Source: Dyella lutea | Lineage (GTDB): Bacteria; Pseudomonadota; Gammaproteobacteria; Xanthomonadales; Rhodanobacteraceae | Length of the DNA: 64,000 nt | NCBI RefSeq assembly: GCF_024158035.1 | Contig: NZ_JAMZEK010000004.1 | Coordinates: 310,001-374,000, forward strand | Reading direction: 5' to 3' | Shown here: piece by piece, positions 1 to 64,000 of the stretch | How the letters are laid out: every line of letters begins with the position of its first letter | Position numbering within the stretch: the first letter of the stretch is position 1 | The notes under the pieces: model-generated | Told to the model about the DNA's origin: nothing | Database searches by the model: none | What the model saw: the letters and a program-made list of their open reading frames with translations, nothing else | Made by a program: the position numbers and the translations under genes

Positions 1-216
1 AAGAAAATCGTCATCGAGCAGCTGGGCGTGAAGGAAGATGAAGTCACGGCGAACGCTTCGTTCGTGGACGATCTGGGCGCGGACTCGCTGGACACGGTCG
101 AGCTGGTGATGGCCCTCGAAGAAGAGTTCGAGACCGAGATTCCTGACGAGGAAGCCGAGAAGATCACCACCGTGCAGCAGGCCGTCGATTACATCAAGGC
201 CCATTCCAAGGAGTAA
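1..216 (+). CDS. acpP: acyl carrier protein AcpP (5' end cut by window)
   Basis: Acyl carrier protein, the cytoplasmic carrier that holds growing acyl chains in type II fatty-acid synthesis. The window opens inside the gene; reading frame 1 is open from base 1 and gives 71 residues, so about 8 N-terminal residues are missing relative to the usual 78-79. The phosphopantetheine attachment motif [10 protein letters not shown] is intact (the Ser of DSL carries the prosthetic group), followed by the very acidic helix II ([20 protein letters not shown]). It lies directly upstream of fabF, the usual arrangement. A hairpin with a T-run follows, so acpP is probably transcribed to a large extent independently of fabF. 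Confidence 0.97.
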
Positions 217-274
217 TCGCGACGCGGGGGAGTGCCGCTGCGGTGGCGCCGATCTCTCCGCGTTCCGATCACGA

Positions 275-304
275 AAGCTGCGCCGCACCGGCGCAGTTTT
301 CGTT
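275..304 (+). terminator. terminator after acpP
   Basis: Arms CTGCGCCG (278-285) and CGGCGCAG (289-296) form a perfect 8-bp GC-rich stem with a 3-base loop, followed by TTTT. This is a typical intrinsic terminator or attenuator between acpP and fabF. It may let acpP be made in large excess over fabF. Confidence 0.7.
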
Positions 305-366
305 TCCGCATTTCGTAACCTGCGACCGCGTATGGTTCGCGCGGCCTCAGTGTAAGGAACAGACGC

Positions 367-1656
367 ATGAGCAAACGACGCGTGGTAGTGACCGGCATGG
401 GCATCGTCTCGCCGGTCGGCAACGACATCGCCACCGCCTGGAAGAACGTGCTCGAGGGCAACACCGGCATTGGCCCGGTCACCGCCTTCGATGCCTCCGC
501 CTATGCCACTCGCATTGCCGGCGAGGTCCGTGACTTCGATCCGGTCGAGGCCTACTTCGTCGGCTCCGACGCCCCGGACGACGAGCGGCGTGCGATCGCC
601 AAGGACTTCAAGCGGATGGATCCGTTCATCCACTACGGCATCGTGGCCGGTACGCATGCGTTCCGTCAGTCCGGCCTGGTCGTCACCGACGAGAACGCCG
701 GGCGCATCGGTATCGCGGCGGGCGCCGGCATCGGCGGCCTGCATACGATCGAGGGCACGACGCTGGAGCTGGCCGAAAAGGGGCCGCGCAAGGTGTCGCC
801 GTTCTACGTGCCCAGTTCGATCATCAACATGGTCGCCGGCAACCTGTCGATCTACCACGGCATGAAGGGACCCAACATTGCGCTGGTGTCGGCCTGCACC
901 ACGGCCGCGCACAACATCGGCATGGCGATGCGGCTGATCCAGTACGGCGACGCCGATGCGATGCTGGCCGGCGGTGCCGAGTTCGCCACCACGCCGACGG
1001 CGATGGCGGGCTTCTGCTCGGCCAAGGCGATGTCCACCCGCAACGACGACCCGGCGCACGCCAGCCGTCCCTGGGACACCGGTCGCGACGGCTTCCTGCT
1101 GTCCAACGGCGCGGGCATGCTGATGCTCGAGGAGTACGAGTTCGCCAAGGCGCGCGGTGCCACCATCCTGGCCGAGATCATCGGCTTCGGCATGAGCGGC
1201 GATGCGTTCCACATCACCGCACCGAGCGGCGACGGCGCCGAGCTGGCAATGCGCAATGCGCTGCACGACGCCGGTCTGAAACCGGAGGAAGTGCAGTACG
1301 TCAACGCGCACGGTACCTCGACCCCGGTCGGCGACCTGGGCGAGGCGAAGGCGATCCGCAACGTGTTCGGCGAGCACGCCACGCATAAGGGCAGGTTCGC
1401 GGTCAGCTCCACCAAGTCGGTCACCGGTCACCTGCTCGGTGCGGCCGGAGGCGTCGAGGCGATCTTCTCGATCATGGCGCTGCGCGACGGCGTGATGCCG
1501 CCGACGATGAACCTCGAGAACGTCGATCCCGAGGTCGAGGCGCTGGGCATGGACCTGGTGCCGAACCAGGCGGAAAAGGCCGATCTCAACGTGGCGATGT
1601 CCAACTCGTTCGGCTTCGGCGGGACCAACGGCACGCTGGTCTTCCGTCGCGTCTGA
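367..1656 (+). CDS. fabF: beta-ketoacyl-ACP synthase II FabF
   Basis: Condensing enzyme that elongates acyl-ACP with malonyl-ACP. It is 429 residues, slightly longer than the usual 410-415. The extra length is largely an insert around residues 66-80 (SDAPDDERRAIAKD). The thiolase-fold catalytic set is present: nucleophile Cys177 in VSACTTA, His315 in NAHGTSTPVGD, Lys350 and His355 in STKSVTGHLLGAAG. The C-terminus has the usual glycine-rich NSFGFGGTNG. The start ATG at 367 gives the typical N-terminus MSKRRVVVTGMGIVSPVG. It sits between acpP and pabB, consistent with FabF and not FabB. Confidence 0.97.
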   Translation: MSKRRVVVTGMGIVSPVGNDIATAWKNVLEGNTGIGPVTAFDASAYATRIAGEVRDFDPVEAYFVGSDAPDDERRAIAKDFKRMDPFIHYGIVAGTHAFRQSGLVVTDENAGRIGIAAGAGIGGLHTIEGTTLELAEKGPRKVSPFYVPSSIINMVAGNLSIYHGMKGPNIALVSACTTAAHNIGMAMRLIQYGDADAMLAGGAEFATTPTAMAGFCSAKAMSTRNDDPAHASRPWDTGRDGFLLSNGAGMLMLEEYEFAKARGATILAEIIGFGMSGDAFHITAPSGDGAELAMRNALHDAGLKPEEVQYVNAHGTSTPVGDLGEAKAIRNVFGEHATHKGRFAVSSTKSVTGHLLGAAGGVEAIFSIMALRDGVMPPTMNLENVDPEVEALGMDLVPNQAEKADLNVAMSNSFGFGGTNGTLVFRRV

Positions 1657-1663
1657 GCGACGG

Positions 1664-3016
1664 ATGGACGGCCATCGCCGCACCCTTGGCGGCCGGCGCG
1701 ACTTGCTCGCGCCGGCCGCGTCGTTTCCCGGGCGCTATCCGGGCCTGTTGCAGAGCGTGGTCTCCGGCACGCCGCAGGCGCGTCGCGACCTGCTGTTCGC
1801 TACGACCGGCGAATCCATTGCGCTGCACGCCGACGGCATCGTCCGCGACGAGTCGGGCCGCGCGTTGCCTGGCCGCTTCCTCGAGCTGCTCGATGCGCGC
1901 TGGAGCGAGCATCGGGTCGACCAGTCCACTGACGACACACTGCCGTTTCGCGGCGGCTGGCTGCTGTTTTTCGGTTACGAGCTGGCCGGCGAGATCGAGC
2001 TCCGCCTGCGCCTGCATCCGCATGCCGTGCTGCCGGTCGCTCTGGCGCTGCGCTGCCCGGCGGCGGCGATCGTCGATCACGCGCGCGGCGTGACCGAGCT
2101 GGTCGCCGAGCCGGGGCATGAGGCCCTGCTCGAACGGATCGCGGTCGACCTCGATGCGGCAGCATGCTGGACGGGTATGGCCGCGCCGCTGGCGATCGAG
2201 GAGGACGATCCACAGCGTTTCCTCGATGGCGTGGCGCGCATTCACGAGCACCTCCGCGCAGGCGACATCTTCCAGGTGAACCTGTCGCGTGCCTGGTGTG
2301 CGCGCTATGCCACGGCCCCTTCGCCGGCCGCGCTTTACGACGCGCTGCGGCGGGCCAACCCTGCGCCGTTCGCCGGCCTGCTGCAGCAGCCTGGCTGGTC
2401 GATCGCCAGCTCATCGCCGGAGCGGCTGGTCGAGTCGCGCGCCGGCCTGGCGCAGACCCGGCCGATCGCCGGCACGCGGCCGCGCCTGCCCGGTGAGGAC
2501 GAGGCCGCACGCATCCGCGAACTCAGTGGTCATCCGAAGGAGCGCGCCGAGCACGTGATGCTGATCGACCTGGAGCGCAACGATCTCGGTCGTGTCTGCG
2601 TGCCGGGCACGGTCGAAGTGGACGAGCTGATGGTGGTCGAGAGCTACGCTCACGTGCATCACATCGTCTCCAACGTGCGGGGCCGGTTGCGGCCGGGCGT
2701 CACGCCGGGCGAGCTGATCGCCGCCACCTTTCCCGGTGGCACCATCACCGGCTGTCCCAAGGTACGCTGCATGGAGATCATCGCGGCGCTGGAGCAGGCC
2801 CCACGTGCGGCCTACACCGGCGCACTGGGCTACCTGGACCGGTCCGGCGACATGGATATCAACATCCTGATCCGCACGCTGACCCAGGTCGGCGATGAGG
2901 TGAGCCTGCGCGCCGGGGCAGGCATTGTCGCCGACTCGATTGCCGCGAGCGAACTGGAGGAAACCCGCGCCAAGGCACGCGGGCTGCTGCGCGCGCTTCG
3001 GGCTGCCGACGCATGA
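1664..3016 (+). CDS. pabB: aminodeoxychorismate synthase component I
   Basis: Chorismate-utilising enzyme that aminates chorismate to 4-amino-4-deoxychorismate in p-aminobenzoate/folate synthesis. 450 residues. Motifs of the anthranilate synthase I/PabB fold are clear: GDIFQVNLSR (200-209), HPKERAEHVMLIDLERNDLGR, and FPGGTITGCPKVRCMEII. The signature at 267-271 reads PIAGT, where E. coli PabB has PIKGT with a catalytic lysine; Ala is the TrpE-like residue. Context (overlap with pabC, no glutaminase gene adjacent) still favours PabB. The start ATG lies 7 bases after the fabF stop, and the 3' end overlaps pabC as ATGA. Confidence 0.88.
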   Translation: MDGHRRTLGGRRDLLAPAASFPGRYPGLLQSVVSGTPQARRDLLFATTGESIALHADGIVRDESGRALPGRFLELLDARWSEHRVDQSTDDTLPFRGGWLLFFGYELAGEIELRLRLHPHAVLPVALALRCPAAAIVDHARGVTELVAEPGHEALLERIAVDLDAAACWTGMAAPLAIEEDDPQRFLDGVARIHEHLRAGDIFQVNLSRAWCARYATAPSPAALYDALRRANPAPFAGLLQQPGWSIASSSPERLVESRAGLAQTRPIAGTRPRLPGEDEAARIRELSGHPKERAEHVMLIDLERNDLGRVCVPGTVEVDELMVVESYAHVHHIVSNVRGRLRPGVTPGELIAATFPGGTITGCPKVRCMEIIAALEQAPRAAYTGALGYLDRSGDMDINILIRTLTQVGDEVSLRAGAGIVADSIAASELEETRAKARGLLRALRAADA

Positions 3017-3831
3017 CCGTGCGCATGCTTGTCGACGGCCGGCCGGGCGACACCGTGTCTGCCCAGGACCGAGGACTCAGCTACGGCGACGGGCTGTTCG
3101 AGACGGTGAGCGTGATCGGTGGCCGCGCGCCGTTGTGGTCCAGGCACATGGCGCGGCTGGCCGAGGGCGGTCGCCGTCTGGCCATCCCGTTGCCGGATGC
3201 CGAGGTGCTGGCGAGCGAGGTGCTCGCCGTCGCGGCCGGGATGGCTGCCGCCGTGGTACGTATCACCGTTACCCGGGGTGTCGGCCCGCGTGGCTACGCG
3301 CCGCCGGTGGCGTCGATGCCTACCCGCATCGTTGCGGCCTTTCCGGCGCCGGACCTGCACCTGGCAAGCGAAGGCGTGCGCCTGCGCGTGTGCGACCTGC
3401 GCCTGGCCGAACAGCCGGCTTTGGCCGGCCTCAAGCACCTCAATCGCCTCGAGCAGGTGCTGGCCCGGGCCGAATGGGCCGATCCGTCGATCCACGATGG
3501 ACTGCTGCTCGATGTCGCCGGTCGCGTCACATGCACCACCATGGCGAACGTGTTCGCGGTGATCGACGGCGCCCTCGTCACGCCCTTGCTTGCTCGTTGC
3601 GGGGTGGCCGGCGTCGCCCGCGCCGAAGTGCTGGCGACGATTCGGACGGCGCAGGTGCGTGATCTGGTGCTGGATGAACTGCTTCGTGCCGACGAGCTCT
3701 TCCTCACATCCAGCGTTCGCGGCATCCTGCCGGTTCAGGCCGTCGGCGATAAGGTCTTTGCCCCCGGCCCCGTGGCGCGCGCGATGCAGCGACATTGGCG
3801 CGGGCTGGGTTTTCCATTGGAGTTGGCATGA
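3013..3831 (+). CDS. pabC: aminodeoxychorismate lyase PabC
   Basis: PLP fold-type IV lyase that splits 4-amino-4-deoxychorismate into p-aminobenzoate and pyruvate. 272 residues. Family features: QDRGLSYGDGLFETV near the N-terminus (residues 18-32), the PLP lysine in GLKHLNRLEQVLAR (Lys141), and the C-terminal ELFLTSSVRGILPVQ segment. The start codon overlaps the pabB stop (ATGA) and the stop overlaps mltG in the same way, so pabB-pabC-mltG are translationally coupled. Confidence 0.94.
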   Translation: MTVRMLVDGRPGDTVSAQDRGLSYGDGLFETVSVIGGRAPLWSRHMARLAEGGRRLAIPLPDAEVLASEVLAVAAGMAAAVVRITVTRGVGPRGYAPPVASMPTRIVAAFPAPDLHLASEGVRLRVCDLRLAEQPALAGLKHLNRLEQVLARAEWADPSIHDGLLLDVAGRVTCTTMANVFAVIDGALVTPLLARCGVAGVARAEVLATIRTAQVRDLVLDELLRADELFLTSSVRGILPVQAVGDKVFAPGPVARAMQRHWRGLGFPLELA

Positions 3832-4862
3832 GTCGTTTTCTGGTGCGTGGCCGTGCGGCGTGGCGGGCGCTGATCCTCCTGTTGCTGCTGGCAGCGGTCG
3901 CCGCGGCGTGGCTGTGGCGTGACCTCGACCGCTTCGGTCGGACGCCGTTGGACATCGCTTCCGCCGGGCAGACGATCGATGTCGCCCGCGGCACCGGCTT
4001 CAAGCAGATCGTCGACGAGCTGCGCAGCCGGGGACTGAGTCATGCCGCGCCACTGTACTGGCGTGCGCTGGCCGAGCAGATGCACGTGGCTGGCCGCCTG
4101 CATGCGGGCGAATACGCGCTGGTACCCGGCCTCACGCCGCGTTCGCTGCTGGAGAACATGGCTGCTGGCCGCGTGCTGCAGCACGATTTCACCATCATCG
4201 ATGGCTGGACCTTTGCCGAGCTGCGGGCCGCGCTGGACAAGGCCTCGTCGCTGCGACACCTGACCCGGGGCATGGACAACGCGACGATCATGCAGAAGAT
4301 CGGCGCGCCCGGGGAAATGCCCGAAGGCCGCTTCCTGCCGGAAACCTACGCCTACGTGAAGGGCGACAGCGACCTCGACGTGCTCAAGCGTGCCTATGCC
4401 GCCATGCACAAGACGCTCGACGCGCTGTGGCCCGGGCGCGATCAGGGGTTGCCGCTGGCCACGCCCTACGATGCGCTGATCCTGGCGTCCATCGTCGAAA
4501 AGGAAACCGGCCGCGCCGACGAGCGCAAGCGCATCGCCGGGGTGTTCGTGCGCCGGCTCGAACACCACATGCTGCTGCAGACCGACCCCAGCGTGATCTA
4601 CGGCATGGGGGCGAGCTATACCGGCAACATCCACAAGCGCGACCTGACCACCGACACTCCCTACAACACCTACACCCGCCCGGGCCTGCCGCCCACTCCG
4701 ATCGCCCTGCCGGGCAAGCCGGCGATCGAGGCCGCGTTGCACCCCGCATCCGGCGACGAGCTGTATTTCGTGGCCAAGGGCGACGGTACGCACGTGTTCG
4801 CCAGGACGCTGGCCGAGCACGACCGCAACGTCGACTGCTACCAGCTCAAGCGGTGCCACTGA
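3828..4862 (+). CDS. mltG: endolytic murein transglycosylase MltG
   Basis: YceG-like inner-membrane lytic transglycosylase that cuts nascent glycan strands. 344 residues from ATG 3828, which overlaps the pabC stop. An upstream in-frame ATG at 3795 is less likely because it lies well inside pabC. One membrane segment at about residues 14-30 (rich in L and A) anchors the protein, with the catalytic part in the periplasm. The conserved catalytic motif ILASIVEKETG carries Glu224. It is followed by VFVRRLEHHMLLQTDPSVIYG, and NTYTRPGLPPTPIALPG lies near the C-terminus. Confidence 0.95.
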   Translation: MSRFLVRGRAAWRALILLLLLAAVAAAWLWRDLDRFGRTPLDIASAGQTIDVARGTGFKQIVDELRSRGLSHAAPLYWRALAEQMHVAGRLHAGEYALVPGLTPRSLLENMAAGRVLQHDFTIIDGWTFAELRAALDKASSLRHLTRGMDNATIMQKIGAPGEMPEGRFLPETYAYVKGDSDLDVLKRAYAAMHKTLDALWPGRDQGLPLATPYDALILASIVEKETGRADERKRIAGVFVRRLEHHMLLQTDPSVIYGMGASYTGNIHKRDLTTDTPYNTYTRPGLPPTPIALPGKPAIEAALHPASGDELYFVAKGDGTHVFARTLAEHDRNVDCYQLKRCH

Positions 4863-4864
4863 CG

Positions 4865-5494
4865 ATGCGCGGTGTGTTCATAAGCCTGGAAGGAGGCGAG
4901 GGGGCCGGCAAGAGCACGTTGCTGGCCGGTCTGCGCGATCACCTGGTGGGGCAAGGCATCGATCTGGTGCAGACGCGCGAACCGGGCGGCACGCCGCTGG
5001 GCGAGGCGCTGCGGGCGATCCTGCTGGATCCGACCATGCGCGGGATGAGCGCGGAGAGCGAGCTGCTGATGATGTTCGCCTCGCGCGCCCAATTGGTGCG
5101 CGAATGCATCGCACCGGCACTGGCAGCCGGCCGCTGGGTGCTGTGCGACCGCTTCGCCGATGCCAGCTATGCCTACCAGGGAGGCGGTCGTGGTCAGCCT
5201 ATGGAACGCATCGCCGCGCTTGAGGCCTGGGCCTGCGCCGGGATCGCTCCCGATCTGACCCTGCTGCTCGACCTGCCGGTGGCCGATGGTCGTGCGCGGG
5301 CGGCCGGTCGCGGTGCGGCTGACCGCATCGAGGGCGAGGCCGATGCGTTCTTCGAGCGCGTGCGCAAGGCCTATCGCGCGCGCGCGATGGCCGAGCCGGT
5401 ACGCTTCCGCGTGCTCGACGCCAGCGGGACACCGGAACAGGTGCTGGCTGAGGCGATCGCGGCGGTGACTCCGCTGCTGGAGCGTGACCGATGA
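4865..5494 (+). CDS. tmk: thymidylate kinase
   Basis: Cytoplasmic kinase that phosphorylates dTMP to dTDP. 209 residues from ATG 4865, two bases after the mltG stop; the open frame runs further upstream but only as antiparallel noise inside mltG. The P-loop GGEGAGKST is at residues 10-18. QTREPGGTPLGEALR (the DR/E region) and DRFADASYAYQGGGRG follow, and the lid region RAAGRGAADRIE is present. The stop codon overlaps the holB start (ATGA), the usual tmk-holB coupling. Confidence 0.97.
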   Translation: MRGVFISLEGGEGAGKSTLLAGLRDHLVGQGIDLVQTREPGGTPLGEALRAILLDPTMRGMSAESELLMMFASRAQLVRECIAPALAAGRWVLCDRFADASYAYQGGGRGQPMERIAALEAWACAGIAPDLTLLLDLPVADGRARAAGRGAADRIEGEADAFFERVRKAYRARAMAEPVRFRVLDASGTPEQVLAEAIAAVTPLLERDR

Positions 5495-6426
5495 GCGCGA
5501 TGCCCTGGCTGGACGACGCCTGGCGCCGGTTGCAGGCGCGCCGCGAGCGCGGAGCGCTGCCCCACGCGCTGCTGATCTGCGGACCCGAGGGTCTCGGCAA
5601 GCGCGACTTCGCCGCACGATTCGTCCGTGGGCTGTTGTGCCAGCAGCCGGAGCTGGGTGAGGCCTGCGGGCACTGTCGCAGTTGCGTGCTGCTGGATGCG
5701 GGAACGCACCCGGATCGCGTCGCGGTGGGCTACGGCCTGCGCAAGGACGGCGTGCAGCGCAGCGAGATCGTGATCGACCAGATCCGCGAGCTGTCCGCCC
5801 GCCTGGCCATGGCCAGCCAGTTCGGCGGCTGGCAGGTCGCGACCATTGATCCGGCCGACGCACTGAATGCCGCGGCGGCCAACGCGTTGCTCAAGACGCT
5901 GGAGGAGCCGGCGGCACAGACCATGCTGGTGCTGGTGGCCGATGCGCCATGGCGTCTGCCGCAGACGATCCGCAGTCGTTGCCAGCGGATCGAGTTCCAC
6001 CTGCCCGAGCCGGCCCAGGCGTTGGCCTGGTTGCAGGCCCGGGGGGTGGTCGATCCCGCTTCGGCGCTGCGGGCGGCCGGCGGCAATCCCGGCCTGGCCC
6101 GGCGTTGGGCGGAGGAGGGGGCGCTGGATCGTCGCAGCGAAGTGCGTCGCGACCTTGCGGCCCTGGCCGCCGGCCGCGGTGAGGCTGCCGATGTGGTCCG
6201 GCGCTGGCTGGACAGCGAACCCGCCCAGCGGGTCTGGTTCGCGGCCCAGGCCGTCGCCGACGAGAGCCGTGCGCGGGCCGCCGGCGAGGCCGGGCCGCTG
6301 GCCAGCGGCATGGACACGGCGGCGCTGGGCGAATGGTACGACCGCGCCAACCGCACGCGCGACTCGCTGCGCGGTCCGCTGCGCGGCGACCTGGCTCTGC
6401 TGGAGCTGCTGGCCCGCTGGCGCTGA
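5491..6426 (+). CDS. holB: DNA polymerase III delta' subunit
   Basis: Clamp-loader subunit of the DNA polymerase III holoenzyme. 311 residues. The AAA+ fold has a P-loop-like GPEGLGKRDFA, a four-Cys zinc module (CQQPELGEACGHCRSC), NALLKTLEEPAAQTMLVLVAD, and the SRC-type motif TIRSRCQRIEF. It overlaps tmk by four bases. The 3' end is followed 24 bases later by a PIG-L gene, which separates holB from pilZ; in related Xanthomonadales the two are commonly close together. Confidence 0.94.
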   Translation: MSAMPWLDDAWRRLQARRERGALPHALLICGPEGLGKRDFAARFVRGLLCQQPELGEACGHCRSCVLLDAGTHPDRVAVGYGLRKDGVQRSEIVIDQIRELSARLAMASQFGGWQVATIDPADALNAAAANALLKTLEEPAAQTMLVLVADAPWRLPQTIRSRCQRIEFHLPEPAQALAWLQARGVVDPASALRAAGGNPGLARRWAEEGALDRRSEVRRDLAALAAGRGEAADVVRRWLDSEPAQRVWFAAQAVADESRARAAGEAGPLASGMDTAALGEWYDRANRTRDSLRGPLRGDLALLELLARWR

Positions 6427-6450
6427 GCGCGGCCCGGGCAGCGATCGAAC

Positions 6451-7374
6451 ATGGAAACCCTGTTGGCGCGCACGCGGCTGCTGGTGGTCGCTCCCCATCC
6501 GGACGACGAGACGCTGGCGACCGGCATCCTGATCCAGCGGGTACTCGCGGCCGGCGGCGCGGTGCACGTATTGCTGCTCACCGATGGCGACAACAATCCG
6601 TGGCCGCAGCGTCGGCTGGAGCGGCGGCTGTGGGTCGGGCGGCGGGCACGGGCGCACTGGGCCCTTCGCCGGCGCGGCGAATTCATGGGGGCGCTCGACG
6701 AGCTGGGTGTGCCCGCTTCGGACATCACGGCGATGGGGTGGCCCGATCAGGGGCTCACCGGGCTGATCGCCATCGATGCGGCCGCCCGTGTCGAGGCGCT
6801 GGATGCGGTCGTCGCTCGGGTGCGGCCCACCCTCGTGGCGATGCCGGCACTGGACGACCGGCACCCGGACCATGGGGCAGCTCATGTGCTCATGCGGCTG
6901 GCACTGGAGCGGAGGGCCGAGTTGCCGGCGATCTGGCTCTACCGGGTGCACGGTGGCACGCGAAGGGTGCGCCCATCGTTGGCCTGCGTCGCCGACGCTC
7001 CAACCTGGGCGCGCAAGCGCTCCGCGCTCGCGCGGCATGCCAGCCAGCTGGTGCTGAGCCGGCGCCGCATGGAGCGGCTGGCCGCCCGTACCGAACGATT
7101 CGAAGTGCTGTCGACGGAATCGCTTCCGCGGGAACTGCCCTGGTTGCCGAGCTGGCCGCTGCGGACCTGTCTGCGGCTGACCGCGGCCACGGCCGGTGCC
7201 GGCATCGCTTGGCGGTGGATGCGCGCCCCGCTCCAGCGCCTGCCTGGCGCCACCTTCCGGCTGGCCGAGGGTGTATTGCCAGCCGGGGAGGGGGCGCTAT
7301 TCGTCAAACTCGAGCTCACGCTGCCCTCGGTCTGGATTTACGATCACTGGGGCTGGTGCGAACTGCGCCGCTAA
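6451..7374 (+). CDS. PIG-L/LmbE family deacetylase
   Basis: Predicted zinc-dependent N-acetylglucosamine-type deacetylase. 307 residues. The N-terminal metal motif PHPDDE (in VVAPHPDDETLATG) and the second motif DDRHPDHGAAH identify the family. The substrate cannot be read from sequence; relatives act on GlcNAc-phosphoinositide, mycothiol precursors or polysaccharides. There is no signal peptide. It is co-directional with holB and pilZ and probably in the same operon. Its presence between them looks like an insertion into a conserved neighbourhood. Confidence 0.85.
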   Translation: METLLARTRLLVVAPHPDDETLATGILIQRVLAAGGAVHVLLLTDGDNNPWPQRRLERRLWVGRRARAHWALRRRGEFMGALDELGVPASDITAMGWPDQGLTGLIAIDAAARVEALDAVVARVRPTLVAMPALDDRHPDHGAAHVLMRLALERRAELPAIWLYRVHGGTRRVRPSLACVADAPTWARKRSALARHASQLVLSRRRMERLAARTERFEVLSTESLPRELPWLPSWPLRTCLRLTAATAGAGIAWRWMRAPLQRLPGATFRLAEGVLPAGEGALFVKLELTLPSVWIYDHWGWCELRR

Positions 7375-7460
7375 CCGGCCAATCGTGCTTTGCGCAAGCC
7401 TGTGCGCATCGCTAGGATTCGGTATCCGATGCGCTCGCGGATAGTCCGCCAGGAGCACGC

Positions 7461-7814
7461 ATGAACCCCGTTGTCGCCCGTCAGGGCATCATCTCGCTGA
7501 AGATCAAGGACATCCCGACGCTGTATAGCGCCTACATGCCGTTTCTGAAGAACGGTGGGCTGTTCGCGGCGACCACGCAGCGCTACGCGCTGGGCGACGA
7601 GGTGGTGCTGCTGCTCAGCCTGATCGACGAGAGCGAACGCATTTCGGTGGCCGGCAAGGTGGTGTGGATCAGTCCGGTCGGCGCGCAGGGCAACCGCCCG
7701 GCGGGCATCGGCGTGCACTTCAACGAGTCCAGTGACGGCGAGGTGGCGCGCCAGCGCATCGAGAACCTGCTCGCCGGCATGACCGCCTCGGACCGCGTGA
7801 CCAGCACGATGTAG
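7461..7814 (+). CDS. pilZ: type IV pilus assembly protein PilZ
   Basis: Small (117 residues) PilZ-fold protein needed for type IV pilus biogenesis. The N-terminus RQGIISLKIKDIPTLYSAYMPFLKNGGLF and the core GKVVWISPVGAQGNRPAGIGVHF are those of canonical PilZ. It lacks the RxxxR and D/NxSxxG residues of c-di-GMP-binding relatives, as expected for true PilZ. An AGGAG-type ribosome site precedes the ATG. It is the last gene of the block, followed by a long perfect inverted repeat. Confidence 0.93.
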   Translation: MNPVVARQGIISLKIKDIPTLYSAYMPFLKNGGLFAATTQRYALGDEVVLLLSLIDESERISVAGKVVWISPVGAQGNRPAGIGVHFNESSDGEVARQRIENLLAGMTASDRVTSTM

Positions 7815-7840
7815 CGCGACGGCGCGCTCGCCGATCGCGC

Positions 7841-7870
7841 GCCGCTTTCGAAAGTCTGTTCGAAAGCGGC
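7841..7870. terminator. 30-bp perfect inverted repeat after pilZ
   Basis: Arms GCCGCTTTCGAA and TTCGAAAGCGGC flank a 6-base loop (AGTCTG), giving a perfect 12-bp stem. There is no clear T-run on either side, so it may be a terminator stem of low T content, an RNA 3'-end stabiliser or a protein site. It separates pilZ from the nuo promoter region. Confidence 0.5.
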
Positions 7871-7877
7871 CGAATAC

Positions 7878-7908
7878 TTGTCGTGTCACCTGCCCTCGCT
7901 GGTACAAT
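7878..7908 (+). promoter_or_regulatory. putative nuo operon promoter
   Basis: A TTGTCG box at 7878-7883 and a TACAAT box at 7903-7908 are 19 bases apart, about 160 bases upstream of the nuoA start. The -10 box is good; the spacing is long, so the -35 assignment is uncertain. The leader from here to 8069 shows no open frame worth calling. Confidence 0.45.
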
Positions 7909-8069
7909 GGCGCGATCCCCGAACCAGACCGTGGTCAATCGGACGCTCGCAAACGGACCGTGAGCGATGGTAATGGCGCCCCGGGCGTCCATTGCTTTCC
8001 GCTGATCACTTCCGGACCGTCCTCTTCACGGTCACTGATGCGCCTGCGGGCGCGGAGGTACGCTGCATC

Positions 8070-8426
8070 GTGCTTGCCGAATACTGGCCCATCCTCCTTT
8101 TCATCGGCGTCGCCACCGGGCTCGGCCTGGTGCTGCTCGCCCTCGGCCTGCTCGCCGGCCCGCGCCGTCCCGAATCGGAGAAGCTCTCGCCCTACGAGTG
8201 CGGCTTCGAGGCGTTCGAGGACGCGCGCATGCGCTTCGACGTGCGCTACTACCTGCTGGCCATCCTGTTCATCATCTTCGACCTGGAAATCGCCTTCCTC
8301 TTCCCGTGGGCGGTGGTGTTCAAGTCGATCGGCCTGACCGCGCTCATCGAGATGGCGCTGTTCCTGCTGCTGCTGGTGATCGGTTTCGCCTACGTCTGGA
8401 AGAAGGGAGCACTGGAATGGGAGTGA
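8070..8426 (+). CDS. nuoA: NADH-quinone oxidoreductase subunit A
   Basis: Membrane subunit of respiratory complex I, at the junction of the membrane and peripheral arms. The GTG at 8070 was chosen as the start because it gives the typical [12 protein letters not shown]-terminus and a 118-residue protein, with GGAGG at 8054-8058 upstream. The open frame extends to 7992, but the extra residues do not resemble the family. Three membrane segments and the conserved loop [23 protein letters not shown] carry the functional Cys and acidic residues. It overlaps nuoB by ten bases. Confidence 0.95.
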
Positions 8427-8974
8427 TGTCTTCCATCGACCGGGTGATGCACAACCCGCAGCCGCTGAACCTGGTGGACGACATCCTGCGTCCGGCCGGG
8501 GACAACCCGGTGATCCAGCGCGGCTTCGTCACCACCAGCGTCGATGCGCTGATGAACTGGGCGCGCACCGGCTCGATGTGGCCGATGACCTTCGGTCTGG
8601 CCTGCTGCGCGGTGGAGATGATGCACGCCGGCGCGGCGCGACTGGACCTAGACCGCTACGGCGTGATCTTCCGCCCGTCGCCGCGCCAGTCCGACGTGAT
8701 GATCGTCGCCGGCACCCTGGTCAACAAGATGGCCCCCGCGCTGCGCAAGGTCTACGACCAGATGCCCGACCCGAAGTGGGTCATCTCGATGGGCAGCTGC
8801 GCCAATGGCGGCGGCTACTACCACTACTCCTACTCGGTGGTGCGCGGTTGCGACCGCGTCGTGCCGGTGGACATCTACGTGCCGGGCTGTCCGCCGACGG
8901 CCGAGGCGCTGATCCACGGCATCCTGCAGTTGCAGAAGAAGATCCGCCGCACCAGCACCATCGCGCGTTCCTGA
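8417..8974 (+). CDS. nuoB: NADH-quinone oxidoreductase subunit B
   Basis: Peripheral-arm subunit that carries the terminal [4Fe-4S] cluster N2, which reduces quinone. 185 residues from ATG 8417, supported by GGGAG at 8405-8409; a second ATG lies at 8426. Cluster ligands are visible: the Cys-Cys pair in [11 protein letters not shown], Cys in [10 protein letters not shown], and Cys in [12 protein letters not shown]. It overlaps the end of nuoA. Confidence 0.97.
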
Positions 8975-8987
8975 AGGCGTCCGTACC

Positions 8988-9716
8988 ATGACTGATACGC
9001 AAGACACCTCGCTCGCCGGCCGCCTTGCTGCGCGCTTTGGCGACACGCTGGCGATCCGCGTCGAGCGCAACGAGACCATCGCCGAGGTGCGTCCGGCCGA
9101 CCTGATCGCCGTGGCCACCGCGCTGCGCGACGAGGCGCCGTTCCGCTTCGGTCAGCTGATCGACCTGTGCGGCATCGATTATCTCGGCTATGGCCAGAGC
9201 GAGTGGGAAACCAATACCGCCGGCGGTGAGGGTTTCTCGCGCGGCGTGGAAGGGGAGGCCATGGGGCGTTTCGCCTGGGCCAACCGTCCGCGTGCCGGAC
9301 ATGATCCTCGCCGTTTCGCCGCGGTGATGCAGCTGCTTTCGATCGAGCACAACCACCGTCTGCGCCTGCGTGTGTTCTGCGAAGACGACACGCTGCCGGT
9401 GATGCCGTCGGTCACCGGCATCTGGGCGGGTTCCAACTGGTTCGAGCGCGAGGCGTTCGACCTGTACGGCATCCTGTTCGAAGGGCATCCGGACCTGCGC
9501 CGCATCCTCACCGACTACGGCTTCGTTGGTCACCCGTTCCGCAAGGACTTTCCGCTGATCGGCAACGTCGAAGTGCGTTACGACGCCGAGCAGAAGCGCG
9601 TGGTGTACGAGCCGGTATCGATCGAGCCGCGCGTGCTAGTGCCGCGCACCATCCGCGACGACGCGGACCTTTTGCAGGCCCAGGCCGAGGCCGCCGACGA
9701 CTGGCGCAGGAACTGA
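8988..9716 (+). CDS. nuoC: NADH-quinone oxidoreductase subunit C
   Basis: 30-kDa peripheral-arm subunit. 242 residues. The family signature [33 protein letters not shown] is present near residues 150-190. NuoC is separate from NuoD here, unlike the NuoCD fusion of enterobacteria. The C-terminus continues into [17 protein letters not shown], typical of non-fused NuoC. One base separates it from nuoD. Confidence 0.97.
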
Positions 9717-9717
9717 C

Positions 9718-10974
9718 ATGGCCCAGGAAATCCGCAACTACACGATGAACTTCGGCCCGCAGCATCCCGCTGCGCACGGCGTGCTGCGTCTGGTGCTGGA
9801 GATGGACGGCGAGACCATCGTCCGTGCCGATCCGCACGTGGGCCTGCTCCACCGCGGTACCGAGAAGCTGGCCGAGTCCAAGCCGTTCAATCAGTCGATC
9901 GGCTACATGGACCGCCTCGACTACGTGTCGATGATGTGCAACGAGCACGCCTATGTGCGCGCCATCGAGAACCTGATGGGGATCGAGGCACCGGAGCGTG
10001 CGCAGTACATCCGCACCATGTTCGACGAGATCACCCGCATCCTGAACCACCTGATGTGGATCGGTTCGAATGCGCTCGATCTCGGCGCGATGGCGGTGTT
10101 CCTGTACGCCTTCCGCGAGCGCGAAGAGCTGATGGACTGCTACGAGGCAGTCTCCGGCGCGCGCATGCATGCCACCTACTACCGCCCCGGCGGCGTCTAC
10201 CGCGACCTGCCGGCGCAGATGCCGCAGTACCGCGAGTCGCCGTGGCACAAGGGCAAGGACCTCAAGCGCCTGAACAGCTGGCGCGAGGGTTCGATGCTCG
10301 ACTTCCTCGATGCGTTCACCGCGGACTTCCCGTCCAAGGTCGACGAGTACGAGGAACTGCTGACCAACAACCGCATCTGGAAGCAGCGCACCGTCGGCAT
10401 CGGCGTGGTGTCGCCGGAGCTGGCCCAGCAGTGGGGCATGACCGGCGCCATGCTGCGCGGCTCGGGCGTGGCCTGGGACCTGCGCAAGAAGCAGCCCTAC
10501 GCCAAGTACGCCGAGATGGATTTCGACATCCCGCTGGGCGTCAACGGCGACTGCTACGACCGCTACCTGGTGCGCGTGGAAGAAATGCGCCAGTCCAACC
10601 GCATCATCCAGCAGTGCGTGAAGTGGCTGCGTGCCAACCCCGGCCCGGTGATGCTGAAGAACTTCAAGGTGGCGCCGCCGTCCCGTGTCGAGATGAAGGA
10701 CGACATGGAAGCGCTGATCCACCACTTCAAATTGTTCACCGAGGGCTATGGCGTGCCGGCCGGCGAGACCTATGCCGCGGTCGAGGCGCCCAAGGGCGAG
10801 TTCGGCTGCTACCTGGTCTCCGATGGCGCCAACAAGCCGTTCCGCGTGCACCTGCGTGCACCGGGCTTCGCCCACCTGTCGTCGATCGACACCGTCGTCA
10901 GTGGCCACATGCTGGCCGACGTGGTGGCGATGATCGGCACCTACGACCTCGTGTTCGGCGAAGTCGATCGCTGA
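9718..10974 (+). CDS. nuoD: NADH-quinone oxidoreductase subunit D
   Basis: 49-kDa subunit that lines the quinone-binding pocket with NuoB. 418 residues. The N-terminal [22 protein letters not shown] and [12 protein letters not shown] motifs are intact. [27 protein letters not shown] and the C-terminal [18 protein letters not shown] also match. It is full length and in the expected place. Confidence 0.98.
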
Positions 10975-10993
10975 GCGCACGGGAGCCAAGAAC

Positions 10994-11521
10994 ATGAAAG
11001 CCACCGGACATTACGACCAGGTCAAGGACGTCGATCCGCAGGTCGTCCTCAACGACCACACCCGCCAGCACATCGAGGAGTGGGTGGCCCGGTTCCCGCC
11101 GGACCGCAAGCGCTCGGCGCTGATCCAGTCGCTGTTTGCGGCGCAGGAGCAGAACCATGGCTTCCTCACCGACGAGCTGATCACCGCCGTCGCCAAGTAC
11201 CTCGGCCTGCCGGCCGTGTGGGCGTACGAGGTGGCGAGCTTCTATTCGATGCTCGAGACCAGGCCGGTCGGTCGCAACAACGTGGCCATCTGCACCAACA
11301 TCTCGTGCTGGCTCAACGGCGCCGAGGAGCTGGTCAAGCACTGCGAACAGAAGCTCGGCATCAAGCTCGGTGAGAGCACGGCGGACGGCCGCGTGTACCT
11401 GAAGCGGGAAGAGGAGTGCATCGCGGCCTGCGTCTACGCGCCGGCGATGACGGTCAACGGGCATTACCACGAGCGTCTCACCACCGAGAAGCTCGATGCC
11501 ATCCTGGACGGGCTGGAGTAA
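10994..11521 (+). CDS. nuoE: NADH-quinone oxidoreductase subunit E
   Basis: 24-kDa thioredoxin-fold subunit that carries the [2Fe-2S] cluster N1a. 175 residues. Ligands follow the expected C-x4-C and C-x3-C pattern: [10 protein letters not shown] and [16 protein letters not shown]. The N-terminal helical part ([19 protein letters not shown] equivalent) is normal. Confidence 0.97.
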
Positions 11522-11525
11522 GACG

Positions 11526-12868
<1,343 letters not shown>

Positions 12869-12869
<1 letters not shown>

Positions 12870-15196
12870 TGAGCGCGCAGCCAACCCCCGCCGCCCCCGA
12901 TCTGCTGAACATCGAGATCGACGGCAAGCCCACCCAGATCCGCAAGGGCGCGATGATCATCGAGGCGGCCGACGCCATCGGCGTGCCGATCCCGCGCTTC
13001 TGCTACCACCGCAAGCTTCCCATTGCCGCCAACTGCCGCATGTGCCTGGTGGACGTGGAGATGGGCGGCCGCATGATGCCCAAGCCGCAGCCGGCCTGTG
13101 CCACTCCGGTGGCCGAGGGCATGAAGGTGATGACGCGCTCGGAGAAGGCGCTGAAGTTCCAGAAGGACGTGATGGAGTTCCTTCTGATCAACCACCCGCT
13201 GGACTGCCCGATCTGCGACCAGGGCGGCGAGTGCGAACTGCAGGACGTCTCGCTGGGCTACGGCCGCAGCGTGTCGCGCTACACCGAGCGCAAGCGCACG
13301 GTGGCCGACGAGAACATCGGTCCGCTGGTCGCCACCGAGATGACCCGCTGCATCCAGTGCACCCGCTGCGTGCGCTTCACCAGCGAGATCGCCGGCACCT
13401 ACGAACTCGGTGGCATGAACCGCGGCGAGAACCTGCAGATCGGTACCTACATCGGCAAGACGATCGAGACCGAGCTGTCGGGCAACATCATCGACGTCTG
13501 CCCGGTCGGCGCGCTGACCAATAAGCCGTTCCAGTTCAAGGCGCGCGCCTGGGAGCTGACGGCGAAGCCGTCGATCGGCTACCACGACGCGCTCGGCTCC
13601 AACCTCTGGCTGCACACCCGCCGCGGCGAAGTGCTGCGCACGGTGCCGCGCGACAACGAGTCGATCAACGAGTGCTGGCTGTCCGACCGCGACCGCTACA
13701 GCTACCAGGGCCTGTATGCCGCCGACCGCGTCAGCGCGCCGGAAGTGAAGCGCAACGGCCAGTGGCAGGCGACCACCTGGGAAGACGCGCTGTCGTTCGC
13801 CGCCGAGGCGCTGCGCAAGGTGCCCGCAGGCGAGCTGGGCGTGCTGGCCAACCCGGCCACCACCAGCGAGGAGGGCGACCTGCTGGTGCGTCTGGCGCGC
13901 GGCCTGGGCAGTGCCCACGTCGACCACCGCCTGCGTCAGCTCGACTTCGCCGATGGTGCCGTCGCCGGCACGTTCGCGATGCCGGTAGCCGACGTGGCCA
14001 AGGTGCGCGGCGCGCTGCTGGTCGGCTCCAACCTGCGCCACGAGATGCCGCTGCTCAACCATCGCCTGCACCAGGCGGTGAAGAAGGGCGCGAAGGTCTA
14101 CACGGTCAACCCGGCCGCGTTCGACTTCAACTACAAGCTGGCCGGCGAAGCCGTCGTCGCGCCGCAGTCGCTGGTTGACGCGCTGCTTGGCCTGGCCAGG
14201 GCGGCGGTGAATGCCGGTGCGTCCGCACCGGCGGCGCTGGCCGAGGCAATCGCTGCGGCGTCGTCCGACCAGGGGGATGCAGATGCCGTGGCCCAGCTGA
14301 AGAACGGCCCAGCGGTGATCGTGCTCGGCGAACTGGCGGTCACCCATCCGCAGGCTTCGTGGCTGCGTGCCATCGCCCGTTTCATCGGCGAGGCAACCGG
14401 GGCCGCGGTCAATGAGCTTCCGGTCGGCGCCAATGCGCTGGGCCTGGCCCGCGCCGGTGTACTGCCGGGCAACGGTGGCCTGGATGCACAGGCCATGCTG
14501 GCCAATCCGCGCAAGGGCTACGTGCTGTTCGGCGTCGAGCCGCCGTATGACTTCGCCGATGGCGGCAAGGCGCTCAACGCGCTGCTCGGCGCGGACTCGG
14601 TGGTCGCCTTCGCGGCATTCGCCAGTCCCACGCTGCGCGACGTCGCCGATGTGATCCTGCCGATCGCGCTGTTGCCGGAGACCGACGGCACGCTGGTCAA
14701 TGTCGATGGCGTGCCGCAGCAGGTGCAGGCCGGTACGAAGCTGCCGGGGCAGGCCCGGCCGGGCTGGAAGGTGCTGCGTGCGCTGGGTGGCCTGCTGCAG
14801 TTCGCCGGTTTCGAGTTCGATGATCTGGCTGGTCTGCGTGCAGGCATGGCCGAGGTGTCGACCCGTCCGGGCGCGGTGGGCCTGGCCACCCGCGAAACGG
14901 TTTCCGGCCTGACCCGCCTGGCCAGCTGGCCGATCTATCGCACCGATGCGGTGCTGCGCCGTGCCGAAGCGCTGAACGCACACCCGCTCAATCGCGCGCC
15001 GGCCGCCCGCATGAATGCCGACGAGGCCGCCCGCCAGGGGCTCGTCGCTGACGCGGCGGTCAAGCTCGGGCAGTCGGTGTTGCCGGTCGTGATCGACGCT
15101 GCGGTGCCCGACGGTGCCGTCTGGATCGAGGCTGCACACGACCTCACCGCGACGCTGCCGGCCTACGGCGCAACCCTCACCCTGAGCAAGGCTTGA
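12869..15196 (+). CDS. nuoG: NADH-quinone oxidoreductase subunit G
   Basis: 75-kDa iron-sulfur subunit. 775 residues. The N-terminal ferredoxin domain has [21 protein letters not shown] HxxxC-type N5 site and N4 motifs follow ([38 protein letters not shown]). A molybdopterin-oxidoreductase-like domain follows without its cofactor. The start ATG shares a base with the nuoF stop (TGATG). Confidence 0.97.
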
Positions 15197-15198
15197 CC

Positions 15199-16227
15199 AT
15201 GGGCGACCAGATCCTCAACCAGCTCGTCTGGCCGATCGTACACATCCTGGCCATCGTGCTGCCGCTGGTGCTGGCGGTGGCGATGTTCGTGTACTGGGAG
15301 CGCAAGATCATCGGGTGGATGCACGTGCGGATGGGGCCGAACAAGATCGGTCCGCTCGGCCTGCTGCAGGCCTTCGCCGACGTGGTCAAGCTGCTGATCA
15401 AGGAAGTGATCCTGCCGACCAACGCGAACCGCTTCCTGTACTACCTCGCGCCGCTGCTGGCGCTGGTCCCGGCATTGGCCGCCTGGTCGGTGATCCCGTT
15501 CGGGACCAAGATGGTGCTGGCCAACGTCAATGCCGGCCTGCTGTACCTGCTGGCGATGACCTCGCTGGGCGTGTACGGCATCATCCTCGCCGGCTGGGCG
15601 TCCAACTCGCGCTACGCGCTGCTCGGCGCGATGCGTTCGGCGGCCCAGGTGATCTCCTACGAACTGGCCATGGGCCTGTGCCTGGTCTGCGTGCTGGTGC
15701 TGGCCGGTTCGCTCAACCTGACCGACATCGTGATGGCCCAGGCGGGCAGCAAGGGCATCGGCGAGTGGTTCATGTGGCCGCTGTTGCCGGTGTTCGTCAT
15801 CTATTTCATCTCCGGCGTGGCAGAGACCAATCGCGCTCCGTTCGACGTGGCCGAGGGCGAGTCGGAAATCGTCGCCGGCTTCCACGTGGAGTACTCCGGC
15901 TCGGCGTTCGCACTGTTCTTCCTGGCCGAGTACGCCAACATGATCCTGGTGAGCTTCCTCGCCTCGATCCTGTTCATGGGCGGCTGGCTCAGTCCGTTCC
16001 CGGAGAGCTGGGGCTGGATCGGCCACGGCAACTTCTTCTGGCTGTTCGCCAAGGCCTTCGCCTTTGCCTTCCTGTTCCTCTGGTTCCGCGCCAGCTTCCC
16101 GCGTTACCGCTATGACCAGATCATGCGGCTGGGCTGGAAGGTGTTCATTCCCATCACCATCGTGTGGGTCCTCGTCGCCGGCTGCATGAAGTATTTCGGC
16201 TGGGTCACCATCGGCACGGGGGTCTGA
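15199..16227 (+). CDS. nuoH: NADH-quinone oxidoreductase subunit H
   Basis: Membrane subunit at the foot of the quinone channel. 342 residues from ATG 15199. A TTG two codons upstream is also in frame but lies across the nuoG stop. About eight membrane segments are visible. Conserved loops are [26 protein letters not shown] and [27 protein letters not shown], which line the quinone entry site. Confidence 0.97.
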
Positions 16228-16235
16228 AGAAAGCC

Positions 16236-16727
16236 ATGTCCCGCATAACCCACTATTTCAAGAGCCTGCTGCTCATCGAGCTTCTCAAGGGCATGGCGCT
16301 GACCTGGCGCTACCTGTTCGCGCCCAAGTACACGATGCGCTACCCGATGGAGCACATTCCCAAGTCGAACCGCTTCCGCGGCCTGCACGCCCTGCGCCGG
16401 TATCCGAACGGCGAGGAACGCTGCATCGCCTGCAAGCTGTGCGAGGCGGTGTGCCCGGCACTGGCGATCACCATCGACTCCGCGCCGCGCGCCAGCGATG
16501 GCCAGCGCCGTACCACCCGCTACGACATCGACCTGTTCAAGTGCATCTTCTGCGGTTTCTGCGAAGAGAGCTGCCCGGTCGATTCGATCGTGGAGACGTC
16601 GATCCACGAATACCACTTCGAGCAGCGTGGCGAGAACGTGGTGACCAAGCCGCAGCTGCTCGCCATCGGCGACCGCTTCGAGGCCGACATCGCCGCCGCC
16701 CGCGCGCAGGACGCGGCGTACCGCTGA
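16236..16727 (+). CDS. nuoI: NADH-quinone oxidoreductase subunit I
   Basis: Ferredoxin-like subunit that carries clusters N6a and N6b. 163 residues from ATG 16236; the frame extends upstream but only inside nuoH. Two [4Fe-4S] motifs are intact: [13 protein letters not shown] and [13 protein letters not shown]. The N-terminal amphipathic/membrane helix ([17 protein letters not shown]) is typical. Confidence 0.97.
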
Positions 16728-16742
16728 GGGCAGGGGACACAC

Positions 16743-17399
16743 ATGATCAATCCACAACTGTTCCAGCTGATCTGCTTCTACGCCTTCGCCACGGTCACCG
16801 TGGCCTCGGCGCTGGCCGTGATCACCTTGCGCAACTCGGTGCACGCCGTGCTCGCGCTGGTGCTGACCTTCTTCAGCTCTGCCTGCATCTGGCTGCTGGC
16901 CGAGGCCGAGTTCCTGGCGATCGCGCTGATCGTCGTCTACGTCGGCGCGGTGATGGTGCTGTTCCTGTTCGTCGTGATGATGCTCGACATCGACCAGGAG
17001 AAGATGCGCGAGGGCTTCGTGAAGTTCCTGCCGGTCGGCCTGATCGTCGCACTGGTGATGCTCGGCGAGATGCTCGCGCTGATCGGCGTGCGTGCTATGC
17101 ACGCCAGGGTGCTCGGCGCGAATCCGGCGACCGAGGCGGGCCTGTCCAACACCGCCTGGCTGGGCCATGCGCTGTACACCGACTACCTGCTGCCATTCGA
17201 GATCGCCGCGCTGATCCTTACCGTCGGCGTGGTCGCTGCGGTCGCGCTGACCCTGCGTCATCGTGGTGGCGTGCGCTACCAGACCGCCAGCCAGCAGGTG
17301 GCGGTCAAGGCCAGCGACCGCGTGCGCATCGTCAAGATGGCCGCGGACACGAACTACGGCCGCACGCCGGCCCCGGCGGCTTCCGAGGAGTCCAAGTGA
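16743..17399 (+). CDS. nuoJ: NADH-quinone oxidoreductase subunit J
   Basis: Membrane subunit of the proton-pumping arm. 218 residues. Five membrane segments are visible; the third contains [27 protein letters not shown], the conserved pi-bulge helix. The C-terminal cytoplasmic tail ([28 protein letters not shown]) is typical. It overlaps nuoK. Confidence 0.96.
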
Positions 17400-17704
17400 T
17401 GCTCACGCTCTCGCACTACATCGTGCTCGGCGCGGTGCTGTTCTGCATCTCCGTGGCCGGCCTGTTCATCAACCGCAAGAACGTCATCGTGCTGCTGATG
17501 GCGATCGAGCTGATGCTGCTGGCTGTGAACATGAACTTCGTGGCGTTCTCGCGCTTCCTCGGCGACGTGTCCGGCCAGGTGTTCGTGTTCTTCATTCTCA
17601 CCGTGGCCGCGGCGGAATCCGCCATCGGCCTGGCGATCCTGGTCCTGCTGTTCCGCAACCGCAGCACGATCAACGTCGCCGAAATCGACAGCATGAAGGG
17701 TTGA
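17399..17704 (+). CDS. nuoK: NADH-quinone oxidoreductase subunit K
   Basis: Small membrane subunit, 101 residues, three membrane segments. Conserved membrane glutamates are in [17 protein letters not shown] and [16 protein letters not shown] 17399 shares a base with the nuoJ stop (TGATG). Confidence 0.96.
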
Positions 17705-17708
17705 TTGG

Positions 17709-19751
17709 ATGGAACTCTCGACGGCAATCCTTCTCACCATCCCGCTGGCGCCGCTGGTCGGCTGTCTGCTGGCCGGATTCTTCGGCAAGTTCATCGGCCG
17801 GGCCGGTGCGCACAGCGTGACCATCCTGGGCCTGCTGGTCGCCTGCGGCCTGTCCTTCTACGTGCTCTACCAGATCACGATGGGTGGCGCGCCGGTCTAC
17901 AACCACAACCTGTACACCTGGTTCGAGATCGGCAAGTTCAGCGCCAGCGTCGGCTTCCTGATCGACCGCCTGACCGCAATGATGATGGTGGTGGTGACCT
18001 TCGTGTCCCTGCTGGTCCACGTCTACACGATCGGCTACATGGCCGACGACCCGGGCTACCAGCGCTTCTTCAGCTACATCTCGCTGTTCACCTTCTCGAT
18101 GCTGATGCTCGTGATGAGCAACAACTTCATGCAGCTGTTCTTCGGCTGGGAAGCGGTGGGCCTGGTGTCGTACCTGCTGATCGGCTTCTGGTACAAGCGG
18201 CCGACGGCGATCTTCGCCAACCTGAAGGCGTTCCTGGTCAACCGCGTGGGCGACTTCGGTTTCCTGCTGGGCATTTCGGCGGTGCTGTACTTCCTCGGCA
18301 CGCTGGACTACGCCACCGCCTTCGCCGGCGCCGACTCGCTGGTCGGCAAGACGCTGACGATCACCCAGGGCATGCACTGGGACGCGCCGACCGTGATCTG
18401 CGTGCTGCTGTTCATCGGCGCGATGGGCAAGTCGGCCCAGGTGCCGCTGCACGTGTGGCTGCCCGACTCGATGGAAGGCCCGACCCCGATCTCGGCGCTG
18501 ATCCACGCCGCGACGATGGTGACCGCCGGCATCTTCATGGTCGCCCGCATGTCGCCGCTGTACGAACTGTCCGGCTCGGCGCTCAGCTTCGTCATGGTGA
18601 TCGGCGCCACCGGCGCGCTGTTCACTGGCCTGATCGGCATCGTGCAGAACGACATCAAGCGCGTGGTGGCCTACTCGACGCTGTCGCAGCTTGGCTACAT
18701 GACCGTGGCGCTGGGCGTGTCGGCCTACTCGGGCGCGGTCTACCACCTGATGACGCATGCCTTCTTCAAGGCGCTGCTGTTCCTCGGCGCGGGCTCGGTG
18801 ATCATCGCCATGCACCACGAGCAGGACATGCGCTACATGGGCGGCCTGCGCAAGTACATGCCGATCACCTGGATCACCATGTGGATCGGTTCGCTGGCGC
18901 TGTGCGGCGTGCCGTTCTTCTCCGGCTTCTACTCGAAGGACGCGATCATCGAGGCGGTCGGCGAGTCGCACCGCTGGGGCGCCCACTACGCCTACTTCTG
19001 CGTGATGGCCGGTGCACTGGTCACCGCGCTGTACACCTTCCGCCAGATGTACCTGACCTTCCACGGCAAGGAGCGATTCACGGTCAAGGCCCATCACGGC
19101 CACGGTCACGATGCGCACCATGACGACCATCATGACGATCACGGCCACCACGAGCCGGGTGTGCTCGAGCACGCGCCGACCGAATCGCCGTGGGTGGTGA
19201 CCCTGCCGCTGGTCCTGCTGGCGATCCCGTCGCTGCTGGTGGGTATCTTCACCGTGGGCCCGATGCTGTTCGGCGGCTGGTTCGGCCAGGCGATCCACGT
19301 GGACGAGGCCAACAACGTGCTGGGCGAGATGGCGGGCGATTTCCATGGCGCGATGGCGATGGCGCTGCACGGCTTCACGCAGCTGCCGTTCTTCCTGGTG
19401 CTGACGGGCTTCGCCATCCAGACCTACATCTACCTGTTCAACCCGGCACTGGCCGGCCGGATCAAGAGCGCACTCAAGCCGCTGTGGACCGTGCTGGACC
19501 GCAAGTACTGGGTGGACGACGTCTATTTCGCGGTCTTCGCCCGCGGCGGCGTGAAGCTCGGTCGCCTGTTCTGGAAGGCCGGTGACGCCGCGGTGATCGA
19601 CGGCGCCATGGTCAACGGTTCGGCCAGTCTGGTGCAGAAGATCGCCGCTGCGATGCGCCGCCTGCAGTCCGGCTACCTCTACCACTACGCCTTCGCGATG
19701 ATTCTCGGCCTCATCCTGCTGCTTGGCGGGTTCTGGCTGGTCGGGCACTAA
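17709..19751 (+). CDS. nuoL: NADH-quinone oxidoreductase subunit L
   Basis: Distal antiporter-like proton-pumping subunit. 680 residues. The Mrp-antiporter core is intact: LFFGWEAVGLVSYLLIGFW (with the key Glu), GAMGKSAQVPLHVWLPDSMEGPTPISALIHAATMVTAG (with the key Lys and His), and the long lateral helix near the C-terminus. An unusual His/Asp-rich loop lies at about residues 458-480 (nucleotides 19084-19150), just before a later membrane helix. Confidence 0.97.
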   Translation: MELSTAILLTIPLAPLVGCLLAGFFGKFIGRAGAHSVTILGLLVACGLSFYVLYQITMGGAPVYNHNLYTWFEIGKFSASVGFLIDRLTAMMMVVVTFVSLLVHVYTIGYMADDPGYQRFFSYISLFTFSMLMLVMSNNFMQLFFGWEAVGLVSYLLIGFWYKRPTAIFANLKAFLVNRVGDFGFLLGISAVLYFLGTLDYATAFAGADSLVGKTLTITQGMHWDAPTVICVLLFIGAMGKSAQVPLHVWLPDSMEGPTPISALIHAATMVTAGIFMVARMSPLYELSGSALSFVMVIGATGALFTGLIGIVQNDIKRVVAYSTLSQLGYMTVALGVSAYSGAVYHLMTHAFFKALLFLGAGSVIIAMHHEQDMRYMGGLRKYMPITWITMWIGSLALCGVPFFSGFYSKDAIIEAVGESHRWGAHYAYFCVMAGALVTALYTFRQMYLTFHGKERFTVKAHHGHGHDAHHDDHHDDHGHHEPGVLEHAPTESPWVVTLPLVLLAIPSLLVGIFTVGPMLFGGWFGQAIHVDEANNVLGEMAGDFHGAMAMALHGFTQLPFFLVLTGFAIQTYIYLFNPALAGRIKSALKPLWTVLDRKYWVDDVYFAVFARGGVKLGRLFWKAGDAAVIDGAMVNGSASLVQKIAAAMRRLQSGYLYHYAFAMILGLILLLGGFWLVGH

Positions 19752-19766
19752 AGGGAATCCAGCTCC

Positions 19767-21275
19767 ATGTTCAATCACCTGCTCAGCCTGCTGATCTGGC
19801 TTCCCGTGGTGGGCGCCGTCCCGGTGCTCCTCGCGGGCTCCGGCCGTCCCTCGCTGGCCCGCTGGCTCGCCCTGGCCGTCGCCGTCCTCACCTTCGCGGT
19901 GAGCCTGTTCCTGATTCCGCAGTACCACCTCGACGGTGCAGTGATGCAACTGGGTGAGGACCACCTGTGGATCGCCTCGCTCGGCGTGCACTACGGCCTG
20001 GCCGTGGACGGCATTTCGGTCGCCCTGATCCTGCTCACCACCTTCGTCACCATCCTGGTGGTCGTCGGTGCCTGGGAGGTCATTCAGGACAAGCCGCACC
20101 AGTACATGGCCGCCATGCTGGTGCTCGAGGGCCTGATGATCGGCGTGTTCTGCGCTACGGACGCGCTGCTGTTCTATGTGTTCTTCGAGGCGATGCTGAT
20201 CCCGATGTTCATCCTCATCGGCATCTGGGGTGGCCCGCGTCGCGTCTACGCCACGATCAAGTTCTTCATCTACACGTTCCTTGGCTCGATCTTCATGCTG
20301 ATCGGGCTGATCTACCTGTACCAGAAGGCCGGTACCTTCGACCTGCACACGCTGGCCGCGCTGCCGCTGTCGATGACCGAGCAGACCTGGCTGTTCTTCG
20401 CCTTCCTGCTGGCCTTCGCAGTGAAGGTGCCGATGGTGCCGGTGCACACCTGGCTGCCGGACGCCCACGTGGAGGCGCCGACCGGCGGTTCAGTGGTGCT
20501 GGCGGCGGTGATGCTGAAGATCGGCGGATACGGTTTCCTGCGCTTCTCGCTGCCGATCACGCCCGATGCCGCCGCCCACTTCGCGCCCCTGGTCATCGTG
20601 CTCAGCCTGATCGCCGTGGTCTACATCGGCTACGTGGCGCTGGTGCAGGACGACATGAAGAAGCTGGTCGCCTATTCGTCGGTGGCCCACATGGGCTTCG
20701 TGACGCTGGGCATCTTCATCGCCTTCATGCTGGTGCGGGACGCCGGCAACCTGGATGCGGCCAAGCTCGGCATGCAGGGTGCGATGGTGCAGATGATCTC
20801 GCACGGCTTCGTCTCCGGCGCGATGTTCTCTTGCATCGGCGTGCTGTACGACCGCCTGCATACCCGCCAGATCAAGGACTACGGTGGCGTCATCAACGTG
20901 ATGCCCTGGTTCGGCTTCTTCTACGTGCTGTTCGCCATGGCCAACTCGGGCCTCCCGGGTACCAGCGGTTTCGTTGGCGAGTTCATGGTGGTGTTGGCCA
21001 GTTTCACGGCCAACCCGTGGATTGCGCTGTTCGCCGCCTTCACCCTGATCATCGGTGCAGCCTACACGCTGTGGATGGTCAAGCGCGTGCTGTGGGGTGA
21101 CATCACCAACCCGCACGTGGCGGAGATGAAGGAGATCAACGGGCGCGAGACCTTCGTGCTGGCTGCCTTCGCCGCCGCGGTGCTCGCGCTGGGCATCTGG
21201 CCGCAGCCGCTGATCCATCTGATGGACCACTCGGTGGCGCAGCTGGTCCAGCAGCTGGCTGTTCACAAGATCTGA
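19767..21275 (+). CDS. nuoM: NADH-quinone oxidoreductase subunit M
   Basis: Antiporter-like proton-pumping subunit, 502 residues. FYVFFEAMLIPMFILIGIWGG carries the conserved Glu. KVPMVPVHTWLPDAHVEAPTGGSVVLA carries the Lys. SSVAHMGFVTLGIF and SGLPGTSGFVGEF are typical. Roughly 14 membrane segments. Confidence 0.97.
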   Translation: MFNHLLSLLIWLPVVGAVPVLLAGSGRPSLARWLALAVAVLTFAVSLFLIPQYHLDGAVMQLGEDHLWIASLGVHYGLAVDGISVALILLTTFVTILVVVGAWEVIQDKPHQYMAAMLVLEGLMIGVFCATDALLFYVFFEAMLIPMFILIGIWGGPRRVYATIKFFIYTFLGSIFMLIGLIYLYQKAGTFDLHTLAALPLSMTEQTWLFFAFLLAFAVKVPMVPVHTWLPDAHVEAPTGGSVVLAAVMLKIGGYGFLRFSLPITPDAAAHFAPLVIVLSLIAVVYIGYVALVQDDMKKLVAYSSVAHMGFVTLGIFIAFMLVRDAGNLDAAKLGMQGAMVQMISHGFVSGAMFSCIGVLYDRLHTRQIKDYGGVINVMPWFGFFYVLFAMANSGLPGTSGFVGEFMVVLASFTANPWIALFAAFTLIIGAAYTLWMVKRVLWGDITNPHVAEMKEINGRETFVLAAFAAAVLALGIWPQPLIHLMDHSVAQLVQQLAVHKI

Positions 21276-21287
21276 TCGGGACCGACC

Positions 21288-22742
21288 ATGCCCTCAATGA
21301 ATGACATCCTGATCCTTGCGCCGGAGTTCTACCTGGTCGCGGCCGCGTGCTTGCTGTTGCTGCTCGACGCATTCATGAAGCCCGAGCAGCGGCACTGGCT
21401 GCACTGGCTCTCCATCGCCGTGCTGGCGGTGGCGGTCTACATGGTGGTCGGTGCCGTGCCGCCGGTTACCGTGACAGCCTTCCACGGCATGTTCGTGCGC
21501 GACGGCGTGGCGACCATCCTGAAGGTGTTCGCGCTGCTGACCACGATCCTGGTGTTCGTGTATTCGCGTCCCTACCTGCGCGACCGCAAGCTGTTCATCG
21601 GCGAGTTCTACACGCTGATGATCTTCGCGGTGATCGGCGTGATGCTGCTGGTCTCGGCCGGCAGCCTGGTCACCGTCTACCTCGGCCTGGAGCTGTTGTC
21701 GCTGTCGTCCTACGCGCTGGTGGCGCTGAACCGCGACGCGCCGCTGCCCTCCGAGGCGGCGATGAAGTACTTCGTGCTGGGTGCGCTGGCCTCGGGCATG
21801 CTGCTGTATGGCATGTCGATGGTGTACGGCGCTTCCGGCATGGGCGGGCAGGCCACCCTGGACCTGGCCCAGCTGAAGTCCGTGATGGGTTACACCCAGG
21901 CGCCGACGCTGCTGTTGTTCGGCCTGGTGTTCATGGTCGTGGGCATCAGCTTCAAGCTCGGTGTCGCGCCGTTCCATATGTGGATCCCGGACGTCTATCA
22001 AGGCGCGCCGACGCCGATCACCACCTTCATCGCCTCGGCGTCCAAGCTGGCGGCCTTCGGCATGGCCTATCGCCTGCTGGCCGGCGGCATGGCCGAGGTG
22101 TGGCACCAGTGGCAGCTGATGCTGGCGGTGCTGGCGGTGCTCTCGCTGGCGATCGGCAACCTCGTCGCGATCGTGCAGACCAACCTCAAGCGCATGCTGG
22201 CGTACTCGACCATCTCGCACATGGGTTACCTGCTGCTAGGCCTTTCGGCGGCCAACCCCGAGGGCTATTCGGCGGCGATGTTCTACGCGATCAGCTATGC
22301 GCTGATGAGCACGGCGTCGTTCGGCGTGATCCTGGCGCTGAGCCGTGCCGGTTTCGAGTGCGAGGAGATCGACGACCTGCGTGGTCTCAACCAGCGCTCG
22401 CCCTGGCTGGCCTTCCTGATGCTGCTGGTGATGGTCTCGCTGGCCGGTGTGCCGCCGATGTTCGGCTTCTTCGCCAAGCTGCTGGTGCTGCAGGCGGCCG
22501 TGCACGCGAACATGCTGTGGCTGGCGATCGTCGGCGCGGTGTTCGCTATCATCGGCCTGTACTACTACCTGCGCGTGGTGAAGGTGATGTACTTCGACAA
22601 GGCGGTCGAGGGCTCGGAACTGCGCATGCAGTCCGACGGCTCGCTGCGCGTGGTGCTGTCGCTCAACGCGCTGGGCCTGCTGGCCATAGGCCTGTACTGG
22701 GGGCCGCTGATCGCGTGGTGCCGCAACGCGCTGGCCGGCTGA
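21288..22742 (+). CDS. nuoN: NADH-quinone oxidoreductase subunit N
   Basis: Antiporter-like proton-pumping subunit closest to the peripheral arm, 484 residues. The key Glu is in YLGLELLSLSSYALVALNRD and the Lys in SFKLGVAPFHMWIPDVYQGAPTPI. STISHMGYLLLGLS and SLAGVPPMFGFFAKLLVLQ are typical. It is the last nuo gene; all fourteen subunits A-N are present and in the standard order. Confidence 0.97.
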   Translation: MPSMNDILILAPEFYLVAAACLLLLLDAFMKPEQRHWLHWLSIAVLAVAVYMVVGAVPPVTVTAFHGMFVRDGVATILKVFALLTTILVFVYSRPYLRDRKLFIGEFYTLMIFAVIGVMLLVSAGSLVTVYLGLELLSLSSYALVALNRDAPLPSEAAMKYFVLGALASGMLLYGMSMVYGASGMGGQATLDLAQLKSVMGYTQAPTLLLFGLVFMVVGISFKLGVAPFHMWIPDVYQGAPTPITTFIASASKLAAFGMAYRLLAGGMAEVWHQWQLMLAVLAVLSLAIGNLVAIVQTNLKRMLAYSTISHMGYLLLGLSAANPEGYSAAMFYAISYALMSTASFGVILALSRAGFECEEIDDLRGLNQRSPWLAFLMLLVMVSLAGVPPMFGFFAKLLVLQAAVHANMLWLAIVGAVFAIIGLYYYLRVVKVMYFDKAVEGSELRMQSDGSLRVVLSLNALGLLAIGLYWGPLIAWCRNALAG

Positions 22743-22776
22743 GTCCCTTTCCCGGGGAAATATTCGCGGGAAAGAC

Positions 22777-22805
22777 TTGCAAGAAACCGGCCATGTCGCT
22801 ATAGT
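22777..22805 (+). promoter_or_regulatory. promoter of the initiator tRNA
   Basis: TTGCAA (22777-22782) and TATAGT (22800-22805) are separated by 17 bases, the ideal spacing. The tRNA begins 13 bases after the -10 box. Nothing lies between nuoN and this promoter except a weak CTTTCCC/GGGAAAG inverted repeat (about 22746-22773). Confidence 0.75.
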
Positions 22806-22818
22806 CTCCGGACTCTGA

Positions 22819-22895
22819 TGCGGGGTGGAGCAGTCTGGCAGCTCGTCGGGCTCATAACCCGAAGGTCGCAGGTTCGAATCCTGCCCCCGCTACCA
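22819..22895 (+). tRNA. metY: initiator tRNA-fMet(CAT), prophage integration site
   Basis: 77 bases with encoded CCA, anticodon CAT at 22853-22855. Initiator hallmarks: unpaired 1:72 position (T:T), three GC pairs at the base of the anticodon stem (TCGGG-CTCATAA-CCCGA), and A11:T24 in the D stem. The 3' half (22852-22895) also encodes, on the other strand, the C-terminus of the adjacent serine recombinase. In E. coli an initiator tRNA (metY) precedes rimP-nusA-infB; a similar order in this host would mean the prophage now separates them, which is an inference. Confidence 0.95.
22852..22895. other. inferred attL region within the tRNA
   Basis: The prophage integrase ends inside this stretch, so the host/phage junction (attL) is probably here or very close. 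Integration at the 3' half of a tRNA gene normally restores a full tRNA, as seen. The exact crossover cannot be fixed without attR, which lies outside the window. Confidence 0.5.
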
Positions 22896-24396
22896 CAGAT
22901 ATCTCACTCGATGCGGCGACCTCAGCGATGAGGTCGCCGTTTTCGCTTTTGAGGGTGATGCGGTCACCGAGCAGGTCACGGATCGCGGCGCGCGCTTCGT
23001 GCTTGTTGCGTCCCACGTCGGCCAGTCGATCGATGATGCTCTGCCAGCGCTCGCGGGCACGCGGCAGGAACTGCGCCGGCTGAAACGCCTTCAGCTGGTC
23101 CAGGTGCGCGCGAGCAGCGACCACATCGGCCTCCGACTTCACCAGCTCCGCCTTCGTGCTCGCCGTGATGATGCCGGCGCGGATCGCTCCCATCACGTTC
23201 TCATGCACGCGCTCTGCCTCGGCCACACGCCGGCGGCCGGAATCCAGGTCCGGCGCGGCGCGCTTGAGCGCTTCGGCTGCAGCCCGCTGGAATCGCGCGA
23301 AGGCGGCCTCGCTCAGCAGATCCTTTCGGATGCTCGCCAGCAGGGCATGCTCGAGCGTGGCGCGCGGCACGCGCAGCCGGGAAGGGCATACGCTATCCCC
23401 GCGATCCTTGTGCCTGGCGCAGCCGTACCGATAGCGGTCGACGATCACCATCGGGCCACCGCAGTGGTCACAGCGCAGCAGGCCGCTCAGCAGGTGCTTC
23501 GGCGGCCGGCCGGCGCCGGCGCCCGGCGTGACCGTACGCGCCGGCGAGGCGCCGCGGATCCGGGCCTGTGCAGCCTCCCACGTCGAACGGTCGATGATCG
23601 CCAGCTCCAGCTTCTCGGTGGTGATCCATTCCGACTCCGGCCGTTCCTTGCGCACGCGACGCCCGGTCTCCGGGTGCTTCACCCAGTGACTTCGGTTCCA
23701 GACCTGGCGGCCGATATAGATGGGGTTGGCCAAGATGCCGATGCCGCGCCGCACGTCGCCGTAGATCACGGACATGGCCCACTGGCCACCGCGTGGCGAG
23801 CGCACGCGCTCGGAGTTCAACGCCGCCGCGATCTCCCGCGGGCTGCGGCCGTCGATGTATTCGGCGTAGATCCTGCGCACCACGGCCGCCTGCGCCTCGT
23901 CGATCTCGCGCTGCCCGTCGCCCAGCGCCCGGTATCCATAGGGCAGGCCGCCGGCGCTGGCGCCCGCGAGCGCGCGCCCAGTGAGGCCGCGGTGGGTCTT
24001 CTCGGCCAGGTCATCCAGGTACAGCTCCGACATCAGGCCGCGCAGGCCGGTGTCGAGCTTGTGGTTCTTGCGTGCGGTGTCGACGCCATCACTCACGCCG
24101 ATCAGGCGCACGCCGCGGAAGCGCAGGCGCTTGATCACCATGCCCAGCTCTTCCTTGTCGCGCCCGAAGCGCGACAGGTCATCGACCAGGATCACGTCGA
24201 ACAGGTCCGCGTCGCGCAGCAGCTGCTGGTATCCGGGGCGATCCAGCCGCGCGCCGCTCACGGCGGCATCCTGGTACACCTCCGGCGCGGCCCAGCCCTG
24301 CCGGGCGCAGAAGGCTCGGCAGTTCCGGAGCTGGTCCTCGAGGCTGGCTTCCCGCTGGCTGTCGGAGCTGAAACGGGCGTATGCGGCTGTTTTCAT
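22852..24396 (-). CDS. int: large serine recombinase (prophage integrase)
   Basis: Site-specific recombinase that integrates and excises the prophage. 514 residues. The N-terminal resolvase domain has nucleophile Ser10 in YARFSSDSQ and the VDDLSRFGRD motif. A recombinase domain (GLPYGYRAL onward), a four-Cys zinc ribbon (LLRCDHCGG ... CARHKDRGDSVCPS, about residues 305-345) and a long helical coiled coil follow. The last 14 or so codons (VVAGAGFEPATFGL) and the TGA stop are the antisense of the host tRNA gene, so its C-terminus depends on the integration site. It is the last gene of the leftward operon, 11 bases after the gene before it. Confidence 0.93.
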   Translation of the reverse strand: MKTAAYARFSSDSQREASLEDQLRNCRAFCARQGWAAPEVYQDAAVSGARLDRPGYQQLLRDADLFDVILVDDLSRFGRDKEELGMVIKRLRFRGVRLIGVSDGVDTARKNHKLDTGLRGLMSELYLDDLAEKTHRGLTGRALAGASAGGLPYGYRALGDGQREIDEAQAAVVRRIYAEYIDGRSPREIAAALNSERVRSPRGGQWAMSVIYGDVRRGIGILANPIYIGRQVWNRSHWVKHPETGRRVRKERPESEWITTEKLELAIIDRSTWEAAQARIRGASPARTVTPGAGAGRPPKHLLSGLLRCDHCGGPMVIVDRYRYGCARHKDRGDSVCPSRLRVPRATLEHALLASIRKDLLSEAAFARFQRAAAEALKRAAPDLDSGRRRVAEAERVHENVMGAIRAGIITASTKAELVKSEADVVAARAHLDQLKAFQPAQFLPRARERWQSIIDRLADVGRNKHEARAAIRDLLGDRITLKSENGDLIAEVAASSEISVVAGAGFEPATFGL

Positions 24397-24407
24397 CGGG
24401 GCGCAGG

Positions 24408-24563
24408 CTAGGCCGCTTCGTTCAGCGACGGCAAGGTGGGGTGATTCGGTCGCTGCTCGCCCTGGCCGTTGTGCTGCGCGGCCTCGCCGGTGAGATATTC
24501 CTGCACCGCATGCTGCGCCAGGGAATCGATCAGGCGGCAGAGAGCAGGGGAAAGGTCAGGCAT
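24408..24563 (-). CDS. small hypothetical prophage protein
   Basis: 51 residues from ATG 24563, which overlaps the end of the mazG-like gene by 8 bases; a longer frame to 24602 exists. The sequence (PDLSPALCRLIDSLAQHAVQEYL) suggests one amphipathic helix; the tail is polar. No family recognised. It is kept because it fits tightly between two real genes of the operon. Confidence 0.5.
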   Translation of the reverse strand: MPDLSPALCRLIDSLAQHAVQEYLTGEAAQHNGQGEQRPNHPTLPSLNEAA

Positions 24564-25110
24564 GGGAGTCCTCCGCGCGGCGCGCCGCCTCACGCTTCGC
24601 ATGCCGGCGCTCGATCTTCTCCCGGTTGGCCAGCATGATCTGCTCCAACGTCATCCCGAACTGCGCCGCGATGCGCGTCAGGTAGTGCAGGACATCGCCG
24701 AGCTCCAGGAGCAGGTCGTCATGGATCTCGCGGCCGTCCCGCACATGCTTCTTCAGCAGTTCCTGCACCTCGCCGGCCTCGCCGCCCAGGCCGACGGACA
24801 TGATGAACAGCTCGCGCAGCTCGTTGGTCTCGCGCTCGTAACCGAGACGGTTCCAGTTCTGCTCGACCCATTGCTGGTAGGACGCGGGCATCATGTCGAA
24901 CAGCCGCAGCACGCGCTCGGGCGAACACATGCCGATGAAGGTCGCGTCCTTCAACAGCGCAGGCATGCCGACATGGTGCTCCAGAATGCCCACGGCCTGG
25001 ATCGTCGAATACCAGTCGCCGCCATTCGCCAAGCAGCTCTCGGCCGCCTGCTTCAGCAGATCGAGGCCACCTTCATCTGCCGATTCGGAGGCCACCAGTT
25101 CGATACTCAT
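24556..25110 (-). CDS. MazG-like nucleotide pyrophosphohydrolase
   Basis: 184 residues from ATG 25110, overlapping the previous gene's stop (ATGA). The C-terminal half shows the MazG-type metal-binding helices: LGGEAGEVQELLKKHV and DDLLLELGDVLHYLTRIAAQFG. The N-terminal 90 residues are not recognised. Phage MazG-like proteins hydrolyse nucleoside triphosphates or alarmones to adjust the host nucleotide pool; the substrate here is unknown. The operon frame extends upstream to 25479, but that part overlaps two other genes. Confidence 0.78.
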   Translation of the reverse strand: MSIELVASESADEGGLDLLKQAAESCLANGGDWYSTIQAVGILEHHVGMPALLKDATFIGMCSPERVLRLFDMMPASYQQWVEQNWNRLGYERETNELRELFIMSVGLGGEAGEVQELLKKHVRDGREIHDDLLLELGDVLHYLTRIAAQFGMTLEQIMLANREKIERRHAKREAARRAEDSHA

Positions 25111-25373
25111 TGAGCTACTCCCGTAGTTGTTCGTCCCGGCGCGCCGACCAACGCGCGCAGCCGGTTGCGGGCTTTGCGAAGCTGATCGGCGACAGCCATG
25201 TTCACCAGCTCGCACTGGTGGTTGATCGGGTACCGGACGATGGCGCAGAGGGTCCGGAGCCGGCAGTCGCTCTGGTAGAGGCGCCAGGTGATCGTTCCGC
25301 TGGCCGATACGGCGCGCGCCCACGAGAAGCAGCCACGGCCGGTGGGGCGCTTGTGGGTGGTAGGGCGGGTCAT
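25107..25373 (-). CDS. hypothetical prophage protein
   Basis: 88 residues, basic, with no recognised family. Its start overlaps the preceding gene's stop and its stop overlaps the mazG-like start, each as ATGA, which supports that it is translated. The C-terminus LRKARNRLRALVG looks helical. Confidence 0.6.
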   Translation of the reverse strand: MTRPTTHKRPTGRGCFSWARAVSASGTITWRLYQSDCRLRTLCAIVRYPINHQCELVNMAVADQLRKARNRLRALVGAPGRTTTGVAQ

Positions 25374-25642
25374 GCTCGATCGCGCTGAATCTTTCGTAGA
25401 TCCCTCTCGCGCTCCTCGGGTGAACGTGGACCGTTGGTCTGGTCAGCCGCAGGAAGGAAACCCGTACCAACCTTGGCACCGGTCACCTTCATTGCCTCGA
25501 CCTCTACGCGGGCGGAATTGATGACCACCTGCGCGACATCGGCAACGGCCTTGGCCCGGGCGATGTCCATAGGGTTCTTCTCGTCGCGCAGAGACTTCAA
25601 CGTCTCGAACAGGTGATCGCGCAGCTCGTCAATCTTGGCCAT
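25370..25642 (-). CDS. hypothetical prophage protein
   Basis: 90 residues, helical N-terminal half (IDELRDHLFETLKSLRDEKNP ... AKAVADVAQVVINSARVEVEAMKVTG) and polar tail. Such small helical proteins are common in temperate phages of this group, but no function is known. It overlaps the HNH gene by 14 bases and the next gene by 4. Confidence 0.65.
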   Translation of the reverse strand: MAKIDELRDHLFETLKSLRDEKNPMDIARAKAVADVAQVVINSARVEVEAMKVTGAKVGTGFLPAADQTNGPRSPEERERDLRKIQRDRA

Positions 25643-26474
25643 TTTCTCGACGCTCCTGTTTTCGGATACGGCGCACCAGAGCGCCGCGCAGTTGGATTGC
25701 CTCGGCCAGCGGCTTCGGCAGGTTGTGGACGGTGTTACGCCGCATCATTTCGGCATCGCTGACCAGCTCGAGGCGATCTAGCGTGATCTCGGCGGATACG
25801 GCGGTCTTCTGGCCGGGACGGAAGGCGACCTTGTGCCCGTCCGGGATGGGCCCATGAGCGGCTTCCCACACCAGTCGGTGCACGGCGACCCAGCGGCGGG
25901 CCGGCACCGGGTGTTCATCGGTGACCTTGCGCTCCAGATAACCGTCCTTGCTGATGCGCTCGGTCCCGATAGGTACGTAGTTGTGCTGGGCCTGGCCGGA
26001 CATCTGGCCCTTCTTGAACTGAGTCTCGGCCATGCGGCCCGGTGACCATCCGGGCGGACGCTTCACACCTTTGTTGGCCGGCACCAGTCCCTTCCGGAAC
26101 TGGCTTGCCCGCATGCCTGGGTTCGTGCGCGCCCGGATAGCCTGCCGCTGGCGCTCGCGCTCATAGAACGCCGAGCTCTTGGTCAGACCGAGTAGGTGAG
26201 CGCGGTTGTAGATCTGGCATTTCGTGCGCCCAAGATCGCGTGCGATGTCGGCCGTCAGCTCCTCGGGAAAGCGATCGCGCAGGACGGCATCCTCGACTTC
26301 CGTCCACTGGCTGCGATCACGAAATTTCAGGCCTAGCGCGGTGGCTCTGGCATGGACCGTCTGCTGGCCGCAGCACATGAACACGGCGATGAAAGTCACG
26401 CCGTGGCCGGCGGCGTGCAGCTTTCGCAGCACGTCGTCATCCAGCGCAGACCAGTGGCGCACCTGTCCTTTCAC
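25629..26474 (-). CDS. HNH-type nuclease with helix-turn-helix N-terminus
   Basis: 281 residues from GTG 26474, which overlaps the parB-like stop (GTGA). The N-terminal third has two helix-turn-helix-like repeats (WSALDDDVLRKLHAAGHG; WTEVEDAVLRDRFPEE ... ADIARDLGRTKCQIYNRAHLLGL). The C-terminal part resembles HNH homing-type endonucleases: RWVAVHRLVWEAAHGPIPDGHKV, then LDRLELVSDAEMMRRNTVHNLP. Role in the phage is not known. Confidence 0.75.
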   Translation of the reverse strand: MKGQVRHWSALDDDVLRKLHAAGHGVTFIAVFMCCGQQTVHARATALGLKFRDRSQWTEVEDAVLRDRFPEELTADIARDLGRTKCQIYNRAHLLGLTKSSAFYERERQRQAIRARTNPGMRASQFRKGLVPANKGVKRPPGWSPGRMAETQFKKGQMSGQAQHNYVPIGTERISKDGYLERKVTDEHPVPARRWVAVHRLVWEAAHGPIPDGHKVAFRPGQKTAVSAEITLDRLELVSDAEMMRRNTVHNLPKPLAEAIQLRGALVRRIRKQERRENGQD

Positions 26475-28261
26475 GCCGGACTGCCCTCCGTCTGGCGCTT
26501 CTTGCCGACCTTCTTCGCCGCCGGCTTCGGCCGCACTGGTGCCTTCGGCCGGAGCACCTTCGGGATCCAGCCGGCAGGGAAGAACTGCATCGCCTTCGCC
26601 GGCATCGTGGCTTTCGGCTCCTTTGCCAGCATGCCCAGGGCGATCTCGCCGCCGCCTGCGTCCTTGGCCATAGCCAGCACGGTCGCCTTCGGCATCGTTG
26701 CCAACCACTCCTCGGTGGCCTTCCAATGCTTGCCCAGGTCGACCTTGGCTGCGGTGGCCAACTCGACGACGCCACCCTTCATGCCCGGGGACACGTCGAC
26801 CACGTCGATCTCGCGCGCCACCAGGTAGGCCAGCAGCTTGCTGATGAACTCGAACTCCTGCTGCAGCAGGAACGGCCGCAGCTCGTCCAGCTTCTTCGGC
26901 AGCCGGTCACGCCAGGCCTTCGCCTGCTCCTCCATGCGAGAGGCCGCCGGCGCGCGGCCGCTGATCTGCGCGATGTTGCCCGGCATGCGGCCGGAGGCCT
27001 CGCGATGGATATGCACCCACGTCCGCGGGCCGTTCCAGGTGTGGTCGTAAAGCGCGCGGCCAGCCAGCTCAGCAGCCAGCAGCGCAAGCGCCGTGCGCGG
27101 CATCGTAGCCACCTCGGCGGCGATGATGTCTCCGGCTTCCGCCTGCAGGCGCTGAATCGCTGCGAAGGACAGGTCGCCGGGCTTACGCGCTGCCTTCGCT
27201 TCCTTGCCTCCTGTTACGGCGCCACCGGCTTTCGCTGCGGCCTTCCGGTCCTGCGGCCGCACCAGGCCACGCTCGATCTCCGTCTGGCCGTTATGCGCGA
27301 TCGACACGACGACGCCCGCATGCGATTTGGCATCGTCGGTCCAGGTCTGCTTTGAGCCCTTCCAGGTCGACTGGGCGGTGCCGAAGGTATACCGGTCGCT
27401 ATACGGGAACTCGATCCGCGTCTCGACCCACGCCCAGCCCTCCTTGCGGATCTTCTCGGCGGTGCGCTCGAGCTTCTCCTCGGCGAGCTTGTTGGCCAGC
27501 TTCACGTCGACCAGAAAAGCATCCGCGTCGCTGCCGAAGATGTCGCGGCGCACCTCTCCGCCAGCCTTCTCGTAAGCATCAATGCCGATGAACTTCGCCA
27601 GCTTGGACGTCGCGGCGAGTTCCTTCTGGGTGATCGCGCTGCGCAACAGGTCCGGCCGGCGCTGCCATTCCTGCTTCGCGCCCTTCCAGACGTGCTGCTG
27701 CTGCAGCTGGTCGTCGGTGAGGGCCAGCGCCATCATCTGCTCGAGGGTGGCCTTGCCCGCGCGGTACTCGTCCAGGATCGCCGGCGCCACGTTGGCCAGC
27801 TTCAGGCGCTGTCGCACGTACAGCTCCGACTTGCCGAAGCGTTCGGCGATCTCTGCCGTGCTGCATCCAGAGCCATCGTTGGCCAGCGAATGAAACGCGT
27901 CGAACTCGTCGGCGGGGTGCATCGCCTCACGGATCACGTTCTCAGCCAGGCTGGCCTCGTGTCCTTCGTCACGATCGACGATCCGGCACGGGATGCCATC
28001 GACCAGGGTGGCGGGAAGCGCGCCGGCTGCCTGCAGCTTGGTCAGCGCCTTGAGGCGTCGGCTGCCGGCGACTACCAGGTAACCGCCGGTGCCTCCGTTG
28101 CCCACGGCCTCGCCCTTGATGACCGTCAGGTTGTGGATCAGGCCATGGTGCGCGATCGAGGCGGCGAGGTCGTCGATCGATCCGCTGCCGGTACGGCGCA
28201 CATTGAGGCGCGTGGCGCGCAGCTGATCGAGCGGGATGGTGGTGACGGCGTCGGCTTCCAT
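26471..28261 (-). CDS. ParB/RepB/Spo0J-like protein
   Basis: 596 residues from ATG 28261. The N-terminal ParB-type domain is clear: IPLDQLRATRLNVRRTG, the box GGYLVVAGSRRLKALTKL, and ENVIREAMHPADEFDAF. A helix-turn-helix follows (STAEIAERFGKSELYVRQRLKLA). The C-terminal 350 residues, with a KxxxKK-rich end, are not recognised. There is no parA nearby, so a partition role is unlikely; phage ParB-like proteins may act as CTPases, nucleases or regulators. It overlaps its neighbours by four bases on each side. Confidence 0.82.
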   Translation of the reverse strand: MEADAVTTIPLDQLRATRLNVRRTGSGSIDDLAASIAHHGLIHNLTVIKGEAVGNGGTGGYLVVAGSRRLKALTKLQAAGALPATLVDGIPCRIVDRDEGHEASLAENVIREAMHPADEFDAFHSLANDGSGCSTAEIAERFGKSELYVRQRLKLANVAPAILDEYRAGKATLEQMMALALTDDQLQQQHVWKGAKQEWQRRPDLLRSAITQKELAATSKLAKFIGIDAYEKAGGEVRRDIFGSDADAFLVDVKLANKLAEEKLERTAEKIRKEGWAWVETRIEFPYSDRYTFGTAQSTWKGSKQTWTDDAKSHAGVVVSIAHNGQTEIERGLVRPQDRKAAAKAGGAVTGGKEAKAARKPGDLSFAAIQRLQAEAGDIIAAEVATMPRTALALLAAELAGRALYDHTWNGPRTWVHIHREASGRMPGNIAQISGRAPAASRMEEQAKAWRDRLPKKLDELRPFLLQQEFEFISKLLAYLVAREIDVVDVSPGMKGGVVELATAAKVDLGKHWKATEEWLATMPKATVLAMAKDAGGGEIALGMLAKEPKATMPAKAMQFFPAGWIPKVLRPKAPVRPKPAAKKVGKKRQTEGSPA

Positions 28262-28872
28262 CACGCCACCTCCAGGCAGTTCGCGTTTGGTGCTGCAGCG
28301 ACCATTGCCCTGTAGGCGGGGAACATGGTCGCGATGGCGATCGCGATATCGTCCAGGGAGGACGCACCCACGGCGTCGAAGTGCTTTGTCAGCAGAATCC
28401 TTGCCGCGGCTTTTGCCGACGTCATGTCTTCCTGCGAAGGAACCGGCCATGCAGCTGCTGCTGCAGCGGCAATCTGCTCGTGGCTTGGCTCCCGAGGGAC
28501 CAGTGCCATGCCTTCGGGAACATTCAGTCGCTCAGCGGACGGCACTGCAAGGTCAGCGCGCACATACTGGATCTCCAAGCCGCCAATGGGCTCGTCGTGC
28601 CACGTCACGTCGAACGCGCCAGGCCACCGCTCACCTCGGTCGCTGTTGTCGCCATCGGTATCTATCTGGAGCCAGATGCGCGCCGGGGCCGATCGGTCGA
28701 GTTCGCCGGGCACGTAGCCGCAGCTGCTGGCCAACCTCCCGTTCAGAACAGAAGTCATCCGCTCGATCTCCGCCCGCATGGCCTTGAGCGCCTGCGAGGC
28801 GATCCACGGCGCCGGCGAAGCATGGTCGGCGAGCTCCAGGGCGCGCTCTAACGTGATGTCTTGCGGTTGCAT
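28261..28872 (-). CDS. hypothetical prophage protein
   Basis: 203 residues from ATG 28872; overlaps the end of the reverse transcriptase by 25 bases and the parB-like start by one. The N-terminal (LERALELADHASPAPWIASQALKAMR) and C-terminal parts (HEQIAAAAAAAWPVPSQEDM; AARILLTKHFDAVGAS) are helical; proteins with such repeated 'EQI..AA' helices occur in many phages without a known role. Confidence 0.65.
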   Translation of the reverse strand: MQPQDITLERALELADHASPAPWIASQALKAMRAEIERMTSVLNGRLASSCGYVPGELDRSAPARIWLQIDTDGDNSDRGERWPGAFDVTWHDEPIGGLEIQYVRADLAVPSAERLNVPEGMALVPREPSHEQIAAAAAAAWPVPSQEDMTSAKAAARILLTKHFDAVGASSLDDIAIAIATMFPAYRAMVAAAPNANCLEVA

Positions 28873-30224
28873 GCAGTGATCCTCACGGTGATGCGACGCC
28901 CGCTCAGTCGATGGCTGAAGCGGCGGCGCGAATTGATCATGGAGGCCAGCCACGGGCGCTGTTGCATCAGGCGATGGCACAGCCGGCGGGCGTTGGCATG
29001 GCGGAAGTGGCCGTCGTAACTGGCCCAGATGGCGTCGAGCCTCTGGATGGCCTCTGGCGTGGCACGCACGCCGGCCCGCACCTGGTGCTCGCGGTGCCAC
29101 GCATCCAGCCGCTCGGCGGCATGGCTGACGACGCGCCGGCGCACCCGGGTATGGGTGGGGAAGACGACATAGCCGAGGAAGTCAATGCCGGCGGACAGCG
29201 GGCGCAGCCGGATGTCGTCCTTCAGGCGCAACCGCAGGCGCTGGCCGAGGAACTGCTCGATCTGCGCCTGCCAGCGCTCCAGCACGGCGCGGTCGCGGTG
29301 CACCAGCACGAAGTCGTCGACGTAGCGCAGGTAGCGCCTGGCCTTGAGCACGTGCTTGACGAACTGGTCCAGCGCGTCGAGGTAGACGTTGGCGAAGAAC
29401 TGGGACGACAGGTTGCCGATCGGCAGGCCGAAGCCCGGCGGCGCGTTCTCCAGCCGCTTATGTGCCGGCACCTGCGCGCGCTGCTCTGGCGTGGCGCGGT
29501 GGATGACGCCCTGGCGCTGCACAGGATGGCGCAGGAGTGCGTGCACGGCCCGCATGGCGGTGACGGGTAGGCCGGCGCGCGCGAGGCGCGCCTTGAGCAT
29601 GGCGTACAGCGTGGGCCGATGTATGGCGTTGAAGAAGTTGTGCACGTCCAGCTGCAGGTACCAGCCGCCGCCCTGTCCGCTGTGCACCTGGCGCACGAAC
29701 TGCTGCAGGCGCTTCACTGCCGCATGCGTGCCTTTGCCCTTGCGGTTGGCGTAGCTGTCGTGGATGAAGGTGGGCTCATAGACCGCCTCCAGCTGCGGCA
29801 CCAGCCAGTGGTGCACCACGCGGTCGCCGAAGTCGGGCGCATGGATCTCGCGCGCCTTGGGCCGCGTGGCGATGAAACAGGTGGTGGGCGCCGGCGACCA
29901 GGTGCCCGCGGCGAGGCGCTCCTGCAGGTCAAGCAGCCGATCGATGGATCGCAGATCGAATGCCAGCTGGTTGGCGCTCGGCTGCTTGTTGCGGCGCGCG
30001 GCATGCCACGCCTGGTACAAAGCCCGCAGGCTCACCTCACCCTGACACTCACTGGCCGGCGCCACGCGACGCACCGCCCGCACGAACGCGGTGTTGTTCC
30101 GGTGGTTGTTGTTCACGTTGCCGTTGTTGAAGTTGACGATCCACGCGTAGTCCGAGGACCACGCCTCCCCGCGCTCTTGCGATCCGGCCATGCATCCTTG
30201 CTGTGGGTAGCGGGGCGTCGTCAT
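28848..30224 (-). CDS. DGR reverse transcriptase (frame includes the template repeat)
   Basis: Error-prone reverse transcriptase of a diversity-generating retroelement. Open frame 458 residues from ATG 30224, which overlaps the avd stop as ATGA. The DGR-type signature LPIGNLSSQFF is present (residues about 267-277, where retroviral-type enzymes have QG..SP), and the active site is YVDDFVL (YVDD 301-304), with LDVHNFFNAIH as the motif A aspartate. Residues 20-58 are encoded by the template repeat itself. The typical DGR-RT N-terminus (LRALYQAWHAARR) starts only after it, so a GTG at 30035 is an alternative start giving 395 residues. Which start is used cannot be decided from sequence. Confidence 0.93.
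   Translation of the reverse strand: MTTPRYPQQGCMAGSQERGEAWSSDYAWIVNFNNGNVNNNHRNNTAFVRAVRRVAPASECQGEVSLRALYQAWHAARRNKQPSANQLAFDLRSIDRLLDLQERLAAGTWSPAPTTCFIATRPKAREIHAPDFGDRVVHHWLVPQLEAVYEPTFIHDSYANRKGKGTHAAVKRLQQFVRQVHSGQGGGWYLQLDVHNFFNAIHRPTLYAMLKARLARAGLPVTAMRAVHALLRHPVQRQGVIHRATPEQRAQVPAHKRLENAPPGFGLPIGNLSSQFFANVYLDALDQFVKHVLKARRYLRYVDDFVLVHRDRAVLERWQAQIEQFLGQRLRLRLKDDIRLRPLSAGIDFLGYVVFPTHTRVRRRVVSHAAERLDAWHREHQVRAGVRATPEAIQRLDAIWASYDGHFRHANARRLCHRLMQQRPWLASMINSRRRFSHRLSGRRITVRITACNRKTSR
30051..30165 (-). repeat. DGR template repeat (TR)
   Basis: About 115 bases matching the 3' ends of three upstream target genes. Read on the minus strand it contains nine AAC codons plus GAC, ATC and ACC at the positions that vary in the targets. 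The GC-rich 3' 43 bases (minus-strand end, 30051-30093) are identical in all copies and would be the initiation-of-mutagenic-homology region. It lies between avd and the reverse transcriptase, in the frame of the latter. Confidence 0.95.
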
Positions 30225-30655
30225 CGGTTGGCCTCATCCGTCGAGGCGGCGCGGGTACTCAGTGTCTTGGCACGCTGCCCCTGCGCTCGCGCCGGGGCAC
30301 TCTGGCCTTGAGGGTGATGCTGCTTGTGCCAGCCACCGATCTGGCGACCCAGTGCGGCGGCGCCACGCGCCAGCGCTTCGAACTGACCGAAGCTGGCGAA
30401 CACGCGGAGTTGCTTGCCCAGCTGCAGGGCGAGCTTCAGCTCGTCGACCTCCCACACCAGCTGCTCCAGCCAGCTCGCCTGGCGCGCCCGATCACGGGCC
30501 GCCCGGTTGGCGGTGAGCAGCACGGCCCAGCTGCAGGCGCGCAGCTTCTCGCCGAACGTGTACCGATATCGGCGCGGGAACCTGGCCGAGGCCTGCTCGA
30601 TGTCGCGAGCGAGGCCTTCGGCAAGGCGCACGGCGGGTGGGAGGATGAAGGTCAT
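30221..30655 (-). CDS. avd: accessory variability determinant (Avd-like)
   Basis: 144 residues. It resembles the small four-helix-bundle Avd proteins that bind DGR reverse transcriptases and the template RNA: basic helices (ARFPRRYRYTFGEKLRACSWAVLLTANRAARDR), WLEQLVWEVDELKLALQLGKQLRVF, and the characteristic ending LARGAAALGRQIGGWHKQHH. The tail is Ala/Arg/Gln-rich. It lies between the third target gene and the template repeat, the usual Avd place. Confidence 0.88.
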   Translation of the reverse strand: MTFILPPAVRLAEGLARDIEQASARFPRRYRYTFGEKLRACSWAVLLTANRAARDRARQASWLEQLVWEVDELKLALQLGKQLRVFASFGQFEALARGAAALGRQIGGWHKQHHPQGQSAPARAQGQRAKTLSTRAASTDEANR

Positions 30656-30679
30656 GGTGTGGTTAGGCCAAGAAGCCGA

Positions 30680-31120
30680 TTACTGACTGGCCGGCGCCAC
30701 GCGACGCACCGCCCGCACGAACGCGGTGAGGCCCCGGTGGCTGAGGTGCACGCTGCCGTCGTGGAAGTGGACGAACCACGCGTAGAACGAGGACCACGCG
30801 TAGAACGAGGACCACGCACTATCGGTGCCAGTCCAGTACCAGTCCGCCTTCGCATCCGGGAACAGATCCGTATCGCAGGACGGGCTCTTGCGGCTGTAGT
30901 CGACGATCGACACCAGCTCCTGGACGGTGGGCAGGCGCCAGTCATCGAAGCCGGCGTTGTTGAGCTCGGACGTTGCCTTTTCGGCCTCGGCGTGCGGCAT
31001 GGGATCCGGCAGCGCGCCCACGGCAAACATCAGCCCGAGGTCCAGCAAGAGAATGGCCGCATGGCCTGTGGCGTCAGCGGCGAGATGCTCGCCGGTGTTG
31101 CTGATCTTGATCGCATTCAT
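30680..31120 (-). CDS. DGR target protein 1 (DUF1566-like), ends in VR1
   Basis: 146 residues from ATG 31120. The DUF1566/Lcl-type core reads FDDWRLPTVQELVSIVDYSRKSP and ADWYWTGT. The C-terminus is the variable repeat, ending in the fixed FVRAVRRVAPASQ. Varied residues relative to the template are F, F, H, H, D, S, H, L, S, G and L. The block AWSSFY is duplicated because of an 18-bp tandem repeat. No signal peptide or membrane segment is seen. The protein resembles target 2 over its whole length. Confidence 0.88.
   Translation of the reverse strand: MNAIKISNTGEHLAADATGHAAILLLDLGLMFAVGALPDPMPHAEAEKATSELNNAGFDDWRLPTVQELVSIVDYSRKSPSCDTDLFPDAKADWYWTGTDSAWSSFYAWSSFYAWFVHFHDGSVHLSHRGLTAFVRAVRRVAPASQ
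30686..30817 (-). repeat. DGR variable repeat VR1
   Basis: Copy of the TR in target gene 1, 132 bases because of an 18-bp tandem duplication. On alignment with the TR I count 15 substitutions; 14 are at template adenines and one is at a G (template GAC, variable TTC). The stop codon follows six bases after the repeat. Confidence 0.93.
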
Positions 31121-31147
31121 GGCGGTTCCTTGAAGTGGGTGGGGGAG

Positions 31148-31159
31148 GGCCGAAAGGCC
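31148..31159. promoter_or_regulatory. GAAA-loop hairpin next to VR2
   Basis: Plus-strand GGCC-GAAA-GGCC, 8 bases beyond the end of VR2 (downstream in gene direction). In DGRs a stem with a GNRA-type loop just after the VR helps target-site recognition; the same 12 bases follow VR3 and are absent at the TR. Confidence 0.6.
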
Positions 31160-31161
31160 GA

Positions 31162-31590
31162 TTACTGACTGGCCGGCGCCACGCGACGCACCGCCCGCAC
31201 GAACGCGGAGCTGTCCCGGTGGTTGCCGAGCACGTGGCCGTGGCCGAAGCTGACGAACCACGCGTAGACCGAGGACCACGCCGTCGGCGTGCACGTCCAA
31301 TACCAGTCGCTCTGGGTGTCGCGGAAGTAGGTCGGGTCGATCGCCGGGGAATGGCGGGTGAGGTCGAGAATCGCCTCCAGCTCCAGCCGCTCCGGAAGGC
31401 GCCAGTCGGTGAAGCCGGCCAGGTTGAGCGAAGCGCAGGCCGCCTCGGCATCGGCGAAGTTGAGTTCCTTTTCGCTGATGTCGTCGGCACTGAACATCAG
31501 GCCGAGGCCCGGCAGCAGCACGGCATCCCAGGCGATGGCGTCGGCGGGGAGCTGATCGCCGTTGGCGGCGATCTTGATCATGGTTTCCAT
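31162..31590 (-). CDS. DGR target protein 2 (DUF1566-like), ends in VR2
   Basis: 142 residues (METMIK start; a second ATG three codons later). DUF1566-like core FTDWRLPERLELEAILDLTRHSP and SDWYWTCTPTAWSS, then the variable repeat ending FVRAVRRVAPASQ. Varied residues are V, F, S, G, H, H, L, G, (N unchanged), D, S and S. N-terminus resembles target 1 (IKI..NG..L.ADA ... LGLMF). No signal peptide. 40 bases separate it from target 3. Confidence 0.9.
   Translation of the reverse strand: METMIKIAANGDQLPADAIAWDAVLLPGLGLMFSADDISEKELNFADAEAACASLNLAGFTDWRLPERLELEAILDLTRHSPAIDPTYFRDTQSDWYWTCTPTAWSSVYAWFVSFGHGHVLGNHRDSSAFVRAVRRVAPASQ
31168..31281 (-). repeat. DGR variable repeat VR2
   Basis: 114 bases aligned to the TR without gaps. 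I count 14 substitutions, all at template adenines. The conserved 3' end and the stop codon position match VR1 and VR3. Confidence 0.95.
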
Positions 31591-31616
31591 GGGGTTTCCT
31601 CAGAGTGGAAAGGGAT

Positions 31617-31628
31617 GGCCGAAAGGCC
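31617..31628. promoter_or_regulatory. GAAA-loop hairpin next to VR3
   Basis: GGCC-GAAA-GGCC on the plus strand, at the same distance (8 bases) from VR3 as the copy at VR2. At VR1 the equivalent place (30666-30677) has only GGC-CAAGAA-GCC. Confidence 0.6.
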
Positions 31629-31630
31629 GA

Positions 31631-32131
31631 TTACTGACTGGCCGGCGCCACGCGACGCACCGCCCGCACGAACGCGGTGTAGTTCCGGTGGAGGTAGTAC
31701 ACGTGGCCGTAGTCGAAGTCGACGAGCCACGCGTAGCCCGAGGACCACGCCGTCGGCGTGCGCGACCACACCCAAGTGCTGTTGCTCTTGAACACGCTGG
31801 TGTCGATGCAGGGCTCGTGACGGGTGAGGTCGCGGATGCCTTCCAGCTCCGGCAGATCCGGCAGGCGCCAGTCGTCGAAGCCGCCCAGGCGCAGCTCGCT
31901 GCAGTAGGTTTCGGCGCTCGCGAAATCCATGCGCGCGCCGCTCTCTTCCGCCGCCCACATCAGTCCGGTGCGGTGATCGATGACAGTGGTGCCGTCGTTG
32001 CTGAGCTGAAAGCGGTGCGCAGGCTCGTCGACAGGCTCGGGAGCGGAACCAGGCGTCGGCCACGGCATGGCGATCGACATCGGCGGAAGATGGATGTGCA
32101 GGTGTTTAGCGCTGATCAGGGACGGTTTCAT
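31631..32131 (-). CDS. DGR target protein 3 (DUF1566-like), ends in VR3
   Basis: 166 residues. A Pro/Glu-rich N-terminal stretch (residues 15-40) precedes the DUF1566 core: FDDWRLPDLPELEGIRDLTRHEP and STWVWSRTPTAWSS. The C-terminal repeat ends FVRAVRRVAPASQ. Varied residues are G, L, D, D, Y, H, Y, Y, L, (N), Y and (T). The Tyr/Asp-rich surface resembles binding sites selected in other DGR proteins. The N-terminus differs from targets 1 and 2. No signal peptide. Confidence 0.9.
   Translation of the reverse strand: MKPSLISAKHLHIHLPPMSIAMPWPTPGSAPEPVDEPAHRFQLSNDGTTVIDHRTGLMWAAEESGARMDFASAETYCSELRLGGFDDWRLPDLPELEGIRDLTRHEPCIDTSVFKSNSTWVWSRTPTAWSSGYAWLVDFDYGHVYYLHRNYTAFVRAVRRVAPASQ
31637..31750 (-). 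repeat. DGR variable repeat VR3
   Basis: 114 bases aligned to the TR without gaps. I count 11 substitutions, all at template adenines, so it has diverged least. Confidence 0.95.
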
Positions 32132-32166
32132 GGGTTCCTCGCTGGTGATGGGAATCGCGGACGCGA

Positions 32167-32649
32167 TTACTCCTGAACCTCGTGCTCGCGACAGCAGAGG
32201 TCGAAGGCGCGATTGAGGTCGTTGATCTGGTGCGACTCAGTGGTGTCGTCGGCCAGGAGCGCGGCGTGCTGCTCGCGGTAGGCCGCTCGTGCTTCGGTGG
32301 TGCTGCAGTCGCGCGGCACACCGAGGATCTCGCTCCAGTGGCGCTCGAGCGGCGCCGGCGCTGCGGTGACCTTCACGTCGACACCCAGGCGCTCGCTCAG
32401 GGTGCGGCTGAGGTTGTCGGCCACGTTAGCGGTGATCTTCTCGCTGAGCTTCTGCTCCGGCGGCAGGGTGACGGTCGCCTGCAGGGTGGGGCGCTCGAAC
32501 AGCGCGCGCGGCACCTGCACGGTGATCAGCATCGGGATTTCGCCGGCGGCGCACTTCGGCGGCCGGGCGGTGAGTCGTGCCGCGAGCTTCGGGAAGTGCC
32601 GGCCCTTGCTGGACAGCACCAGGTGGAATTCGCCTTCGATGGTGGACAT
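32167..32649 (-). CDS. hypothetical protein with J-domain-like C-terminus
   Basis: 160 residues from ATG 32649. The N-terminal two thirds is unrecognised (EGEFHLVLSSKGRHFPKLAARLTARPP ... LFERPTLQATVTLPPEQ). The last 50 residues, WSEILGVPRDCSTTEARAAYREQHAALL, look like a J-domain but lack the HPD tripeptide, so DnaK stimulation is doubtful. First gene upstream of the DGR targets in the same operon. Confidence 0.6.
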   Translation of the reverse strand: MSTIEGEFHLVLSSKGRHFPKLAARLTARPPKCAAGEIPMLITVQVPRALFERPTLQATVTLPPEQKLSEKITANVADNLSRTLSERLGVDVKVTAAPAPLERHWSEILGVPRDCSTTEARAAYREQHAALLADDTTESHQINDLNRAFDLCCREHEVQE

Positions 32650-32708
32650 AGCGTGGCCCTGGAAGAGTCGCCGGGATTCCGCCCGGCCGGTGCCCTGCGG
32701 GGCAGACG

Positions 32709-32912
32709 TCACGCGGCGGCGGCCGCCGCGTTGGATGGGTGATCGGGGTAGCTGCCCCACGGCGCGTCCAGCACCGACCAGGCCGTGTCTCCGGTGCCAC
32801 AGCAGTTCCGGCGCGCATAGCGGCACAGCCGACCGTCCTGCCAGACCTCCCGGCGCTGGGTGCGCTGGTTGTCGAAGACGCCGTCGAACAGGTCGGGGGT
32901 ACGGTTCGCCAT
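32709..32912 (-). CDS. small hypothetical prophage protein
   Basis: 67 residues, no recognised family. Contains two Cys (RLCRYARRNCCGTGD) and an Ala-rich tail. Placed two bases after the preceding gene's stop. Confidence 0.5.
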   Translation of the reverse strand: MANRTPDLFDGVFDNQRTQRREVWQDGRLCRYARRNCCGTGDTAWSVLDAPWGSYPDHPSNAAAAAA

Positions 32913-32914
32913 GG

Positions 32915-33190
32915 TCAGTGCACCGGCGGCAGGCCATCGGGCAGAATCACGCCGGCCTGATCCCAGGCGAGCTGGGAGAGCAAGTCGGCCATGCGGCGCT
33001 CGTCGCGCTGGCGCATGGCCAGGCGCACCTCGTGCCAGACATTGGTGCCGCGCATGGCGCCAGGCGTGTCACCCGATCGCGCGCCGATGCGGCAGTAGCC
33101 AAGCTCCTGCAGCTCCTGGTCCGACATGTCATCGAGGCAGTCCAGGATGTCGTCGTCGTCGATGTGTACCTCGACCGTCATGTAAGGCAT
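32915..33190 (-). CDS. hypothetical prophage protein
   Basis: 91 residues. Acidic start TVEVHIDDDDILDCLDDMSDQELQELGY, then a helical C-terminus (VWHEVRLAMRQRDERRMADLLSQLAWDQ). The layout resembles small phage proteins of unknown role. Confidence 0.6.
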   Translation of the reverse strand: MPYMTVEVHIDDDDILDCLDDMSDQELQELGYCRIGARSGDTPGAMRGTNVWHEVRLAMRQRDERRMADLLSQLAWDQAGVILPDGLPPVH

Positions 33191-33202
33191 GACGTTTCCT
33201 CC

Positions 33203-33490
33203 TCAGGGCTTGAGCAGTGACGCCGGCTTCGGCACGAACGGCTGGGCGGTGCTGGTCGCCTCCAGCTCGCGCTGCCTCTCGGGCGTGTTGTCGACCTCGG
33301 CCAGCACCCGGCAGGCGAGCGCGCCGCGGTCGAATGCCGCCGGCGACTTCTTCCAGTGCTTCTTCGGGGCGCCTTTCGGGTGCGTGGCGCGGCGGCGCCA
33401 GTTCTCCTCGGTGGCGTACCAGAGCAGGGCCTGGCGCATGGCGGCGTTCTCGGTACGCAGGCCGCGCAGCTCGCGGATCCAGCGGAGCAT
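33203..33490 (-). CDS. hypothetical prophage protein
   Basis: 95 residues from ATG 33490, which overlaps the previous stop. Helical start (LRWIRELRGLRTENAAMRQALLWYA), basic middle. No family recognised. Confidence 0.5.
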   Translation of the reverse strand: MLRWIRELRGLRTENAAMRQALLWYATEENWRRRATHPKGAPKKHWKKSPAAFDRGALACRVLAEVDNTPERQRELEATSTAQPFVPKPASLLKP

Positions 33491-33756
33491 CAGGCCTTCC
33501 CCATCCGAGCCTTGCGCCGGCGGTTGCGCGCCTTCTTCTGGTGATGGCATGCCTTGAGCTGGCGCTTCTGGGGTACGCCCTTGCGAGCCGGGAGATACCC
33601 GAACGGCCTGAAGAACCGGCGCCGCGCCGACCGCGACCGGCGCGCGGCTCCGGGCATGACCGAGGGCGCCACAGCTGGCATCGGTGGCAGGAACCCGCTG
33701 GCGCCGAGCGTGGCGAGACCGACAAGAAGCGCGAGAGATCGACGGCGAAACGTCAT
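33490..33756 (-). CDS. small basic protein with possible signal peptide
   Basis: 88 residues. N-terminal MTFRRRSLALLVGLATLGASG is a plausible signal peptide or membrane anchor. The rest is extremely Arg/Lys-rich. Could be exported or membrane-associated; function unknown. The high arginine content also fits an overprediction, so confidence is moderate. Confidence 0.45.
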   Translation of the reverse strand: MTFRRRSLALLVGLATLGASGFLPPMPAVAPSVMPGAARRSRSARRRFFRPFGYLPARKGVPQKRQLKACHHQKKARNRRRKARMGKA

Positions 33757-33776
33757 GGATGGCTCCAGGTAGTGGA

Positions 33777-33995
33777 TCAGGAGGACGATTTGGCGTCGTC
33801 GGCGGGAAGGCGTCCGGCCCAGCGCAGGACGTCGATCGATTGCTCAAGCGTCAACGGCGGGCAGACGCCAAGATCAGGACCGGTCAGAACGGATTGCGCG
33901 AGATACATCAGCCGAGTGTCCTCGGGATTGATAGGCGCGGAAAGTTCGCCCCACGGAATGAAAGGACGTGCCTGGTCGGTGATCACGGAGCTCAT
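33777..33995 (-). CDS. small hypothetical prophage protein
   Basis: 72 residues, normal composition (ITDQARPFIPWGELSAPINPEDTRLMYLAQSVL). No family recognised. Start overlaps the previous gene's stop. Confidence 0.55.
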   Translation of the reverse strand: MSSVITDQARPFIPWGELSAPINPEDTRLMYLAQSVLTGPDLGVCPPLTLEQSIDVLRWAGRLPADDAKSSS

Positions 33996-34183
33996 GGACT
34001 GATCTCCAGGTGGTCCCCCTTCCCGGCAGTCGCAGCGCTCTCGAGGGGGAGGGAACGAGCCTCACCGCGCTCTGCCGGGTCGGGGGGTAACGGGGGAACG
34101 ATGCGCAGCGGGTAGCCTTCGAGAGCCAGCAGCTCGAGCAGGTCACCAGCTGCAAAGTCATAGATGTCGGAGACGCCGCTCAC
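33992..34183 (-). CDS. small hypothetical prophage protein
   Basis: 63 residues from GTG 34183, which overlaps the previous stop as GTGA. Sequence SDIYDFAAGDLLELLALEGYPLRIVPPLPPDP. No family recognised. Confidence 0.5.
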   Translation of the reverse strand: MSGVSDIYDFAAGDLLELLALEGYPLRIVPPLPPDPAERGEARSLPLESAATAGKGDHLEISP

Positions 34184-34527
34184 GGGGTCCACCCCATCCA
34201 GCGGCCGAACAGCACACCCAGCGCGACACCCGCGCTCACCGCCAGCACCAGCCGCTGGATCGACGGCGCGACGGTCACCGGATCCGGTGACATGCCTTCG
34301 TCGCACTCGCCGGTGCCGGCATGCATGATCCGGTCGAGCAGCGCCTCAGCCTGGAGGTCCGCATGGGTCTTCTCGAACCGGTCCTGCTCCATGCGCAGCG
34401 ATTCGACGTGCCCCTCGATCCGCTGGCGCTGGTTGCGCTGGTATTCGCGCACGCTGCCGTGCTGCTGGACCAGGTGCAGGTGCCGGCGCTGCGAGATCGT
34501 GCGGCCGATGTGGGGAACTGCGTTCAT
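34180..34527 (-). CDS. hypothetical membrane-anchored helical protein
   Basis: 115 residues from ATG 34527. A polar helical stretch rich in Gln, Arg and Glu (residues about 15-65) is followed by one C-terminal membrane segment (VLAVSAGVALGVLFG). Tail-anchored layout. Directly downstream of the outer-membrane barrel gene. Confidence 0.6.
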   Translation of the reverse strand: MNAVPHIGRTISQRRHLHLVQQHGSVREYQRNQRQRIEGHVESLRMEQDRFEKTHADLQAEALLDRIMHAGTGECDEGMSPDPVTVAPSIQRLVLAVSAGVALGVLFGRWMGWTP

Positions 34528-34537
34528 GGCATCCACC

Positions 34538-35230
34538 TCAGAAGCGGTAGGTGACGGTCAGCACGTTCGCGCCATTCCAGATGGGCGGCGTGCGGCCGTA
34601 GTGCTGGGGGAGGGACATCGCGTAATGGTCGAAGGCGACCGTGTAGTGCCCACGGCTCAGCGACAGGCCGACCATGCCGGCCAGCGCCCACTTGCGATCG
34701 GTCTGGACAGTGACCGTGTGCGGATCCATCTGCAGGCTCGGCGTCCAGTTGTAGACGGTCTCGTGCCAGGTCTGGCGGTAAGGGCCAAGGCCAGCCTCGA
34801 CGCCGAAGCGCATGCCGCGCCACTCACGCCAGGCGTTGACCTTGAACAGCAGTCCGCGCACATGGCCATGGCCGACGAACGTGGCATTCGGCACCGGCAC
34901 TGCATCAGCGCGCATCCGGTGCGCCCTGGTGTCGTAGTTCGAATCGAGCGGCGTGCAGACGCAGTGCGATGACGCCGGGCCGAAGTCCACGAAATCAGCG
35001 TGCCAGTCCAGGCCACGGTCGCCGCGGTCAATCCACGAACCGGTCAGGCCCACCGTGAAGACCTTCGCGGTCAGGCCCAGGTGATGCGGCTGGCCGATCT
35101 GGTACCAGGTGCCGTCGCTGTAGGGCGTGTACTGGTTGATGCCGGCGCCGATCTCCGGGCGCACATCGCTGGCGCGGGCGGTCTCGGACAGCGCCAGGCC
35201 GACGAGGGCGGCGATGATCAGGGCGTTCAT
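34538..35230 (-). CDS. predicted outer-membrane beta-barrel protein
   Basis: 230 residues from ATG 35230, which overlaps the previous stop. A signal peptide (NALIIAALVGLALSETARA, cut before SDVRP) is followed by strands with alternating hydrophobic residues (GLTAKVFTVGLTGSWID; RFGVEAGLGPY; KWALAGMVGLSLSRGHYTVAFDHYAM). The last residue is Phe after LTVTYR, the sorting signal of outer-membrane proteins. An exported barrel in the leftward early operon could alter the host surface; that role is inferred. Confidence 0.72.
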   Translation of the reverse strand: MNALIIAALVGLALSETARASDVRPEIGAGINQYTPYSDGTWYQIGQPHHLGLTAKVFTVGLTGSWIDRGDRGLDWHADFVDFGPASSHCVCTPLDSNYDTRAHRMRADAVPVPNATFVGHGHVRGLLFKVNAWREWRGMRFGVEAGLGPYRQTWHETVYNWTPSLQMDPHTVTVQTDRKWALAGMVGLSLSRGHYTVAFDHYAMSLPQHYGRTPPIWNGANVLTVTYRF

Positions 35231-35490
35231 GCTGCCACCCCGTTCACCGCATCCCACACCTGATCGCCAAGGGATGCCGCAAACTCACGCGAGGCAGTAG
35301 CGAAACGCGAATCCTCGTTGCACAGACCATCCCCGACGCGATAGAGGAGCGTCAGCCAGTTCTGGCGAACCTTGTCGCAAGCCTGTTCCAGCGTGAGTCC
35401 GCGCTGCACATACGGCCGCACCGCGTCGAGGAAATCCATCGCACCAGGCTGGGCGAGAAACTGGTCGAGGCTGAGTTCGTTGCTGTCCAT
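35227..35490 (-). CDS. first gene of the leftward operon, hypothetical
   Basis: 87 residues with a strong ribosome site (GGAGGA). Composition is normal, helical (MDFLDAVRPYVQRGLTLEQACDKVRQNWLTLL). Its position, right after PL, is where lambda-type phages carry early regulators such as N, but no arginine-rich motif is visible here. Confidence 0.65.
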   Translation of the reverse strand: MDSNELSLDQFLAQPGAMDFLDAVRPYVQRGLTLEQACDKVRQNWLTLLYRVGDGLCNEDSRFATASREFAASLGDQVWDAVNGVAA

Positions 35491-35524
35491 GGTGTCCTCC
35501 GTGGGCCGGTGGCCTGTTGGAGAG

Positions 35525-35554
35525 AGTAAATCACCATTTACCGCAGCAAGTCAA
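35525..35554 (-). promoter_or_regulatory. leftward early promoter PL
   Basis: On the minus strand TTGACT (35554-35549) and TTTACT (35530-35525) are 18 bases apart. Each box lies inside one of the two operators OL. The layout copies PR exactly (same boxes apart from one base, same spacing). Confidence 0.75.
35526..35541. promoter_or_regulatory. operator OL (inner)
   Basis: GTAAATCACCATTTAC, a 16-bp palindrome of consensus GT(A/C)AA-N6-TT(T/G)AC. It starts 24 bases from the next left operator and covers the -10 box of PL. Confidence 0.75.
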
Positions 35555-35565
35555 CAACAATTTAC
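35550..35565. promoter_or_regulatory. operator OL (outer)
   Basis: GTCAACAACAATTTAC, 16 bp, same consensus, covering the -35 box of PL. Confidence 0.72.
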
Positions 35566-35602
35566 TGGCCCACTGAAAAGCGGGGCACCGCCGTCCTGAG
35601 GG

Positions 35603-35630
35603 CAAAAAAAAGCCCGCGCGAGCGGGCTTG
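35603..35630 (-). terminator. terminator of the cI operon
   Basis: AGCCCGC (35611-35617) and GCGGGCT (35622-35628) pair around a four-base loop. A run of eight T on the minus strand follows (A 35604-35611). It ends leftward transcription from cI and the zinc-ribbon gene before PL. Confidence 0.8.
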
Positions 35631-35649
35631 GTGCTGCTTTTTATCGGCC

Positions 35650-36123
35650 CTAGTTGCCTAGAAGGAGCGGCATCAGTGCGCTGGTATCCATTTGGTACAT
35701 CACCTGCTTGCCGTCAGCGGTGACGTCAACCGGAACATCATACGGGTGCCCATTCGCAATCACGGTCGCGATGCCCTTGTATCGGTTTCCTTCGACATGG
35801 ATCAGGGTCACCTTGTTTACATAGAGGTGATAGCTCGCGATTTGCGGCGTCGAATCGAACTTCTCCTGCATGAGTTGCACCACGGAAGTCTCGAGGTCGG
35901 CTTTCGTAGAGAACATCGCTGGTAGCCATCCATCAAGAAATCCCCACGCGCCAATAGCCATCGCGATGAGCAACAGCAGCAGCCGGAGCGACGAACCGCG
36001 CTTCTTCTGCTCGTTGCGCGCTCTCGGCCTTGAGGCCAGGGTCATCGGGCTTCCGCAATTGGGACAGCTGGCTGCCTCGGTGCTCACCTTGTGCCCGCAT
36101 TCCGGGCAGTCCACTAATGCCAT
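35650..36123 (-). CDS. zinc-ribbon membrane protein downstream of cI
   Basis: 157 residues from ATG 36123. An N-terminal zinc ribbon (CPECGHKVSTEAASCPNCG) is followed by one membrane segment at about 47-64 (LRLLLLLIAMAIGAWGFL) and a C-terminal domain (VQLMQEKFDSTPQI ... VTLIHVEGNRYKGIATVIANGHPYDVPVDVTADG). It lies 19 bases after cI and before the cI terminator, so it should be expressed in the lysogen. The position matches lambda rexA/rexB, but the sequence is unrelated. Confidence 0.72.
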   Translation of the reverse strand: MALVDCPECGHKVSTEAASCPNCGSPMTLASRPRARNEQKKRGSSLRLLLLLIAMAIGAWGFLDGWLPAMFSTKADLETSVVQLMQEKFDSTPQIASYHLYVNKVTLIHVEGNRYKGIATVIANGHPYDVPVDVTADGKQVMYQMDTSALMPLLLGN

Positions 36124-36142
36124 GACGTTCCCCTGTGACGAA

Positions 36143-36796
36143 TCAATCGACCCAGCCAGCCACCCATCGGATGCGTCCGGCGATATCGATCCCCTTGGAA
36201 GGGTCGAGCCGGCGCGGCTTGCGCCACTTCGGGTCGGTATCATTGTCGCTGACCGCGTACCAGGCGCCGTCGAGCTCCATCAGCCGCTTCGCCAGCAGCT
36301 CGCCGTCATAGGTGATGACGTAGAGCCGGCCATCCTTCGGCGTGCGGTCGCTGGTATCGATCAGGATGGCATCGCCATCCTTGATCGTGGGGTGCATCGA
36401 GTCGCCCTTGCCATAGATCACGGCCAGCTTGTCGGCGCGCAAACGCTTGCGACGCAGGCTCTCGGCCCGGAACTTGAGCTTATGGGTCTCGGCATATTCA
36501 TCAGCCATCTGCCCATCCCCCAGGGCCGCCGCCTGGCGGACACCCATGATGTCCGACCAGTCCGAGGCGTCATCCGAAGGCACGGGCGCATTCTTGGGCC
36601 CGGCGCCAGAGACAAGCCATCTCAGGTTTACCCGGAAATGACGTGCCCAGCCTTCTAGAAGTTCGGCGTTCGGCTTCTGGTTCTTCCCGCTCTCCAGCTG
36701 CGACACGAACTGCTTTGTGGTTCCAACGATCGCGGCGAACTCCGGCTGGTTCATGCCGGCATCGGTTCTTAGTTGCTTGAGGCGGTTTCCAATCAT
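36143..36796 (-). CDS. CI-type repressor with S24 peptidase domain
   Basis: 217 residues from ATG 36796; an in-frame ATG at 36808 lies inside an operator and is less likely. The N-terminus is an XRE helix-turn-helix (IGNRLKQLRTDAGMNQPEFAAIVGTTKQFVSQLESGK). The C-terminal LexA-like domain has the Ser133 nucleophile in GKGDSMHPTIKDGD and Lys170 in GELLAKRL. It should bind the 16-bp operators and be inactivated by RecA-stimulated self-cleavage. It is divergent from cro. Confidence 0.92.
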   Translation of the reverse strand: MIGNRLKQLRTDAGMNQPEFAAIVGTTKQFVSQLESGKNQKPNAELLEGWARHFRVNLRWLVSGAGPKNAPVPSDDASDWSDIMGVRQAAALGDGQMADEYAETHKLKFRAESLRRKRLRADKLAVIYGKGDSMHPTIKDGDAILIDTSDRTPKDGRLYVITYDGELLAKRLMELDGAWYAVSDNDTDPKWRKPRRLDPSKGIDIAGRIRWVAGWVD

Positions 36797-36812
36797 GTCA
36801 ACCAGCATTGAC
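36797..36812. promoter_or_regulatory. operator OR (cI-proximal)
   Basis: GTCAACCAGCATTGAC, 16 bp, with perfect outer arms GTCAA/TTGAC, right at the cI start. First of three right operators at 24-bp intervals. Confidence 0.7.
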
Positions 36813-36820
36813 CGGAAAGC

Positions 36821-36836
36821 GTAAATAGCGGTTGAC
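36821..36836. promoter_or_regulatory. operator OR (middle)
   Basis: GTAAATAGCGGTTGAC, 16 bp, same consensus; its right half supplies the -35 box of PR. Confidence 0.72.
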
Positions 36837-36861
36837 GCTGCGGGGTAAACAATGATTTACT
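36832..36861 (+). promoter_or_regulatory. rightward early promoter PR
   Basis: TTGACG (36832-36837) and TTTACT (36856-36861), 18 bases apart, both within operators. The expected start of transcription is close to the cro ATG at 36868, so the cro mRNA may be leaderless or have a very short leader. Confidence 0.75.
36845..36860. promoter_or_regulatory. operator OR (cro-proximal)
   Basis: GTAAACAATGATTTAC, 16 bp with perfect outer arms GTAAA/TTTAC, covering the -10 box of PR. Confidence 0.75.
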
Positions 36862-36867
36862 GCCGCC

Positions 36868-37059
36868 ATGAACATCACCAAGCGCCTCATCAAGGATCGT
36901 CTCGGCTTTACGACCGATGTGCAGGTGGCCGACTGGTTCGGCGTCACGAAACAGGCTGTGGGGCGGTGGGAAGAGGACGAGCCTATCCCCCAGCTTCAGC
37001 GCTACCGCGCAGTCGAGAAGCGCCCGGACCTGTTCAGCGACGAAGTGCAGGCGGCCTGA
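36868..37059 (+). CDS. Cro-like repressor
   Basis: 63 residues, a minimal helix-turn-helix protein: ITKRLIKDRLGFTTDVQVADWFGVTKQAVGRWEEDEPIPQLQRYRAVEKRPDLF. The helix pair ADWFGVTKQAVGRWE is the recognition unit. It faces cI across the operators, as Cro does, and should favour the lytic path. Confidence 0.87.
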   Translation: MNITKRLIKDRLGFTTDVQVADWFGVTKQAVGRWEEDEPIPQLQRYRAVEKRPDLFSDEVQAA

Positions 37060-37069
37060 GATGACCGTC

Positions 37070-37429
37070 TCAGTGCCCCTGCTGATCAAGCAACTGCCGA
37101 GCGGCGAACTCGTTTGCATACGCGAGCAAAGCCTGGGTGTCGATGTCACGGCCCGAGAGCCGGCACCACTCACCAAAGGCTTTCGAATCCACGTGAGCTT
37201 TGAAGACGCGGACCCCGTGCTTGGCCTCGAGGTTGTCGAGCGTTTGCTGCGCGGCGATCTCCCAATGGTCGTGGGCGGGTGAAGTTCCAAGCCATGAATG
37301 AGCTGTGTGTCCATGGCAAAAAAATTTGCCCGAACGGGCTGATAAGCGCTGATAACGATTCGTATCAGGGGTTCCCATGCAGCAGCTTTCACTGACCTTC
37401 GAACCCGGCCTGGCCCAGCGGTATGCCAA
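37070..37429 (-). CDS. possible antisense-strand gene between cro and the CII-like gene
   Basis: The minus-strand frame encodes up to 119 residues. The last 80 look protein-like (EIAAQQTLDNLEAKHG; VDSKAFGEWCRLSGRDIDTQALLAYANEFAARQLL). The start is unclear. On the plus strand a 73-residue frame (37061-37282) begins one base after the cro stop and is also plausible. Only one of the two is likely to be real; sequence alone does not decide. Confidence 0.35.
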   Translation of the reverse strand: MAYRWARPGSKVSESCCMGTPDTNRYQRLSARSGKFFCHGHTAHSWLGTSPAHDHWEIAAQQTLDNLEAKHGVRVFKAHVDSKAFGEWCRLSGRDIDTQALLAYANEFAARQLLDQQGH

Positions 37430-37724
37430 TGTCCGCGAGTGCTTCGCGGCGTGCGTCTACCAGCGTGGGCTGGGCCGGGTGGCGGCCGCTTGCGACGTCG
37501 CTCCGTCCAACCTGTCGGCCATGCTCAGCGGTGACCGGAACCTGCCCACGGATGTGGTCGAGCGCTACCAGCAGGAGTTCAAGGACAACACCCCGTCGCT
37601 CTACATGGCGGCCAGGTACTGCCAGGACGCGCAGACGATCCAGCAGCAGGCGATGGCCCAGCTCCCCGGCGTGCTGGCCCAGCTGCAGGCACTAATGGCT
37701 GCAGCTGGGACGGTCAAGGCATGA
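37377..37724 (+). CDS. CII-like phage regulator
   Basis: 115 residues. A helix-turn-helix (GLGRVAAACDVAPSNLSAMLSGDRNLPTDVVERY) in the middle and a helical Gln-rich C-terminus (QTIQQQAMAQLPGVLAQLQALM) resemble phage CII-type activators that form tetramers. Position two genes after cro supports this. The direct target site was not identified. Confidence 0.7.
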   Translation: MQQLSLTFEPGLAQRYANVRECFAACVYQRGLGRVAAACDVAPSNLSAMLSGDRNLPTDVVERYQQEFKDNTPSLYMAARYCQDAQTIQQQAMAQLPGVLAQLQALMAAAGTVKA

Positions 37725-37897
37725 ACGGCACCCTGATCGACTTCCGCCACTTGGACGCGCCCAAGCCGAAGCCCAAGTGCGATCCCGAGTTCCTGCCGCC
37801 CGATCCCGAGGACGTAGAGAAGGCGCGCAAGTTTAAGGAACGGCTTTGGGTGGAGCGAGAGAGCGCGAAGTACAAGAAGACCGAGGGTACACGCTGA
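37721..37897 (+). CDS. small hypothetical protein
   Basis: 58 residues; ATG overlaps the previous stop (ATGA) and the stop shares bases with the next ATG (TGATG). Charged, with a Pro-rich middle (APKPKPKCDPEFLPPDPEDVEKARKF). Phage proteins of this look are common; function unknown. Confidence 0.65.
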   Translation: MNGTLIDFRHLDAPKPKPKCDPEFLPPDPEDVEKARKFKERLWVERESAKYKKTEGTR

Positions 37898-38193
37898 TGG
37901 CATCCCCGAAATCTGATGTTCGATCGTCCGAGCTCGCCATGCGGTCTCTTCTCGTAGTGCAGCAGTTCGCCGAGAAGGATGCGCGTTTCGCGATGTGCGA
38001 GGTGGTCGACGAATTGGTCGCTCGGTTCGGTATTTCGCGCGCGAATGCCTACCGGAAGGTGGGTCAGGCCATCGATGTTCTCGCCATTCACTACGACCCG
38101 GACAAGACCCGGTTCGGTGACAGGATTTCTGCCGGGTTTTTCCAACGCCGCCTTGAGGATCCCAGCTTCCATCCAGGACGGCAGCGCGCATGA
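37897..38193 (+). CDS. hypothetical protein with helix-turn-helix-like segment
   Basis: 98 residues. VVDELVARFGISRANAYRKVGQAIDVLAIHYD resembles a helix-turn-helix. It might bind DNA; no family recognised. Coupled on both sides by overlapping start/stop codons. Confidence 0.65.
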   Translation: MASPKSDVRSSELAMRSLLVVQQFAEKDARFAMCEVVDELVARFGISRANAYRKVGQAIDVLAIHYDPDKTRFGDRISAGFFQRRLEDPSFHPGRQRA

Positions 38194-38348
38194 AGTACCT
38201 GCTGCTCGCATGGTCACAGGGAAACCTGTCCGCGCAGGCGGGACAGACCATTGCGGCGTGCCCCTACCTGCTCGGCCGCATGCGCGAGGCGTGGCTCTCC
38301 GGGTTCTCCGCCTACGTCGCGCCTCGGTGCTGCCGGAGGCGTGGATGA
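38190..38348 (+). CDS. small hypothetical protein
   Basis: 52 residues, ATG overlaps the previous stop. Sequence KYLLLAWSQGNLSAQAGQTIAACPYLLGRMREAW. No family recognised; tight coupling on both sides supports it. Confidence 0.5.
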   Translation: MKYLLLAWSQGNLSAQAGQTIAACPYLLGRMREAWLSGFSAYVAPRCCRRRG

Positions 38349-38512
38349 AGCCCTGGCCGCTGGACAAGGAGCTGCCGCGCTGGGTGGTGCGCACCGCGCA
38401 CCTGGTGGACGGCCTGTGGCTGCATTTCTTTGCGACGCGGGCCAAGCAGCGCGCATTCGCGCAGAAGCATCACGGCGTCCGCTACGACCTCACCCGGAGC
38501 AAGCACGGATGA
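38345..38512 (+). CDS. small hypothetical protein
   Basis: 55 residues from ATG 38345, overlapping the previous stop. KPWPLDKELPRWVVRTAHLVDGLWLHFFATRAKQ. No family recognised. Confidence 0.5.
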   Translation: MKPWPLDKELPRWVVRTAHLVDGLWLHFFATRAKQRAFAQKHHGVRYDLTRSKHG

Positions 38513-38796
38513 TCACGCTGGGAAGCACCGACCGGGGCGCCGTTCGCCTGGCCATGGCTGCCCGGGACGCAGTTGTCGTAAAGGGGCAGTGCGCCGTCTT
38601 CGTCTCGCGCAAGACCGGCGAGGCTGTCGCGGTGCCCTACATCGACCCGAGCTACGACTGGCTGCTGCGCAAGCATGCCGAGCACCTTGTCGGCGTCTAC
38701 ACGGACCCGGGCTACAAGACCTCCACGCTGCGCCAGCAGCTGCTCGAGGACATCAACCACCATCTGAAGCCGGCGCGGCAGGGAAGGGCGGCATGA
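38509..38796 (+). CDS. hypothetical protein
   Basis: 95 residues from ATG 38509 (ATGA overlap). Mixed alpha/beta look (AVVVKGQCAVFVSRKTGEAVAVPYIDPSYDWLLRKHAEHLVGVY). No family recognised. Directly before the replication gene. Confidence 0.6.
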   Translation: MITLGSTDRGAVRLAMAARDAVVVKGQCAVFVSRKTGEAVAVPYIDPSYDWLLRKHAEHLVGVYTDPGYKTSTLRQQLLEDINHHLKPARQGRAA

Positions 38797-39692
38797 GCAA
38801 CGCGATGCTCAACGCCTGCAAGCCGCTGCGGATGGCTCCTGCACAGAAGGGCGTTCTGATCGCCCTGGCGGACGCCGCCAATGCCGACGGCCGCACGTGG
38901 ATCTCGATCCCGACGATCTGCGAGTTCACCTGTTACGGCCGCACCGCTGTGATCGATGCGCTGAAACAGCTGGAAGCCAGCGGAGCGATCGAGGTCAGGA
39001 AGGAAATCGGTAAGGCGACCCAGTACCTGCTAACCCCTCAAAAGCATATCGACCAGTCCGCCAGCCGGACGGGTTCGCGAGGCGGACGGGTTCGCGAGGC
39101 GAACTGCACCCGTCCGGGAGGCGGACTGGACCCGTCCGGGAGGCGGACCCGTCCGCCAGCCGGACCCGTCCGGGAGGCGGATTCGACCCGTCCGCCAGCC
39201 GGACTGGACCCGTCCGCCAGCCGGACTGGACCCGTCCGCCAGCCGGACCCGAACCCTAAAGAACCTCATAACAACAAAAGCACCCCTGTCTCTGGCGCAG
39301 ACGAGCGCGAAGCAGGCGAGGCGGGTGCACCGTCGGCGCCCGAGCCGCACGTCACCGCTTGCCAGGCGATGGTCAAGGCAGGCATCCCCGCTTCGTTCGT
39401 TCACCCGTCGAACTCGACGTTGCACGAGCTGATCGCTGCCGGCCATCCGCCGGAGGAGTTTGCCCGAGCCGCGGCGCTGGCGCTGGCGACCAAATCACCG
39501 CGAGACGCCTTCGGCTACGCCATCGGCATCGTCCGCAACGGCGGGGGAAAGGCGCGAGCATCGCCGGGCACAAACGGCACCAGCAGGCCATCCGCAACGG
39601 ACAGTTTCAAGGACACGACCTATGTCGGAACCCCAGTCGAAAACCTCTCCCCCGAGCTCCGGCGACACCTCGAGCAATCCGCCACAGGGTGA
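38793..39692 (+). CDS. O-like replication initiation protein
   Basis: 299 residues from ATG 38793. The N-terminal 80 residues form a winged helix as in phage O/DnaD-like initiators (LRMAPAQKGVLIALADAANADGRTWISIPTICEFTCYGRTAVIDALKQLEASGAIEV). The middle (about residues 88-155) is low-complexity Arg/Pro/Gly coded by an iteron-like DNA array. The C-terminal part is helical (HELIAAGHPPEEFARAAALALATK). It lies before a DnaC-like loader, the lambda O-P order. Confidence 0.82.
   Translation: MSNAMLNACKPLRMAPAQKGVLIALADAANADGRTWISIPTICEFTCYGRTAVIDALKQLEASGAIEVRKEIGKATQYLLTPQKHIDQSASRTGSRGGRVREANCTRPGGGLDPSGRRTRPPAGPVREADSTRPPAGLDPSASRTGPVRQPDPNPKEPHNNKSTPVSGADEREAGEAGAPSAPEPHVTACQAMVKAGIPASFVHPSNSTLHELIAAGHPPEEFARAAALALATKSPRDAFGYAIGIVRNGGGKARASPGTNGTSRPSATDSFKDTTYVGTPVENLSPELRRHLEQSATG
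39055..39253. repeat. iteron-like array inside the O-like gene (putative phage origin)
   Basis: About ten related units of 17-22 bases, mostly CCCGTCCGCCAGCCGGAC and CCCGTCCGGGAGGCGGAC, with linkers such as TGGA. An AT-rich stretch follows directly (39254-39290, CCTAAAGAACCTCATAACAA). In lambda the replication origin has the same plan: O-binding iterons inside the O gene, then an AT-rich segment. Function here is inferred from that plan. Confidence 0.65.
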
Positions 39693-40476
39693 GCCGGACA
39701 TCCAGGTCCTGCACCTGGAGTGCCCGCGGCATGGTGTCTTCGAAGCGTACGGCCGCACCGCCGGCGCCGGCATGCCGATCGCCCAGGCCTGTCCACGATG
39801 CTGCGACGAGCGCTACCACGACGACGAGACCAGGCGCCGGGAAGCAAGACGGCAGCATGCCGAACAGCAGATGCGGTCCCGGCGCATGCGGGAGATCGTC
39901 GCTGCGGCAGAGATCCCGGCTCGCTTCCGCGACGACTCGCTGGAGAACTTCAACGCAACCAATGCCGGACAGCGGCTAGTGCACGGCGTCTGCTGCGCTT
40001 ACGCCAAGACCTGGCCGGAGCAACTGCAGAAGGGCGGCGGCCTGCTGATGACCGGACAGCCCGGCACCGGCAAGACGCACCTCGCCTGCGCGATCGCCCA
40101 TGCCGTGATGGCCAATCACATGTCGACGGTGAAGTACGGCACGGTCTCAAGCCTCAGCCGGGGGATCAGGGCCACCTATGGTGCGCGGTCGGAGAAGTCC
40201 GAGTCCGAGGCCATGGCTGATCTGGTGCGCCCTGATCTGTTGATCATCGACGAGGTCGGTGCTCAGTCGGGCTCGTCGCACGAAATGCAGCTGCTGTTCG
40301 AGGTGATCGATAGCCGATACCGGGAGCTGAAACCCACGATCCTGATTTCGAACCTTAACGCCAAGCAGCTCGAGGAGTTCATCGGCCAGCGCGCGATGGA
40401 CCGATTCAGCGAGTGCGGACCTGTGCTTGCCTTCGACTGGGCAAGCCACCGTAGCAGCCAGGAGGGCATGGCGTGA
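39622..40476 (+). CDS. DnaC-like helicase loader
   Basis: 284 residues from ATG 39622, which overlaps the end of the O-like gene by 71 bases. The N-terminus has a Cys-rich segment (LECPRHG ... ACPRCC). The AAA+ domain has Walker A GQPGTGKTH (145-153), Walker B DLLIIDEVG (206-214), and sensor ILISNLNAKQLEEFIGQRAMDR. It should deliver host DnaB to the phage origin. Confidence 0.88.
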   Translation: MSEPQSKTSPPSSGDTSSNPPQGEPDIQVLHLECPRHGVFEAYGRTAGAGMPIAQACPRCCDERYHDDETRRREARRQHAEQQMRSRRMREIVAAAEIPARFRDDSLENFNATNAGQRLVHGVCCAYAKTWPEQLQKGGGLLMTGQPGTGKTHLACAIAHAVMANHMSTVKYGTVSSLSRGIRATYGARSEKSESEAMADLVRPDLLIIDEVGAQSGSSHEMQLLFEVIDSRYRELKPTILISNLNAKQLEEFIGQRAMDRFSECGPVLAFDWASHRSSQEGMA

Positions 40477-40751
40477 TGGACCTTCCCGAACTCAGCCGCC
40501 ACGCTCAGGAGCGCTGGGAAGAGCGCTGCGCCGGCCTTAATGTGCCCACCGAATGGGCCACTGTGCGCCGGTGCGGCCGCAAGACGAAGCGCAAGGTGAT
40601 GCAGCGCTGCCCAGCCCATGCGCACTTGATGCGCGATTTCCATGGGTTCTGGTACGGCATCAGCCGGCACCGCGTGGTGTTTGTGGTCGATCAGAACCAA
40701 CGCGTGATTACGGTGTTCCGCCTGGAAGCTCAACAGGGGCATCCGGCATGA
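40476..40751 (+). CDS. hypothetical phage protein
   Basis: 91 residues from ATG 40476 (TGATG with the DnaC-like stop). RHAQERWEERCAGLNVPTEW ... WYGISRHRVVFVVDQNQRVITVFRLE has a small beta-rich fold reminiscent of RelE-like or DUF4258-like proteins, but this is not certain. Confidence 0.6.
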   Translation: MDLPELSRHAQERWEERCAGLNVPTEWATVRRCGRKTKRKVMQRCPAHAHLMRDFHGFWYGISRHRVVFVVDQNQRVITVFRLEAQQGHPA

Positions 40752-40951
40752 AAGCACCTGACCTGATGGACCGGGTACTCGGTGCCCTTCGCCTGGAGCC
40801 CATGAGCCCGCGCGAGCTTTCGCTGGTGCTCACCACCACTGAGCGCAAGGTCCGCGAAGCACTCCAAAAGCTGCATTCACGCGGGCTGGTACAGCTTCTT
40901 TCCAGCCGAAAAGCATGGATCCGTGCACCGAATCATCGGAGGGCAGCCTGA
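40748..40951 (+). CDS. small winged-helix-like protein
   Basis: 67 residues, ATG overlaps the previous stop. LMDRVLGALRLEPMSPRELSLVLTTTERKVREALQKLHSRGLVQLL reads as a winged helix. Possibly a DNA-binding regulator. Confidence 0.6.
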   Translation: MKAPDLMDRVLGALRLEPMSPRELSLVLTTTERKVREALQKLHSRGLVQLLSSRKAWIRAPNHRRAA

Positions 40952-41145
40952 TGCGCCGCACCCCGGTTCGCGAGGACGTGAAAGGCATGCTGAAGACGAC
41001 GGATTACTGCGGGAGGCACAACCGGCGGTATCGGGTCTGGGCGCTCCTGGGCGGCAAGCTGGTCGCACGGCGATGCCCAGAATGCGAGCAGGCTGATGCC
41101 GATGCCATCGCCCGGGCCCGGGACGAGGCGGCGCGCCGTGGGTAA
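40951..41145 (+). CDS. small zinc-finger-like protein
   Basis: 64 residues from ATG 40951. Cys/His pattern DYCGRHNRRYR ... ARRCPECEQAD may bind zinc. Typical of small phage proteins next to recombination nucleases. Confidence 0.55.
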   Translation: MRRTPVREDVKGMLKTTDYCGRHNRRYRVWALLGGKLVARRCPECEQADADAIARARDEAARRG

Positions 41146-41563
41146 GGCCGGCGCCCTCAGGTTCTCGAGCGAGGCGGCCCTCCCGTCCCGCATGCGCGAC
41201 ATGCTGAGCGCGCAGGGGAAGAGCGGCGCGGCCCAGCTCGTGCCAGCGAAAGAGGGGGCGCCGAAGAAATACCGCAACCAGGTGACGGTGGTCGACGGCA
41301 TCCGCTTCGATTCCAAGCGCGAGGCGCGCTACTACGAGCAGCTGAAGCTACGGAAGCAGGCCGGCGAGGTGAGTTACTGGCTGCGCCAGGTCCCGGTGCA
41401 TCTGCCCGGAGGCACGAGGTACGTGCTCGACTTCCTGGTGTTCTTCACCGAACCGGGCCGCGATCCCGAATACGTGGATGTGAAGGGCCGCGAGACGCCG
41501 GTGTTCCGCCTGAAGAAGCGCGAGGTGGAGCACCACTACCCCTTCCGGATCGTCCTCGCATGA
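41138..41563 (+). CDS. DUF1064-type phage nuclease-like protein
   Basis: 141 residues from GTG 41138; overlaps the previous gene by 8 bases. The family core is evident: KKYRNQVTVVDGIRFDSKREARYYEQLKL, YVLDFLVFF, EYVDVKGRET, RLKKREVEHHYPFRIVLA. The D...(E/D)xK layout (DFL..., DVKG) is that of PD-(D/E)XK-like nucleases. Likely role in phage DNA recombination or junction processing. Confidence 0.8.
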   Translation: MGKAGALRFSSEAALPSRMRDMLSAQGKSGAAQLVPAKEGAPKKYRNQVTVVDGIRFDSKREARYYEQLKLRKQAGEVSYWLRQVPVHLPGGTRYVLDFLVFFTEPGRDPEYVDVKGRETPVFRLKKREVEHHYPFRIVLA

Positions 41564-41730
41564 ATTCCCGCATCTTCTGCTGCCTCGGGCTTCACTCATG
41601 GAAAACGGTAATGCGTGCGACGTATTGGCCACCTGGCAGCTTCGGTGGATTGGTCAGGGCATGGACGCATGGGAAGCCGGTGCAGATTGGCCGCAAGTGC
41701 CGACGCTGCGGCAAGCGGGTGGTGCAGTGA
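41560..41730 (+). CDS. small hypothetical protein, possible zinc site
   Basis: 56 residues, ATG overlaps the previous stop (ATGA). N-terminal CCLGLHSWK and C-terminal CRRCGKR are a layout often seen in small phage proteins. No function known. Confidence 0.55.
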   Translation: MNSRIFCCLGLHSWKTVMRATYWPPGSFGGLVRAWTHGKPVQIGRKCRRCGKRVVQ

Positions 41731-41801
41731 CGACAAAACCCGCTGCAAAAAATAACCCGTTCCATAACCGCCGGCCGCGCCGGCATCACAGGAGAGAGCT
41801 T

Positions 41802-42056
41802 ATGCGTAATCGATCGCTACTACTCGCCATCGCGCTTCTTGCGCTGACCGCATGCACTGACAATGAAACCGCCGCCCGCGCGCTGCATGGCGCCGGGTAC
41901 TCGGACGTTCAATTGACCGGATACCGGTGGATCGGCTGCGGGAAAGACGATGACTTCTCGACCGGATTTAAGGCCAAGGGTCCGACCGGAGTTCCCGTTA
42001 CTGGAGTCGTTTGCTCCAGCTGGTTTGGCAAGGGCGCCACAGTCCGCCAGGACTGA
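41802..42056 (+). CDS. small lipoprotein
   Basis: 84 residues with a good ribosome site (GGAGAGAG). The signal peptide ends in a lipobox, LLALTAC with Cys18. The remainder (AARALHGAGYSDVQLTGYRWIGCGKDDDFSTGFKA) is a small periplasmic domain with two further Cys. May act in the host envelope, for example in superinfection control; this is inferred. Confidence 0.72.
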   Translation: MRNRSLLLAIALLALTACTDNETAARALHGAGYSDVQLTGYRWIGCGKDDDFSTGFKAKGPTGVPVTGVVCSSWFGKGATVRQD

Positions 42057-42316
42057 TGATGGCGACGCCGGACACCTACACCAAGCCGGAACGGGCGACC
42101 GAGCGCGGCATCGCCCGGCGCGAGTTGGCCAAGATCCTGCGCGAGGGGCGCGTCTGCGAGTTCTGCACCCACCGCGATTCCCAGACCATCTTCGGCCGCA
42201 CCGTGTGCCAGAAGTTCGGCCGGAGCTATCCGCTCTGCGCACACACGCCCGGCCTGCAGTTCGAACCCGACCACCAACGCCTGAAGGGGAAATCCACATG
42301 CACGTCGGAAAGCTGA
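42056..42316 (+). CDS. hypothetical protein
   Basis: 86 residues from ATG 42056 (TGATG with the lipoprotein stop); the Met three bases on is an alternative. CEFCTHRDSQTIFGRTVCQKFGRSYPLCAHT has four Cys that could bind a metal. No family recognised. Overlaps the Q-like gene by 19 bases. Confidence 0.6.
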   Translation: MMATPDTYTKPERATERGIARRELAKILREGRVCEFCTHRDSQTIFGRTVCQKFGRSYPLCAHTPGLQFEPDHQRLKGKSTCTSES

Positions 42317-42963
42317 TGGCGCGCCTGAACGCCAAGACCGTGCGGTTTGATACCGGAAGCGGTGGAACGATCGAGCTGACCCCGCAGGACATCGCCGGCG
42401 CCCTGGCGTTTGTCCCCGATGGGCTGGGCCGAGAGCTGCTATGCCGCACCTGGTGGCCGGACGGGGCAGCCTTGACCGAGCGCCAGCTGCGTGACCGCCT
42501 GCTGTCGATGATCCGGGAGGAATGGGCTCGGCGCGAGTCGGCGATGCTGGACGGCATGCTGGCCGTGGCCATGGGCGGATCCCGTGGGCGCGAAAAGTAC
42601 GCCACGGCGCATGCGAACCGCTGGCCGGCGATGATGCGGATCGAGTCAGGACTGCCGATGGCGGATGATCGCTACTTCCGCCTGCGCGACGCGGTGATCG
42701 ACGAAGCCTGCGGCCGTCATCTGTGCCCGGGCTGCTCTGGCCGCGGCAGCGTGATCGGCGGGGACGGGGTGCACCGGCACTGCACCACCTGCAACGGCGA
42801 CGCCAGCGCGAAGGTCAGCGAGCGTCAGCGGGCGGAAGCCTGTGGGATCAGCCAGGCCACCTTCAGGCAATGTGGGTGGGATCGGGTTTACACATGGGCT
42901 ATCGACCGGTGCGCGGCCGCCTACCAAGAGGCATACGACGCCATGCGCGAGGCCGTTCGATAG
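42298..42963 (+). CDS. Q-like late antiterminator
   Basis: 221 residues. A DnaJ-type zinc finger (CPGCSGRGSVIG ... HRHCTTCNG) and the following helix-turn-helix-like segment (ACGISQATFRQCGWDRVYTWAIDRCAAAYQEAYDAM) match the Q proteins of the phage 82 type. It is the last early gene, followed by a hairpin, a terminator and the late genes, which is the place of Q. Assignment rests on motif and position. Confidence 0.65.
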   Translation: MHVGKLMARLNAKTVRFDTGSGGTIELTPQDIAGALAFVPDGLGRELLCRTWWPDGAALTERQLRDRLLSMIREEWARRESAMLDGMLAVAMGGSRGREKYATAHANRWPAMMRIESGLPMADDRYFRLRDAVIDEACGRHLCPGCSGRGSVIGGDGVHRHCTTCNGDASAKVSERQRAEACGISQATFRQCGWDRVYTWAIDRCAAAYQEAYDAMREAVR

Positions 42964-42985
42964 TGAGTTGAGACAACCACTCACT
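42962..42985. promoter_or_regulatory. inverted repeat after the Q-like gene
   Basis: AGTGAGT and ACTCACT form a perfect 7-bp stem around a 10-base loop, right at the Q-like stop codon. With the terminator that follows it could be part of a late promoter-terminator region, but no clear -35/-10 pair was found. Confidence 0.4.
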
Positions 42986-43025
42986 TTCCATGCGATTTTG
43001 TCACCATCGCAGAACCCAACCCCAA

Positions 43026-43054
43026 AGCCTCGCCGTCGCCGGCGGGGCTTTTTC
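43026..43054 (+). terminator. terminator between the Q-like gene and late genes
   Basis: AGCCTCGCCG and CGGCGGGGCT pair over 10 positions (one G-T), loop of four, followed by a T-run. It is placed like lambda tR', the terminator overcome by Q. Confidence 0.75.
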
Positions 43055-43070
43055 GTTTTCGGAGAACGCC

Positions 43071-43331
43071 ATGCACTACCGCAACGGCCGCGAGGCCAAG
43101 AACGGCGACAAGATCGTTTCCCTGGCTGGCTATGGCAGTGGCCCGGTGAATATCAATGCGATCGGCATCCTGTTCGATGCCACGCCGGGAAGCGATTATT
43201 GCAACGGAAGCATCGCTTCGATCATCGGCGGCCCGGTGGTTGGCGCTTGCCTGTGCGACTGCCTCCATGTCGATGACTTGGCCGCGCTGCTGGTCGAGAA
43301 GGGCCTGCATCAGCGGCCGGAAGGCAAGTAA
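43071..43331 (+). CDS. hypothetical phage protein
   Basis: 86 residues from ATG 43071 with GGAGAA upstream; a longer frame upstream runs through the terminator. Starts HYRNGREAKNGDKIVSLAGYGSG, contains DYCNGSIASIIGGPVVGACLCDCLHVDDLAALL. Small beta-rich domain; similar proteins are frequent in phage late regions, role unknown. Confidence 0.7.
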   Translation: MHYRNGREAKNGDKIVSLAGYGSGPVNINAIGILFDATPGSDYCNGSIASIIGGPVVGACLCDCLHVDDLAALLVEKGLHQRPEGK

Positions 43332-43338
43332 CCGTTTC

Positions 43339-43413
43339 AGCGGGCTAGATCAGTGGCAGATCGCTGGGCTCATAACCCGGAGGTCGCTGGTTCGAGTCCA
43401 GCGCCCGCTACCA
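43339..43413 (+). tRNA. phage tRNA with CAT anticodon, initiator-like
   Basis: 75 bases with encoded CCA and anticodon CAT at 43371-43373. All stems pair: acceptor AGCGGGC/GCCCGCT, D stem GATC/GATC, anticodon stem CTGGG/CCCGG, T stem GCTGG/CCAGC. It has three GC pairs in the anticodon stem and A11:T24, as initiators do, but A1:T72 is paired. The D loop is short (7 bases). It lies 7 bases after the preceding gene and before the structural genes. Confidence 0.9.
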
Positions 43414-43609
43414 CTTTGCCGTACCGCTTCACCGGGACAACGCCCACAAAGGCCCTTGTGGCGGCGATGGGCTGCGGCAAACCAGACCCAGCCACTGCGC
43501 ACTGACCCCGCCAGAGAGGCGCCGTCGCGCTGCGGATTTACCCGGATCCGGTTGATACACCCGTCCGCTCGCTGGCTGGGCTGGACCCTATTTTCGCGAG
43601 GATTGAACC

Positions 43610-44197
43610 ATGGCCTTCCAAGATTCCGTCGCAGTGCAGAACGCGATGCTCAACGCGTTCGCCAGCACCGTCGGGGCAAGCCCGAAGCTTGACCTGTGGA
43701 ACGATGGCGGTTCTGGTCGGCCGGCGAATGACGCAGCCGCAGCCACTGGCACCAAGATTGCCGAGGGCACGCTGCCGGCCACGCCGTTCACCACCTCGAC
43801 CGCGAACGCCATCGCCAACAATGGCACCTGGACGGTGACCGGTCTGCCGGCGGCTGGCACCGGAACGAACGCCACCTACTACCGCCTGATGGACAGCGCC
43901 GGTACGACCTGCCATCAGCAGGGCGCGGTGCATCCGCTGGGTTCGAACTGGGCTGCGTCCACGGCCTATGCCCTGAACGCCATCGCCTACGCCAACGACA
44001 ACGTCTACAAGTGCACGACCGCAGGCACGTCGGCATCGTCTGGCGCCGGCCCGAGTGGCACCGGCACCGGTATCACGGATGGCACCGCAGTCTGGGCCTA
44101 CGTGTCGGACATCGGCATTGGCCTGAGCAACATCAGCGTCACCAATGGCGAGAGCATCAGCCCGGTCACGTATTCCCGTTCCCGCGGCAACTCGTAA
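43610..44197 (+). CDS. phage structural/fibre-like protein
   Basis: 195 residues, Thr/Ser/Ala/Gly-rich. The C-terminal part (ASTAYALNAIAYANDNVYKCTTAGTSAS, then GITDGTAVWAYVS) is a carbohydrate-binding-like module that recurs in phage tail and fibre proteins. A 196-base stretch upstream holds no gene. Probably part of the virion surface; not certain. Confidence 0.65.
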   Translation: MAFQDSVAVQNAMLNAFASTVGASPKLDLWNDGGSGRPANDAAAATGTKIAEGTLPATPFTTSTANAIANNGTWTVTGLPAAGTGTNATYYRLMDSAGTTCHQQGAVHPLGSNWAASTAYALNAIAYANDNVYKCTTAGTSASSGAGPSGTGTGITDGTAVWAYVSDIGIGLSNISVTNGESISPVTYSRSRGNS

Positions 44198-44208
44198 GGC
44201 GCTAGACC

Positions 44209-45684
44209 GTGGCTATCGCAGTCGGCGCGTCGGCGTCGTGCAATGGCCCTGGCGTCACTACCAGCGCGGTCACCACGGCCGCGACGGGCTCAAGCTTCGC
44301 GGTCGTCACCGGCGAGTACCGGGCGGCTGGATTCAGCGGCGTCGCCGATATCACGGCGCCGAGCGACAGCAAGGGCAACACCTACACCAAGGTCTCCCAG
44401 GTCGTCTCGGGGAGCTACCGGCTGACGGTCTGGGTCGCCACGAACGGCACCGGCGGCGCTAGCCACACCTGGACGAACCACGACACCAAGAGCTACGGCA
44501 CGCTGACGGCGGCCGAGATCACGGGCGCGGCGACCAGCTCCATCACGGATGGCAGCAACACCGGATCGGGCAGTGGCACCGGGCCATGGTCTACCGCCAG
44601 CTTCACGACGGCGAACGCGAACGACCTGCTGCTCGGCTTCTGCGTCTACGACTACGCGAGTTCGAATAGCGGCATTACGGCGGTCGCCAGCGGTTACACG
44701 CTGAAACACGACACGCCGACGTCGGATGACATCTGCTCGGCGATCAGCAGCAAGGTCGTCAGCGCCACCGGGGCGCAGACCACCAGTTTCACGTCGAGCA
44801 CGGCCAGTATTGGCCTCGTCTCGCTGGTGGCGTTCAAGCAGGCAGCGGCAACGGGAGCCACCGGATCCGCGGCGCTCACGGACAGCGCCGACACGCTGGC
44901 TTCATCGGGCACCGTTTCGGTTTCCGGGTCTGCCGGACTGACCGACTCGTCCGACGTCTTGATCGCAGCTGGATCAGTCGCGGTGACGGGTTCGGCCGCG
45001 CTGGGTGATAGCGCAGATGCCCTGGTTTCGTCTGGAAACGTCGCAGTCACAGCCGCCGCCAGCCTCACGGATGCGGGCGACACGCTCGCTGGCGCGAGCA
45101 CAGTATCGATCACCGGCGCGGGGGCGCTGACGGACGCGCTGGACAGTCTCACCGCTGCCGGTGCGGTCGCCGTCTCGGGCGCCGTTGCGCTGGTCGACGG
45201 CTCGGACGACTTGACGGCATCCGGCTCGGTCAGCGTGATGGGTTCGGCCAGCCTGCAGGACAGTGGAGATTCGCTGACCGCTTCGGCGGGTGGTGGAAAC
45301 TTCGCCGCGGCTGCTCTGACCGATAGCTCGGACAGCCTGGCGGCTGCGGGCGCGGTGATCATCGCCGCTGCGATGGCCGTCACGGATTCGCCCGATTCGC
45401 TGTCTGCGTCCGGCCTGGTGGCGATCACCGGGCAGGCGGTCCTGACCGATGCCGGCGACACGCTCGCAGCCGCGGGTGGAACGCCATCGGCAACGATCAC
45501 CGGCAGTGCGGTGTTGGTTGATGCGGCAGATTCACTGGTTGCCTCCGGCATTCTCAGCACCACTGGGCCGAGCGTCATCGTGAGCGCCGAGTTCCCGGCG
45601 GAATTGCGGGCCGTGGATTTTGCGGGCGAGGTTCGCTCCCTGCAGTTTCTGCCTGAGGTGCGAACCGTGGAGTTCGAAGCATGA
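44209..45684 (+). CDS. repetitive fibre-like protein with eleven 21-residue repeats
   Basis: 491 residues from GTG 44209. Residues 1-205 form a Thr/Ser-rich domain. Residues about 213-455 are eleven tandem repeats of consensus LTDSxDSLxAxGxVxVxG, typically 21 residues with slightly longer copies at the tenth position. The final 36 residues have three repeats of a shorter motif (ELRAVDFAGEVRSLQFLPEVRTVEF). Such repeats suggest an elongated beta-solenoid or stalk, as in fibres. Function inferred. Confidence 0.7.
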   Translation: MAIAVGASASCNGPGVTTSAVTTAATGSSFAVVTGEYRAAGFSGVADITAPSDSKGNTYTKVSQVVSGSYRLTVWVATNGTGGASHTWTNHDTKSYGTLTAAEITGAATSSITDGSNTGSGSGTGPWSTASFTTANANDLLLGFCVYDYASSNSGITAVASGYTLKHDTPTSDDICSAISSKVVSATGAQTTSFTSSTASIGLVSLVAFKQAAATGATGSAALTDSADTLASSGTVSVSGSAGLTDSSDVLIAAGSVAVTGSAALGDSADALVSSGNVAVTAAASLTDAGDTLAGASTVSITGAGALTDALDSLTAAGAVAVSGAVALVDGSDDLTASGSVSVMGSASLQDSGDSLTASAGGGNFAAAALTDSSDSLAAAGAVIIAAAMAVTDSPDSLSASGLVAITGQAVLTDAGDTLAAAGGTPSATITGSAVLVDAADSLVASGILSTTGPSVIVSAEFPAELRAVDFAGEVRSLQFLPEVRTVEFEA

Positions 45685-46001
45685 TCACGTCGCCGCCTTA
45701 TCCGCCCACCTTCGGGCCGAAGAATCCGGCGGATGTCGGGCTCATCCTCGAAGTCGATTGCACGAAGCTGCTGGCCACGCTGGCGGAGCCCAACGCGAAG
45801 ATCGCCACGGTGCAAGGCGTTTCCGCATCGCCCAGCGACGTGCAGCTCGGCACTCCCTCCCCGACTTCGGATGCCCTCAAGATCCGGGTGCCGAGTACGG
45901 GAGGGACGCTTGGTCAGGTCTATCTGCTTGCGTTCACATTCACGACCACAGGCGGCCAGACGCTCACGCGCTCCGCTTATCTGCCAGTTCGCACGATCTG
46001 A
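45681..46001 (+). CDS. hypothetical virion-associated protein
   Basis: 106 residues, ATG overlaps the previous stop (ATGA). Beta-rich (VDCTKLLATLAEPNAKIATVQGVSASPSDVQLG; LLAFTFTTTGGQTLTRSAYLPV). It resembles small Ig-like adaptor proteins next to fibres. Uncertain. Confidence 0.6.
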   Translation: MITSPPYPPTFGPKNPADVGLILEVDCTKLLATLAEPNAKIATVQGVSASPSDVQLGTPSPTSDALKIRVPSTGGTLGQVYLLAFTFTTTGGQTLTRSAYLPVRTI

Positions 46002-46050
46002 CATTCAACAACCACCCCGCTGCGCGCGGGATACAGCACGCGGAGGCGAG

Positions 46051-46239
46051 ATGGACCACAACACCGGAACCGAGATTGTGAAGGCTACGCCCGCCGCGGC
46101 AGCCCTCACGGCAAAGGTGCTTGGGATCCATCTTCCCGACGTGGTGCAGCTTCTCACAGCGATCTATCTGTTCTGCCTGTGCGTGCAGTTCGGATATCGG
46201 TTCGTGAAGTGGGTGCGCAACCGTAGGGCCGTCCCATGA
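46051..46239 (+). CDS. putative holin
   Basis: 62 residues from ATG 46051 with CGGAGG upstream. One membrane segment (DVVQLLTAIYLFCLCVQFGYRFVKWV) and a basic C-terminus (RNRRAVP). Immediately before the endolysin gene and overlapping it, as a holin should be. Confidence 0.7.
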   Translation: MDHNTGTEIVKATPAAAALTAKVLGIHLPDVVQLLTAIYLFCLCVQFGYRFVKWVRNRRAVP

Positions 46240-46721
46240 GCCGAATCACGCCTGAGCAAGCGGGCGGACAGAATGTCTGCGCCTTCCTGGACATGCTGGC
46301 GTGGTCAGAGATCGGACCGGATCTCTTGGCACATAGCGATGACGGCTATGACGTGCTGGTCGGGTCGACGGGTCGAGATCCGCTTCTGTTCGACAGCTAC
46401 GCGACGCATCCGAACATCTACAACCGCCGCTTCAAATCGACCGCGGCGGGCCGGTATCAGCTGCTAGGTCGGTACTGGGAGTCCTACAAGGCCCAGCTTC
46501 GGCTGCCGGATTTCGGCCCAGTGAGCCAGGACCGCATCGCCATCCAGCAGATCCGCGAGCAGCACGCGCTGCCCGACGTGATTGCTGGGCGCCTGGTTGA
46601 TGCCATCGGCAATGTATCGAACATCTGGGCGAGCCTGCCGGGCGCTGGCTATGGCCAGCACGAGCAACACATCAATGATCTGCGCCAGGCCTTCCTGGCT
46701 GCGGGAGGAACGCTCGCATGA
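46236..46721 (+). CDS. lambda R-type endolysin (lytic transglycosylase)
   Basis: 161 residues. Close in plan to lambda R: AFLDMLAWSEIG with catalytic Glu25, YDVLVG, FKSTAAGRYQLLGRYWESYKAQLRLPDF, QDRIAIQQIREQHALP, and NIWASLPGAGYGQHEQ. It cleaves peptidoglycan at the end of the lytic cycle. There is no signal sequence, so holin is needed for release. Confidence 0.95.
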   Translation: MSRITPEQAGGQNVCAFLDMLAWSEIGPDLLAHSDDGYDVLVGSTGRDPLLFDSYATHPNIYNRRFKSTAAGRYQLLGRYWESYKAQLRLPDFGPVSQDRIAIQQIREQHALPDVIAGRLVDAIGNVSNIWASLPGAGYGQHEQHINDLRQAFLAAGGTLA

Positions 46722-46972
46722 CCCTGCAAACCGATATCGCCGCAGTCAAGCGCTGGTGGCGCAGCCGCACGATCTGGCTGGGCGCTCACCTGATGGCTGC
46801 CGCGCCGGTGCTCGAGTACGTGCGCGACCACTCGCAGATGCTGCACCACTACATCGGGGAGGCGGACAGCGCCGTTTCGTTCGCGCTCGGTGCGCTGATC
46901 GTCTACCTGCGCAACAAGACGACCACGCCGATCGGCAAGCGGTCTGATCCAACTAACCAAGCGGGAGCCTGA
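46718..46972 (+). CDS. second small membrane protein, holin-like
   Basis: 84 residues, overlaps the endolysin stop. Two hydrophobic stretches (IWLGAHLMAAAPVLEYV; AVSFALGALIVYL). Likely a holin or antiholin of the lysis cassette. Confidence 0.65.
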   Translation: MTLQTDIAAVKRWWRSRTIWLGAHLMAAAPVLEYVRDHSQMLHHYIGEADSAVSFALGALIVYLRNKTTTPIGKRSDPTNQAGA

Positions 46973-46973
46973 C

Positions 46974-47078
46974 ATGAACACCTTCGACTGGATCGTGCTC
47001 GGTGTTGTGGTAGTCATCGCGCTGGGGTATGGCGTGCTCTGGCTTCTGGCCAAGGGCATGAGCGACAAGGTCGACTGA
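46974..47078 (+). CDS. 34-residue membrane protein
   Basis: ATG 46974 to stop 47078. One membrane segment (WIVLGVVVVIALGYGVLWLLAKG). Too short for most gene finders. Position within the lysis cassette suggests a pinholin or antiholin; this is not proven. Confidence 0.55.
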   Translation: MNTFDWIVLGVVVVIALGYGVLWLLAKGMSDKVD

Positions 47079-47080
47079 CC

Positions 47081-47434
47081 ATGCCACGGGCAAAATCTGC
47101 CAGTCCAGGCAGGTTGCAGATCGACTGTCCTGGGTGCAACGAGGTCCATGTGGTCAACATCGCGGGCGGCCATCCGGCCTGGTCGTTCAACGGCAATTTT
47201 GAGCGGCCAACGCTGTCCCCGTCGTTGCTCGTGCGCACTGGCCACTACTGCAATACCCCTCCCGTTCCTGGCAATTGCGCATGCGACTTCCAGCAGAGGT
47301 TTCCTGACGAGGAGCCGTGGGACTGGCCGTGCAGCATCTGCCACAGCTTCATTCGTGATGGACGTATCGAGTTCTTGGCTGACTGCACTCATGTTCTCGC
47401 TGGCCAAACGGTCGACCTCCCGGAGATCGAGTGA
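47081..47434 (+). CDS. DUF6527-type phage protein
   Basis: 117 residues. Conserved Cys/His set: IDCPGCNEVHVV, WSFNGNFERPTLSPSLL, CSICHSFIRDGRIEFLADCTHVLAGQTVDL. The family is frequent in lysis regions of temperate phages and probably binds metal; its role is unknown. Confidence 0.75.
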   Translation: MPRAKSASPGRLQIDCPGCNEVHVVNIAGGHPAWSFNGNFERPTLSPSLLVRTGHYCNTPPVPGNCACDFQQRFPDEEPWDWPCSICHSFIRDGRIEFLADCTHVLAGQTVDLPEIE

Positions 47435-47964
47435 TGTTCGGCTCTCTGCAGCTTAAGCTGATCGTCGCGCTGGTGCTGGCACTTGGCCTGTCCGGTGCCG
47501 GCTTCTGGCTGCATCACTCCGGCGTTGTGTCAGGCCGCGCAGAGGTTCAAGCACGATGGGACGAGGCGAAGGACCAGCAGGCGGCCGTGGTGGCCAAGGC
47601 CGACGCCTCAAATGCCGAGCAGACGCTCACCTGGACCAAGCAGTTCGCCGCAGCCGCATCCGTCTATGAAGGGGTGAACCATGAAAAGCCGCCGTCTGTT
47701 GCTGATTCCGTTGCTGCTGGCGTTGCCCGCGGCGATCTCCGGCTGCGCGACGAACCCGCCGCAGGCTGTCCCGGTTCCGTGCCCGCAGCTACCGCCCGTT
47801 CCCGCGCCGCTGATGCAGCCGCCGCTGCCGCCGCTACACAGCGCCTCGCAGATTCGGTCGCTGCTGTTCGAGTCGGCGACGCCTGCGACATCCGGGACCG
47901 ACAGCAAAGCGCACAGATAGTCGGCCTGCAGGAAATCCTGCGCGCCGAGCGTGCTGGCCCGTGA
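47434..47964 (+). CDS. Rz: inner-membrane spanin Rz
   Basis: 176 residues from ATG 47434. N-terminal membrane anchor (LKLIVALVLALGLSGAGFWL), then a helical periplasmic part (ARWDEAKDQQAAVVAKADASNAEQTLTWTK) and a C-terminal helix (AADAAAAAAATQRLADSVAAVRVGDACDIRDRQQ). The outer-membrane partner Rz1 is encoded inside it in another frame. Together they fuse the inner and outer membranes in the last lysis step. Confidence 0.82.
   Translation: MFGSLQLKLIVALVLALGLSGAGFWLHHSGVVSGRAEVQARWDEAKDQQAAVVAKADASNAEQTLTWTKQFAAAASVYEGVNHEKPPSVADSVAAGVARGDLRLRDEPAAGCPGSVPAATARSRAADAAAAAAATQRLADSVAAVRVGDACDIRDRQQSAQIVGLQEILRAERAGP
47681..47920 (+). CDS. Rz1: outer-membrane spanin Rz1 (nested in Rz)
   Basis: 79 residues in the +1 frame within Rz. 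Signal peptide RRLLLIPLLLALPAAISGC with a lipobox and Cys22, then a short Pro-rich domain (PVPCPQLPPVPAPLMQPPLPPL). Fully embedded Rz1 genes are typical of lambda-like spanins. Confidence 0.85.
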   Translation: MKSRRLLLIPLLLALPAAISGCATNPPQAVPVPCPQLPPVPAPLMQPPLPPLHSASQIRSLLFESATPATSGTDSKAHR

Positions 47965-48587
47965 ACGGCATCGAGCTTTCCGTTCGCACGAACGTGAAGG
48001 ACATCAGCAAGAAGCTGTCCAACCTGGCCAACAAACAGCTCGACTTCGCGACTGCGCAAGCGCTCACGACGCTCGCGAAGCAGGTGCAGCAGGGCGAGAA
48101 GGACAACATCCGAAAGACGTTCAAGCACCCGAAGCCTTTCACGGTGAACGCTGTGGGAGTGCGAGGTGCGACCAAGCGGACCCTGACCGCGACAGTGTTC
48201 GTGCGTCCAATTGCTGCCAAATACCTCAAGCCCTACGAGGAAGGCGGTCGGCACGTGCTGCCCGGCCGCGCGCTGTTGAACCCCAAGGACATCCGGTTAG
48301 ACCAATACGGTCAGCTGACGCGTGCGACGCTAAAGCGTCTCAAGGCGCGGCGCGACGTTTTCATCGGACCCATGCAGACGAAGCACGGAACGATCAACGG
48401 TGTGTGGCAGCGCGTGAAGGCATCGAAGGGTCAGCCGGGAAAGCTGAAGCTGCTGATCCGGTTCGGCGACGCGCTGCCCGTCACCAAGCGGCTGGGGTAC
48501 GCCCAGCGAGCACGGACGATCATCGACCGCGGCTTCAACCGGGCGTTCGGCGCGGCGATGGGCCGGGCCCTCGCCACGGCCCGGTGA
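47961..48587 (+). CDS. minor tail protein, gpZ-like
   Basis: 208 residues from GTG 47961, overlapping the Rz stop (GTGA). Starts GIELSVRTNVKDISKKLSNLANKQLDFATAQALTTLAKQV and ends RARTIIDRGFNRAFGAAMGRALA. The N-terminal helix, the basic KRTLTATVFVRPI strand pair and the helical end fit head-tail joining/tail-completion proteins such as lambda gpZ. Placement before the terminase is unusual. Confidence 0.55.
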   Translation: MNGIELSVRTNVKDISKKLSNLANKQLDFATAQALTTLAKQVQQGEKDNIRKTFKHPKPFTVNAVGVRGATKRTLTATVFVRPIAAKYLKPYEEGGRHVLPGRALLNPKDIRLDQYGQLTRATLKRLKARRDVFIGPMQTKHGTINGVWQRVKASKGQPGKLKLLIRFGDALPVTKRLGYAQRARTIIDRGFNRAFGAAMGRALATAR

Positions 48588-48723
48588 CCATCGAAGCTGA
48601 ACGAGATGTTAAGATAGCCGGTCGGTCACATACATGAACGGAATGTTAAGCGGGTCCTTCCTGGCCGATCGACGATCGTGGGCATTGCGCGCCGCATTGG
48701 GGCACCAGCTACGGGTGCTGAAA

Positions 48724-48983
48724 GGTGTTCGCACCCCTCTGAGGTGATCGTTCTATTCCATGAACAACGGCATTTCGATCCGCGAGTTCGCTCGGCGCGA
48801 AGGCGTGTCCGACACACTGGTGCGTCGTGCCGTAAAGCAAGGCAGGCTAACGCTTTTCGCGGACAAGACGATCGATCAGGGTCTGGTCGGTTCGGCTTGG
48901 CGCGAGGGAAATGTTGGTCGCGCTGCGGCGCCACCGGCAGGTGCGAACACCGGTGCGAACACCTGCGAACAGGTGCGAACACC
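48724..48983. repeat. GGTGCGAACACC repeats at the terminase small subunit gene
   Basis: Copies of the 12-mer GGTGCGAACACC at 48940-48951, 48952-48963 and 48972-48983, plus the reverse complement GGTGTTCGCACC at 48724-48735. A degenerate copy lies between the last two. One copy precedes the gene and three lie inside its 5' part. Lambda terminase binds repeated R sites next to nu1 in cosB; a similar packaging site is the likely role. The 172 bases upstream (48588-48759) hold no gene and may include cos. Confidence 0.55.
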
Positions 48984-49380
48984 CCCAGCCGATGCTGGCC
49001 TCTGTTCGCAGCCAGATGAAGAGGCGGCCGACGAAGGCCTGGAGGCCGAGGCGCAGAGGCTGCTGGAGACCGGCGCCGTCGGGCTGCTTCCCTACGAGGC
49101 GGCCCTCACCAAGAAGGAAAACTACCTCGCGCTCCTGCGTCAGCTCGAGTACTCGCAGAAGTCGAGATTCCTGATCGAGCTTGCGAAAGCGGAGAGGGCG
49201 CTGTTTGAGGGTGCGCGTGCGGCGCGGGATGCCTGGCTCAACTGGCCGGCGCGCGTCGGCCCCCTGATTGCCGCTGACCTCGGGCTGGAGGCCGACAAGG
49301 TGACCGAGGTCATAACCGAGCATGTCCACAAGCACATCGCCCAGCTCGGCGAGCCCGACGTCCACTTCACCGAGGAGTAA
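48760..49380 (+). CDS. terminase small subunit
   Basis: 206 residues. An N-terminal winged helix/MerR-like helix-turn-helix (ISIREFARREGVSDTLVRRAVKQGRLTLF) resembles Nu1. A middle linker coded by the GGTGCGAACACC repeats and a C-terminal helical part (GLLPYEAALTKKENYLALLRQLEYSQKSRFLIELAKAERALF) follow. It overlaps the large subunit by 59 bases. Confidence 0.85.
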   Translation: MNNGISIREFARREGVSDTLVRRAVKQGRLTLFADKTIDQGLVGSAWREGNVGRAAAPPAGANTGANTCEQVRTPPADAGLCSQPDEEAADEGLEAEAQRLLETGAVGLLPYEAALTKKENYLALLRQLEYSQKSRFLIELAKAERALFEGARAARDAWLNWPARVGPLIAADLGLEADKVTEVITEHVHKHIAQLGEPDVHFTEE

Positions 49381-51442
49381 GGAATCCCGCCTGGCACTGG
49401 CGTGGAGCCGCGGATGGACGCCGCCGCCGCGGATCAGTGTTCCCGCCTGGGCGGACCAGTACCGGAAGCTGGCCAAGGAAGCGGGCAGCACATCGGGGCA
49501 ATGGTCGACCTCTACGGTCGAGGTGGCGCGCGGGCCCATGCTGGCGGTGACGGAACCAGGGGTTCACGTCATCACGGTCATGGTGAGCACCCAGCTACTC
49601 AAGACCGCGCTGCTGGAGAACATCTTCGGCTACTTCGCGCATCTGGACCCCTGTCCGATGTTGCTGCTGCAGCCGAAGGAAGACGCCGCCGAGCAGTTCA
49701 GCAAGGAACGCATCACGCCGCTGATTCGCGTGACGCCTGTCCTGCGGGAGCTTATCGGCACGAGGAAGACCCGGTCGTCCGACGAGACGCTGCTCTACAA
49801 GTCCTTCCCGGGCGGCTTTATCGCACTGGCCGGCGCTGGCAGTCCTGACAACCTGGCGCGCCGCCCGATCCGTGTCGTGCTGGCGGACGAGGTCGACAAA
49901 TACCCGATCACCCGCGAGGGCGACCCGATCGCCCTGGCGGAGGAGCGGACGGCCAGCTTCGGAGCCAACTGGCTGTCGGTGCGTGCCTGCTCCCCCACGG
50001 TGGAGGACGAGAGCCGGATCGCCGACAGCTATGCCGAGTCGGATCAGCGTCGGGCCTCGGTAGCGTGTCCGCACTGCGGGCACCGCCAGTTCCTGGACTT
50101 CTTCAAGCACGTCGAGTGGGACAAGGAAGGCGGCCAGCACCAGGCCAAGGGCGCGCGGATCTTCTGCGAGCAGTGCGGATCCATGTGGTCCGAGGGCGAG
50201 CGGCTGCGGGCGCTTTCCACCGTGCGGTGGCACCAGACGCGCCCGTTCACCTGCTGTGGTCAGCGCCACGTGCCGATGGACGCGTACGACGAGGCCTGGA
50301 AGGCACAGGAGGCGGGGTCGATCGACAAGGTCTGGCAGTGGTGGGCCAGCGAGCGCTTCGCCGTGTTCCGGGCCATCTGCCCCGACTGCGGGAAGTTCGG
50401 GGTAGAGAACGAGCATGCCGGCTTCCAGGCCAGCAAGCTCTTCAGCCCATGGTCCAAGGACAAGCCGGCCGACATCGCCAGGAAGTGGCTCGCGGCCAAG
50501 GACGACGAGGACAAGAAGCAAACCTTCTGGAACACCCAGCTCGGCCAGCCGTATCGCCGCCACTCCGGCAAGGAAATCCAGATCGAGGCGCTCGCCGCGC
50601 GCTGCGAAGTGTGGCCGGCCTCGGTGCCGGACCAGGGCGCAGTGATCACGGCGGGCGTCGACGTCCAGGACTACCGCGTCGAGGTCGAGCATGTGGTGTG
50701 GGGCCGGAACGAGGAATCCTGGTCGATCGCGTACCACGTCATCGATGGCGAATTTTCGGACCCGAAGGTGCAGGTCCAGCTGGACATGTACCTGAAGCGG
50801 GTGTGGCAGCGGGCTGACGGCCGCGGCTTCGAGGTGATGGCGGCATGCATCGACTCGGGTGGTCACCACACCCAGGCGGTGTATGACTTCTGCAAGGCCA
50901 GGATCGGCCGGCGCATCTGGGCGGTGAAGGGTGAGTCCGCACGCAACGGCAAGCGGTCGCCGGTCTGGCCGACGGCGCGGCCGACGTCCAAGACGAAGAA
51001 GTCGTACCGGCCGGTGATCATCGGCGTCAACGCCGCCAAGGACACGATCGCCAGCCGACTCCGGAAGGAGACGCCGGGACCCGGCTACATGCACTTCCCG
51101 ACGGATCGGGACATCAACTACTTCGCCCAGCTGACGGCCGAGCGTTCCGTGCTCAAGACCACGGCAGGGCAGCGGTACCGGGTGTGGGAGCTGAGGCCAG
51201 GGCGGGCGAATGAGGCGCTGGACTGCCGGGTCTATGCCTATGCAGCGCTCTGCAGCCTGTTGCACATGGGGCTGAAGCTGAACCGCCGCGCCGATGAGCT
51301 GGAGGCCTCGCTGGGGCCGCCCATCGAGCACAAGCCAGATGGCGAGGAAGCCGCAACCGACCAGGCGCCGGCGCGGAAGCCCGGGCCGACGGTGACGAAG
51401 GTCGAGACCACCAAAAAATCATTCTCGTCGCGGCTTGCGTAG
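49322..51442 (+). CDS. terminase large subunit (gpA family)
   Basis: 706 residues. ATPase and nuclease that packages phage DNA. Walker B-like RVVLADEVDKYP, a preceding Walker A-like VMVSTQLLKTALLEN, and two Cys pairs (ACPHCGHRQFLDFFKHVEW; FCEQCGSMWSEGERL) match the lambda gpA family. The nuclease domain includes ITAGVDVQDYRVEVEHVVWG with catalytic Asp. The first 30 residues are Ser-rich; the true start may be later. Lambda gpA is 641 residues. Confidence 0.93.
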   Translation: MSTSTSPSSASPTSTSPRSKESRLALAWSRGWTPPPRISVPAWADQYRKLAKEAGSTSGQWSTSTVEVARGPMLAVTEPGVHVITVMVSTQLLKTALLENIFGYFAHLDPCPMLLLQPKEDAAEQFSKERITPLIRVTPVLRELIGTRKTRSSDETLLYKSFPGGFIALAGAGSPDNLARRPIRVVLADEVDKYPITREGDPIALAEERTASFGANWLSVRACSPTVEDESRIADSYAESDQRRASVACPHCGHRQFLDFFKHVEWDKEGGQHQAKGARIFCEQCGSMWSEGERLRALSTVRWHQTRPFTCCGQRHVPMDAYDEAWKAQEAGSIDKVWQWWASERFAVFRAICPDCGKFGVENEHAGFQASKLFSPWSKDKPADIARKWLAAKDDEDKKQTFWNTQLGQPYRRHSGKEIQIEALAARCEVWPASVPDQGAVITAGVDVQDYRVEVEHVVWGRNEESWSIAYHVIDGEFSDPKVQVQLDMYLKRVWQRADGRGFEVMAACIDSGGHHTQAVYDFCKARIGRRIWAVKGESARNGKRSPVWPTARPTSKTKKSYRPVIIGVNAAKDTIASRLRKETPGPGYMHFPTDRDINYFAQLTAERSVLKTTAGQRYRVWELRPGRANEALDCRVYAYAALCSLLHMGLKLNRRADELEASLGPPIEHKPDGEEAATDQAPARKPGPTVTKVETTKKSFSSRLA

Positions 51443-51481
51443 CCGGGACATCCACTGCCGGCGCGCCGGCTCGGGAAAGTC

Positions 51482-51760
51482 ATGCGATACGCCAACCCCT
51501 ACAACCCGGCAACCAGCTTGCTGGCGGGGATGCCGACCGCGCAGCTGCAGCAGGCGCTGGCCGCTGCGCAGCAGGCATACATCGACCTGTCGACCGGCGC
51601 GAAGGGCGAGTCCTACAGCTACACCCAGGGTGACGGCTCCAAGTCGGTGACCTATACCCGAGCCAACCTGCCGGCGCTGCAGAACCTGATCCAGACCCTG
51701 CAAGCCCAGCTCGGCATCGTCTGCCGGCCGCGCCAGCCGGTCCGTCCGGTGTTCTGGTGA
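51482..51760 (+). CDS. head-tail joining protein gpW
   Basis: 92 residues. TSLLAGMPTAQLQQALAAAQQAYIDLSTGAKGESYSY and NLPALQNLIQTLQAQLG match lambda gpW, which closes the portal after packaging. It lies between terminase and portal as in lambda and overlaps the portal start. Confidence 0.88.
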   Translation: MRYANPYNPATSLLAGMPTAQLQQALAAAQQAYIDLSTGAKGESYSYTQGDGSKSVTYTRANLPALQNLIQTLQAQLGIVCRPRQPVRPVFW

Positions 51761-53400
51761 TGGAGAGCCCAGTGCGCATCATCGGCCTCGACGGGCAGCC
51801 GCTGCGGCCCAACAAGGCCAAAGCCCTGGCGCCCGGCGGCAATGCGCCTTATGACGCCGCGGACATCTATGGGGAAAGCGTCGCCGCATGGCGGCCCTAT
51901 CTCTATTCGCCGGACGGCGAGATCAACCAGTACCGGGACCGGATCGTCGCGCGTGTGCGCGACCTGGTGCGCAATGATGGATGGGCATCCGGTGTCGTCA
52001 CCAGGATCCTCGACAACGCGATCGGTGGACACTACCGACCGCTCTTCCGGCCGGATTACAAGGCCCTGGCGGCATACACGGGAAACAAGGCGTTCGACGC
52101 CACCTGGGCGCACGAGTTCGCTCGCGTGGCCGAGGCGCACTACCGTTCGTGGGCCTACGACTCCAACCACTACTGCGATGCGGCCCGCAAGCTGAATTTC
52201 CCGCAGCTGATGCGGCTGGCGTTCCGGCACAACCTGGTCGATGGCGACGGCCTGGCCCAGATGGCATGGATTCCCGAGCGCATCGGCCGCGGGCGGGCGC
52301 GCTACGCGACCGCGATCCAGCTGATCGACCCGGACCGCCTGTCCAACCCTCAGCAGCGATTCGACCAGGAGTCGTCGCGCGGCGGCGTGCAGGTCGACAA
52401 GTTCGGTGCGGCCTATGCCTACTGGATCCGGCGTGCGCACCAGGGCGACTGGTGGGCGGCGGCTGACAGCGTGCGCTGGGATTCGATTCCACGCGAGACC
52501 GACTGGGGTCGGCCCATCATCGTGCACTACTTCGACCACGACCGCGCCGCGCAGCATCGCGGCGGCACTGGCATCTTCGCGCCGATCCTGCAGCGCATGA
52601 AGATGCTGGCGAAGATGGACACCGTCGAGCTCAATTCGGCGGTAATCAATTCGATCTTCGGCGCCTACCTCGAAAGCCCGTTCGACCACCAGTTGGTCGA
52701 GCAGGCCATCGGCGACAGCACGGATCTCGGCGCCTACCAGGACGCGCGCGCCTCGTTCCACCAGGACCGCAAGACGATGATCGGCGAGTCCCGCGTGCCG
52801 ATCCTCTTCCCGGGCGAGAAGATCAACACGGTCAAGGCTGAGCGGCCCAACGCCAACTTCGCCAGTTTCGAGAAGGTCTTTCTGCGCAACGTGTCGGCGC
52901 AGACCGGCCTGTCGGCCCAGCAGGTCAGCCAGGACTGGTCCGACACCAACTACAGCTCCGCCCGCGGCGCGCTGCTCGAGGCGTTCAAGACGCTCAAGCG
53001 CCGCCAGACCGATTTCAGTCACGGATTCGCACAGCCCGTCGTCGGGTGCTGGCTGGAAGAGTCGATGGATGCGGACGACTACCCGCTCCCGGCCGGCGCG
53101 CCTCCCTTCGAGGAATGCCGCGCCATGTATGCCCGGGCGGAGTGGATGGGCCCGGCCCGCGGCTGGATCGATCCGGTCGCCGAGAAGCAGGGCTCCGTGC
53201 TCGGCATGGATGCGGGTCTGTCCACGCTCCAGCTGGAGTGCATGGAGCAGGGCCTGGACTGGGAAGAGGTGCTCGACCAGCGCAAGCGCGAGATCGAGAA
53301 ATTCAACGAGCTGGGCATTCCGGTACCGACCTGGGCCGGCATGCAGGTGCCCGGCTACACGCCGGCCAGCGAAGTGACCAAGAAGCCGGAGGCCACCTGA
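51760..53400 (+). CDS. portal protein (gpB family)
   Basis: 546 residues from ATG 51760. Lambda-type portal: RDLVRNDGWASGVVTRILDNAIGGHYRPL, LNFPQLMRLAFRHNLVDGDGLAQM, the tail DPDRLSNPQ, and YSSARGALLEAFKTLKRRQTDFSHGF. Forms the dodecameric gate of the head vertex. The stop shares a base with the S49 peptidase start. Confidence 0.95.
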   Translation: MESPVRIIGLDGQPLRPNKAKALAPGGNAPYDAADIYGESVAAWRPYLYSPDGEINQYRDRIVARVRDLVRNDGWASGVVTRILDNAIGGHYRPLFRPDYKALAAYTGNKAFDATWAHEFARVAEAHYRSWAYDSNHYCDAARKLNFPQLMRLAFRHNLVDGDGLAQMAWIPERIGRGRARYATAIQLIDPDRLSNPQQRFDQESSRGGVQVDKFGAAYAYWIRRAHQGDWWAAADSVRWDSIPRETDWGRPIIVHYFDHDRAAQHRGGTGIFAPILQRMKMLAKMDTVELNSAVINSIFGAYLESPFDHQLVEQAIGDSTDLGAYQDARASFHQDRKTMIGESRVPILFPGEKINTVKAERPNANFASFEKVFLRNVSAQTGLSAQQVSQDWSDTNYSSARGALLEAFKTLKRRQTDFSHGFAQPVVGCWLEESMDADDYPLPAGAPPFEECRAMYARAEWMGPARGWIDPVAEKQGSVLGMDAGLSTLQLECMEQGLDWEEVLDQRKREIEKFNELGIPVPTWAGMQVPGYTPASEVTKKPEAT

Positions 53401-54269
53401 TGCAGTTCGCCCATCTCGCCCAGCGCATGTTCAATCGGCCGCTGGCGATTCACCCGGACAAGGCCGAAGTCATCATGGCGGCGCTCGGCGAGCGCTTCGG
53501 CATCACCCGCATGGTGCGGGTCGACGGCCAAGCGATTGATGTAAGCGCATCGATGTTCGACGACGAGCCCTACGAATACCGCGATCGCGACAACGGCTAC
53601 GACATGGCGGGCCCGGTGGCCGTCATCCCCGTGCACGGCACCCTGGTGCAGAAGCTGGGCACCCTGCGCCCGTTCAGCGGCATGACCGGGTATGACGGCA
53701 TCCGCCAGGCCTTCCTGACGGCGCTGAACGATCAGGCGGTCGAGGCGATTGTGCTGGACGTGGACTCGCCCGGCGGCGAGGTGTCGGGCTGTTTCGACCT
53801 GGTCGACACCATCTACGCAGGCCGCGGAACGAAGCCGATTCAGGCCATCCTGACCGAATCGGCCTATTCAGGCGCCTACGCCATCGCCAGCGCGGCGGAT
53901 CGGATCTATGTGCCGCGCACCGGCGGCGTCGGGTCGATCGGCGTGATCTGCATGCATGTCGACTTCTCCAAGGCGCTCACGAGCGCCGGCGTGCAGGTGA
54001 CCTTCATCACCTACGGCGACCGGAAGGCCGACGGACACCCGGAGATCCCGCTCTCCGCCGAGGCGCTCGAGCGCTTCCAGGCGGACATCGACACCATGGG
54101 CGAGCTGTTCGTCGAGACAGTCGCCCGCAACCGGAATATCGCGGCCAGCAAGGTTCGCGATACCCAAGCCGTGACGTACCTCGGAGCCGCCGGTGTGGCC
54201 CAGGGTCTCGCGGATGCAGTGGCGGCGCCTGATGCCGCATTTCGGGCGCTCGTTGCCGAGCTGGCCTAA
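53400..54269 (+). CDS. S49 head maturation protease
   Basis: 289 residues. SppA-like serine peptidase, as lambda gpC: nucleophile Ser157 in SAYSGAYAIASAADRIYV, general base Lys209 in YGDRKADGHPEIPL, and the VLDVDSPGGEVSG motif. It cuts scaffold and portal during head assembly. In lambda the scaffold is nested at its C-terminus; here a separate gene follows. Confidence 0.93.
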   Translation: MQFAHLAQRMFNRPLAIHPDKAEVIMAALGERFGITRMVRVDGQAIDVSASMFDDEPYEYRDRDNGYDMAGPVAVIPVHGTLVQKLGTLRPFSGMTGYDGIRQAFLTALNDQAVEAIVLDVDSPGGEVSGCFDLVDTIYAGRGTKPIQAILTESAYSGAYAIASAADRIYVPRTGGVGSIGVICMHVDFSKALTSAGVQVTFITYGDRKADGHPEIPLSAEALERFQADIDTMGELFVETVARNRNIAASKVRDTQAVTYLGAAGVAQGLADAVAAPDAAFRALVAELA

Positions 54270-54291
54270 TCCCACACCTGGAGACACAACG

Positions 54292-54879
54292 ATGAGCATG
54301 CGCAGCAAGCTGGTCGCGCCTTTCGCGCACCTTCTCGGCTTCCGGGCCTCCGAGGACGACGACGACACCCGGATGGCCGAAGACGACAAGCAGTGCGACG
54401 GCGAGTCCGACGAGGACTATGCCAAGCGCATGGAAGAGAAGGACAAGGCCAAGAAGGCCAAGAAAGCCGAGGATGGCCAGGATGGCGACGACGAGTCCGA
54501 CGACAGCGACGAGGAGATGCGCGGCAGCAGCGCGGCGGCCCAGGCGCGTCAGCGTGAGCGGGCCCGCTGCAAGGCGATCTTCTCCTGCGCCGGCGCCGGC
54601 GTGCGTCCCGATGTGGCCGCCACGCTCGCCTTCAACACCTCCATGTCCCGAAAGGAGGCGATCGCCGTGCTCAACTCCACGGCCGCGGTCCATACGGGCG
54701 TGCTCGCCACTACCACCACCGAGGCAGCCGGCGCGACGAGTCGCGGGAATCTCGATCGCCGCATGGCCAGCCTGAAGGTCCCGCAGGCCGGCGCCGATGC
54801 CGGACCAGAAGCCCCGGCCGGGATGAGCGAGGTGGCCCAGGCCATCGTCGCCGCCGGCGAAAAGGCGCGCGGCAAGTAA
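54292..54879 (+). CDS. putative capsid assembly scaffold
   Basis: 195 residues. Highly charged, with an acidic/Lys-rich coiled-coil-like region (residues about 20-80: EDDDDTRMAEDDKQ, EEKDKAKKAKKAEDG) and a helical end (MSEVAQAIVAAGEKARGK). Position between the protease and decoration genes fits a scaffold. No family signature. Confidence 0.6.
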   Translation: MSMRSKLVAPFAHLLGFRASEDDDDTRMAEDDKQCDGESDEDYAKRMEEKDKAKKAKKAEDGQDGDDESDDSDEEMRGSSAAAQARQRERARCKAIFSCAGAGVRPDVAATLAFNTSMSRKEAIAVLNSTAAVHTGVLATTTTEAAGATSRGNLDRRMASLKVPQAGADAGPEAPAGMSEVAQAIVAAGEKARGK

Positions 54880-54918
54880 TCGCCGCCGCCATCCCACCAC
54901 CCAGTCAGGAGTACCACG

Positions 54919-55614
54919 ATGTCGCTCACTCCCAGTTCCATCGGGGACAACCCCCAGCAGCCCGGCGTGCAGGCCCAGGTGTACATCCCCGATCAGCTGA
55001 TCGCCGATGCACGCAACCTGGTCTCCCAGCCGATCATCCTCGGCGCCGGCACGCTCAAGCGCGGCACGGTGCTGGGCCAGCAGACCGCCAACCCGATCGA
55101 GGCGACGGCCACGGCCGGCAATACCGGCAACGGCACCATCGGCTCGCTGAGCACCGGCGCCGCTCCCAAGATCGGCAACTACACCCTGACCGCCACGGAC
55201 GCGACGCACTTCGATGTCGTCGACCCCGAGGGCGTCGCGGTGGGCGCCGCCACGGTCGGCACACCCTTCACCAGCACCGGCATCAACTTCACCCTCACCG
55301 CGGGCGGCACCGCCTTCGCAGCGGGCGATTCGTTCACCGTGCAGGTGTCCGATGCCGTCGGCGTCTACATCGAGAGCGTCAAGACGGCCAGCGATGGCAG
55401 CCAGAACCCGGTGGCGATCCTCGCCGATGACGCCGATGCGTCCGCCGGCCCGGTGAGTGCCGGCGCCTATCTGGCCGGCGAGTTCAACCTGGCCGCGCTG
55501 ACCTACGACGCGTCCTGGACGCCCGCCACCCTGACCTCGGCGCTCCGTCCCTACGGGATCTTCGCCAAGGCCTCGATCTCCGCCGCGCCGCCGTCCAACA
55601 ACAGCGCCCCGTAA
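54919..55614 (+). CDS. head decoration protein with inserted domain
   Basis: 231 residues, about twice the length of lambda gpD. The outer parts (NLVSQPIILGAGTLKRGTVLGQ and SAGAYLAGEFNLAALTYDASWT) match decoration proteins. Residues about 65-150 form an inserted beta-rich domain (GSLSTGAAPKIGNYTLTATDATHFDVVDPEG ... TFTSTGINFTLTAGG), also seen as a separate module in other phages. It trims the capsid surface and may display the inserted domain. Confidence 0.85.
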   Translation: MSLTPSSIGDNPQQPGVQAQVYIPDQLIADARNLVSQPIILGAGTLKRGTVLGQQTANPIEATATAGNTGNGTIGSLSTGAAPKIGNYTLTATDATHFDVVDPEGVAVGAATVGTPFTSTGINFTLTAGGTAFAAGDSFTVQVSDAVGVYIESVKTASDGSQNPVAILADDADASAGPVSAGAYLAGEFNLAALTYDASWTPATLTSALRPYGIFAKASISAAPPSNNSAP

Positions 55615-55640
55615 CCACCCGCCGTCCTTCGGCCCAGAGA

Positions 55641-55666
55641 AGCCCCGCGAATGCGGGGCTTTTTTT
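55641..55666 (+). terminator. terminator between decoration and capsid genes
   Basis: AGCCCCGC (55641-55648) and GCGGGGCT (55653-55660) pair perfectly around a four-base loop, followed by T6. It splits the head operon and may set the decoration:capsid ratio. Confidence 0.8.
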
Positions 55667-55701
55667 GTGCCGGTTTTCGACCATTCCCTTGGAGAGGCCC
55701 G

Positions 55702-56781
55702 ATGACTGCCGCCAGCTCTTTTCCGTTCAGCACCACCGACCTCATCCAGGTCGTTCCCACCCTGAAGCGCGCCCAGAAGTTCCTGCTGGACACCTTCTTC
55801 ACCAACATCAAGATGAGCGACACCGAGTACGTCGCCATCGACATCGACGTCGGCCTGCGCCGCATGTCGCCGTTCGTCAGCCCCCTGGTGCAGGGCAAGC
55901 TGGTCGAGCAGCGCCGCTACCAGACCAACATCTACAAGCCGCCCTACATCAAGGACAAGCGCGCTCCGGATCTGCGCAAGCCGGTGATGCGCCAGATCGG
56001 CGAGCGCATCGGCGGCGGCGAGCTGTCCGGTGCCGAGCGCGAGATGGCCAACATCAACTTCGAGATGGCGGACCAGATCGACATGCTCGATCGTCGCCTC
56101 GAGTGGATGGCCGCGCAGGCCCTCTCCACCGGCAAGGTCACCGTGTCGGGCGAGGGCTTCCCGACCGAGATCATCGACTTCGGTCGTGACTCGTCCCTCA
56201 CGGTCGCGCTCACCGGCAACAACCGGTGGGGTGTGGCGGCCAATTTCGACGCGGATGGCCGTGACCCGGTGCCCGCCGCGAACATCGAGGTCTGGCAGCA
56301 CCAGATCCTGAAGCTCTCGGGCGCCCAGGTGACCGACATCGTCTTCACTACCACCCCGTGGCAGTACTTCCTGAACGCCAAGGGCGTGCAGGGCGCCATC
56401 TACTACCCGAAGCTGGGGCAAGGTGGCAACGCGATCGATCCGGGCGCGCAGATCGCCCCGGGCGCGGTCTACAAGGGCCGCTGGGGCCAGTACAACCTGT
56501 GGGTCTACAACGACTGGTACATCGACGAGAACGGCGTCGAGCAGCCGATGCTGGTGGACGGCACCGTGCTGATGTCCGGCCCGCAGCTTCTGGGCACCCG
56601 GGCGTTCGGCCAGATCCTGGATCCGAACTTCAACTACGCCGCGCTTCCGTATGCGCCGAAGACCTGGGTGGAGAATGACCCGGCCCAGCGCATCCTGCTG
56701 ATGCAGAGCTCGCCGCTGGTCATCCCCAGCCGCGTCAACGCGTCGTTCTCGGCCAACGTCTGCGCGCCGCAGGTGGCGTGA
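55702..56781 (+). CDS. major capsid protein (gpE family)
   Basis: 359 residues from ATG 55702. The HK97-fold major capsid protein of the lambda E type: VVPTLKRAQKFLLDTFFTNIKMSDTEYVAIDIDVGLRRMSPFVSPLVQGKLVEQ, the E-loop, RDSSLTVALTG, and DPAQRILLMQSSPLVIPSRVNASFSANVC. The upstream frame to 55651 runs through the terminator. Confidence 0.95.
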   Translation: MTAASSFPFSTTDLIQVVPTLKRAQKFLLDTFFTNIKMSDTEYVAIDIDVGLRRMSPFVSPLVQGKLVEQRRYQTNIYKPPYIKDKRAPDLRKPVMRQIGERIGGGELSGAEREMANINFEMADQIDMLDRRLEWMAAQALSTGKVTVSGEGFPTEIIDFGRDSSLTVALTGNNRWGVAANFDADGRDPVPAANIEVWQHQILKLSGAQVTDIVFTTTPWQYFLNAKGVQGAIYYPKLGQGGNAIDPGAQIAPGAVYKGRWGQYNLWVYNDWYIDENGVEQPMLVDGTVLMSGPQLLGTRAFGQILDPNFNYAALPYAPKTWVENDPAQRILLMQSSPLVIPSRVNASFSANVCAPQVA

Positions 56782-57020
56782 TGAGCGCCGATCCGTCGAC
56801 CACCTCCAAGACCGTGGAGGTGGTCGTTGCGGCCGGTCGGTCCGTCGTCGATGCCGACGGCGCGTTGTGCAGGGCGGGCGAGACGGCGAAGGTCGTCCAC
56901 TCCGAGCTGAAGCGGTTGCGGGCACTCGGGTTCATCGCTGAAAAGGGCGAGAAGGTCGATGCCGGCGCGTCGGGTCCGAAGCTTTCGGCATCCGAAGGCC
57001 CCACCGTCAGGCTGGCCTGA
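56781..57020 (+). CDS. head completion-region protein
   Basis: 79 residues from ATG 56781 (TGATG with the capsid stop). VEVVVAAGRSVVDADGALCRAGETAKVVHSELKRLRALGFI is like small FI-type or RNA-binding-like proteins after the capsid gene. Function uncertain. Confidence 0.6.
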   Translation: MSADPSTTSKTVEVVVAAGRSVVDADGALCRAGETAKVVHSELKRLRALGFIAEKGEKVDAGASGPKLSASEGPTVRLA

Positions 57021-57349
57021 TGGCGATCGACTGGGACAAGGCGGTGCTCGCCCCCACGGAGGGCGTCTTCGGCGAGGCCGCCACCTACCTCCCAGCCGCC
57101 GGCGGCACGCTACCGATCGTTGGCGTGTTCGACGAGGCCTACCGGGAGGTGGATCTCGTCGATACGGGCGTCGGCGCCACGAGCGTTACACCGGTAATCG
57201 GTGTGCGCCTGGCGCAGTTCGTCGCCACGCCGGTTCAGGGTGACCAGGTGCGCGTTCCTTCCGTCGGAAAGCTCTACGTGGTCCGCGAGGTCAGGCCCGA
57301 TGGTCACGGCTGGGCCAAGCTCATGCTCGGGTATACGGGGCAGGCATGA
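57020..57349 (+). CDS. head-tail connector, gpFII-like
   Basis: 109 residues from ATG 57020. WDKAVLAPTEGVFGEAATYLP, LVDTGVGATSVTPVIGVRLAQF and GDQVRVPSVGKLYVVREVRPDGHG match the gpFII/phage attachment family that joins head and tail. Confidence 0.85.
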   Translation: MAIDWDKAVLAPTEGVFGEAATYLPAAGGTLPIVGVFDEAYREVDLVDTGVGATSVTPVIGVRLAQFVATPVQGDQVRVPSVGKLYVVREVRPDGHGWAKLMLGYTGQA

Positions 57350-57975
57350 CCACGTCGTCCGATCTGCGCCTGCTCGCTGCCGCCATCCTGAAGAACGCCA
57401 CCGATGCGGGCACCAACGTCTTCGCCGCCCGCGACTGGCCGACATGGAAGGGCGGCTATCCGGTGCTCTACCTGCACACGCCGGTCGAGGAAAAGGAATC
57501 CCTCGGTCCCAACGGCGCGCCTCAATTCACCGTCACGTCAACCCTGCGCATCAGTGCACGCGTGCAGAAGCCGACGGCGGCTGATGGCTCCGGCGCTGCC
57601 GCCGCCGTGGTCGCCCTGGAGGTCATCCAGAGGCAGATCGAGGTTGCGCTGATCAACAACCCCGAGCTGATGAACCAGCTGCAGCAGTTCCCCTTCATCC
57701 GCACTGAGATGAAGGTCGACGACGATGGCGACCAGAACATCGCCGAGCTGGTGGTGGACGTCGGGATGGAGTTCTACCAGGGACCGGAGGACTTCTATCC
57801 CGTGGACGCGGTGCAGCTCGAGCAGATCACTGTCGACGCCGACCTCACGAACGTCGCCGACCCCCAGGGCACTTACGCCAACCCGCCATTCCCGCAGTCC
57901 GTGAACCCGGCCCCGCGCACCTCAGGGCCTGACGGGCGCGCCGAGGGCGGCCTCGACATCACCCTCCCGCAGTAG
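57346..57975 (+). CDS. tail terminator, gpU-like
   Basis: 209 residues, overlaps the connector stop (ATGA). Central part (ALEVIQRQIEVALINNPELMNQLQQFPFIRTEMKVDDDGDQNIAELVVDVGMEFYQG) fits tail terminator/minor tail U-like proteins. The C-terminal Pro-rich tail is variable. Confidence 0.72.
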   Translation: MTTSSDLRLLAAAILKNATDAGTNVFAARDWPTWKGGYPVLYLHTPVEEKESLGPNGAPQFTVTSTLRISARVQKPTAADGSGAAAAVVALEVIQRQIEVALINNPELMNQLQQFPFIRTEMKVDDDGDQNIAELVVDVGMEFYQGPEDFYPVDAVQLEQITVDADLTNVADPQGTYANPPFPQSVNPAPRTSGPDGRAEGGLDITLPQ

Positions 57976-57985
57976 GAGCGGAACC

Positions 57986-58180
57986 ATGCACATCTACCCC
58001 GCGCCGGGCCTCTCCGTGAGGGATCCGGTGAAGAAGGACCTGTTGCCGGACAAAGGCCGCACGGTCGACGAAAAGGATCCGTACTGGCTCCGCCGGCTCG
58101 CCGATGGCGACGTCGTGAAGGAGCTCCCCAAGCCCCCGCGTGCTGCCGCCAGCTCGCGCACTCGGAGTGACGCCGAATGA
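57986..58180 (+). CDS. DUF2635 phage protein
   Basis: 64 residues. HIYPAPGLSVRDPVKKDLLPDKGRTVDEKDPYWLRRLADGDVV is the signature of DUF2635. In Mu-like phages it lies right before the tail sheath, as here. Role unknown. Confidence 0.82.
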   Translation: MHIYPAPGLSVRDPVKKDLLPDKGRTVDEKDPYWLRRLADGDVVKELPKPPRAAASSRTRSDAE

Positions 58181-59679
58181 GCACCGTCCCCTTCAACACC
58201 ATTCCCGCGAACCTCCGCGTCCCGCTGTTCCATGCCGAGGTCGACAACTCGCAGGCGAACAGCGGGCAGCAGAACCAGCGCACCCTGGTCATCGGCCAGA
58301 TCACCTCCAGTGGCACTGCCGCGGCCGGCGTGCCGGTGATCAGCCAGGGCGTGTCCGATGCCATCGCGCTCGGCGGCCCCGGCTCCATGCTGGCCCTGAT
58401 GACGGCGGCCTATCGCGCTTCCGACAACTTCGGCGAGGTCTGGTATCTGCCGCTGGCCGACGATGGTGCTGCGACGGCCGCCGCCGGCTCGGTTGCCTTT
58501 GCCGGCGCGCCGACCGAGGCCGGCACGCTATCGGTCTATATCGGCGCCTCCAAGCTGCTGCCGCCGGTGCGTGTTCCGGTGGCGACCACCGATACCCCGG
58601 ACACGATCGCCACCGCCCTGGCTGCGGCCATCAATGCCGCCACCAACCTCCCGGTGACGGCGGCGGTGGATGGCACGACCCTCAGCAAGGTCAACGTCAC
58701 CGCCAAGAACAAGGGCGAGGCCGGCAACGACATTGACCTCCGGCTCAACTACCAGGGCAGCGCGGGCAATGAGGCGACGCCGGCGGGCATCACGGTCACC
58801 ATCGTCGCCATGTCGGCGGGTGCTACCAACCCGTCGCTCACCACGCCGCTGGCCAACCTGGGCGACCAGCCCTTCGACTTCATCGTGTGCCCCTACACCG
58901 ATACCACGTCGCTGGACGCGCTGAAGGCACTGCTCAACGACCAGACCGGTCGCTGGAGCTGGACCTCCCAGCAGTATGGCCACGTCTTCGCGGCCTACCG
59001 CGGCACGCTCTCCGCCCAGACCACGTTCGGCCTCGCCCGGAACAACCAGCACGAGTCGATCCTCGGCTTCAACGATTCGCCGACCCCGAACTGGATCTGG
59101 GCCGCCGACTACGCCGGTGCGTGCGCCGTCGCCCTGCGCGCCGACCCCGGCCGGCCCATGCAGACCCTGGCACTGAGCACGACCTATGCTCCGCCCATCG
59201 CCTCCCGGTTCACCCTGAGCGAGCGCAATACGCTGCTCTTCGACGGCATCTCCACCTTCACGGTGGCGCAGGACGGCACGGTCGCGCTGGAGAACGTCAT
59301 CACCAGCTACCAGAAGAATGCCTTCGGCCAGCCGGATGACAGCTATCTGCAGATCGAGACGATGTTCCTGCTGATGTACGTTCTGCGCGACCTCATGGGC
59401 GTCATCACGTCCAAGTTCCCGCGCATGAAGCTCGCTGCCGACGGCACCCGGTTCGCACCCGGATCGGCCATCGTCACGCCGGCGATCATCCGCGCCAACC
59501 TGATCGCCGAGTTCCAGCAGCTGGAATACCAGGGCTACGTGCAGGACAGCCAGGCCTTCGCCCAGGGCCTGATCGTCCAGCAAAACGCGACCAACCCCAA
59601 CCGGGTCGACGTCCTGTGGCCGGGCACGCTGATCAACCAGCTGCGCGTCTTCGCCCTGCTGCTGCAGTTCCGCCTGTAA
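58177..59679 (+). CDS. contractile tail sheath (Mu gpL-like)
   Basis: 500 residues, overlaps the DUF2635 stop. Sheath of a Mu-type tail: IPANLRVPLFHAEVDNSQANSGQQNQRTLVIGQI, ASDNFGEVWYLPL, the domain DTTSLDALKALLNDQTGRWSWTSQQYGHVFAAYRGT and the end RVDVLWPGTLINQLRVFALLLQFRL. It shows that the virion has a contractile tail. Confidence 0.94.
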   Translation: MSTVPFNTIPANLRVPLFHAEVDNSQANSGQQNQRTLVIGQITSSGTAAAGVPVISQGVSDAIALGGPGSMLALMTAAYRASDNFGEVWYLPLADDGAATAAAGSVAFAGAPTEAGTLSVYIGASKLLPPVRVPVATTDTPDTIATALAAAINAATNLPVTAAVDGTTLSKVNVTAKNKGEAGNDIDLRLNYQGSAGNEATPAGITVTIVAMSAGATNPSLTTPLANLGDQPFDFIVCPYTDTTSLDALKALLNDQTGRWSWTSQQYGHVFAAYRGTLSAQTTFGLARNNQHESILGFNDSPTPNWIWAADYAGACAVALRADPGRPMQTLALSTTYAPPIASRFTLSERNTLLFDGISTFTVAQDGTVALENVITSYQKNAFGQPDDSYLQIETMFLLMYVLRDLMGVITSKFPRMKLAADGTRFAPGSAIVTPAIIRANLIAEFQQLEYQGYVQDSQAFAQGLIVQQNATNPNRVDVLWPGTLINQLRVFALLLQFRL

Positions 59680-59702
59680 CCCGCCCCACTATCCCACCTC
59701 TA

Positions 59703-59725
59703 AGTCGCCTTCGGGCGGCTTTTTT
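59703..59725 (+). terminator. terminator after the sheath gene
   Basis: AGTCGCC and GGCGGCT pair around TTCG (a stable tetraloop), followed by a T-run. It partly insulates the sheath from the tube gene. Confidence 0.75.
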
Positions 59726-59742
59726 GTTGCCCGGAGACTGCA

Positions 59743-60117
59743 ATGGCAAACAACTCCAACCGCCTCGCCGGCACGGTGAACCTGTCCGTCGACGGGGCCA
59801 CCTACATGTTGGCCGGAGACTTCGAATACAGCCCGTCGGAGGTAGCCCGCGAGACGCTGGTTGGCCAGGACACGGTCCACGGCTACAGCGAAAAGCCGAT
59901 CGCTCCCCACATCGGCGGCACCCTGCGCGATTCCGGCGGCCTCAGCGTCAAGGCGCTCAACGCCATGAGCAACGTCACGGTGGTCGCCGAGCTGGCCAAC
60001 GGCAAGGTGATCATCGGCCGGAACATGTGGGCCGTCGAGCAGCAGGCGGCCAAGGCGACCGACGCCACCATCGAGATTCGCTGGGAAGGACCGCAGGGCA
60101 GCGTAAGCGAGACCTGA
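59743..60117 (+). CDS. tail tube protein (Mu gpM-like)
   Basis: 124 residues. RLAGTVNLSVDGATYMLAGDFEYSPSEVARETLVGQDTVHGYSEKPIAPHIGGTLRD matches the Mu tail tube family. It forms the inner tube inside the sheath. Confidence 0.93.
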   Translation: MANNSNRLAGTVNLSVDGATYMLAGDFEYSPSEVARETLVGQDTVHGYSEKPIAPHIGGTLRDSGGLSVKALNAMSNVTVVAELANGKVIIGRNMWAVEQQAAKATDATIEIRWEGPQGSVSET

Positions 60118-60163
60118 TCGGGCCCGGCCGGATCCATCCCCTCATTCCTGGAGCACTACCCGC

Positions 60164-60460
60164 ATGTTCGACGAAGAAGAAAAGACCATCACCCTGCGCA
60201 AGCCGGTGACCCTCGGCTCCGGCGACGGCGCCATTACCTACACGGAGCTGAAGCTGCGGGAGCCTCTGGGCCTTGAGCTGGAAAAGGCCTCCCGGGCGGA
60301 TACCAATTTCGGGCAGATGATCACCTTGATCAGCCTCATCGCCAAGGTGCCGCGCGCAGCCGCTGAGCGTCTTTGCCAGCGTGACCTGCAGGAGGCAAAC
60401 GACTACCTGCAGGGTTTTTCGGAGCGTGGTCAGCCCGCGGAAACGGCTGGCCAGAGCTGA
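60164..60460 (+). CDS. tail assembly chaperone (Mu gp41-like)
   Basis: 98 residues in the zero frame. ITLRKPVTLGSGDGAITYTELKLREPLGLELEKASRADTNFGQMITLISLIAKVP matches the Mu-type tail chaperone. A slippery GGGTTTT at 60412-60418 in the phase G-GGT-TTT allows a -1 shift into a 51-codon extension that ends at 60573. Confidence 0.9.
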   Translation: MFDEEEKTITLRKPVTLGSGDGAITYTELKLREPLGLELEKASRADTNFGQMITLISLIAKVPRAAAERLCQRDLQEANDYLQGFSERGQPAETAGQS

Positions 60461-60573
60461 TCGCCGAGCTCACCCGCTTCTACCACTGGGGGCCGCGGGA
60501 AGCGTGGTCCCTGACCCTGACCGAGCTTGCCTGGTGGAACGACCAGGCGCACCGGATGACGCCCCATGAGTAA
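60412..60573 (+). CDS. -1 frameshift extension of the tail chaperone
   Basis: After slippage the frame from 60418 encodes WPELIAELTRFYHWGPREAWSLTLTELAWWNDQAHRM, a GpE-type C-terminal domain. The fusion would be 136 residues. Long-tailed phages commonly make such a chaperone pair. The stop overlaps the tape-measure start. Confidence 0.8.
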   Translation, partial: GFFGAWSARGNGWPELIAELTRFYHWGPREAWSLTLTELAWWNDQAHRMTPHE

Positions 60574-62554
60574 CGTCTTCACCATCACGATCAGCGCGGT
60601 GGACAAGGCGACGGCGACCGTCCGCAAGGTCAACGATGCCATGGGCCGGATCACCCGGCCCTTCGAGCAGGCGGGGAAGTCATTCAAGGGACTCGGCCGC
60701 GAGCTGGGCTTCGAGAAGATCGGCAAGAACCTGGCCAGCATCGGCCAGTCCGCCGGGCGCGCGGCGCGCGGCATCGGGTCGATCGTCGCGCCGATGGCGG
60801 CAGTCACCGGTGTCGCCTCGGTCGGCGGCGTCATCGCGCTGGCCGATGGCTGGGCCAAGCTCGGTCGCAACGTCACCTACTCGGCGCAGAATATCGGCAT
60901 CGGCACCGATCGCCTGCAGGCCTTCCAAGGCATGGCCAAGCTGGCCGGCATCTCTTCGGACACGATGACCCAGAGCCTACAGACGCTCGGCGACACCATG
61001 GAGGACGCACTCTATGGCCGCAACCAGCAGGCGCTGATGCTGTTCAACCGGTTGGGTGTCGGCATCAAGCGCACCTCGGACGGAGCACTGGACGCCGCCG
61101 GCGAGTTCCGCGCCCTCGCGTCCGCCATCTACAACATCAAGTCGCCCCAGCAGCAGAACCTGGTTGCTGGCCAGTTCGGCTTGACCGGCCTGCTCCCGCT
61201 GATCCGGCAAGGACCTGCGGCGATGGACAAGCTCATGGCACGCGCTCGGGCGCTCGGCCTGGTCATGGACGGTCCCGCCCTGAAGGCGGCCAACAACTTC
61301 GCCATGAGCATCGAGGGTCTGAAGGCGTCCGGCGAGGGCCTGCGCAATGCGATCGGCAACGCGATCATCCCCGCCATCAAGCCGCTGGTCGACCAGCTCA
61401 CCGGCTGGATCTCGAAGAATCGTGAGCTGATCTCGGCCAAGGTCGGGGAGTGGGCGCGCGATTTCGGCAAGTGGCTCAAGAGCATCGACTGGCAGAAGGT
61501 GGGCGCCGGCATCACCGGATTCATCAAGGGAGTCGGCGACCTGGTCGACTGGCTCGGCGGCTGGAAGAAGGCAGCGATCGGAGTGGGCATCGTCATGGGC
61601 GCCGGCTTCATCTCGAACGTGGTTTCGCTTGGCGCCAACGTGGTGCTGCTCGGCGTGCGCATCGGTGGCCTGATCACCAAGATGTGGGGCCTGAAGGCCG
61701 CCGCAGATGCGGCCAGTGCCGCCTCAGCAGGCGGCATGGCATCGTCGCTCGGGATGCTTGGCAAGGCTGGCCTATATGGTGCCGCCGCAGCCGGCGGCAT
61801 CTACCTCGGCAGCAAGATCAGCGACGCGATGGACGGCACGACCTTCGGTGACAAGTTCTCGCACTACAACACCAAGTATCTCGGCGCCGCGCTCAGCCTG
61901 ATCGGATTCAAGAACAACCAGTTCTCGCGCGCCGCGCGCTACGACGGCTACGACCAGAAGTACAGCGGCGCCGGCAGCGCTGCGGGCATCGATGCCGGGT
62001 TGAGCGCTCGCGTCGTCAGCTACTTCGAGAAGCAGGGCTGGTCGCTGGCGCAGGCCAAGGGCATCGCCGCCAACCTGATGAGCGAGAGCGCGCTGAACCC
62101 CAATGCGCGCGGCGACAACGGCCGCGCCTACGGACTCGCGCAGTGGCATGCCGATCGGCAGGGCGCGTTCGCCAAATGGGCCGGCAAGCCGCTCCAGGGG
62201 TCCTCCCTACAGGACCAGCTCGGCTTCGTGCAGTACGAGCTGACCAAGGGGTCCGAGCAGCGCGCCGGCGCGCTCCTGCGCGGCGCGCAGACCGCCGACA
62301 TGGCCGGCCGCATCGTGTCCAACTACTACGAGCGCCCGGCCTCGCCGGCCGAGGCGGCACGCCGTGGCGCGCTTGCCCAGCAGCTGGCCGCGCCCGCCGG
62401 CCCGTATTCGTCGGGTTCGGGCCAGTCCGGCAAGGTGCATGTCGAGGTCGAGCTGAAGAACGCACCCCCGGGAACCAAGGCCACCGCCAAGTCGAGCGGC
62501 GCGGCCGAGGTCTCCCTCCCCCGCATCGGGTATTCCCAGGTAGGTGACTGGTGA
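60566..62554 (+). CDS. tail tape measure protein with lysozyme-like domain
   Basis: 662 residues. Helical and Gly/Ala-rich; it sets tail length. Hydrophobic segments at about residues 335-400 may insert in the host membrane. Residues about 478-608 (nucleotides 62000-62390) form a phage lysozyme-like domain (YFEKQGWSLAQAKGIAANLMSESALNPNARGDNGRAYGLAQWHADRQGAFAKWAG), probably for local cell-wall digestion on infection. Confidence 0.88.
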   Translation: MSNVFTITISAVDKATATVRKVNDAMGRITRPFEQAGKSFKGLGRELGFEKIGKNLASIGQSAGRAARGIGSIVAPMAAVTGVASVGGVIALADGWAKLGRNVTYSAQNIGIGTDRLQAFQGMAKLAGISSDTMTQSLQTLGDTMEDALYGRNQQALMLFNRLGVGIKRTSDGALDAAGEFRALASAIYNIKSPQQQNLVAGQFGLTGLLPLIRQGPAAMDKLMARARALGLVMDGPALKAANNFAMSIEGLKASGEGLRNAIGNAIIPAIKPLVDQLTGWISKNRELISAKVGEWARDFGKWLKSIDWQKVGAGITGFIKGVGDLVDWLGGWKKAAIGVGIVMGAGFISNVVSLGANVVLLGVRIGGLITKMWGLKAAADAASAASAGGMASSLGMLGKAGLYGAAAAGGIYLGSKISDAMDGTTFGDKFSHYNTKYLGAALSLIGFKNNQFSRAARYDGYDQKYSGAGSAAGIDAGLSARVVSYFEKQGWSLAQAKGIAANLMSESALNPNARGDNGRAYGLAQWHADRQGAFAKWAGKPLQGSSLQDQLGFVQYELTKGSEQRAGALLRGAQTADMAGRIVSNYYERPASPAEAARRGALAQQLAAPAGPYSSGSGQSGKVHVEVELKNAPPGTKATAKSSGAAEVSLPRIGYSQVGDW

Positions 62555-63939
62555 GCTGGCAGGATCAACTGCGGCAGGCCTCCTTTCGTGGCGTCCCCTT
62601 CGCCGTGCTCGGCGGGGATGCCAGCTTCGGGCGCCGCGTCGCAGTGCACGAATACCCGAAGCGCGACAAGCCCTACGTGGAGGATCTCGGCCGGGCAACC
62701 AGGCGCATCCACCTGGTGGGATTCCTGGTCGAGAACAGCCTCGTCTATGGCGGCGGCAGCGTCATCGCGCAGCGCGACGCCATGGTCGCAGCCGCAGAAT
62801 CGGCGGGGAAGGGGACGCTGGTCCACCCGACGCTCGGCGAGCTGCAGGTCAGCATCCCGGATGGCGGACTGGTGGTCAGTGAGCGCTGGGACACCGGCCG
62901 GTATTTCGAGCTCGGCTTCAGCTTCATCGAATCGGGCGACCGGATCTTCCCCAGCGTCGCTCAGTCGGGGCAGAGCCTGCTCGGAAGCCTGGCCGATGCT
63001 TTGGACCTTTCGGCTGCGCTCGACTTCGTCGGCCGCATGACCGAATCGATCAACCTCGGACTCGGCATCGTCCAGGGCGTCATCAGCATGGGCGACGCCA
63101 TCGTGGCGCAGGTGGTGAGTACGGCGGCCGGCTTCCAGGTGATCATCGGCCAAGCCTCCCGAGACGCCACCAGCCTGGCCAACCTCGCCAGCCTGCTCAC
63201 CGGCAATTTCGGGCGATATACCCAGGCCAACGTGAGCTCGGCGTTCGCGGCCGCGCGGACGTCCTCCGGTAGCACGGGCCCGACCATCGCCTCGCTCACG
63301 GCCAAAGGCGCGCAGGACCGCCAGGCCGTGGCGACCGCGTCGGATGCACTTTCGGCCGCGGCCAGCGGCATCGATTCGTCCACCGTCTCCGCCTTTCCGA
63401 TAGCTGCGCAGGCGCTGCTGCAGACCCTGCAGTCCTCGATCGCGAACCCGGGCGATGCGCTGCGGCTGCTCGGTGGCCTCGCAGGCTATGTGCCCGCGGC
63501 GGTTCCCGGGTCTGGGCAGACGGTGGCAGGCATGCAGGTCGCCCAGGACGCTGTGAGCGCGCTGCTGCGCCGCGCGGCCATCGGTGCGCTGGGGCGATCC
63601 CTTGCTTCCTTTGTGCCGTCCTCCTACGACGATGCCGCCGCGACGCGCGAGACCGTCACGGAGATCCTCGATGCTGAGATCCTGATTGCCGGCGATAGCG
63701 GCGACGACGGAAGCTTCACTGCGCTGCGCGCGCTCCGCCAGAGCGTGGTGAGCTACCTCACCGAAGAGGGCGCCAACCTAGCCAGGCTCGAGACGTTCAC
63801 TTTCGCCGCGCCGCAGCCTTCGCTGGTGCTCGCCAACCGCATCTACCAGGACGCCAGCCGGTCGGATCAGCTCATCTCGCAAGCCGATCCCGTGCACCCG
63901 GCTTTCATGCCGCGCAGCTTCCGCGCCCTGGCCAACTGA
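62551..63939 (+). CDS. DNA circularisation/baseplate protein (Mu gpN-like)
   Basis: 462 residues from GTG 62551 (GTGA with the tape-measure stop). QDQLRQASFRGVPFAVLGGDASFGRRVAVHEYPKRDKPYVEDLGRATRRIHLVGFLVE is the gpN/DNA-circulation N-terminus. It forms a baseplate ring in Mu-like phages. Confidence 0.92.
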   Translation: MSWQDQLRQASFRGVPFAVLGGDASFGRRVAVHEYPKRDKPYVEDLGRATRRIHLVGFLVENSLVYGGGSVIAQRDAMVAAAESAGKGTLVHPTLGELQVSIPDGGLVVSERWDTGRYFELGFSFIESGDRIFPSVAQSGQSLLGSLADALDLSAALDFVGRMTESINLGLGIVQGVISMGDAIVAQVVSTAAGFQVIIGQASRDATSLANLASLLTGNFGRYTQANVSSAFAAARTSSGSTGPTIASLTAKGAQDRQAVATASDALSAAASGIDSSTVSAFPIAAQALLQTLQSSIANPGDALRLLGGLAGYVPAAVPGSGQTVAGMQVAQDAVSALLRRAAIGALGRSLASFVPSSYDDAAATRETVTEILDAEILIAGDSGDDGSFTALRALRQSVVSYLTEEGANLARLETFTFAAPQPSLVLANRIYQDASRSDQLISQADPVHPAFMPRSFRALAN

Positions 63940-63942
63940 ACC

Positions 63943-64000
63943 ATGGCCACGGATGATCTCACCCTGACCGTCAACGGCCAGGCCATTTCCGGCTGGACCG
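63943..64000 (+). CDS. baseplate hub protein, gpP-like (3' end cut by window)
   Basis: Only 19 codons are visible: ATDDLTLTVNGQAISGW. This is the start of the Mu gpP/gp44-like hub. Order tape measure, gpN, gpP matches Mu. The gene continues past 64000. Confidence 0.7.
   Translation, partial: MATDDLTLTVNGQAISGWT

Follow-up and report, generated by a model that had tools for sequence, protein, structure and literature searches.

A prophage diversity-generating retroelement of Dyella lutea whose template repeat lies within the reverse transcriptase reading frame, beside a conserved RNA that may link translation and templating

If the template of a diversity-generating retroelement (DGR) lies inside the gene for the reverse transcriptase (RT) that copies it, is the template also translated, and what would then separate its two uses? 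The question is raised by a cassette in the window, the 64,000-nucleotide stretch of Dyella lutea DNA analysed here (contig NZ_JAMZEK010000004.1, positions 310,001 to 374,000), in which all features below lie on the minus strand and are given in window coordinates.

The element is a complete DGR, carried by a prophage of the contractile-tail type, and the adenine bias of its repeats is decisive for this. The first-pass annotation had placed three DUF1566-like genes here, each ending in a copy of a 114-base repeat, and the open reading frames at 30680-31120 (146 aa), 31162-31590 (142 aa) and 31631-32131 (166 aa) do all match Pfam Lcl_C (DUF1566), with E-values of 4e-23 to 9e-26; we call these targets lectin-like on the basis of the CLec fold given for DUF1566 in the available part of a DGR survey (PMC6642488). 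A genome search with a 133-base template repeat (TR) query found exactly four copies, the TR itself at 30051-30164 and the variable repeats VR1 (30686-30799), VR2 (31168-31281) and VR3 (31637-31750), all with a core of 114 nt that in the three targets stops one codon before the stop codon. Our recount of the differences from the TR was identical to the earlier one: 40 substitutions, 39 of them at template adenines (14 of 15 in VR1, 14 of 14 in VR2 and 11 of 11 in VR3), the sole exception being a G>T change in VR1. Counted by TR column, A accounts for 20 of the 21 variable positions, in a repeat with 24 A among its 114 bases (hypergeometric p 2e-17), and the TR contains the nine AAC codons reported before.

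The accessory parts are also as first described. The avd gene (30221-30655) matches the PHROG family "Avd protein of DGR" (8e-16); its match to Pfam bAvd (9e-9) falls slightly short of the Pfam cut-off. The RT open reading frame (28848-30224, 458 aa) matches Pfam RVT_1 at 3e-14 and a PHROG RT family at 5e-99; its best PDB sequence match is the BPP-1 enzyme (6e-36; the chain was identified by sequence comparison with BPP-1 brt), with which it aligns through a conserved active-site region that includes IGNLSSQ and YVDD. A DGR-type RT, an adenine-biased TR/VR pair, C-terminal VRs in Lcl_C targets and Avd are thus all present. In addition, the VRs are 99-100% identical between targets at the 90 non-adenine template positions, while upstream of the VRs the targets are only 50-60% identical, and such near-identity in otherwise diverged genes is a mark of retrohoming. 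Parts, bias and VR identity together point to mutagenic retrohoming, as the first-pass annotation had proposed: Avd and an error-prone RT would make cDNA from the TR transcript, putting a random base wherever the template has an adenine, and this cDNA would replace the VR at the 3' end of each of the three small lectin-fold genes.

The same repeats could instead be old and the cassette an inactive relic in a decaying prophage, a reading for which VR1 offers some encouragement through its one non-adenine change and an 18-bp tandem duplication at its 5' edge (30782-30817; units 30817-30800 and 30799-30782). However, avd, the RT and the three targets are all intact open reading frames, the RT active-site region is conserved, 269 of 270 non-adenine VR positions still match the TR in spite of the divergence of the targets, and the prophage structural genes that were searched are long intact open reading frames, so we give decay very little credence. 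A search for close strains with other VR states found no near-identical RT elsewhere in 98 genomes (its own included), the best being 42% identical.

The prophage context does not assign a tail-fibre role to the targets. The gene that follows immediately on the baseplate genes (L185 4872-5741) encodes a Gly-rich protein, which only its position marks as a tail fibre, and it carries no TR-like copy; ten late or tail genes of the window have no homologue in the flanking sequence (up to ~6 kb) of 90 relatives, a comparison that diverged late genes would escape; that role was therefore dropped as being without support. The remark that three targets for one template exceed the usual number holds only mildly: three or more targets within about 6 kb occur in 20 of the 97 family members with a TR/VR pair (among the matches listed), and the available part of the survey gives multiple VRs for 28.6% of DGRs (271/948; PMC6642488).

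The TR had been placed between avd and the RT gene, and this needs correction, as it lies inside the RT open reading frame. This in-frame position behind a conserved structured RNA is the less usual side of the cassette, and it had escaped the first-pass annotation. The first ~20 codons of that frame are the end of an RNA element described below, codons ~21-58 are the TR, and the RT domain begins at about residue 62; residues 1-61 are predicted to be disordered. To see how general this is, we defined a family of 100 members, the window included, with an RT-core identity of at least 55%, of which 97 have a detected TR/VR pair (L006, which is also truncated at its 5' end, L061 and L065 do not). 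The RT frame is open from the upstream start across the entire TR in 97 of these 97 members (among the matches listed) and in 89 of 89 after removal of duplicates. Since the family is one clade drawn from the best 80 loci per scan (the best 80 of 577 confirmed and the best 80 of at least 564), 97 of 97 does not mean 97 independent events. The AAY codons of the TR fall in the RT frame in 93 of the 97, and the other four (L059, L073, L082 and L099) read the TR in another frame, yet have no stop codon between that same upstream ATG and the RT. On a tree comprising 53 family loci out of the 91 distinct ones (48 random ones, the window and these four), 40 distant rows and 6 phages, parsimony gives three changes of TR reading phase among the 53 family rows, and the nearest outgroups do not keep the RT frame through the TR. 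This pattern suggests that the TR was absorbed into the RT gene within the window's DGR family.

Is it the encoded peptide that is conserved? The codon analysis comprised 87 sequences and 71 pairs, and differences at fourfold sites were 0.08 before the TR and 0.05 within it, versus 0.24-0.34 in the RT body; such low values indicate that constraint before and in the TR acts mostly at the nucleotide level. The four exceptional members moreover encode a different TR peptide, so the TR-encoded peptide itself need not matter, and peptide-level selection on this tail, which we had considered, lost weight in view of the fourfold-site differences and the frame-shifted members.

Where, then, does RT translation begin? 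The RT ATG overlaps the avd stop codon as ATGA (30224-30221). An ATGA or GTGA start is present in 99 of the 100 family members, the lone miss being L006, which lacks its 5' end, and in 89 of the 91 distinct loci the gene that this TGA closes codes for an Avd homologue (duplicate removal having reduced 99 family loci to 91). A Shine-Dalgarno-like motif, GAGG at 30232-30235 in the window, precedes this start in 90 of the 91 distinct members (among the matches listed). It could nonetheless be that this is an ordinary DGR in which the RT starts after the TR (at the GTG that is codon 64 in the window) and the open frame is a by-product, the TR being stop-free because the targets must be able to use its codons, and the conserved stretch 5' of it being template RNA structure only. 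A TR in the target frame is indeed nearly stop-free by design, the nucleotide-level constraint fits this account, an ATG lies 3' of the TR in 27 of 50 DGR relatives outside the family, and some in-frame start 3' of the TR exists in 58 of 91 family loci, mostly a GTG (63 of 91 candidates), which many members have, the window among them. But only 3 loci have an ATG there, 33 of the 91 have no in-frame ATG, GTG or TTG from the TR end to 40 nt into the RT core, and 70 of the 91 candidate starts have no Shine-Dalgarno-like motif, against the near-universal motif at ATGA. Nor does the account predict that the frame stays open in the four members whose TR is out of the target frame, or that the nearest outgroups should fail to retain it, and on balance we consider a start after the TR unlikely. 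A further option is that the ATGA frame is a translated regulatory leader and that most RT arises by internal initiation or processing, with the TR tail removed; a tail predicted to be disordered and free to change in sequence does resemble a removable segment, but a leader would not need an open frame, and a stop codon between leader and RT occurs in 0 of 97 members, which leaves this option highly improbable.

The sequence around this start is also conserved as RNA. Alignment covariation defines a structured RNA directly 5' of the TR (30165-30339), overlapping the end of avd and the beginning of the RT frame, with four helices: P1 inside the avd coding end (30269-30307; 30305-30307/30269-30271 and 30295-30299/30276-30280), P2 of 7 bp, which closes the junction (30168-30255; 30249-30255/30168-30174), P3 (30231-30247; 30244-30247/30231-30234), and P4 in the RT coding start (30187-30216; 30214-30216/30187-30189 and 30210-30211/30192-30193). 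The 3' arm of P3 contains three of the four bases of the GAGG, and thus pairs part of the RT Shine-Dalgarno motif. In an alignment of 69 sequences, 21 of the 24 pairs show two-sided changes, and 96.9% of cells are paired versus 78.3% in shuffles; two-sided cells number 256 versus 54 in shuffles (0 of 500 shuffles reach 256), and sliding by 1-3 columns lowers pairing to at most 51.4%, all with the caveat that the structure was derived from the same sequences on which it was counted. Single-sequence folding of the window is no better than its own shuffles (z 0.11), and the structure therefore rests on covariation.

A covariance model of this RNA, R1, finds one strong site in its own genome (the next best has E 0.055) and, under stricter filters, no match at 1e-5 in 273 other genomes of the class sample. 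R1 also matches 26 of 61 distant DGRs at E<1e-3. For 24 of these the TR is known, and the match stops within 15 nt of the TR start in 16 and 43-253 nt before it in 8; in L109 the match enters the RT core. No Rfam family matches at E<=1 over 28800-32700 or at E<=10 over 30160-30480, and the RT-15 model (RF03018) is among those that did not match the window in these scans. R1 is thus a means of detecting and classifying DGR RNAs that go unmatched by Rfam 15 here.

Adenine bias in the repeats, the frame open through the TR, the conserved Shine-Dalgarno-like motif and ATGA, and the covarying RNA all emerge from sequence comparison, and we think it probable that this prophage DGR translates its RT from an avd-coupled start through the TR, with the 5' RNA as a handle on the template. 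The transcript 5' of the TR would fold into a hairpin and a three-way junction covering the RT ribosome-binding site and start; ribosomes ending avd would unfold it, re-initiate at ATGA and translate first the element, then the TR and then the RT domain. The TR would thus be translated as a disordered tail, which may be kept in the mature protein. In the untranslated state, the same folded RNA, presumably bound by RT and Avd, would provide the handle for reverse transcription of the TR and mark its 5' boundary. Because the TR lies in the RT frame right after the folded RNA, one RNA seems to be both messenger and template. We hold more tentatively, with a little less than even confidence, the stronger proposal that the mutagenic template is the RT messenger itself. 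In this proposal an undescribed structured RNA, which accompanies TRs in many proteobacterial DGRs, would keep the RT ribosome-binding site closed and so switch the RNA of this prophage clade between avd-coupled translation and TR reverse transcription, the two being mutually exclusive. Either way, the family is a compact natural case in which to ask what the RT-Avd complex needs from its RNA and whether translation controls hypermutation.

Template finding and the start and stop of cDNA are known in detail for BPP-1, with a folded spacer 3' of the TR. That DGR (mtd-avd-TR-brt) resembles the window's in being phage-borne, with avd upstream, a TR that adjoins the RT and adenine-specific VR changes. 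In BPP-1, however, brt begins only at 2950, beyond a TR that ends at 2805, and the RF03022 RNA lies 3' of the TR (2810-2942 of L186), whereas the window has its TR inside the RT frame, its RNA 5' of the TR and three small targets. The BPP-1-like structured 3' spacer that we had expected was rejected: RF03022 matched BPP-1 itself and neither the window nor 8 family loci, and the alignment-fold signal is confined to the 5' side of the TR, with none detected 3' of it. BPP-1-type DGRs have a GC-rich 7-10 bp hairpin with a GRNA loop downstream of the VR (PMC3240598, in its available part); this canonical hairpin is missing here, stems of at least 7 bp occurring in 4 of 182 post-VR, 8 of 91 post-TR and 6 of 273 random stretches. 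In its place is a conserved post-VR element of about 14 nt, to which belongs the GGCC-TTTC-GGCC, with a stem of only 4 bp, that follows the stop codons of target 2 (31148-31159) and target 3 (31617-31628), behind VR2 and VR3.

The RT-15 phage DGRs (Burkholderia Magia, Pseudomonas Cruim01, LPPA56 and SC_8, and Shewanella QDWS) are similar in that the RF03018 RNA lies directly 5' of a TR that borders on the RT core and leaves the RT frame open in four of five. They differ in having another RNA, with no R1 match at E<=1, an RT that is 38-42% identical, and a TR read by the RT frame in the threonine phase. The RT-N motifs probably come from work by Weinberg et al. in 2017. The fifth, SC_8 (L191), a distant phage with this other RNA, has a stop codon inside its TR in the RT frame, which counts against our main reading.

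In the literature covered, outside which most subscription papers lie, we found neither the translation of an in-frame TR nor the 5' RNA described. Overlap of TRs with annotated RT open reading frames was already listed in 2012 as DiGReF structural group 3 (Schillinger et al., PMC3521204), and the window's TR likewise overlaps the 5' end of its RT frame; in the available part of that paper the group is an arrangement of annotated frames, and frame, start site, coupling and RNA structure are not tested there. The overlap is thus known, and what appears to be without an earlier account is read-through together with a conserved 5' RNA. In its targets the cassette resembles that of Stenotrophomonas sp. 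SKA14, which in the available part of the survey (PMC6642488) has one cassette with several DUF1566 targets; compared with such multi-VR DGRs, the window's has one TR and three VRs.

The diversity-generating retroelement (DGR) occupies 28848–32131 on the minus strand according to ORF calls, and Pfam, PHROG and PDB searches identify its genes as three tandem Lcl_C/DUF1566 targets, avd and a DGR-type reverse transcriptase (RT). In the 4.4-Mb genome a search with the template repeat (TR) hits only this locus, with four copies: the template copy at 30164–30051 and the variable repeats (VR1–VR3) that end the three target genes, so the first-pass annotation of three DUF1566-like targets ending in one repeat holds. 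VR1, VR2 and VR3 carry 15, 14 and 11 substitutions relative to TR, and comparison with TR places 39 of these 40 at template adenines, the same count that was reported earlier. Compared target to target, the VRs show 0 or 1 difference at the 90 non-adenine positions and 15–16 at the 24 adenine positions, and upstream of the VR the target genes are only 50–60% identical; judged from the sequence, this pattern was left by mutagenic retrohoming. At its 5' edge VR1 has an in-frame 18-bp tandem duplication (30782–30817), perhaps created by slippage or by an aberrant cDNA 5' junction, and the sole non-adenine change is present in both copies. After the VR stop codon lies a conserved stretch of ~14 nt (TTGGCCTTTTTGGC-like) whose conservation fades ~16 nt beyond the stop's first base in a profile of 176 of the 182 VRs. 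It contains a 4-bp hairpin in VR2 and VR3 of the window and, by the same search, none in VR1; the 7–10 bp post-VR hairpin (GRNA) described in PMC3240598 is missing, and stems of at least 7 bp occur after 4 of 182 VRs.

The TR had been placed between avd and the RT gene, but it sits within the RT ORF. The start codon of this ORF, an ATG at 30224, overlaps the avd stop codon (ATGA), and RT residues ~21–58 correspond to TR in the reading frame of the targets. Relatives were taken from scans of two collections (the best 80 of 577 and the best 80 of at least 564), and an A-biased repeat search was run on each of these 160 loci and the window. Members with RT-core identity of at least 55% make up a family of 100, window included, with TR/VR pairs in 97, that forms a clade in a quick RT tree (SH-aLRT 100%). 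The whole TR is open in the RT frame from an upstream start in 97 of 97 (89 of 89 without duplicates), and the TR's AAY codons fall in that frame in 93 of 97. Among the 61 more distant DGRs, 50 of which have TR/VR pairs, AAY phase is spread 19, 22 and 9 over the three frames and 26 are open through TR; 27 of the 50 have an ATG in frame close to or beyond the end of TR, versus 3 of 91 distinct family loci over a similar stretch. ATGA or GTGA stands at the RT start in 99 of 100 family members; among the 91 distinct loci it ends an Avd homologue in 89 (the exceptions are L018 and L061) and is preceded by a Shine-Dalgarno-like motif of four to six bases between −16 and −4 in 90, and 33 have no in-frame start after TR. 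In L059, L073, L082 and L099 frameshifts move TR to another frame that is still stop-free, and the RT frame is regained after TR. The RT tree has three changes of TR phase among 53 sampled family members, and in the nearest outgroups (L104, L105 and L112) TR is closed off from the RT frame. AlphaFold2 predicts disorder for residues 1–61 of the window RT and a well-folded RT domain beyond them; the alignment with BPP-1 RT begins at residue 70 (BPP-1 residue 19).

Differences at fourfold-degenerate sites of the RT ORF, from 71 pairs of moderately diverged family members, are 0.08 before TR, 0.05 in TR, 0.10 in the next six codons and 0.24–0.34 in the RT body, and those in avd are 0.15–0.35 but 0.04–0.05 in its last 27 codons. 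Nucleotide identity is elevated between about −240 and +30 relative to the TR end with its peak in TR, though single later bins reach 0.93–0.95. These low divergences and raised identities place the constraint mainly on nucleotides, with frame continuity as the aspect of translation that is kept.

RNAalifold, run on an alignment of 69 diverse sequences, gave z between −7 and −14 compared with shuffled columns in the four windows that lie −320 to −80 from the TR end. There was no signal in the remaining eleven, which include TR and the stretch following it. The consensus fold, computed for ATG −115 to ATG +59, has hairpin P1 in the end of avd and a 7-bp helix, P2, closing a junction that contains P3 and P4. 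Paired cells are 96.9% versus 78.3% in shuffles and at most 51.4% in slid controls, and two-sided changes occur in 21 of 24 pairs, with 256 such cells versus 54 for shuffles, none of 500 reaching 256; the structure was derived from the alignment on which it was scored and so is favoured in the slid control, and the shuffles ignore relatedness. In the window the 3' arm of P3 pairs three of the four Shine-Dalgarno bases of the RT ORF and P2 ends 3 nt before TR; taken alone, the window sequence is no more stable than its own shuffles (z 0.11).

R1, a covariance model of this RNA, was searched against 87 sources. It scores 127–158 bits in 18 complete family loci outside the training alignment, most of them close kin of training rows, and 44 bits in L006, whose 5' end is cut off. 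It also matches 26 of the 61 distant loci at E < 1e-3: TR is known in 24 of them, where the match stops at most 15 nt from its start in 16 and 43–253 nt short of it in 8; in the two loci without a known TR the match ends 864 nt before (L102) or 37 nt inside (L109) the RT core start. In its own genome R1 has one strong place (the next is at E 0.055), and it has no match at 1e-5 in 273 other genomes of a class sample, nor at E ≤ 1 in BPP-1 and five phages carrying the Rfam RNA RT-15. Rfam 15 has no match in the window DGR, two tRNAs being its only matches in the window, and none at gathering scores in 16 distant loci.

We propose that ribosomes finishing avd would melt P1–P3, re-initiate at the ATGA and translate through the 5' element and TR into RT. 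Otherwise the RNA would fold and lock the RT start, and the folded RNA could serve as template, with the fold as its handle and 5' boundary.

The DGR is located in a prophage that probably extends from ~22.9 kb to between ~70.2 and ~70.9 kb, flanked on the left by an NADH-dehydrogenase-type gene (21288–22742) with a tRNA-Met behind it and on the right by rimP-nusA-infB. The integrase ORF (22852–24396) terminates within this tRNA-Met (22819–22895, opposite strand), likely the attachment site; the 20-kb stretch on the right yielded only 11–13-nt matches, none convincing as an att repeat. A second tRNA-Met lies inside the prophage (43339–43413). Besides MazG-like and ParB-like genes, the prophage has genes for an integrase (which has a DNA-invertase match), a CI-like repressor, a DnaC-like loader, a Q-like antiterminator, endolysin, terminase, portal, capsid, tail sheath, tape measure and baseplate. 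The DGR and its targets share the strand of integrase and repressor, and the late genes are on the other. The baseplate genes are followed by one for a Gly-rich protein, placed as a tail fibre would be, that is without a VR; behind it, at the prophage right end, is an ORF judged by eye to be membrane-acyltransferase-like (L185 5977–7224, window ~68977–70224), possibly a surface-modifying lysogenic conversion gene. Flanks of up to ~6 kb in 90 relatives hold DGR-strand homologues of the window integrase (14), ParB (14) and CI (12), and lack homologues of all ten late or tail genes that were tested from the window. The window targets are 142–166 aa long, with the Lcl_C match covering about two thirds or more, and the longest target ORFs of the family are mostly 130–300 aa (162 of 174 complete ones), some starts surely being overextended. 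In the window and in family loci, the diversified small lectin-fold proteins are encoded with integrase- and repressor-strand genes opposite the late genes; they may not be virion receptor-binding proteins.

DGRs with multiple VRs and DUF1566 targets are already known (PMC6642488), and targets are typically multi-domain according to Roux et al. (PMC8144416); those of the window are single-domain by Pfam. TRs overlapping annotated RT ORFs were recognized as group 3 by Schillinger et al. 2012 (PMC3521204); within the limited coverage of the literature searched, neither a translated in-frame TR nor the RNA modelled by R1 was found described. In BPP-1 the Rfam Phage_DGR RNA is 3' of TR, unlike the window's RNA, and reverse transcription is reported to be terminated by a motif within the 3' end of avd (PMC12875486). 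Five other phages (Magia, Cruim01, LPPA56, QDWS and SC_8) have their Rfam RT-15 RNA 5' of TR, and because no more than 2 nt separate its end from the 5' start of TR in all five, RT-15 appears to be an RNA that flanks DGR templates.
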